Source: a virus
DNA: 24,482 nucleotides
Virus record (IMG/VR): IMGVR_UViG_3300046492_000371
Span: 1 to 24,482 of that record
Reading direction: 5' to 3' (one strand)
Position numbers and translations under genes: made by a program. A model generated the notes under the pieces. That model worked only from the letters and a program-made list of their open reading frames with translations, ran no database searches and was not told where the DNA came from. Below are positions 1 to 24,482 of the stretch, piece after piece (the stretch's first letter is position 1; every line of letters begins with the position of its first letter).

Positions 1-352
1 GATGTAGCTTTGTCAGAACTTCAAACTTCTCTGGAACTACCCAGTATGCTTCGATTACTACAATGTCTGGTTTGTATCTAGTAACTTCTCTATCAATACC
101 GTTGTTGTCTTCTACGTGTACGATTTCTGCTTCGAACATGTCTGGATGATCATTTAGCATGTCAACCATGAATCGTGCGCTGTTAAACAAACCGCTTTCT
201 AACATCCCTGTACTGCAGTACCCACCTTCATCTGTGTAGGCATTTTCTCTATACTTCAAAATAAACTGAATCTTCTTTCTCACAACCTCTCCTTTATCTG
301 TTTGGCTCTTTCTGAAAAGTGAACCGAGCCAACTTAAAAATTTAGTAAACAT
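1..352 (-). CDS. Partial phage protein, N-terminal part only
   Basis: The reading frame is open to the left window edge, so only about the first 117 residues are visible. They start MFTKFLSWLGSLFRK and continue with a beta-alpha pattern (KKIQFILKYRE, later DIVVIEAYWVVPEKFEVLTKLH) that looks like a Rossmann-type fold. I recall similar phage proteins of unknown, possibly glycosyltransferase-like, function, but this is from memory and is not proof. Two starts compete. ATG at 352 lies 3 nt after the spike gene stop, as is usual in this tightly packed block. GTG at 283 has a much better ribosome binding site (AAAGGAG, 5 nt spacer) and would give MRKKIQFILKYRE. The downstream end lies outside the window. 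That the frame is real is likely; its function is open. Confidence 0.6.
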   Translation of the reverse strand, partial: MFTKFLSWLGSLFRKSQTDKGEVVRKKIQFILKYRENAYTDEGGYCSTGMLESGLFNSARFMVDMLNDHPDMFEAEIVHVEDNNGIDREVTRYKPDIVVIEAYWVVPEKFEVLTKLH

Positions 353-355
353 AAA

Positions 356-1399
356 TTATCCCATTTGAACGCCACCTGATGTGACATTAACGAAGTGACC
401 GTTAAACGTTGTTTTTGCGCCATCACTGCTAAGATTGACTTCGGCACCACTACTATGTTTTAGGTCAATGACGCTACCGTTAACTGTAACAGTTTGTTGC
501 CCTTCGTAATCAAGTTTGATTTGAGAACCATCCCAAGTGGCGATGTGGTTCCCACCAAAGTCAACCGTAACCTTAGTGCCGTCTTGGTATATCTTTGTCT
601 GTCCTACTACTTGAGTTACTGCTCCTGATACTCCATCCACAATTCGATACATTGAACCGGCTGGAACTTCTTCCCTGAAAATGATTGAAGAACTTGCAGG
701 AGGAGCACCTGCATTTTGATAACCAGTCTTTACAGCCTGAGCTAAAGCAACATCACCGTAGTACAGGTTGTATCCGTAGTTCTCTATCTTTGCTGCATCA
801 GATGTTGCTGCGTATCCTGTGTATCGATATACTCGACCTTTGATATTCTTAACGATGTCAGAACTCACATCAGTAAAGTGTTCAAAGTTACGAGAAACAA
901 TGCGTACAACATCGTCCCACTTAGAGATAAAGATCTCAGCCAATCGTGAACTTCTCATTAATAGAGAGCCCCCTCTAAGTACCGCTAGTATACCACCTCC
1001 GCTAGAGGCAATGACACGATCTCCTACAGATAAATCTCCAGCTTTGTTAACGTCGTTAATAGCATTTACACCTTCTGGACTGAAATTACCCGTGTCTACT
1101 GCTAAAGTGCCAGTATCGATATTGATAGGAAACGCACTATCAGAGGTTTGTGTACGAGGTAGGAATAGAATAATTAATGGATATCCAAGACCATGCATGA
1201 CAACAACCCTATCCCCCATCACAGGCGTTACTCTGTCACCAGCACGACTCGATCCACCTGACGGTTGACCCCATTGAACCTGGTCTAGGTTCTGTCCACG
1301 AAGAGTTTTTACCTTACAGAAGGAACGAATTGGATCGACTTCTGTTACAGTACCTTCATCAAAAGTGTTGTCAATTTTAGACGGATTGTTAAGCATCAT
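356..1399 (-). CDS. Baseplate central spike / assembly protein V-like
   Basis: A 347-residue protein. Residues about 15-80 (GTVTEVDPIRSFCKVKT, then MGDRVVVMHG) have the pattern of the OB-fold domain of gpV/gp5-type baseplate hub spikes: a short beta barrel with a GDRV turn. The last 110 residues are short alternating beta strands rich in G, N, D, T and V (KIYQDGTKVTVDFGG, GSVIDLKHSSGAEVNL), as in the triple-stranded beta-helix that forms the tip of membrane-piercing spikes. No lysozyme domain is visible, so it is a spike rather than a gp5-type lysozyme fusion. It sits downstream of the sheath and tube candidates on the same strand. The ATG at 1399 and the ATG at 1396 are both possible; GAGG lies 5 nt upstream of the first. 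The upstream region overlaps the divergent plus-strand promoter at 1413. Confidence 0.72.
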   Translation of the reverse strand: MMLNNPSKIDNTFDEGTVTEVDPIRSFCKVKTLRGQNLDQVQWGQPSGGSSRAGDRVTPVMGDRVVVMHGLGYPLIILFLPRTQTSDSAFPINIDTGTLAVDTGNFSPEGVNAINDVNKAGDLSVGDRVIASSGGGILAVLRGGSLLMRSSRLAEIFISKWDDVVRIVSRNFEHFTDVSSDIVKNIKGRVYRYTGYAATSDAAKIENYGYNLYYGDVALAQAVKTGYQNAGAPPASSSIIFREEVPAGSMYRIVDGVSGAVTQVVGQTKIYQDGTKVTVDFGGNHIATWDGSQIKLDYEGQQTVTVNGSVIDLKHSSGAEVNLSSDGAKTTFNGHFVNVTSGGVQMG

Positions 1400-1412
1400 T
1401 TATACCTCAATT

Positions 1413-1421
1413 TGGTATAAG
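1413..1421 (+). promoter_or_regulatory. Extended -10 promoter TGGTATAAG (unit 1)
   Basis: TGGTATAAG matches the extended -10 form TGnTATAAT at 8 of 9 positions. It lies 36 nt upstream of the TTG start at 1458, between divergent genes. No -35 box is evident, as expected for an extended -10 promoter. The same nonamer precedes other plus-strand units at 3257, 3718, 11628 and 12686. Confidence 0.75.
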
Positions 1422-1457
1422 TATTATAGAATAAGTCTTTCACCTCAAGGAGGTATT

Positions 1458-2294
1458 TTGAAAGTTCAACCTATTTCAGATTTGCATCTAGATTGTCTGG
1501 AAGGTAAGCAGTGGGAAGGTGTACTGCATTCCATTATCAATCCAGAAGCAGACGTAATAGTGTTCGCAGGAGACATGTGTGAATGGCGCAACATAGGCCT
1601 TCTCAAGCGAGCACTGGCCGATGTGTACAAACGTATCCTTTATGTGCCAGGTAACCATGAATACTGGGGCTCAGAGGATTGTAGAGGTCTCGTTAAGGAC
1701 CTGAAGACAGTGTTTTCAGGGATGCCTAACGTCGCTGTTCTCAATGAGGATTATCGTCAAATTGATGACGTCCTCTTTATCGGCGGAACTCTCTGGACGA
1801 ATCTGTGGAATCCAATCAATGCAGATATCGTCAAGCACTTCATGGCAGACTTCAGACATTGTCCGAGTCTTACGACTGACTTCACTAACCAGAAGCATGA
1901 GTTCATGGTTGGATTCATTGAAGAGTGCTTGAAGTCAGAAAATTTCAAGGATCACAAGAAAGTCGTTATTACTCATCATGGCCCTTCGTTCCGGGCAGTA
2001 GCAAAGCAGTACCAGTACAGCAGTGCCAACTGTGGCTATTTCAGCGCGTTGGATCATATCCTCGAATCTGAAAAATCTCCTGATGTCTGGATTCACGGTC
2101 ACAGCCATGTTGCTATGGATGAAAAGATCGGCAACACCAGAGTCATCAGGAATCCGTTCGGGTATCAAGGGTACGGAGAGAAGGAAACTGGGTTCAACAA
2201 GGAATTCATGATTGATACCTCGTTGATAACCAGAGAAGTTACAGAAGCAGACATTTGCAGTATGCTTGAAGAGTTCGAAGCAAAGTTCCAATAA
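1458..2294 (+). CDS. Calcineurin-like metallophosphoesterase
   Basis: A 278-residue member of the metallophosphoesterase superfamily, which hydrolyses phosphoesters with a two-metal centre. All signature motifs are present in order: D8-x-H10 (ISDLHLD), G38-D39 (FAGD), G65-N66-H67-E68 (VPGNHE), the histidine in VITHHGPS (about 173) and G214-H215-S216-H217 (IHGHSH). The active site therefore looks intact. Its substrate (nucleic acid, nucleotide or protein phosphate) cannot be told. I chose TTG at 1458 because a near-perfect Shine-Dalgarno AAGGAGGT ends 3 nt before it and the protein then begins MKVQPISDLHLD. The frame is open to 1365, but that part overlaps the divergent gene and contains the promoter. 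It is the first gene of a three-gene plus-strand unit. Confidence 0.85.
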   Translation: MKVQPISDLHLDCLEGKQWEGVLHSIINPEADVIVFAGDMCEWRNIGLLKRALADVYKRILYVPGNHEYWGSEDCRGLVKDLKTVFSGMPNVAVLNEDYRQIDDVLFIGGTLWTNLWNPINADIVKHFMADFRHCPSLTTDFTNQKHEFMVGFIEECLKSENFKDHKKVVITHHGPSFRAVAKQYQYSSANCGYFSALDHILESEKSPDVWIHGHSHVAMDEKIGNTRVIRNPFGYQGYGEKETGFNKEFMIDTSLITREVTEADICSMLEEFEAKFQ

Positions 2295-2317
2295 CCCGTT
2301 TCATATAAGGCTAAATC

Positions 2318-2743
2318 ATGCGTGAAGATCAAGTTAAGTCGATGTTCCTGCTGGCAGGGTTTAATGTCAAGAAAACGACCCAGATAGAAAACGAATACTG
2401 GCCCAAAGCGTATGTCGAGCTTATTGCAGGGTCGCCGTGGTGGCTGGTGGACACGCAGTATGGCACGATCAAGATTGGCTGGCGCAAACGCGTCATCGCA
2501 ATCGACTGGCAAGAGACCGGATATGTCTCTGAGCAGAACGGTGAACACACGTACGACAGTATTACCGATGATGCTGTGACTCGTGGTCCGTGTGATGTTC
2601 ATGCATACAGTATCCCCAAGGCTGTCGAGTATCTGACTGCACTTCGGCGTAACATGGACTTCGAACAGGCAAAGAAAGAAAAGATACGAGTGTCGCAGGG
2701 CACCGTAGCTAAGGTAAGTGCAGGCGCTGGATCGTTCATGTAA
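2318..2743 (+). CDS. Unknown 141-residue phage protein
   Basis: I do not recognise a family. The protein is mixed alpha/beta with an unusually tryptophan- and tyrosine-rich centre (SPWWLVDTQYG, then IGWRKR and IDWQ), which suggests a small folded domain. A charged helix follows (EQAKKEKIRVSQG), with a glycine/alanine-rich tail. It begins 23 nt after the phosphoesterase stop, with AAGG about 7 nt before the ATG, so the two are probably co-transcribed. A hairpin follows directly at 2756. The codon pattern resembles the adjacent plus-strand genes. Likely an accessory, early-expressed protein. Confidence 0.65.
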   Translation: MREDQVKSMFLLAGFNVKKTTQIENEYWPKAYVELIAGSPWWLVDTQYGTIKIGWRKRVIAIDWQETGYVSEQNGEHTYDSITDDAVTRGPCDVHAYSIPKAVEYLTALRRNMDFEQAKKEKIRVSQGTVAKVSAGAGSFM

Positions 2744-2755
2744 GGGAGCAACAAA

Positions 2756-2778
2756 AAACCCGGCATTGCACCGGGTTT
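2756..2778 (+). terminator. Hairpin, weak terminator
   Basis: Perfect 8-bp inverted repeat AAACCCGG / CCGGGTTT with a 7-nt loop, 12 nt after the stop of the 141-residue gene. The T-run after it is poor (TTTGAACTTCTT), so it may be an incomplete terminator or an RNA-processing structure. Confidence 0.5.
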
Positions 2779-2783
2779 GAACT

Positions 2784-2868
2784 TCTTGGTAGAAAGGAGC
2801 GAAACAACCAAGATCTTGTAGAAACTTGTATTTGTTCTTAAAGTGGGACGGGGAATCCCTCGTTTCGC
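2784..2868 (+). other. Structured intergenic RNA, possible pseudoknot
   Basis: TCTTGGT (2784-2790) pairs with ACCAAGA (2807-2813). Inside that 16-nt loop, GCGAAAC (2799-2805) is an exact complement of GTTTCGC (2862-2868), which would make an H-type pseudoknot. Between them lies a further small hairpin (ACGGGG / CCC-T-CGT, 2848-2863). No reading frame with a plausible start uses this stretch. It forms most of the 170-nt gap ahead of the gene at 2914 and could be a leader or a small RNA. Folding was judged by eye. Confidence 0.35.
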
Positions 2869-2913
2869 AAGTGTAAACTAATTTTAACACAGACTGATTT
2901 AAGGAATCAAGAC

Positions 2914-3201
2914 ATGGCAAGTCAAATTCGTTTCCTGGAAAAAACTGAGAACCAGAATCTGAGCGTCAATGAAATGGTTCTCAGGAAGTTTGTTGGGGCA
3001 ATGCACACGCTAGAAGGTCGTAAGAACCTTCATCAAGTTTACAACGATAAGGATTCGTTGTTGAACTATCGCCTTGCATACACAGCTGCAATGACCCTCT
3101 TCACGGTCTGCAACGAAGTGCTGGGCATGAGCATGGGGGTGTACTTGAAACTTCTCAGTGCCCATTTCGAATTCATTCATACTCCGGTTTTGGAGTGGTA
3201 A
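2914..3201 (+). CDS. Unknown 95-residue helical protein
   Basis: I do not recognise a family. The protein is predicted mostly helical; the C-terminal third is hydrophobic (YTAAMTLFTVCNEVLGMSMGVYLKLLSAHFEF), with charged residues breaking it, so a soluble helical bundle is likelier than a membrane anchor. AAGGAA lies 8 nt before the ATG. The gene is preceded by the structured leader at 2784-2868 and followed 8 nt after its stop by a strong terminator, so it closes the first plus-strand unit. Confidence 0.65.
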   Translation: MASQIRFLEKTENQNLSVNEMVLRKFVGAMHTLEGRKNLHQVYNDKDSLLNYRLAYTAAMTLFTVCNEVLGMSMGVYLKLLSAHFEFIHTPVLEW

Positions 3202-3209
3202 GGTAGAAG

Positions 3210-3237
3210 AAGGCCCAGGTAACACTGGGTCTTTTTT
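3210..3237 (+). terminator. Rho-independent terminator
   Basis: Stem AAGGCCCAG / CTGGGTCTT, with one G-T wobble and a 6-nt loop, followed by a T-run. It ends the unit 1413-3201. Confidence 0.85.
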
Positions 3238-3256
3238 AGCATCTGGAAGGACTATT

Positions 3257-3265
3257 TGGTATAAG
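3257..3265 (+). promoter_or_regulatory. Extended -10 promoter TGGTATAAG (unit 2)
   Basis: Exact copy of the nonamer, 20 nt after a terminator and 45 nt before the ATG at 3311. There is no recognisable -35 box. Confidence 0.75.
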
Positions 3266-3310
3266 TATATTGTAGTTAAAAACCAGATTACGCTTACGGG
3301 GGCGACCAAA

Positions 3311-3640
3311 ATGTCTAATAGATATATTCGCACAAGATACGGGACCAATGGAAAGTCCGTGCTGATATCATTCGAGATTCCAGGAGTTCGATTGGAGTTA
3401 CTGCAAGTGGAAGGGCAACCTACTGAAGCATTCGGCGTGATGAAAGGTCACTGCTTGGAAAATATTATAACGGGGGCGAAAAAGGGAATAGAAATAGAAA
3501 TCCAGCGGATAGCGTGCACATCAGATAGAGATAAGAGAGTAAAAGACTTAGAGGCAGCACTTGTCTGTATCGACGAGGCCATTGCAAGAGACGAACACCG
3601 ACTGGCACGTAAGTTCCCAGTACGAGGCGCAATAGCCTGA
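3311..3640 (+). CDS. Unknown 109-residue protein
   Basis: I do not recognise a family. The N-terminal half is beta-rich (KSVLISFEIPGVRLELLQVEG); the C-terminal half is a charged helix (KRVKDLEAALVCIDEAIARDEHRLARKF) that could form a coiled coil. The frame is open further upstream, but the ATG at 3311 is the first start downstream of the promoter at 3257. A G-rich stretch (ACGGGGGCGACC) stands in for a Shine-Dalgarno. It is a single-gene unit bounded by its own promoter and terminator. Confidence 0.65.
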   Translation: MSNRYIRTRYGTNGKSVLISFEIPGVRLELLQVEGQPTEAFGVMKGHCLENIITGAKKGIEIEIQRIACTSDRDKRVKDLEAALVCIDEAIARDEHRLARKFPVRGAIA

Positions 3641-3671
3641 GAGAGACCCGTGGTAGGGTGAGTAGTACTTA

Positions 3672-3697
3672 AGCCCAGATATCATCGGGCTCTTTTT
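3672..3697 (+). terminator. Rho-independent terminator
   Basis: AGCCC / GGGCT stem with an inner GAT/ATC pairing, then CTTTTTC. It follows the gene ending at 3640. Confidence 0.8.
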
Positions 3698-3717
3698 CAA
3701 TTTTCGAATGTTGAAAC

Positions 3718-3726
3718 TGGTATAAG
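3718..3726 (+). promoter_or_regulatory. Extended -10 promoter TGGTATAAG (unit 3)
   Basis: Exact nonamer, 47 nt before the GTG start at 3774. The 12-mer AGTAATAACAAT just downstream recurs downstream of the 11628 promoter, so the initially transcribed region is partly conserved too. Confidence 0.75.
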
Positions 3727-3773
3727 AAAATTAGTAATAACAATGATTTTAAAACCTATTCAGGAGTAAGACC

Positions 3774-4112
3774 GTGCACGAATTCTGCCTGTTCAGTTTC
3801 TACGGTTTCATCGCTGTGTCATTCTTCTCCATCATCTTGAACATATTTGCTCAGATGAAATACAGAAAAGTATTTGAGCTGGTGGAAGATTTGCCGAACA
3901 TCAGTCTCAAGGAAATGTTCAACGGTAACATTCCGTTCTACATGACCAGGTGGTTCACGATACTGATTCAAGTCCCGTATCTGATCATTCTGTGGTTGAT
4001 TGCACGTGAAGTGCAACCTGATCCTATTTGGATGACAGCGTTCCTTATGGGACTGTTGGGGAATTACTACATCGTCTTCAGAAAGACCTCTAAGGTCTGG
4101 AAGCACATGTAA
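3774..4112 (+). CDS. Small three-helix membrane protein
   Basis: A 112-residue protein with hydrophobic segments at about residues 5-27 (FSFYGFIAVSFFSIILNIFA), 58-77 (RWFTILIQVPYLIILWLIA) and 84-101 (IWMTAFLMGLLGNYYIVF), joined by short charged loops and ending in a basic tail. It is probably placed in the host inner membrane. I recognise no family; phage membrane proteins of this size can be exclusion, lysis-control or host-takeover factors, but nothing here decides. The start is GTG, with AGGAG 7 nt upstream. The gene forms its own unit between a promoter and a terminator. Confidence 0.7.
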   Translation: MHEFCLFSFYGFIAVSFFSIILNIFAQMKYRKVFELVEDLPNISLKEMFNGNIPFYMTRWFTILIQVPYLIILWLIAREVQPDPIWMTAFLMGLLGNYYIVFRKTSKVWKHM

Positions 4113-4120
4113 AGAAGAAA

Positions 4121-4147
4121 GGCCCCGATTTCTCAGGGCCTTTTTTT
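4121..4147. terminator. Bidirectional terminator between convergent genes
   Basis: GGCCC / GGGCC stem with a 10-nt loop, followed by seven T on the plus strand. On the minus strand it is followed by TTTCTTCTTT. It overlaps the stop of the minus-strand gene at 4146 and serves both converging units. Confidence 0.85.
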
Positions 4148-4823
4148 ATCCGTTGAAGCTTACTGGAACTGGTCGGTCGAATTGAATCGAGACGTTTTCA
4201 GCAATTACAGGCTGTGCGCTTGCAACTGCGAAACTGTAGTTTTGGAACATACAGTATTCGAGGTACAGACCGGCAAGAGCTTGGCCGAAACCATCTGAAC
4301 CACCGCCACGAGTCTTGAATACCATCAGAAGACCAAACGGTACTGCGAACGTTTCTGAGTCAAGGTTCATCTGAATGTAGGTGTTAGGAGAATCAGCACC
4401 TGGAGCACCGAAACCACCGTTGTTCATTGCTGGGCGATAAGCTTGCTGTGAAAGAGCAAACAGAACGTTGCCTTGGTCAGCGAGGAACTTGCTAAGTGAA
4501 ATAGCATGTTGTGTCTTACCACGTGTGAAGAATGAACGATTTGAACCTACTTCGAATAGACGTGCTAGACCTGCGTCTGCGCTCATCTGAATGTTATCGG
4601 TTAGACCGATAGGCACTAGATCACCAACGCCACCTGAGAGGCCTGTGAAACGTGCTGGACCAGCGAATAACGCTGTGGTGTCCGGTGAAGCTGAAAATTG
4701 TGAGAACCGCTCATAGCCGTCCTGGTTAAGCTTCGAGATGTACTCGTTCTTCCAGTCCCAGCCGAGTCCAAACCCAGCTTCCTGGACGGTGGTTAGGCGG
4801 TCATTGGTAGCATCGGCTGCCAT
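4146..4823 (-). CDS. Virion structural protein, tail tube candidate
   Basis: A 225-residue protein without signal or membrane segments. It is rich in small and aromatic residues with beta-type periodicity (ARLFEVGSNRSFFTRGK, FAVPFGLLMVFKTRGGG, VIAENVSIQFDRPVPVSF). Its position, the next virion gene after the tail sheath on the same strand, is where contractile-tail phages usually carry the tube gene; that is the main reason for the call, since I see no decisive motif. A baseplate or other tail protein is possible. I chose ATG at 4823 (MAADATND) because AAGGA lies upstream; a longer frame from 4874 has no ribosome site and overlaps the divergent endonuclease promoter. A TTAAAATA late-promoter motif lies at 4892-4899. 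Confidence 0.55.
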   Translation of the reverse strand: MAADATNDRLTTVQEAGFGLGWDWKNEYISKLNQDGYERFSQFSASPDTTALFAGPARFTGLSGGVGDLVPIGLTDNIQMSADAGLARLFEVGSNRSFFTRGKTQHAISLSKFLADQGNVLFALSQQAYRPAMNNGGFGAPGADSPNTYIQMNLDSETFAVPFGLLMVFKTRGGGSDGFGQALAGLYLEYCMFQNYSFAVASAQPVIAENVSIQFDRPVPVSFNG

Positions 4824-4852
4824 ATAGTATCTATCCTTAAAAATGAATTCTT

Positions 4853-4861
4853 TGGTACAAG
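4853..4861 (+). promoter_or_regulatory. Variant extended -10 promoter TGGTACAAG
   Basis: Differs from the nonamer of the other plus-strand units by one base (C for T at the sixth position). It lies 70 nt before the homing endonuclease start and within the leader of the divergent virion gene. A 6-bp hairpin (4871-4892) would be at the very 5' end of its transcript. Confidence 0.5.
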
Positions 4862-4891
4862 AAGATTGAGACAACCTGTACCCTACGGTTG

Positions 4892-4899
4892 TATTTTAA
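4892..4899 (-). promoter_or_regulatory. Late promoter motif TTAAAATA
   Basis: Reads TTAAAATA on the minus strand, 68 nt upstream of the ATG at 4823. It matches the motif found before six other virion units (see 8517, 10273, 11586, 14642, 19250 and 22066). Confidence 0.55.
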
Positions 4900-4931
4900 T
4901 TGGAAGTTAGAGAAGGACATGTATATAAAAA

Positions 4932-5750
4932 ATGAAGTTTGAAGTAGAAAATAACGAAAAAAATTTGGCAGGAATCTACTCTATAACTTGCTTGGCGAAT
5001 GGTAGACAATACGTTGGATCAACGACTAAGTTTTGCAGAAGACACAAGGATCACTTAAGAGCTTTAGCTTCTAAAACTCACGGAAATAGACACCTCCAGT
5101 TTTCCTTCGACAAATACGGGCCCGAAAGTTTTGTATTTAAAGTAGTGGAATTAGTTGTAGACAGAATCGATTTACTAAGCAGAGAACAGATACACTTAAA
5201 TAAACTATCTAGGGAAGATTTCAATATAACAAGAACAGCTGGATCAGTTGATATGACTGAAGAGACTGTTTCTAAAATGAAGAATGCTTATTATGCAAAT
5301 GAGAAAGATAGACTTTTGCAATTAAAAACGTTGCACGATAAAACTAGGGGTAAAACCCAATCTAATGAAGAACGTCTTCAGTCAGAGATTTCCGGGTTCA
5401 AGGCGGCGTTGATTCACAGAAAAATATCTGATAGAGATGTACTAGCTTTCATACATTTGCTTATTTCAAATCCATCATACAAAGCATCAGATTTTGCTAA
5501 AAAATTGGGTGTTGATAAAAGTACTATTTGTAATATATTCAAACGTCTAAGTTCTAAAGGTAATAATTTTCTGCCAATTTTTACCCCCATACTTGACAAG
5601 ATCGGATACATAAAAAGCGGAGCTAATAGCTATTTAGACATACGTAAGTTGGTAGAAAATAACGTATTGAATTTAGATGTCGAATTTGTACCGGGTAGAG
5701 ATAATCTGATAGTCGATCCTATTGAGTTACACTCTTTTGTAAAAAGATAG
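4932..5750 (+). CDS. GIY-YIG homing endonuclease, free-standing
   Basis: A 272-residue nuclease. The N-terminal GIY-YIG domain is complete: G14-I15-Y16, then Y27-V28-G29, basic residues R36/R37, H41, and the metal-binding glutamate E85 in SREQ. A linker follows, then a helix-turn-helix at about residues 177-205 (ASDFAKKLGVDKSTICNIFK) that likely gives DNA-site specificity. The architecture is that of Seg-type free-standing homing endonucleases, which spread by cutting related genomes lacking them. It lies between two conserved tail genes, on the opposite strand, and is visibly more A+T-rich than its neighbours, consistent with horizontal arrival. Translation looks restrained: AAGGA is 14 nt before the ATG, and an out-of-frame 7-codon frame starts at 4919, almost on the Shine-Dalgarno. 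Confidence 0.85.
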   Translation: MKFEVENNEKNLAGIYSITCLANGRQYVGSTTKFCRRHKDHLRALASKTHGNRHLQFSFDKYGPESFVFKVVELVVDRIDLLSREQIHLNKLSREDFNITRTAGSVDMTEETVSKMKNAYYANEKDRLLQLKTLHDKTRGKTQSNEERLQSEISGFKAALIHRKISDRDVLAFIHLLISNPSYKASDFAKKLGVDKSTICNIFKRLSSKGNNFLPIFTPILDKIGYIKSGANSYLDIRKLVENNVLNLDVEFVPGRDNLIVDPIELHSFVKR

Positions 5751-5762
5751 ATACAAACAAAA

Positions 5763-5789
5763 AAGCCCAGATTTCTCCGGGCTTTTTTT
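5763..5789. terminator. Bidirectional terminator
   Basis: AAGCCC / GGGCTT stem with a 10-nt loop, then seven T; the complementary strand also has an A/T-rich tail. It sits between the converging endonuclease and tail sheath genes. Confidence 0.85.
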
Positions 5790-5804
5790 AGTTTTCTGAA
5801 CTCA

Positions 5805-8441
5805 TTAGATAATGAGGAACAGATTGATATAATTAAGAGGGTACACAACACTGATGTTCAGATTAATAATGACCTGATCCTTGTTGTTCGGATCTTGAGC
5901 CAGGCTAGAAATTTTGTAACTAAGCAGCGGTGCACCGATCTTCGGTAGTTTTTGACCCTTAACCAACTCTGAAGCAGAGATGATTGTTTGACGCAGAGTA
6001 TTAAGACTATCTGGAGTAACGTTCCACTTACCGATAAAGGAAGCTAGCTGATCATGGTAGAACATGCTGAGCCAGTCCCAGTTCTTAACGACTAGAAGTT
6101 CACGGAACTCAAGTACTGACATATCTGTCGTTAGTTCATGGCGAACGAAAGGAATTGAACCTTGCGTTTCTTGTACGAACAACAGCGTACCTGCAGCAGC
6201 CATCGTGTTCATTTGAGCACGTGTGAAATAGAAGTTTGAGAACTTCAGATCTGCAACGCCTGCAACACCAACGTTGGTGAAACCTTGTTGTACTGGGAAA
6301 CCAGCAACCATGCCACCAAGAGCAGCACACAGGTAGTAGCCAGGCAGATACTTAACAACGCCATCTACGGTAATACCAACTGTATCCGGCTGAACGTGGA
6401 TCACACGCTTGTCGGTGAAGGTTGTGCTAGCAGCAGCTACAGCAGTTGCCTTTTGAGCCTTGCTCAGCGTACGACCAACGTAGTAACTAACAGCAGTTGC
6501 AGTACCAGTAGCAGCTACAACTACTTGTTGGTTATTCAGTACTTGTTGTACTTGTAGTGAACCAACTTGAGTAGGAGTGCCAGTAGCAGCAGTAACAATA
6601 ACTGAGTCACCAGGAACAACGCCGTCTGACATGAATGTAGCATTTGAGGCTGTCAGTACGTAGTTACCGTTGATAACAGTAATAGTGTTGTTTCCACCGT
6701 TTGCGTTAACGAAGCCGCTTGAGTACGGACCAATGTTTTGGCTCGTAGGAATTGCTGTGTTAACCAAAGCGATACGCCATGCAGCTTCTTGCGGAGTTGA
6801 CATTTGGTCAACGTGAGCTTGGAATGCTGAAAGAATATCTACTTCTTGTGTAAGCGGAACTAGTGCGTAAAGACGATGGCCTTCAGCAAGTTCAAGAGCG
6901 GTTTCATAACCAATAAGGTCGTCGCTCGGTACTGCGATTACATTGATCTGAGTCGTAGTATTTGCCATGCAAATTACTGAAGCCAGGCCAAGCGGGTTTT
7001 GATCAGAAGTATCACCAAGGATACCTTCGATGTCACCAGTTGTCGTCAGAACTTGGATAGCGCCTGAAAGATCTGTACGAAGAGCACGGTAAGCAAAGTG
7101 AACTTCACCGCTAACAACACGACCGTAAATTACGAACGGATTAGGTTCGATTGAGATCTGGCCAGTTGTAGGAGCGTTTGAAGCATCGTAGTTTGATGTA
7201 CTTGTGCTTGGGTTTACAGCAGGAAGAAGCTGGTTGTTATAAATCTTGCGAGTCTTAACAGTGAACAGAGCCTTCTTGATTACTACTGCGCCTGCGCCAA
7301 CTGCTGTACCTACAGCGGGGCTGATGGTAAGAACGTTGGTAGCTACGTTTGATACGTTTGCAACTAGGTCTGCACCGTTAGCACCTGCGCCACGGATAAG
7401 GATCGTATCACCGATTGCGATACCAGTTGCGCTTGCTACTGTGACGCTTGTTGCGCCTTGAGTAAGAGCACCAGGAACAGTTGTTTGAACGCTAAGGTCA
7501 GCCGGTAGAACGTCTGTAGTGTTCAGGGTAATCAGAGTTGAAGTCGGATTAACAACAGCGGTTACGGTCGTGCTGAATACCTTCGCTACTGAACTTGTGT
7601 TCGTGTAAGCGATATCGATAGCATCACCTGGTTCAACTAGAAGAGTTGAAGTTGTTTGGTTAACGTTTGAAAGCGTAGCCTTAGTGATTGCTGCACCAGT
7701 TGTAGCAGTACCAGCTTGGGCTGAGATTGTGAACGTTGTACCTGAAATGTTGCTGATCGTAGCAACTAGAGCAGCACCTGCTGCGCCTGCACCAGCGATA
7801 GAGATAACATCGCCAACTACGAAACGAGTAGCGTTAGTAACTGCGGTTACGCTTGCTGAGCCAGCTGAAGTTGTACCTGTGCCGGTAGGTGTAGAGATAT
7901 CAAGTTGGTTTGCGCCTGAATATCCCAGGAAGCCACTTACAAGGGTTTCGATCTTTGCGTTGTTCAGATATACCTGAACTGAGTCTGGCTCAACTACTTG
8001 GCCAGGTTGAGTTGAAGGAAGACCAAAGGTATTTACAACACCTGAGTTGCTGATAACAGCAGTCTTCGTTACTGTTACGTTGCTTACAGTTGTACCTGCA
8101 GCAGTATCTGTCGTGGCAGTAAGGCCAGACACTGAAAGTACAGTTGCGCTAAGTGTACTACCTGTTGTGGAAGCACCAGGGATAAGTAGAACGTCACCAA
8201 TAGCGAAAGGAACAGGAGTAGTAAAAGTAACTACTGCTGAACCAAGGGTCATGCTACCGATTGCGTTTACTGCTGGAACTGCTGCAGTTTGGATAAGGGA
8301 TGCATTTGAACCTGCTACGTAGCTCACTACGTTGTATGCGGGTCCAATTAGGCATACTTCCAGATCAGGAGTAACGTTAGCAACGCCGCCAGAGCTTTGG
8401 AGCTGTTGATAAACTAGTACTGATGGAACGACATATGACAT
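5805..8441 (-). CDS. Tail sheath protein with inserted beta-domain repeats
   Basis: An 878-residue protein that forms the contractile outer tube. The N-terminus (MSYVVPSVLVYQQ, GPAYNVVSY) is typical of sheath proteins. The conserved sheath core lies in residues about 430-560 (YALVPLTQEVDILSAFQAHV) and 690-878 (FVQETQGSIPFVRHELTT, ending in the beta strand that links sheath subunits). It is longer than usual because of repeated domains: residues 65-127, 190-255 and 327-391 share a G/A-rich beta pattern (GDVLLIPGAS, GDVISIAGAGA, GDTILIRGAGA), and a weaker fourth copy lies near 586-655. These probably decorate the outside of the tail. TAGGAAATAAATATG makes a strong start. A late promoter motif (8517) and a leader hairpin (8470) precede it. 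Confidence 0.85.
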   Translation of the reverse strand: MSYVVPSVLVYQQLQSSGGVANVTPDLEVCLIGPAYNVVSYVAGSNASLIQTAAVPAVNAIGSMTLGSAVVTFTTPVPFAIGDVLLIPGASTTGSTLSATVLSVSGLTATTDTAAGTTVSNVTVTKTAVISNSGVVNTFGLPSTQPGQVVEPDSVQVYLNNAKIETLVSGFLGYSGANQLDISTPTGTGTTSAGSASVTAVTNATRFVVGDVISIAGAGAAGAALVATISNISGTTFTISAQAGTATTGAAITKATLSNVNQTTSTLLVEPGDAIDIAYTNTSSVAKVFSTTVTAVVNPTSTLITLNTTDVLPADLSVQTTVPGALTQGATSVTVASATGIAIGDTILIRGAGANGADLVANVSNVATNVLTISPAVGTAVGAGAVVIKKALFTVKTRKIYNNQLLPAVNPSTSTSNYDASNAPTTGQISIEPNPFVIYGRVVSGEVHFAYRALRTDLSGAIQVLTTTGDIEGILGDTSDQNPLGLASVICMANTTTQINVIAVPSDDLIGYETALELAEGHRLYALVPLTQEVDILSAFQAHVDQMSTPQEAAWRIALVNTAIPTSQNIGPYSSGFVNANGGNNTITVINGNYVLTASNATFMSDGVVPGDSVIVTAATGTPTQVGSLQVQQVLNNQQVVVAATGTATAVSYYVGRTLSKAQKATAVAAASTTFTDKRVIHVQPDTVGITVDGVVKYLPGYYLCAALGGMVAGFPVQQGFTNVGVAGVADLKFSNFYFTRAQMNTMAAAGTLLFVQETQGSIPFVRHELTTDMSVLEFRELLVVKNWDWLSMFYHDQLASFIGKWNVTPDSLNTLRQTIISASELVKGQKLPKIGAPLLSYKISSLAQDPNNKDQVIINLNISVVYPLNYINLFLII
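7269..7463 (-). repeat. Sheath beta-repeat copy 3
   Basis: Residues 327-391 of the sheath, containing GIAIGDTILIRGAGANGADL followed by VANVSNVATNVLTISPAVGT. It aligns with copy 2 almost residue for residue. Confidence 0.6.
7677..7874 (-). repeat. Sheath beta-repeat copy 2
   Basis: Residues 190-255 of the sheath, containing FVVGDVISIAGAGAAGAALV and then ATISNISGTTFTISAQAGTA. Confidence 0.6.
8061..8249 (-). repeat. Sheath beta-repeat copy 1
   Basis: Residues 65-127 of the sheath, containing PFAIGDVLLIPGASTTGSTL, then SATVLSVSGLTATTDTAAGT. It is more diverged than copies 2 and 3. Confidence 0.55.
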
Positions 8442-8469
8442 ATTTATTTCCTAAAAGGATTTTTTGATA

Positions 8470-8491
8470 CTCGCAGTCACTTGACTACGAG
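8470..8491 (-). other. Leader hairpin of the sheath transcript
   Basis: CTCG-AGTCA / TGACT-CGAG, nine base pairs with one mismatch and a tiny loop. It lies 26 nt downstream of the late promoter motif and 28 nt before the sheath ATG. There is no T-run, so it is not a terminator; a 5' stability structure is likelier. Confidence 0.45.
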
Positions 8492-8516
8492 CCGAATTCT
8501 TGACACATTATGCTGA

Positions 8517-8524
8517 TATTTTAG
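8517..8524 (-). promoter_or_regulatory. Late promoter motif variant CTAAAATA
   Basis: Reads CTAAAATA on the minus strand, 75 nt before the tail sheath start and just after the stop of the preceding gene. It has one difference from TTAAAATA. Confidence 0.5.
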
Positions 8525-8529
8525 CAGAA

Positions 8530-9117
8530 TTATTCAGGCTGAAGATTCAAAATGAAGTTCTTGATCTTGATACTGTCGTTCTTAACTGACCAGCGTTCTT
8601 CACGCATCCAAGGCACTGCAATTGTAACTCTGAATTTCTCTTTGCCTTCTGAACTTCCATCGAGGTCACAATTACTAACCGTCATCGGAGAAGCGAAGTC
8701 TTTGAAGCCTTGGGTACTACACAGATAAGGTCGTGTCCACAGCAAGAAGTGCTGCACCATATCCGTAATAATTTCACAACTACCAAGCTGAGTTGCTTCA
8801 ATTATGATTTCAGCTTGACCGCTATAGAGAATGAAGTTCTCAATATCGTGTAAGCCCATAGTTTGATTCATCGTCTTTGCAGAAGACATATTATCGGTAA
8901 GCGAGAACTTACCAACATTATATGCACCACGATCAACCAATACTCGGGGACGTTCATTAAATGGAATCTTATGAAGGTTATTCATATAGTCCAGTTCAAT
9001 CGTCCTCTTCTTTTCGTCTGCGTCCCAGAAGAACGTTGACTGTTCTGTGTACTGGGAGAAGTAGTAGCGAAGAGGTTGCAGGATCAATTCGCTTAAGTTA
9101 ACTGGGCTAAAAATCAT
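8530..9117 (-). CDS. Virion protein, neck or tail-terminator candidate
   Basis: A 195-residue protein. It has alternating beta and alpha segments (RPRVLVDRGAY, GQAEIIIEATQLGSCEIITD, FRVTIAVPWMREERW) and no membrane segment. Its place directly before the sheath gene and after connector-type genes is where contractile phages encode tail-terminator or neck proteins; the call rests on this context and is tentative. Its ATG overlaps the TGA of the upstream gene (ATGA, 9114-9117), so translation is coupled. The gene ends just before the sheath promoter motif at 8517. Confidence 0.5.
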   Translation of the reverse strand: MIFSPVNLSELILQPLRYYFSQYTEQSTFFWDADEKKRTIELDYMNNLHKIPFNERPRVLVDRGAYNVGKFSLTDNMSSAKTMNQTMGLHDIENFILYSGQAEIIIEATQLGSCEIITDMVQHFLLWTRPYLCSTQGFKDFASPMTVSNCDLDGSSEGKEKFRVTIAVPWMREERWSVKNDSIKIKNFILNLQPE

Positions 9118-10001
9118 GGTAAGTACGAATCCAAGTATTGTGACGGAAAGTCTGGAAGATCTCTTGTCACTAGTTGGAATTCAACCGCTCCCTTACTTAG
9201 CTGAGTAAGAGTCAGCATTTGTCTCACAACATTGCCCTGTAACTCTGTAGTAGCGATTCTAGTAACTTCATATCCGCTCCAGTCTCCGCTACGAATTATA
9301 ACATCACCAAGACGAATATCTGGCATGGAAATTGTCCACGCTCCAATTACATTCTCTTCGTCTTGTCCAAGGTAGTTTTTGGTAAGGTTGTTTGGGGTTG
9401 GATCGTACTGCAAGAAGATCTTTGCAGGAGTGAAGTATCCGCCTTCAAAACTAGTACCGATGCAATTAGGGCAATTATCGCGGGTCGTATGTTCATGCAC
9501 AGGATCCCAGCAAGTCGTACAACGTTTACCATAGTTTTTGCGCCTAAATAGATAAGAACTAATTCCACCGAACCTTGACAGAAGCCAATACTCACGTCGT
9601 TGGATTTCCATGCTGCGGATAGTTACCCAGCTTCTTTGGAACGTTTTCCAAGTAGCGGGGTCGGATCTAAGGGCGATACTACCCTTGTCGAGAAGAAGTA
9701 CTTCAACGACGTAGTATCCATGATTAAATTTGGACTCTTCTCTGAGGGTGGTGTCGATGAAGTGGTTTCCGACGATTGGGGTTGCGTTGATTTTGACAAA
9801 ATCTGAATCCTCTATTTGAGAGAAGTATACATCAAATACACAGTTACCCCAGGAAGCCGGTATGGACCATTCTACAGTCGCCTGCTTGTACCACTGTGGG
9901 TAGACCTTGACTTGGATAGCCGAAGCCCTCCTAGCCGTTGTAAGAGGCAACTGAGCGGTTTGGATTAAGAACCCTGGGGTGACTGAGAAGTTGAATGCCA
10001 T
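9114..10001 (-). CDS. Virion protein with Fn3-like domain and zinc ribbon
   Basis: A 295-residue protein in three parts. Residues about 30-115 look like a fibronectin type III or related Ig-like beta sandwich (ATVEWSIPASWGNCVFDVYF, then GYYVVEVLL). Residues 161-180 carry a zinc-ribbon signature, C161-x2-C164-x12-C177-x2-C180 (CTTCWDPVHE, NCPNC). The last 100 residues are beta-rich (IRLGDVIIRSGDWSGYEVTR). The zinc site probably stabilises a connector or neck subunit. It stands between connector-type genes and the sheath, so head-tail joining is the best guess. It starts 2 nt after the stop of the gene at 10004 and overlaps the next gene by 4 nt. Confidence 0.55.
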   Translation of the reverse strand: MAFNFSVTPGFLIQTAQLPLTTARRASAIQVKVYPQWYKQATVEWSIPASWGNCVFDVYFSQIEDSDFVKINATPIVGNHFIDTTLREESKFNHGYYVVEVLLLDKGSIALRSDPATWKTFQRSWVTIRSMEIQRREYWLLSRFGGISSYLFRRKNYGKRCTTCWDPVHEHTTRDNCPNCIGTSFEGGYFTPAKIFLQYDPTPNNLTKNYLGQDEENVIGAWTISMPDIRLGDVIIRSGDWSGYEVTRIATTELQGNVVRQMLTLTQLSKGAVEFQLVTRDLPDFPSQYLDSYLP

Positions 10002-10003
10002 GT

Positions 10004-10267
10004 TTAGGGCGTATTGTTTTTAAAGTACTCAGCTACTTTACGCGGAGTAGTGAGTTTGTGATGATCACCGGGATTGATTTTACCGAATCTACTTTCTATA
10101 GCTGCGACCAACTTTTTACCAGCTATTGTTGTAGCAGCCTTATTTTCACGGTTCTTAGGAAAGAAAGCATGATCTGGTTTCATACTTGAATCAAAATGTT
10201 TATGAGTTAAATCCATAATGATTTCAAGATTACCACCGCTAGCGATTTTTTCAAGATATTTGTTCAT
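10004..10267 (-). CDS. Small tagged virion protein, leaderless candidate
   Basis: An 87-residue basic protein beginning with the tag MNKYLEKIAS that also starts four head-cluster proteins (15781, 16196, 20077 and 20381, two of them as MSNKYLEKVAS and MQNKYLEKIAS). The remainder (KKLVAAIESRFGKINPGDHHK) is compact and histidine/lysine-rich; I recognise no family. It is the only tagged protein in the tail-side block. There is no Shine-Dalgarno before the ATG. Instead the late motif TTAAAATA ends exactly 5 nt upstream, so by T4 geometry transcription would begin at the A of the ATG. A strong terminator (10280-10304) isolates it from the upstream operon. Confidence 0.7.
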   Translation of the reverse strand: MNKYLEKIASGGNLEIIMDLTHKHFDSSMKPDHAFFPKNRENKAATTIAGKKLVAAIESRFGKINPGDHHKLTTPRKVAEYFKNNTP

Positions 10268-10272
10268 GACAG

Positions 10273-10280
10273 TATTTTAA
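10273..10280 (-). promoter_or_regulatory. Late promoter motif TTAAAATA, 5 nt from ATG
   Basis: TTAAAATA on the minus strand, then CTGTC, then ATG. It overlaps the T-run of the terminator just upstream. Confidence 0.6.
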
Positions 10281-10304
10281 AAGCAAAAGCCTCCCGAAGG
10301 AGGC
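10280..10304 (-). terminator. Terminator with a UUCG tetraloop
   Basis: On the minus strand GCCTCC-TTCG-GGAGGC is followed by TTTTGCTTTT. The C(UUCG)G loop is an extra-stable tetraloop. It follows the gene at 10326 and precedes the tagged gene at 10004. Confidence 0.85.
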
Positions 10305-10325
10305 CTTGTTTGGAACTGTGTTTGA

Positions 10326-10769
10326 TTACCAAGTTGGCATAAGCGAGAGGTCGCTTCGTACTTCTCCCCAACCACTTTCCATGTTCAACTGAATCTTTAG
10401 CTTTGTAGCTGCTTCGGTAAACTGTTGCTGAAAACCTGCTGCTAGACTCTGATACAACTGCGAACGTTCTTCGATTGGAATCTGAAGCCCGCCGTCGCTG
10501 TAGTTCATAGTATTACGAGCTAGGAGCAACGCTTTACCGAGGTATGCATGCCAAAGAGTTCCCCACAGAAGAACTGATTTGGATGGGAAGTTTTGAATTC
10601 CTACTGCACCAATTGGCGGAATCGTATTAAACGAATCCACTGCTAGTGTCATAGAGAGTGAAATAAACGTGTCAGTCATTTCCTCACCTTCGATAAGGTA
10701 ATTGTTGACAGCATAGTCTGACGTATACTCTCTTACTTCTTGCGGGGTGAGGATTTGATTAACGGACAT
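10326..10769 (-). CDS. Virion protein, head-tail connector candidate
   Basis: A 147-residue mainly helical protein (LTPQEVREYTSDYAVNNYLI, WGTLWHAYLGKALLLARN, LYQSLAAGFQQQFTEAATKL). I recognise no family. Its size, helical nature and place between capsid-side and tail-side genes suit a head-completion or connector protein, but this is inferred from order only. It begins 4 nt after the stop of the gene at 10774 and ends before the UUCG terminator, closing that operon. Confidence 0.5.
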   Translation of the reverse strand: MSVNQILTPQEVREYTSDYAVNNYLIEGEEMTDTFISLSMTLAVDSFNTIPPIGAVGIQNFPSKSVLLWGTLWHAYLGKALLLARNTMNYSDGGLQIPIEERSQLYQSLAAGFQQQFTEAATKLKIQLNMESGWGEVRSDLSLMPTW

Positions 10770-10773
10770 TTAT

Positions 10774-11220
10774 TTACTCTGCTGCAGCCTTACGACCACG
10801 CTTAGCCTTCTCTGTTTCTGCTACGCCATTTGCTTCTTCAGCGGTTTGACCGATCTGTGAAGCTGCTGCTTCTGATACTTTTTCTACTACATCGGTATTC
10901 TTGCCAATTGACTCTGAAGTTGCTGTGCTCTTCTTTTCCGGAGTCTTTGAAGCCTTCAGTTCTTCAGCCGTCATACCTTGATAACCTTCGTGCTCTACAA
11001 CCAGTTCAGGTGCCTTGACTAGATCGCTGACATCAGGCTCTTCTGAGTGAACTTCTGCCCAACCACGATTTACTGCATCAAGAACATCTTGGTGTTCTAA
11101 ATCTGATTCAAGAATCTTAACGAACGAGCCTTGCTTGATAGAGATATACCCTGCTTTCAGTACAAGACCGGTCGGAAGCTTATTGACCAGATAAAAATTT
11201 TTAAAAACTACTTTAGACAT
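10774..11220 (-). CDS. Virion protein with a disordered charged tail
   Basis: A 148-residue protein. Residues 1-60 form a small beta-rich domain (VVFKNFYLVNKLPTG, GSFVKILESDLEHQDVLDAV). The rest is low-complexity and rich in A, E, K, S and T, and ends in a basic KAKRGRKAAAE. Such tails are common in minor head proteins and would be flexible in the particle. No family is recognised. It lies 20 nt after the gene at 11241 and 4 nt before the connector candidate. Confidence 0.55.
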   Translation of the reverse strand: MSKVVFKNFYLVNKLPTGLVLKAGYISIKQGSFVKILESDLEHQDVLDAVNRGWAEVHSEEPDVSDLVKAPELVVEHEGYQGMTAEELKASKTPEKKSTATSESIGKNTDVVEKVSEAAASQIGQTAEEANGVAETEKAKRGRKAAAE

Positions 11221-11240
11221 TTGCTAATCCTTTCTTAGAT

Positions 11241-11558
11241 TCAAGTATTGTATTTCTGTCCGTACAGTTTGTCAATTTTTTCCATGATCTTACGATCTTG
11301 GTGCTGGAAGTACTTGTGTACTCCAAACATGCCTGTACCTACAGCTGCTGCTCCACCAACTCCGACCTTTACTCTTGTCTGGAATGTACGGCCAGCTTCT
11401 ACTTGTGCTTTGCGTTTAGCACGAAGAGCTGTAAGTCCCGTATCCTCAGCCTCGCGCATTACACGAGCCTTAGTAGCCCATTCCTTTGCGCTCTTCCCCG
11501 ACACTTGATCGATCATTTTGAGGGTCTTGGATAGGTATCTGTTAAAACTACCTGCCAT
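11241..11558 (-). CDS. Small protein with one membrane-like segment
   Basis: A 105-residue protein: a strongly basic N-terminal two thirds (ALRAKRKAQVEAGRTFQTR), then a glycine-rich hydrophobic stretch (VKVGVGGAAAVGTGMFGVHK), then a charged C-terminal helix. The start NRYLSKTLKMI resembles but does not match the MNKYLEKIAS tag. AAGGAAACC provides the ribosome site. The late motif TTAAAATA lies 28 nt upstream, making this the first gene of the operon that runs to 10326. It could be an internal or ejected membrane-active protein like the tagged ones in the head cluster. Confidence 0.55.
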   Translation of the reverse strand: MAGSFNRYLSKTLKMIDQVSGKSAKEWATKARVMREAEDTGLTALRAKRKAQVEAGRTFQTRVKVGVGGAAAVGTGMFGVHKYFQHQDRKIMEKIDKLYGQKYNT

Positions 11559-11585
11559 GTTGGTTTCCTTTTAATTTACAAAGAG

Positions 11586-11593
11586 TATTTTAA
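11586..11593 (-). promoter_or_regulatory. Late promoter motif TTAAAATA
   Basis: Exact motif on the minus strand, 27 nt before the ATG at 11558, with a Shine-Dalgarno in between. It lies 35 nt from the divergent plus-strand promoter at 11628. Confidence 0.6.
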
Positions 11594-11627
11594 CAGAGAT
11601 AGAGAAGTAATACATCAAGCTTCAGAT

Positions 11628-11636
11628 TGGTATAAG
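11628..11636 (+). promoter_or_regulatory. Extended -10 promoter TGGTATAAG (unit 5)
   Basis: Exact nonamer, 27 nt before the GTG at 11663, followed by the 12-mer AGTAATAACAAT also seen at 3718. Confidence 0.75.
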
Positions 11637-11662
11637 GAGAGTAATAACAATAGAGGTTTATC

Positions 11663-11758
11663 GTGTTACTAGAAGAAGAAACTATGACCGAAGCAATTCT
11701 GGAGTTCTTGCGGATTTCCGAGCTATACCTCTTTGGAGGATATGATGAAAATAAGTGA
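11663..11758 (+). CDS. 31-residue leader-type microprotein
   Basis: GTG-initiated frame (MLLEEETMTEAILEFLRI...) with AGAGG 6 nt upstream and directly behind the promoter at 11628. It encodes a short acidic amphipathic helix. Its last 14 nt overlap the next gene, whose Shine-Dalgarno GGAGG lies inside it, so it may serve mainly to couple translation. No family is known to me. Confidence 0.5.
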   Translation: MLLEEETMTEAILEFLRISELYLFGGYDENK

Positions 11759-12008
11759 GATGACCGATATCGTCAAGAGAGCACCGCTCCCAATACGGAT
11801 GATGATAGACAGGTGGGGTGAAAAAGACCCGCTCATCAAAAAGCACGTAGTAGGATTGGACTATGCACTGACTAGCGGAATGAGTGATACTACGATACGA
11901 ATTCTGATAGAAGACTTTCTTGACTACGTCGAGCGGAAGTACTTCATTGACAGAGACAAGACAAGAGCGAAGATCGTGATGTTCCTTGCTGACCACCGTA
12001 AAAAATAA
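11745..12008 (+). CDS. Unknown 87-residue helical protein
   Basis: A highly charged all-helical protein (TIRILIEDFLDYVERKYF, RDKTRAKIVMFLADH) without recognised family. ATG at 11745 is chosen because GGAGG lies 5 nt upstream; ATG at 11742 and TTG at 11733 are in frame but too close to that site or in it. It is the second frame of the microprotein unit, overlapping the 31-residue frame by 14 nt. AAGGAGA at its stop serves the next microprotein. Confidence 0.65.
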   Translation: MKISEMTDIVKRAPLPIRMMIDRWGEKDPLIKKHVVGLDYALTSGMSDTTIRILIEDFLDYVERKYFIDRDKTRAKIVMFLADHRKK

Positions 12009-12020
12009 GGAGAAAATAGT

Positions 12021-12107
12021 ATGGCTGAAAAGAAACGCTCAGTGGCATTCCCGATCCTGGCTCTGCTGGCGATCATCGCTCTGCTATCACCGAGAGCTAA
12101 GAAGTAG
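12021..12107 (+). CDS. 28-residue single-span membrane microprotein
   Basis: ATG with AAGGAGA 7 nt upstream. The sequence begins MAEKKRSV, has one hydrophobic span (AFPILALLAIIALL) and ends SPRAKK, so it is basic on both sides. The good ribosome site and tight position between two genes argue that it is made. Small phage membrane peptides can inhibit host membrane enzymes or tune lysis; the role here is unknown. Confidence 0.55.
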   Translation: MAEKKRSVAFPILALLAIIALLSPRAKK

Positions 12108-12123
12108 TCTTCGGAGAAACAAA

Positions 12124-12261
12124 ATGGATCAGGCCGATCAAGACGAAATACGGAGAATCGTATTTGGTGAAAATGAGGTACTGTATTCAAAGATCATAGC
12201 AGTGGCGGTTGTATCTGTAATTACAGCAGTGCTGGCCCTCATAGCTCTGAGGCAGCGCTAA
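12124..12261 (+). CDS. 45-residue single-span membrane protein
   Basis: An acidic N-terminus (MDQADQDEIRRIVFGENE) is followed by one membrane span (SKIIAVAVVSVITAVLALIAL) and a short basic end (RQR). CGGAGA lies upstream of the ATG at 12124. The charge distribution suggests the N-terminus outside and the C-terminus in the cytoplasm. It lies 16 nt after the 28-residue protein, so both are probably expressed together. No family is recognised. Confidence 0.6.
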   Translation: MDQADQDEIRRIVFGENEVLYSKIIAVAVVSVITAVLALIALRQR

Positions 12262-12273
12262 AAAACGATGCAC

Positions 12274-12294
12274 AGCCCAGCTAGTAACTGGGCT
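12274..12294 (+). other. Terminator-like hairpin without T-run
   Basis: AGCCCAG / CTGGGCT with a 7-nt loop. It differs in only two loop bases from the true terminator at 13106-13128 but lacks the T-run; AAGGGG and the ATG at 12311 follow. It may be a degenerate terminator or an mRNA processing/stability element. Confidence 0.5.
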
Positions 12295-12310
12295 CTACCA
12301 AGGGGATTTC

Positions 12311-12634
12311 ATGGCACCGCTGCTGTACACTATGTACGCTGTATCTGTTCTACTGACTGCGTACGTTCTTATAAAAGTAGCTCCGTGGAAGAAACTCTCG
12401 TTAGAAAAAATTATACCGAGAGTTGTATTCGTGGTACTCGTATCATTAATACCAGTAATAAATGTGTGTTTCATAAGTTTCATCCCGTTGGTCAGGGAAG
12501 TAGATCGTGCAGTGAAGCGAGAGAATTTCAAAACGGAAGATGAAGAACTTGAATTCGTTAGAATCTATATTACGACGAAAGTATCTAAACGGGTATTGGC
12601 CTTCTGCAGAAGAGTAGGTCTCAAAAGAGACTAA
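12311..12634 (+). CDS. Two-span membrane protein
   Basis: A 107-residue protein with membrane segments at about residues 4-23 (LLYTMYAVSVLLTAYVLIKV) and 37-59 (RVVFVVLVSLIPVINVCFIS), then a charged cytoplasmic domain (EVDRAVKRENFKTEDEELEF) with a basic end. AAGGGG precedes the ATG. It is the last gene of the microprotein unit and is followed by a strong terminator. I recognise no family. Three membrane proteins in one early-type unit suggest a shared role at the host membrane. Confidence 0.65.
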   Translation: MAPLLYTMYAVSVLLTAYVLIKVAPWKKLSLEKIIPRVVFVVLVSLIPVINVCFISFIPLVREVDRAVKRENFKTEDEELEFVRIYITTKVSKRVLAFCRRVGLKRD

Positions 12635-12642
12635 AGAATAGC

Positions 12643-12666
12643 CCCGTCAGTACGACGGGTTTTTTT
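12643..12666 (+). terminator. Rho-independent terminator
   Basis: CCCGTC / GACGGG stem with a 5-nt loop and seven T. Confidence 0.9.
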
Positions 12667-12685
12667 AAATTCGTAAAGGACGAAG

Positions 12686-12694
12686 TGGTATAAG
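12686..12694 (+). promoter_or_regulatory. Extended -10 promoter TGGTATAAG (unit 6)
   Basis: Exact nonamer, 47 nt before the ATG at 12741 and 20 nt after the preceding terminator. Confidence 0.75.
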
Positions 12695-12740
12695 AAGTAT
12701 AGAAACATAATACATATAATTTTACTAAGGAGTTTGACCA

Positions 12741-13100
12741 ATGAAGACGCTCAATGGTATTACCTACGTCCAGCTTAAGACGCTCACGACTGCAGAACTC
12801 AATGCACTTTGCGCGGCGTATGCTGCAAGCCAAGTTTTCATAGCTATGGAGTCTAGTGGCTTTGCTGACGAAGGTGAGAGAGATTTTGCAGACAAGTTCA
12901 TGCAAATTTTCACTCGCCGTGCAGAAGAGATGTTCAACGAAAAAGTCACCGATAAGGTGTATTTGATGATGAAGATTCTGTACGATACAGAAGAAAAGTT
13001 CGACATGGCAGCTGAAATGGCAGCTGAGATGGGTAACATCGCAATGATGACTCAGAAGATGCTGAAGCAGGTTCATCAAGATGTTCTAGCGATGCGCTAA
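12741..13100 (+). CDS. Unknown 119-residue helical protein
   Basis: An all-helical protein with a methionine-rich C-terminal half (MAAEMAAEMGNIAMMTQKML) that could form a coiled coil. I recognise no family. AAGGAG lies about 8 nt before the ATG. It is a single-gene unit with its own promoter (12686) and terminator (13106). Confidence 0.65.
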   Translation: MKTLNGITYVQLKTLTTAELNALCAAYAASQVFIAMESSGFADEGERDFADKFMQIFTRRAEEMFNEKVTDKVYLMMKILYDTEEKFDMAAEMAAEMGNIAMMTQKMLKQVHQDVLAMR

Positions 13101-13105
13101 AGAAA

Positions 13106-13133
13106 AAGCCCAGCTAACAACTGGGCTTTTTTT
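13106..13133 (+). terminator. Rho-independent terminator
   Basis: AAGCCCAG / CTGGGCTT stem with a 7-nt loop and seven T. An A-run on the left makes it potentially bidirectional. Confidence 0.9.
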
Positions 13134-13148
13134 AGACTTTCAGAAATA

Positions 13149-13175
13149 AGAAAAGCCAGGATTTTACCCTGGCTT
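13149..13175 (-). terminator. Terminator of the capsid operon
   Basis: On the minus strand AAGCCAGG / CCTGGCTT with a 7-nt loop, then TTCTTATTTC. It lies 51 nt after the capsid stop and faces the plus-strand terminator at 13106. Confidence 0.8.
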
Positions 13176-13186
13176 GTCTTTAGATG

Positions 13187-13231
13187 GGATCACCTCCTCT
13201 CGGAAGTTCTAACCACGCTGAGTGATTAGAA
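13187..13231 (-). promoter_or_regulatory. Capsid stop-codon hairpin plus orphan Shine-Dalgarno
   Basis: On the minus strand TTCTAATCAC pairs with GTGGTTAGAA (10 bp, one U-G wobble that pairs only in this strand's RNA). The capsid stop codon TAA lies in the 5' arm. Eight bases later comes AGGAGGTGATCC (13187-13198), a 12-nt complement of the conserved 16S rRNA 3' end, with no usable start codon before the terminator. Confidence 0.5.
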
Positions 13232-14119
13232 GTTTAGAACAACTGCACCATTTACGTTACCGATACCAGCACCTACAGCTTCGTAAGTATGGAACTCGAT
13301 AATGTCTGCTTCGGTCTTCAGGAAGACTGTCGGAGCTTGAAGCTCATAGAACTGACCGAGGTAGTTCTGAGGAGCAAAAACGATTGCTTGGTTCGTCGGG
13401 AGGATGTTAGCCTTGTTCGTGGTGATGATCTTGTAACCGAAGAAGTTATCAAGAGTCGCTTCGCCTTGGAACAGTGCTGATGCTGCCGGTGAGCCTACGT
13501 CTGTTGCTGCAAAAGTCAGCAGGTCAGCGTACATTGATTGTGTCATAAGGATACAACCAACAGGTAGCTTGTTCAGAAGCATGAACTTGATACCAGCCAT
13601 CAGGTTAGCCTTTGTAAAGCCACCAGCGATGGTGTGAACGTTGCTGTTTGCTGTAGCAATAGCGTTGATGTTTTGATAGAAGTTTACGTCTTCTTGTTCT
13701 TGAATATCCTTAACGCTGTTTTCTTGAAGGATAGTACGAATGTCGGTACGGTATGTAGCGAGTTCGAACTTGCTCTTACGGAAGTCAGCTGATTGGATCT
13801 TCTGGAATGTAACTGGGTAACGTTGTGTCTTCCAGTAACGGATTTCCGGACGGCCAAGGAAAGGAGCAGTAGCAGCTACTGAATCAGGTTCCTTTTCAAC
13901 GATAACCGTTGGTTCTTCGGTCAGTTGGCGATCAAGCTCTGAAGCTGTGATTTGAACTGGCGTAAGAATCTTACGGGTAAAGCCGTCTTCACGAAGCTTC
14001 TGACGTACGAAAGCTGACATTGCAGCTGAAGCTTCTTTGGTGTGACCTTGGTCAATCTTGTCTAGGAAAGATTGATTCAGGAATTGTACGTTTACGGTTT
14101 CTGTGTTATATGCGCTCAT
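13226..14119 (-). CDS. Major capsid protein, HK97-fold candidate
   Basis: A 297-residue protein. It has the layout of an HK97-fold coat protein: a charged N-terminal arm (to about 50), an extended loop with beta strands (RYWKTQRYPVTFQKIQSADF), a long helix in QENSVKDIQEQEDVNFYQNI, and a C-terminal half of strands and helices (ANLMAGIKFMLLNKLPVGCI, GYKIITTNKANILPTNQ, TVFLKTEADIIEFHTYEAVG). The last segment, with its E-loop-to-domain return strand, is typical of coat proteins. It follows the scaffold and decoration candidates and ends at an operon terminator, as expected. AGGAAAATAAAA precedes the ATG. The call rests on pattern and gene order, not on a match to a named relative. Confidence 0.75.
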   Translation of the reverse strand: MSAYNTETVNVQFLNQSFLDKIDQGHTKEASAAMSAFVRQKLREDGFTRKILTPVQITASELDRQLTEEPTVIVEKEPDSVAATAPFLGRPEIRYWKTQRYPVTFQKIQSADFRKSKFELATYRTDIRTILQENSVKDIQEQEDVNFYQNINAIATANSNVHTIAGGFTKANLMAGIKFMLLNKLPVGCILMTQSMYADLLTFAATDVGSPAASALFQGEATLDNFFGYKIITTNKANILPTNQAIVFAPQNYLGQFYELQAPTVFLKTEADIIEFHTYEAVGAGIGNVNGAVVLNF

Positions 14120-14132
14120 TTTTATTTTCCTG

Positions 14133-14555
14133 TTACGCTACTTTGATTGTAATATGAGCAGTTTGCGTTGCACTTGCTGTAACAACGTCTAGCACAAAGC
14201 CGATAGTTGGATCAGTAGTACCGTTTGCGAGAGCAATTTGGCCGCTCTTAACAGTGATAGGTGAACCAGGAGCATATGCACCAGCGGCGTAGTTAGAGAT
14301 ACTTGCGAGGAAGTTACCCCAAAGAACAACTGCCTTACCTGAATATGCTGAAGAGCTGCTATCGCCGTTACCAACGATTACTAGGCCTACATTGTTTGAA
14401 GCTGTCGCGCCTGACTTGTTAACAGTGTTGTCGCTCTGCTTGGTAACCCAGTCACCATTTTGCAGAGTAGCAGCTGCTGTAATCGGCTCGACGCGTTCTA
14501 GAGAACCATCGTAGGGCCAGCCACGGATGATCTCTGCGTTACGTTCCATTAACAT
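14133..14555 (-). CDS. Capsid decoration protein candidate
   Basis: A 140-residue beta-rich protein with small-residue runs (GLVIVGNGDSSSSAYSGKA, YAPGSPITVKSGQIALANG), matching the style of head-decoration or stabilising proteins that sit on the capsid surface. It lies 13 nt upstream of the major capsid gene. The start at 14555 has AAGGAAATAAATATG, almost the same ribosome site as the tail sheath, which suggests strong translation. An in-frame ATG at 14549 is a weaker alternative. The late motif at 14642 and a leader hairpin precede it, so it heads the coat-protein transcript. Confidence 0.6.
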   Translation of the reverse strand: MLMERNAEIIRGWPYDGSLERVEPITAAATLQNGDWVTKQSDNTVNKSGATASNNVGLVIVGNGDSSSSAYSGKAVVLWGNFLASISNYAAGAYAPGSPITVKSGQIALANGTTDPTIGFVLDVVTASATQTAHITIKVA

Positions 14556-14589
14556 ATTTATTTCCTTGTATATGTTTCTATTTTTAAAG

Positions 14590-14620
14590 GAACCGAGTAA
14601 AGACTATATCTACTCGGCTC
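14590..14620 (-). other. Leader hairpin of the coat-protein transcript
   Basis: On the minus strand GAGCCGAGTA pairs with TACTCGGTTC (10 bp with one G-U wobble, 11-nt loop). It lies 21 nt downstream of the late promoter motif and 34 nt before the decoration start, in the same relative place as the sheath leader hairpin. Confidence 0.5.
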
Positions 14621-14641
14621 AAAATTCTTTCACAACATTTC

Positions 14642-14649
14642 TATTTTAA
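14642..14649 (-). promoter_or_regulatory. Late promoter motif TTAAAATA
   Basis: Exact motif on the minus strand in the 142-nt gap before the decoration and capsid genes. Gap contents besides this: the leader hairpin and the stop-codon hairpin at 14687. Confidence 0.6.
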
Positions 14650-14686
14650 TGTGGAAAAATAGTAGTGTGGGAAATCGATTATTTTT

Positions 14687-14703
14687 AGCTAAAAAATTTA
14701 GCT
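14687..14703 (-). other. Hairpin around the scaffold stop codon
   Basis: AGCTAAA / TTTAGCT with a 3-nt T loop on the minus strand. The stop TAA of the gene at 14698 lies in the 5' arm. The tail on this strand is A-rich, so it is not a classic terminator. Confidence 0.45.
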
Positions 14704-15297
14704 CAGCATGAATTCAAGAAGGGGATCAGTCTTAGGACGAGCAAAGCCTACGCCATTACCCATTCCCCACGGTTCATCCATTGCAGATGCAACCTTCTGA
14801 AGAACTTCAGGAGAGACTCGTTGGAGTTGTTCCAGATCTTCTTGTGTGAACTGAGCGGCAGAAGCCAGCTTAGTGATTTGCTCAGGCATCTCTACAGGCA
14901 CTTCTAGAGCCCTGTCGAGTGCGACTTGATGTTCGGTAGCCTGCTTCTCAATCTCAGCCTTCAGGCCTTCGATTTGGGCTTCTAGAGCATCAACGTATTC
15001 AGCTGTCTTGTGCAGAAGTTCAACCGTTGGATTTTCATCTACTTCAAGAACGAAGTTTGAAAGTTCAGCAACGTTAATGTTTGCTGCTTTAACAAGCTTT
15101 ACAGCTTCTTCATGATCAACGCCCTTCATAGCTAGAGCTGACGTAGCCTCTTTTTCCATGATATGTTGAGCTACTTGATAACGAGCATCTGCATCGCTAA
15201 AACCAGCTTGCTTAAGATGTTCGATAGCAACAGCTTCGGGAGTTGCAAGACGAACTGTTTCAGCGTGGTCTTTGAGGATTGTTGATAGTTTAGTCAT
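14698..15297 (-). CDS. Scaffold / core protein candidate
   Basis: A 199-residue acidic helical protein. Residues 20-75 hold two copies of a helical motif (AIEHLKQAGFSDADARYQVA; ALAMKGVDHEEAVKLVKAA) shared with other genes of this cluster. Residues 92-130 form a coiled coil (YVDALEAQIEGLKAEIEKQA). TKLASA (142-147) and LQKVAS (166-171) may be protease sites. Its place directly before the decoration and coat genes and its composition suit a capsid scaffold. This is inferred, with no family match. It overlaps the previous gene by 8 nt. Confidence 0.55.
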   Translation of the reverse strand: MTKLSTILKDHAETVRLATPEAVAIEHLKQAGFSDADARYQVAQHIMEKEATSALAMKGVDHEEAVKLVKAANINVAELSNFVLEVDENPTVELLHKTAEYVDALEAQIEGLKAEIEKQATEHQVALDRALEVPVEMPEQITKLASAAQFTQEDLEQLQRVSPEVLQKVASAMDEPWGMGNGVGFARPKTDPLLEFMLS

Positions 15298-15781
15298 TTT
15301 GTTTACGTCTTTTCTCGATTACGCTCTTAGCGTGGTTGTGTCTGAAGTTATCAGCGTAAGCTATTCCCGGAATCATGCCTGCCGTACCTCCGACAACACC
15401 GCCTACAGCCCTACCTGCATTTTGAGTCTTCTGTTTAATCATGTCATGGGCATACACTGCAAAGCCTTTAGCTTCACGCTCTGGAGTTCTACCACCTGCC
15501 ATAAGACTCTTATATGCCTCAGCACCAAATTTCTTTCCTTGCTTGGCTCCAATCTTGGCTCCGATTTTACCACCGAGAGTAGCTCCGCCATGATGCCCAA
15601 ACCCAGCACCTAAGCCTATTGCTCCGATACCCAGAAGAGTTTTTCCAAAGTTTTTAAGACTAGATCTGCCAGCAGTAGCGTATTCTACATCGTAGTTAGC
15701 TTTTTCTCTTCCATGTAAAGTCTTTCTATATTCTTTGCTTGGAAATATGGAAGCAACTTTCTCTAAGTACTTATTGGACAT
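15290..15781 (-). CDS. Tagged internal protein with glycine-zipper segments
   Basis: A 163-residue basic protein starting with the tag MSNKYLEKVAS. It has glycine-rich hydrophobic stretches (LLGIGAIGLGAGFGHHGGAT at about 49-68 and AVGGVVGGTAGMIPGIAYA at about 127-145) of the glycine-zipper type that can insert in membranes, separated by lysine-rich helices. The tag and small size suggest packaging in the head and possible ejection into the host envelope; that is inferred. It overlaps the neighbouring genes by 11 and 8 nt, so translation is probably coupled along 16196-14698. Confidence 0.6.
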   Translation of the reverse strand: MSNKYLEKVASIFPSKEYRKTLHGREKANYDVEYATAGRSSLKNFGKTLLGIGAIGLGAGFGHHGGATLGGKIGAKIGAKQGKKFGAEAYKSLMAGGRTPEREAKGFAVYAHDMIKQKTQNAGRAVGGVVGGTAGMIPGIAYADNFRHNHAKSVIEKRRKQND

Positions 15782-16196
15782 GTTTGTTAATCTGTTTATT
15801 TAGTTTAACACCAGCATAGTCTGCTGCTAAACCAGCTGCTCCACTTAACGCCATAATTTTAGCGTTGTGAAGTTTGGCACCTTGCCCGAATACCTTAGGC
15901 ATAGAGTTCATCAGCTTATGAGCACCAAAGCCTGTAGCTGTGCCCAAACCAGCGATTACGCCAGTGTTGACCAGCTCTTGTTTATGTGTTAAATCCTGCG
16001 CAGCTTTATACAACGCTCTGGTAAAGAGAGTCTTAGCTCCCCGTATCAGTTTTGAACCAGGTGCCGTAATAGGCGCTGGTTCTTTTACTTTCCCTAGGCT
16101 TACATCTTTCTTGACAATCATACCAGCCGATTTGATGCGACCTTGAGTGTCCATGTCAAAATTAAGACTAGCGATTTTTTCAAGATATTTGTTCAT
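15771..16196 (-). CDS. Tagged internal protein
   Basis: A 141-residue protein beginning MNKYLEKIAS. Its C-terminal half contains two hydrophobic alanine/glycine-rich segments (TGVIAGLGTATGFGAHKLM and AKIMALSGAAGLAADYAGVK); the whole protein is basic. No enzyme motif is visible. It starts 10 nt after the terminator at 16206 with AGG ahead of the ATG, and overlaps the next tagged gene by 11 nt. It is probably one of a set of head-packaged proteins; the function is unknown. Confidence 0.6.
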   Translation of the reverse strand: MNKYLEKIASLNFDMDTQGRIKSAGMIVKKDVSLGKVKEPAPITAPGSKLIRGAKTLFTRALYKAAQDLTHKQELVNTGVIAGLGTATGFGAHKLMNSMPKVFGQGAKLHNAKIMALSGAAGLAADYAGVKLNKQINKHVQ

Positions 16197-16205
16197 AGTT
16201 ACCTA

Positions 16206-16242
16206 ATAAAAAACCCCTCTACATCGAGGATACAGAGGGGTT
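16206..16242 (-). terminator. Rho-independent terminator
   Basis: On the minus strand AACCCCTCT / AGAGGGGTT with an inner ATC/GAT pairing, then six T. It follows the -1 frame extension that stops at 16266. Confidence 0.9.
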
Positions 16243-16265
16243 CTTACTTTATAAAATCAAGCTAG

Positions 16266-16817
16266 TTAGTCTGCTTTAGATTTATGTTTCTTGTCTGCTA
16301 GAGCACCTTTGATTGCCGAATATGCTTTTCCGCCAAGGTATCCACCGCCGACAGATCCTGCAACAAGTCCTGGAAGTCCAGCTGCATGAACACCTGCTAC
16401 TGCACCTGCAGTACCGGTTACGAATCCTGATAAGGTACCACCTACTTTATCACCTTTCTTGGATCCAGCATAACCACTTAGTGCACTAAGAAGAGCTTCT
16501 TTTTCTAACTCAGAAGCCTTCTTTTCTACTAGATCAACTGCATTTTCAAAATCCAGACCTGAGTCTACCAGAAGACTTACTGCAGCTTGTTTTTCTTGGT
16601 TTTTGTTCTTTTGTACTGCGGCGCCAACACCTAGACCTAAGACTCCTGCGCCAGTGGCCGCTGCTGCGACCCTAGCCTTATTCAGTGTGCGTGGAGCACC
16701 CATAACATTCTTGGGACCCCCACCTGAGCCTGGAATACGTGTGACTTTTTGAGCTAACGAAGTGCCTGGAACTTTACCCGCTAGTTGCAGGACACCCGCT
16801 TCTTTCGTTAGCCCAGC
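16266..16817 (-). CDS. -1 frame extension of the scaffold-like gene
   Basis: An open frame of 183 codons reached by a -1 shift at the A AAA AAG site of the gene at 16808-17671; the joined product would be 468 residues. The first 38 residues (AGLTKEAGVLQLAGKVPGTS...) have no ATG, GTG or TTG start with a ribosome site. The first ATG (16703) also has none, which argues against a separate gene. The frame then carries a third copy of the cluster's motif (AVSLLVDSGLDFENAVDLVE, 16515-16583) and ends in a glycine-zipper region (GGTLSGFVTGTAGAVAGVHA) and a basic tail. The same motif lies just before the shift in frame 0, which strongly supports the join. A terminator follows. Confidence 0.75.
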   Translation of the reverse strand, partial: AGLTKEAGVLQLAGKVPGTSLAQKVTRIPGSGGGPKNVMGAPRTLNKARVAAAATGAGVLGLGVGAAVQKNKNQEKQAAVSLLVDSGLDFENAVDLVEKKASELEKEALLSALSGYAGSKKGDKVGGTLSGFVTGTAGAVAGVHAAGLPGLVAGSVGGGYLGGKAYSAIKGALADKKHKSKAD

Positions 16818-16823
16818 TTTTTT
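16753..16823 (-). promoter_or_regulatory. Programmed -1 frameshift signal
   Basis: Slippery heptamer A AAA AAG at 16823-16817, in frame as GTA-AAA-AAG. It is identical to the E. coli dnaX site. Four bases later GCTAACGAA (16812-16804) pairs perfectly with TTCGTTAGC (16761-16753); a G-U and a G-C pair can extend it to 11 bp. The enclosed 42 nt form an inner 7-bp stem (GTG-CCTG / CAGGCAC). The zero-frame stop TAA lies within the first arm. Confidence 0.8.
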
Positions 16824-17671
16824 ACCAAGTTTACTGCGGTGTCAAAATCGAAGCCAGCTTCGATGAAGTGTGACAGTGCAGCTTGCTTAACTTGTGAAGC
16901 TTCTTCACGTTCGATTTCTTCAGCAGCTTCCTTGACCATGTTTACTGCATCGTCAAATTCAAAGCCTTGCTCAACGAGTGATGAAACTGCAGCAGCCTTT
17001 TCTTGACCAGCCGTTACCCAACCACCAGTTTGAACTTGGTTAGGAGCTTGTGCACCGATTTGTGCGCCTTCATCCTTAGCAATGCCAGGAGCAGGATTTT
17101 GATCAACTGGAGCAGCTCCACGAGCCATTGCGTCAGCAACGATTGCGTCGAAGATTTGGTTGATTGTACCACCATTACCCTTGCCGTCTGTGCCGGGTTG
17201 GTTCTGGATGATAGCATCTTGTTCAGCTACTTGAGCTGCAAGATCTTGTTGTGTCTTGTTCGGTACAGCATTACCAATACCGTTAACGGTATTTTGGTCA
17301 CCTACTGAAGCCAGCTTTTCAAGAAGAGCTTCGGCTAGTGCCTTGCCTGCGTCAGCAGCTTGTTTGTTCATAGTATCCTCTGGTTTAACTTGATCAAGTT
17401 TAATGGATGCAACTTTTTGCATTACTTCTTTTGCTAAGTCAGCGCCTTTAGCCGCAGCTTCTTTGACACGTTCATCAGCATCGTTCTTCTCTTTGGCGTC
17501 CTTGACTTCTTCCTTAGCTTCCTTTACATCTTTGTCAGCTTTGTCGATAGCCTTTTCTGCCTTATCTTCATCTTTCTTTTCTTCTTTCTCTGTATCTTCA
17601 CTAGCTACTTTATGGAGGCCAGCTTCTTTTTGCAGATCATTAAGAAGACCGTCTAGAGTGAAACTCATCAT
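16808..17671 (-). CDS. Charged scaffold-like protein with frameshift site
   Basis: A 287-residue zero-frame product. Residues 25-75 are almost entirely K, E, D and A (a charged coiled coil, as in phage core proteins). The middle is Q/N/G-rich. Residues 226-252 (AAAVSSLVEQGFEFDDAVNM) and 263-285 (AALSHFIEAGFDFDTAVNLV) are tandem copies of a helical motif. HKVAS (20-24), MQKVAS (85-89) and LEKLAS (117-122) may be maturation-protease sites. The frame ends VKKLG-stop right after A AAA AAG, so a fraction of ribosomes should continue into 16817-16266. Either ATG at 17671 or 17668 may start it, with AAAAAAGGAT upstream. A prohead core or scaffold role is inferred from composition and from its place next to the protease gene. 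Confidence 0.65.
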   Translation of the reverse strand: MMSFTLDGLLNDLQKEAGLHKVASEDTEKEEKKDEDKAEKAIDKADKDVKEAKEEVKDAKEKNDADERVKEAAAKGADLAKEVMQKVASIKLDQVKPEDTMNKQAADAGKALAEALLEKLASVGDQNTVNGIGNAVPNKTQQDLAAQVAEQDAIIQNQPGTDGKGNGGTINQIFDAIVADAMARGAAPVDQNPAPGIAKDEGAQIGAQAPNQVQTGGWVTAGQEKAAAVSSLVEQGFEFDDAVNMVKEAAEEIEREEASQVKQAALSHFIEAGFDFDTAVNLVKKLG

Positions 17672-17693
17672 GACTAATATCCTTTTTTAATAG

Positions 17694-17733
17694 GGCTACG
17701 TTGAATTGTAGCCTTTCGAAAATCTTAGGTCAA
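17694..17733 (-). promoter_or_regulatory. Possible sigma70 promoter and leader hairpin
   Basis: On the minus strand TTGACC (17733-17728), 17 nt, then TACAAT (17710-17705), a good sigma70 spacing. The -10 overlaps a hairpin GGCTAC / GTAGCC (17694-17713). It is in the 58-nt gap before the frameshift gene. It could be chance. Confidence 0.3.
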
Positions 17734-19244
17734 TTCTTTTTCTTCTGAACCAACTTAACCATCGCTGTTTTGGCGAGTTTGTAAGTCAGCTTATAGTCAG
17801 AAGCAGATTTAACTAAAACTATTTTAACACCATCTGAAGCCTTGTTCAATTCTTGCTCTTTCATTTTCCGCTCTATTGCTTGGGTAATGTACCACTTAGC
17901 AGCTAGAGCAGCTCCGCCGATAGCAGCAATGGCAGTAAGCATCTTCATCAAACTTGACTTATTCCCTTCTTCTGACTTGAGATTCTGTTCACGGAACTTT
18001 TCGTAAATCGTAGGTTCGATGTGAGGACCGTTGCCGACAAAGCCAACATTAGTACCCTGTACATAACCGTAAGTCGAAGCCTGTTTGTTCAGCGATACAC
18101 GTTCCTCAACATACTGTGGAAGATACGAGGCATCCTGCATATGAGGAAGCATAGCATGAACGATACCGATGTTGGGTTCTGTAATTTCACCGAAATCACG
18201 GTCGAATTCGGGAATAGCAGTAAGACCAACCTTATCAAAATATGCAGCAGCCATTGGGCCAATGCCGCGCCCTTCTTCACCCATCAATTTTCTAGCAATC
18301 AGTTCAGCGAGAAAACCAATCGAAGGGCTAATGCCAAGATGAGCAAAGGTACTAAAAGTCTCATTAAGCTTATAATTTCGAAGAACATCGATAACCGATC
18401 CTTGCGGATCACTAACTCGTGATACAAGATTATCAAGATTAGAATCGATAGATACAACATCGCCATCAATCTCCTTCGTTAATTCTGAAAGCTTTTTAAG
18501 AGTAGCACTCTTCTGTAACGGAAGGTCATTTAGACCAGCCATTAGCGCCTCATCCACTGAACCAATCACTTCGCTTTCAGATGCTACTTTCTGTAGAACT
18601 GCGCTAGTTACGTCTGCTGGACGAAATACAATAGAGATGTCGAAGAATCGCAATGGAGCCAAGTTAAGCGCCATTACCTTACGACCATCAGGGAAAACCT
18701 TACCCAACTGTTCGCTTAGATGCTCACAATACTCTTCACGGGTACGAGCTTTGTTACCACAAATTGAACAAACATCGAAAGGTGTACGGCAAGCCATTGA
18801 AGTCTTTGGCCAGTCACCGCTTTCGATACGATCAACGATGTCTGGAGCCTTGTCGTTCCAAAGCTCAGCGATAAGCTCAACGCGGTGCATTCTGTCGTTG
18901 TAGACAGAGTACACAACTTGACCAATAGCGATTTCGGGATTTTTGTTTACGTGGTTTCTGAAAATATGGGCAGGAGCAGTCTCAAAGGTATTGTGGTAAT
19001 CAATGAGGCTACTTTCTGGGAAGTAGTCAGCATTACGGTTTGCACCATAAAACTCTCCAGCACCCATAGCTAGAATGTGAAGATACGTCTTGCCCTGAAT
19101 GGGCGTTAGTTTAGAAGCGAATTCTTGAATGCGAGAATCCGTAGCCTGCTTAATAAGACTGCCTGTAAGATCTTTGGGATCGAGAATAGTTACCTGTGGT
19201 TCTTCACGGTAAAAAGAAGACGTATCGATTAGTTTAGTTAGCAT
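17730..19244 (-). CDS. Prohead maturation protease
   Basis: A 504-residue protein whose first 220 residues match the head maturation proteases of large phages (HK97/herpes-type serine protease fold): ANRNADYFPESSL at 68-80, the probable catalytic histidine H98 in FRNHVNKNPE, the probable serine S149 in TSMACR, and a closing strand in LRFFDISIVFRPADV. A likely zinc site follows the serine (C159-x2-C162, C173, H175). The rest is helical, with one membrane-like segment near 430-450 (AIAAIGGAALAAKWYI) and a lysine-rich tail, so it may also bind the core or membrane. LQKVAS at 217-222 ends the protease domain and could be a self-cleavage site. The ATG has no Shine-Dalgarno; a late motif lies 5 nt upstream. 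Confidence 0.75.
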   Translation of the reverse strand: MLTKLIDTSSFYREEPQVTILDPKDLTGSLIKQATDSRIQEFASKLTPIQGKTYLHILAMGAGEFYGANRNADYFPESSLIDYHNTFETAPAHIFRNHVNKNPEIAIGQVVYSVYNDRMHRVELIAELWNDKAPDIVDRIESGDWPKTSMACRTPFDVCSICGNKARTREEYCEHLSEQLGKVFPDGRKVMALNLAPLRFFDISIVFRPADVTSAVLQKVASESEVIGSVDEALMAGLNDLPLQKSATLKKLSELTKEIDGDVVSIDSNLDNLVSRVSDPQGSVIDVLRNYKLNETFSTFAHLGISPSIGFLAELIARKLMGEEGRGIGPMAAAYFDKVGLTAIPEFDRDFGEITEPNIGIVHAMLPHMQDASYLPQYVEERVSLNKQASTYGYVQGTNVGFVGNGPHIEPTIYEKFREQNLKSEEGNKSSLMKMLTAIAAIGGAALAAKWYITQAIERKMKEQELNKASDGVKIVLVKSASDYKLTYKLAKTAMVKLVQKKKN

Positions 19245-19249
19245 AGTTC

Positions 19250-19257
19250 TATTTTAC
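19250..19257 (-). promoter_or_regulatory. Late promoter motif GTAAAATA, 5 nt from ATG
   Basis: Reads GTAAAATA then GAACT then ATG of the protease gene, the same 5-nt spacing as at 10273. By T4 late-promoter geometry the transcript would start at the ATG. Confidence 0.55.
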
Positions 19258-19267
19258 AGGCGAATCT

Positions 19268-20077
19268 TTATTTTGACTCTTTCTTCGGATGCCACTTGTC
19301 CATAATTTTCTTGGCAAGATATGCACCGGCTACTGGGATTGCAGCCCCAACAGCATAAGAGCCCATTTGCGAAGGTAGAAGCTTGCGTACATACTTATTA
19401 GCAGCGGCAGCTCCCTTGTGGGCTTTAATTCCTTTGTATGCATGGTAATTAGCAGCAGCTTCTTCTCTTAAAGTTAGTGCGCCAGGAATAGCTGCAACGG
19501 CTGGAGCGTAATCACGAGTCTTGTCATTTGAAAGAGCTGCAATGGTAGCAACACTACTTACTCCGGGCATTTTGGCAATTGGAGCCAACGCTTTAAGCTT
19601 TCCGTAACTTTGGAAGTCTTTGGCGTGGCCAAGTTCATGCATTAGAACGTCAGCGTTCTTAACAGTCTTTCCACCATTTCTTAATCCTACTACAAAGTCT
19701 TTTTGAGCACCTACCCCTCTGGTACGTAGAAACGCAGGTCCAGGAGCGTCATTACTAGCTAAGTGTTTATAAATCTTTCCCAAAGGATTCTTTGAAAAAG
19801 TCATTTTATCTACATTGTGCTTTCTAGTATTGAAAGTAGTGGTTTTATGTAAACCATTATCTTTCATAAACTTTCTAAGGGTGTGGTGATCTGCTCCAGA
19901 ATCGCTGTGAGAAGCTGATATTGCAGATACAACTTTTCTAGATACTGCATGCTGTAGGGCACCACCGGCTACTCCCGCAGAAAAGCCTCCAAGCAAGGAG
20001 GCTCCTACTGCTGAAACAACTTTAGACTTATCTTTGTTCTTGTCTGATGCTATTTTTTCTAAATACTTATTTTGCAT
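19268..20077 (-). CDS. Tagged protein with HEXXH metallopeptidase motif
   Basis: A 269-residue basic protein starting MQNKYLEKIAS. Residues 145-156 read LMHELGHAKDFQ, a zinc metallopeptidase HEXXH signature (H147, E148, H151). A downstream EE pair in LREEAAANYHAY (205-206) could give the third metal ligand in the manner of gluzincins. Hydrophobic segments lie at 22-42 (SAVGASLLGGFSAGVAGGAL) and 239-255 (GSYAVGAAIPVAGAYLA). The combination suggests a head-packaged, membrane-associated peptidase, perhaps acting on head proteins or on host proteins after ejection; function is inferred. It overlaps the previous tagged gene by 11 nt and lies 23 nt from the protease gene. Confidence 0.6.
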   Translation of the reverse strand: MQNKYLEKIASDKNKDKSKVVSAVGASLLGGFSAGVAGGALQHAVSRKVVSAISASHSDSGADHHTLRKFMKDNGLHKTTTFNTRKHNVDKMTFSKNPLGKIYKHLASNDAPGPAFLRTRGVGAQKDFVVGLRNGGKTVKNADVLMHELGHAKDFQSYGKLKALAPIAKMPGVSSVATIAALSNDKTRDYAPAVAAIPGALTLREEAAANYHAYKGIKAHKGAAAANKYVRKLLPSQMGSYAVGAAIPVAGAYLAKKIMDKWHPKKESK

Positions 20078-20381
20078 TTTGGTCAGGGACTAATTTCAGA
20101 TTTACGGTTACCTTAGGCTTTTTCCTAAGAGCCTCTGAAATACCCTTAAGCTCGTTCAGCGATTGCGCCTCAAGTACGCCACGTTTTTTATTGTCAAGCT
20201 TATTCTCTAGGCTATTACTATAATTAGCAGCGCCTAGAGAGAGACCGGCAGCAGACATACCCAGACCAACTTTAGAAGTTGTTGAGCTTCGTTTCCAGCC
20301 CTTCGCAAAACTTTTGCCGAAACCAGTTATGGATTCAGCTACAGCTTTTGCGGATGCGATTTTCTCTAGGTACTTATTCAT
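20067..20381 (-). CDS. Tagged small basic protein
   Basis: A 104-residue protein starting MNKYLEKIAS, then a glycine/serine-rich weakly hydrophobic stretch (TSKVGLGMSAAGLSLGAANY) and a lysine-rich helical C-terminus. No enzyme motif is visible. Its ATG lies 2 nt after the stop of the gene at 20384 without a Shine-Dalgarno, so it is probably translated by coupling, and it overlaps the tagged peptidase gene by 11 nt. Probably a head-internal protein. Confidence 0.6.
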   Translation of the reverse strand: MNKYLEKIASAKAVAESITGFGKSFAKGWKRSSTTSKVGLGMSAAGLSLGAANYSNSLENKLDNKKRGVLEAQSLNELKGISEALRKKPKVTVNLKLVPDQNAK

Positions 20382-20383
20382 AT

Positions 20384-20932
20384 TTATAGGAACGACTTAG
20401 GTGAGAACGAACTGTTATCTTTCCAACGACCTTCTAGATCTGTAAGACTCTTGATAGTCATAATATCAATGCCGTCACCATGAACTGCGTTGGTAAGAAC
20501 AGATTGTAGCAGATTAGGATCAGTTGCAACCATAGGTGCAAACTTATAGATTGTATCTGCGTAATGCTCTACCTTAGAACGCTCAGCGGTCTGAAGGATA
20601 TGAGAGTTTGAAATAGCTTGTAGAAGAGCCTTCTTAAAGCGATTATAGCGAAATTGATCTACTACGCTCTTCGCTGCACCTGAAAACATCCAAAGACCTG
20701 TACCTACTGCAAGTCCACCTGCTGATTTACCAGCTTGTTCCAGAAAGCCCTTTGCAACGCTTTCGCCTGGACCCATAACACGGGATTGAGCAGCATTAGC
20801 TTGTTTTTCAACTTCTTCAGCAGCTTCTTTTTCAAGCATTACATGCGTAACAAAACCGGCTAGAAATTCATCAGCCAGTTTTTCGTCTCCAGCAAACTTC
20901 TCAAGACCCATTTGCTTAACTTCATTTAACAT
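20384..20932 (-). CDS. Unknown head-cluster protein
   Basis: A 182-residue protein. The N-terminus (MLNEVKQMGLEKFAGDEKLA) contains a tag-like LEKFA, and residues 34-45 (EKEAAEEVEKQA) are charged. One hydrophobic segment follows (AGGLAVGTGLWMFSGAAKSV, about 70-89), then a helical domain (FAPMVATDPNLLQSVLTNAV). AAAGGAA precedes the ATG. I recognise no function. It is in tight order with the tagged genes downstream. Confidence 0.55.
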   Translation of the reverse strand: MLNEVKQMGLEKFAGDEKLADEFLAGFVTHVMLEKEAAEEVEKQANAAQSRVMGPGESVAKGFLEQAGKSAGGLAVGTGLWMFSGAAKSVVDQFRYNRFKKALLQAISNSHILQTAERSKVEHYADTIYKFAPMVATDPNLLQSVLTNAVHGDGIDIMTIKSLTDLEGRWKDNSSFSPKSFL

Positions 20933-20960
20933 TTTATGTTGTTCCTTTATTCAATCTTTA

Positions 20961-22043
20961 TTAATCACGCTGGAGAGCGCTCCAGACATCGTTACTTCTA
21001 CCGGTTGTCTTGTCTACACCTGGATCATAGAAAGCTGCATCAGCTATAGGACCAGCAGCATTAAACAAAGACTTACCAGCGCTTACTGTAGTCTTACCGA
21101 TAGCCTTTGCTGTATTTTTTATGGTGGGTTTACCAAGTGCTGAAAGATTGTCTTTAACAGACTTATTAACAGCTCCGCCTACTGCCTTTGCTACTCTCAT
21201 CGGAGAAGATGCTACAGTACCGATTATCTTACCTGCTGCGTATGCCGGGTTAGCTTTTTGAGCAGTAACCTTAGCAGAAGCTGCAGCTCCGTTCATGGCC
21301 CTAGTGAACATGTTTGATTTTACACCTTGCGCAGCATCAGCAGCGCGTTTCTGAAGACCAGAACGCTCACGTTGTTCACGAACAAGTTCACGAGCTTGTT
21401 TGTACAGATCTGCAAAAGCATTTACTTCTTTAAGCTGAGCTGATTTAAATAGACCTAGCTCACCAATATCACGATACGCTTTAACTTCGCCAGAAACGAG
21501 GACAGAAAGCTCTGAGAACGTTTGTTCTTCTGTGACACATGCCAGCTTATCCATCCATGCATCATCCTTGCTAAGAGCCTTTGCGGCCTTCACAAGCGTA
21601 TCTGCTAAAACGATAGCATCAATCTCTAGGCGATCAAGAGCTTCTTTGTTAGCTGCTGCTGACTTTATAAGATATGTGAGCTTCTCTGCTTCTACTAATT
21701 CTAGTTCGTGGCTTGAAGCTTCTTTCTCAAGATTTGCTTGAAGCTCTTCTGCTTTTACTTGTGCTACTTTTTCTTGAAAACCTTCAGGAATCGTAGCTGC
21801 TGACATTACTTCAGCAAACTTAGCTAGGGGGAATTCTACTGTGCGGTCTTCTGCATGTTGAAGAACCTTCAAATAAGCAATGTTATTCGTTGATTCAACA
21901 GCACGCTTCACTTGTTCTACATTCAGTTCGTAAGCGGCTGCTTGTTTAGCAAGGCCCTTGCTCAGAGGAACTTTATTGTTCAGGAAATCTTCAACTGCTT
22001 GAACTGAGATATCCCGAATAAGTTCAGGGGTTACGTTTGCCAT
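20961..22043 (-). CDS. Unknown helical head-cluster protein
   Basis: A 360-residue protein. The first 230 residues are charged helices (YELNVEQVKRAVESTNNIAY, EKVAQVKAEELQANLEKEAS), with several LxK-x-A motifs (EKVAQ, LAKFAEV, MDKLACV). The C-terminal third is basic and alanine/glycine-rich (KANPAYAAGKIIGTVASSPM, AVGGAVNKSVKDNLSALGK), compatible with DNA or membrane contact. ATG at 22043 is preferred because GGAG lies 6 nt upstream; an ATG at 22055 is in frame but without a site. A late motif lies at 22066-22073, giving a leader of about 17 nt. No family is recognised. Confidence 0.6.
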   Translation of the reverse strand: MANVTPELIRDISVQAVEDFLNNKVPLSKGLAKQAAAYELNVEQVKRAVESTNNIAYLKVLQHAEDRTVEFPLAKFAEVMSAATIPEGFQEKVAQVKAEELQANLEKEASSHELELVEAEKLTYLIKSAAANKEALDRLEIDAIVLADTLVKAAKALSKDDAWMDKLACVTEEQTFSELSVLVSGEVKAYRDIGELGLFKSAQLKEVNAFADLYKQARELVREQRERSGLQKRAADAAQGVKSNMFTRAMNGAAASAKVTAQKANPAYAAGKIIGTVASSPMRVAKAVGGAVNKSVKDNLSALGKPTIKNTAKAIGKTTVSAGKSLFNAAGPIADAAFYDPGVDKTTGRSNDVWSALQRD

Positions 22044-22188
22044 TCTTGGCTCCATTCTGTGACTTTATTTTAACCTTGGCTGACAAGGATATAAAAGGCT
22101 TCTTGGGATGCTTAATAGCCTTTTGACCTTTACGCATCGTAAGCTGACCCTTCTTTTTAGACGCTATTTTTTCTAGGTATATGTTCAT
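22024..22188 (-). CDS. 54-residue tagged, highly basic protein
   Basis: Frame starting MNIYLEKIASKKKGQLTMRK. About a third of the residues are K or R, including AIKHPKKP and a GAKNGKRNP end. The N-terminus matches the cluster tag in nine of ten positions (N-I for N-K). Its ATG lies 2 nt after the stop of the gene at 22191, without a Shine-Dalgarno, and its 3' end overlaps the gene at 22043 by 20 nt. It likely binds DNA inside the head. It also contains the late motif at 22066. Confidence 0.55.
   Translation of the reverse strand: MNIYLEKIASKKKGQLTMRKGQKAIKHPKKPFISLSAKVKIKSQNGAKNGKRNP
22066..22073 (-). promoter_or_regulatory. Late promoter motif TTAAAATA
   Basis: Exact motif on the minus strand, 10 nt before an ATG at 22055 and 22 nt before the preferred ATG at 22043. 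It lies inside the 54-residue gene. Confidence 0.5.
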
Positions 22189-22190
22189 AA

Positions 22191-22880
22191 TTAGTCGTTA
22201 CTATCTGAGTCAACCTTATATAGGTCGCCATTCAATTCAGCCATACTGAAACCTTCCAAGCTATCAAACCCTTCAAAGTCAGGTACAACCTCACGAATAG
22301 CGATCTCAAGGTCTTTCTTAGCAGCGCCAGCATCGGTAGTCCAAATCTTCAACAGACGCGCAATGTCCATTGATAGCTTCGTCCACTTAGTTGCTTCACG
22401 GCTTGACTCTGATGCATTCTGGCTGAACATGGCTTCACGGCTCTTATAGACACATGTCGTAAAGAGATCGACTAGACCTTCAACCGGAGAAATTGTTACT
22501 TGTTTGCCCATTCTCCAAGAGATGAAAGGCAAACCTTGACTAAGTGCCCATGTTTTCAGGGCAGCTTCTGTTTTGTCACGCACATCCAAGAGTTCCATCT
22601 TGCTTAGTTTATCCAGTTCCATAACATCGTAAAAGATGTCGTTGTACATCTGGATAACATCCGCTGGAATTTCAAGGATGTGGGAAATAGCGTTTACGTC
22701 GTTGCTACAAAGCAAACTAGCTTCGACGTAACCTTTTTTGAGTTTCGATTCTTTTAAAGGTATGGCTTTCAGATAGGCGGTACGTTCAGGGCAATCCACT
22801 TCAGATAATAGGATATCTACTAGTGGATCAACGCCCCGAACATTGTTACGGATGTGTAATTCTCTCTGATTAACGCGCAT
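22191..22880 (-). CDS. Unknown 229-residue head-cluster protein
   Basis: A helical protein without membrane segments. Residues about 58-75 (SNDVNAISHILEIPADVIQMY) look like a helix-turn-helix-like segment, and the acidic C-terminus (DFEGFDSLEGFSMAELNGDL) is probably flexible. I recognise no family. It starts 10 nt after the stop of the gene at 22891, with GAAGAT as a weak ribosome site, and ends 2 nt before the 54-residue tagged gene. Context points to a head, portal-associated or core role. Confidence 0.55.
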   Translation of the reverse strand: MRVNQRELHIRNNVRGVDPLVDILLSEVDCPERTAYLKAIPLKESKLKKGYVEASLLCSNDVNAISHILEIPADVIQMYNDIFYDVMELDKLSKMELLDVRDKTEAALKTWALSQGLPFISWRMGKQVTISPVEGLVDLFTTCVYKSREAMFSQNASESSREATKWTKLSMDIARLLKIWTTDAGAAKKDLEIAIREVVPDFEGFDSLEGFSMAELNGDLYKVDSDSND

Positions 22881-22890
22881 ATCTTCATGT

Positions 22891-24482
22891 TTACTCTTTT
22901 ACCGACATTTGTTTGCCGGGTGCTTCCGTATCAATAGAATCACTGACAGCAGCCATTTCTTTCAGCTTAATGAAATTGTCACCAAGCAGACGGTACACAG
23001 TCTTAAGCGAAGCTAGGAAAGCGTATACTTGATCGGCATCATTTGCTTCAGCAAGGCGGCTAATATGAACACGAGCCATGAACAGAGTACGACCAAGCTT
23101 ATCGATTGCTTCTTCAATGTCTGGCAGATATTCATTGATCAGCTCAAACATATCAGGAGCTTGAAGAAGTTCAGAAATAATCGTCGCTTCCGTTACCTGT
23201 GCATCACCAGCCTTAAGAGATTCTTGAACGTTAGGAATCATGTTTCCGTTTGGCTTGTAAGCCCCGTTCATCGTAACTTCATCTGGTTCAATGCCAGTTA
23301 GGTCTTCTTCACCATAACTAGGAATCTTGCCATCGTCTGAATCTGTTGTGAAGCCAGCGCGCTTAGTCATGTAGACCTTTGCAAACTTAACTTCCTTAGC
23401 CTGTTTTACAAATGATGCTGCATGTTCAGGATCAATACCTTCACCTACGACTAGACGCTTCATTACGTCAGCTTCGGCACCAGCAGTCTTACCATTGATA
23501 GCAAATTCAATACCATCGTAGCCAATATTCATTTCTTCACCAAGCCACTGAATATCAGTCAGCTTACGCTTGTGTGATGCTGCATTGACGTTTACTTCTA
23601 GCTCACCGGTAATGTCTCTACGCAGTTTGAGAATAACTGAATTATGCGGAATATAGATCTCATGCTTTGAGCCCTTTCCACAAATACTGATTTCACCTGC
23701 AAGATTACGATAACCATATACTGTTACTGCACCATATCCTGTTTGATATGATGAGCCAGTTGCTTCTACTCCGAGGCTGCTAAGAGCTACACGGTTAATA
23801 GAAATCGGACCCAGGAATCTACCTGAGTTAAGCACGATTACGATTTTATCACCAGATTCTACATCTTTCAACATTACTGGTGGATTATATTGGAAAAGAG
23901 TCTTTAGGACTTCTTTTCTGTCAAGGTTGTCGCCTACCGTAATAAAGCTACCTGAAAGCGCATAGTCGCCTGATGTAAAAATTGCAAGAGATGAAGTAGG
24001 ATCCTCATAGCTACGACCGTAGCTCGTGCTCACACCTCTTGGGCTAGAACCCACAGTATACATTTTCGGAACGTACGCATCACGAGACGAGCCATTAGTA
24101 AGCATAATTTCAAAATCTTTATCTCCGTCAAGATTTGTGATGTTACGGAAGGTCCCTGAAGAATTGAAATCATGGATACATACAGCCACGCGTGAAGAAG
24201 GTTGCTCACCAGAGATATGATAACCGTCGTTCAGGATTGAGGAGATCTGATCTGGGGTCATGCTTGGGTTTGCATCTGTTACTACTGAGATCGGAACCTC
24301 GTTAGTAGCAGCAGCCATACTTTCCGGCTTTTTCTTTAGAACATCAAAGATCGCCTTCAGTCCATACATCTGATCGAGCGAGTCGTATACTGACTTTTCT
24401 GCTGCGATCTTTTCCATAGTAACCTGCTTTAGATAGTCAGGCATACTGGCTAGAAACTCAGTCAGACGACTGGTACTAGCAT
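22891..24482 (-). CDS. Large unknown virion protein, 5' end outside window
   Basis: The frame is open through the right window edge (visible N-terminal part ASTSRLTEFLASMPDYLKQV). The ATG at 24444 lacks a ribosome site, so the true start is probably further upstream. At least 529 residues are visible. YLKQVTMEKIAAEKS near the visible start resembles the cluster's tag. The centre is beta-rich (GDKIVIVLNSGRFLGPISIN, YQTGYGAVTVYGYRNLAGEI). Near residue 340 from that ATG the cluster motif appears (RLVVGEGIDPEHAASFVKQA). The last 100 residues are helical. It might be a portal-neighbouring head protein, but no family is recognised. Confidence 0.55.
   Translation of the reverse strand, partial: ASTSRLTEFLASMPDYLKQVTMEKIAAEKSVYDSLDQMYGLKAIFDVLKKKPESMAAATNEVPISVVTDANPSMTPDQISSILNDGYHISGEQPSSRVAVCIHDFNSSGTFRNITNLDGDKDFEIMLTNGSSRDAYVPKMYTVGSSPRGVSTSYGRSYEDPTSSLAIFTSGDYALSGSFITVGDNLDRKEVLKTLFQYNPPVMLKDVESGDKIVIVLNSGRFLGPISINRVALSSLGVEATGSSYQTGYGAVTVYGYRNLAGEISICGKGSKHEIYIPHNSVILKLRRDITGELEVNVNAASHKRKLTDIQWLGEEMNIGYDGIEFAINGKTAGAEADVMKRLVVGEGIDPEHAASFVKQAKEVKFAKVYMTKRAGFTTDSDDGKIPSYGEEDLTGIEPDEVTMNGAYKPNGNMIPNVQESLKAGDAQVTEATIISELLQAPDMFELINEYLPDIEEAIDKLGRTLFMARVHISRLAEANDADQVYAFLASLKTVYRLLGDNFIKLKEMAAVSDSIDTEAPGKQMSVKE

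Follow-up and report, generated by a model that had tools for sequence, protein, structure and literature searches.

A probable −1 programmed ribosomal frameshift in a putative head-core gene of a phage genome from IMG/VR

Described frameshifting systems and the present locus

Frameshifting is a textbook means of fixing the ratio of two phage tail assembly proteins, and it is also known for shell subunits. In E. coli dnaX, the heptamer A_AAA_AAG acts together with a downstream stem-loop and an upstream Shine-Dalgarno booster, and the −1 shift yields the short product; a long product made by the shift has been proposed for a few bacterial dnaX genes (PMC5009743). The tail assembly chaperones G and GT of lambda arise from a −1 shift late in an assembly gene, which gives a minor extended form (PMC5009743). 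Frameshifted major capsid proteins include those of T7 (10A/10B) and Proteus phage Privateer, the latter at GGGAAAG (PMC7881722), that of phage A2 (PMC10885494), and that of Listeria phage PSA, where the shift is +1 (PMC5009743). Finally, the carboxysome protein CsoS2 is an assembly protein of two lengths made by −1 frameshifting, with the shift giving the short form at about 50%, and lumen versus shell roles have been proposed for the two forms (PMC5009743).

Here we describe a gene, shared by a group of large phages, in IMG/VR virus record IMGVR_UViG_3300046492_000371, of which the whole stretch of 24,482 nucleotides that we analyzed is called the window. This gene shares with dnaX the heptamer A AAA AAG and a downstream stem; unlike in E. 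coli, the shift would yield the long product, and by eye there was no Shine-Dalgarno-like booster upstream of the heptamer in GCAGTAAACTTGGT. It resembles lambda G/GT in that a −1 shift would occur late in an assembly gene and give a minor extended form, but G/GT is a tail gene, whose kind lies in the tail module before the tape measure gene, whereas the window gene is placed between a maturation protease and the major capsid protein, a position that shows no relation to G/GT. Like the frameshifted capsid proteins, its product would be a head protein in short and extended forms; those proteins are shell subunits, however, and the product here is a different head-block protein that is probably internal. 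CsoS2 is bacterial and unrelated. Salmonella phage Arash comes close in content, with a motif protein (gp223) beside the protease followed by a glycine-rich basic protein (gp224), but there the second protein is separately started past a terminator-like hairpin, with no frameshift. A literature search that covered open papers, and few subscription papers or preprints, turned up no report of a frameshift in the gene for a phage scaffold or core protein. The mechanism is ordinary; what looks new is its use in a head-core gene, on two occasions, among relatives that have the gene fused or as two separate genes.

The slippery site, stem and extension in the window clade

The zero-frame core protein (287 aa; 16808..17671, minus strand) carries two copies of the motif LVxxGxxFxxAVxxVK, and its gene ends, on the minus strand, GTA AAA AAG CTG GGC TAA. 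An earlier, sequence-only reading of this DNA had proposed a dnaX-type −1 frameshift here, and each element that it named can be read in the window: the in-frame heptamer A AAA AAG (16823-16817), a 4-nt spacer, an exact 9-bp stem formed by GCTAACGAA (16812-16804) and TTCGTTAGC (16761-16753) with 42 nt between its arms, and the zero-frame stop TAA (16808..16810), which falls within the 5' arm. The stem becomes longer when flanking pairs are counted. The −1 frame (16266..16817, minus strand; 183 codons plus a stop) begins AGLTKEAG and has glycine-rich stretches, and the third copy of the motif that had been claimed for it is indeed present, as LLVDSGLDFENAVDLV. Past its stop lies a terminator-like hairpin with a T run (16215..16230, minus strand), a weak feature in that two were found in the region against 1.8 expected. 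This layout is rare in the window: among 38 mechanically called ORFs of at least 100 codons, 3 have a −1 frame running on for at least 80 codons, and only the 287-codon frame has an in-frame heptamer within its −1 overlap. As a word, AAAAAAG is not enriched in the window (8 found vs 9.5 expected).

Most ribosomes would read two codons beyond the heptamer and stop, giving the 287-aa protein. Some would slip back one base at the heptamer, aided by the stem just downstream, and would go on to make a 468-aa form with the third motif copy and a glycine-rich basic tail. Such a shift would set the proportion in which short and long protein enter the prohead.

Using the extension as query, two IMG/VR searches returned the same seven contigs, from six datasets. 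The sequence-only reading had suggested comparing relatives for conservation of the heptamer and stem, and the heptamer, the zero-frame TAA and the stem core are kept in 7/7 of these contigs. Only four alleles exist in this clade, two of them nearly alike: that of the window (= L002), L003 = L007, which is 9 bases off the window over the joined gene, L004 = L005 = L006, and L012. The L002 contig is the same virus as the window (0 mismatches over 11 kb and, in another stretch, 9 over the first 7.4 kb), so independent support comes from L003/L007, L004-L006 and L012. Searches of an annotated phage collection with the gene, as protein and as DNA, gave no match, and a scan of genome contigs found no relative.

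The 72 nt after the heptamer folded with a z score of −3.3 in the window (1/200 shuffles as good), −3.9 in L012 and −2.5 in L004, and 91 nt of the window with flanks gave z −1.9 (6/200 shuffles as good). The folded stem has 11 bp and begins 1 nt past the heptamer in the window; in L012 it has 12 bp and follows the heptamer directly, and inner pairs vary between alleles. By folding, a stimulatory structure is predicted downstream of the heptamer. Ten of the 12 pairs in the long stem are invariant in three distinct rows and each of the other two is disrupted in a single allele; as no compensatory change occurs in the outer stem, covariation neither supports nor denies it. Every pair of the inner 5-bp hairpin is kept despite three one-sided changes, for which three-row shuffles were uninformative. 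Rfam returned only a sub-threshold miRNA match.

All four alleles have extensions that begin AGLTKEAG, and the extensions of diverged alleles differ in length (183, 107 and 273 codons). Across the three pairs of diverged alleles, dN/dS in the extension was 0.145-0.189 at dS 0.99-1.50, similar to the 0.154-0.201 of the upstream part in the same pairs. The extension thus evolves as coding sequence, which is not expected of untranslated sequence. The window, L004 and L012 share 16 identical codons at the slip (−6 to +9), the longest such run in the joined gene (P 0.00205 in 20,000 permutations, for a stretch chosen as the longest run). Fixed stretches to +22 gave P 0.027 from the slip and P 0.019 from one codon earlier, taken in that order. 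Between the window and L012, synonymous differences number 1 of 22 vs 122 of 308 (P 3.5e-4), and the pairwise synonymous conservation is significant only for this pair (window-L004 P 0.60; L004-L012 P 0.11); local exchange between relatives of the window and of L012 could add to it.

Relatives with other layouts and a second slippery site

We surveyed 42 loci anchored on the protease, consisting of the first 40 of 80 loci plus Arash and D69. Four loci dropped out for want of a protease end by our search expression (L034, L044 and L051 were inspected separately and L045 was left out), two had no candidate gene, and seven repeated core genes, leaving 29 distinct core genes, one of which (L058) has no motif. 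At the gene end, A AAA AAG occurs in four and G GGA AAG in two; for the other 23, no heptamer fell in frame within a −1 overlap. The 29 include seven genes (L027, L028, L032, L035, L037, L038 and L056) that stay in one frame and close with a motif copy followed by a [LI][YF]G-type tail, and L034, L116 and L124 are also one-frame with such an ending, giving ten distinct one-frame core genes in all. L027 and L028 are the nearest relatives that lack a slip site (protease 81% identical), and they encode the joined protein, with its third motif copy, in one frame. In L030 and L031 the core gene ends early and the ELYG end sits in a separate downstream ORF.

By eye, the next gene is separately started in L016, L048, L049, L050, L052, L053 and L060. 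The sequence-only reading had named relatives with a separately started second gene and no heptamer as what would speak against a frameshift; the Arash group is of this kind, which does not refute a shift in the window clade, since its nearest heptamer-less relatives, L027 and L028, have the fused gene in one frame. The Arash branch is predicted from its gene layout to make the two proteins separately. Its members L016, L048, L052 and L053 also have −1 frames open for 218-231 codons past the stop. The likeliest reading of these is chance overlap and not frameshifting, since by eye a terminator-like hairpin, a Shine-Dalgarno-like GAGGTG and an ATG intervene.

A scan for heptamers across 122 loci and 1465 ORFs, from which overlapping contigs were not fully removed, gave 37 hits, 8 of them in the core gene (6 A AAA AAG and 2 G GGA AAG). 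Four of the other 29 hits were inspected (L059, L070, L084 and L091), and all were ordinary ATG-started overlaps. Bacillus phage G gp22/gp23 (L018, 8744-10413), annotated as joined in a similar place and with an AAAAAAG-like sequence near the first stop, was considered as a parallel and set aside as an endolysin.

The second heptamer occurs in Vibrio phages D69, D181 and D148, which are near copies of one another, and in L047 and L051, where the core gene ends GGGAAAGTAAAA (G GGA AAG TAA). GGGAAAG is also the heptamer of lambda G/GT. The −1 frame is open past the stop for 158 (D69), 166 (L047) and 127 (L051) codons. By BLASTP without composition or low-complexity correction, these glycine- and lysine-rich extensions are 36-38% identical to one another over 84-143 residues, and they resemble Arash gp224, to which that of D69 is 32% identical. 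The stem after the heptamer gave z −2.7 to −4.3 in D69, depending on the folded length, and −2.9 to −4.8 in L047; L051 has no stem near the heptamer (z −1.4 and −0.5) and reached z −3.3 only with 121 nt. In D69, D181 and D148 the annotation of the next gene starts only at an ATG 168 bases beyond the core-gene stop, so that the early part of the −1 frame is assigned to no gene. Scanning viral sequences with the D69 core protein gave no relative. This second case is likely a real frameshift, but it is weaker than that at A AAA AAG.

To relate the branches, we compared the core proteins. The window protein had no tblastn match to D69 or to Arash. A profile of the window clade plus L027 matched a profile of D69, Arash, L047, L051 and L044 with 98.5% probability over 151 columns that include both motif copies; the E value of 3.7e-15 is generous, because each profile is built from few and similar rows and the two have a repeat in common. 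The position of the gene beside the protease agrees with a single family. We built a protease tree from 33 of the 34 rows chosen (the search expression missed L056). In it, the three rows with G GGA AAG make up a clade of their own (100/100), as do the seven rows with separate genes (100/100). A third clade (100/100) unites the rows that have A AAA AAG with L027/L028 and is nested in a group (100/99) that is otherwise all one-frame. The tree sets the A AAA AAG and G GGA AAG branches apart, and two gains of frameshifting would be its simple reading. It also joins L029, the contig of L012, to L027/L028 (93/88), and a core tree unites all A AAA AAG rows weakly (49/17); L027/L028 may have lost the shift, or the A AAA AAG shift may have arisen twice.

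Nature of the protein and readings of the locus

The slip gene sits between a capsid maturation protease upstream (504 aa; 17730..19244, minus strand) and the major capsid protein (297 aa; 13226..14119, minus strand; phrog_2522, 4.6e-14), and is not itself the capsid gene. The protease is called after a Gordonia phage Pupper match so annotated and a match to phrog_18299 (6e-7); its best PHROGs hit is phrog_2774, a family without known function. The position and neighbors of the slip gene in this protease-capsid block agree with the head-core-like label given by the sequence-only reading, but its protein matched no described scaffold family: PHROGs gave no family match and Pfam only a sub-cut-off Dynamitin match. 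AlphaFold modeled the one-frame homologue L027 poorly (mean pLDDT 42.4). The gene probably makes an inner-head protein, given its position and neighbors, the profile match to the D69 and Arash proteins, and the presence of the Arash protein in a virion preparation. Specifically, Table 2 of the Arash study gives 9 and 8 unique peptides for gp223 and gp224 in purified particles, within a list of 116 proteins that includes enzymes and of which, as its authors note, some may be carry-over (PMC10585845).

The sequence KEA[GS] was found near residue 30 in 17/17 capsid-protein N-termini caught by the search expression (16 distinct from the start methionine); in the capsid protein of the window it lies at about residue 28-31 and is a candidate cleavage site of the maturation protease. 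The broader pattern KxA exceeded residue-shuffled controls in 5/22 window proteins, uncorrected for 22 tests: the core protein (12 vs 5.3), a 199-aa protein (7 vs 1.8), 182-aa and 364-aa proteins, and the protease (P 0.034). KxA is not in excess in the extension (5 vs 3.3; P 0.21). AGLTKEAG, just after the slip, resembles the KEA[GS] site of the capsid protein, and for this reason we tentatively suggest that the protease may later cut the tail free there.

Several other features of the region were observed. Five minus-strand ORFs start M(x)NKYLEKxA[S] (10004-10267, 15290-15781, 15771-16196, 19268-20077 and 20067-20381), and similar starts are present in related loci. This looks like a shared N-terminal targeting or pro-sequence; T4 internal proteins, for comparison, carry a capsid targeting sequence. 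The 269-aa ORF among these (19268-20077), which starts NKYLEKIAS, has a metalloprotease-like HELGH motif and is possibly a packaged enzyme. A 272-aa ORF on the plus strand (4932-5750), amid minus-strand structural genes, begins GIYSITCLANGRQYVGST, which we take to resemble a GIY-YIG homing endonuclease. In Mycobacterium phage I3 (L019, 4839-9065), the protease match lies within a gene of 1408 codons that immediately precedes the head gene region, and the protease there may be fused to its core protein.

We consider a −1 programmed ribosomal frameshift in a head-core gene the best explanation of the window gene, at a probability of roughly 0.9, because the site is conserved, the extension is under coding selection, one-frame homologues exist, and a distant branch has a second cassette. 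Three other explanations each explain less. Of these, production of the extension as a separate protein, with ribosomes reinitiating or starting internally past the zero-frame stop, holds up best and is still improbable. The sequence-only reading had held that the extension lacks a start of its own; the window and its near-identical allele L007, however, share an ATG at extension codon 39 (16703, opening a 145-aa ORF) that L004 and L012 do not have. A separate start would also accord with the separately started second gene of the Arash group and with the early TTG at extension codon 7 of D69 and ATG at codon 12 of L047. The extensions have no start codon at a shared place, however: the first possible start is the ATG at codon 39 in the window and L007, a TTG at codon 10 in L004, a GTG at codon 64 in L012 and, in L051, an ATG at codon 28. 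Moreover, the codons from the slip to those starts, the best conserved of all, would go untranslated.

Slippage of RNA polymerase on the A6 run, by which some mRNAs would gain one A and the extension would be read without ribosomal slippage, suits the run at the site but is very unlikely; six A is short for efficient transcriptional slippage, a conserved stem follows the heptamer, and GGGAAAG in the second branch has no comparable run. An error in sequencing, or gene decay that left a frameshift by chance, would fit the single open frame of L027 and L028 but is strongly disfavored: the same break recurs in 7 contigs from 6 datasets, and in each of the three diverged pairs the extension is under purifying selection.

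Beyond the frameshift itself, a tentative and rather doubtful proposal is that the minor extended core protein delivers to the prohead, in fixed proportion, a glycine-rich tail that the protease can release, a ratio control like that of G/GT, and that frameshifting was gained at least two times from different layouts, namely a one-frame fusion and separate genes. If so, its gain at least twice in the same gene would point to selection on the ratio itself. The layouts of this family (two slippery sites, one frame and two genes) let one ask why short and long forms of the core protein are needed.
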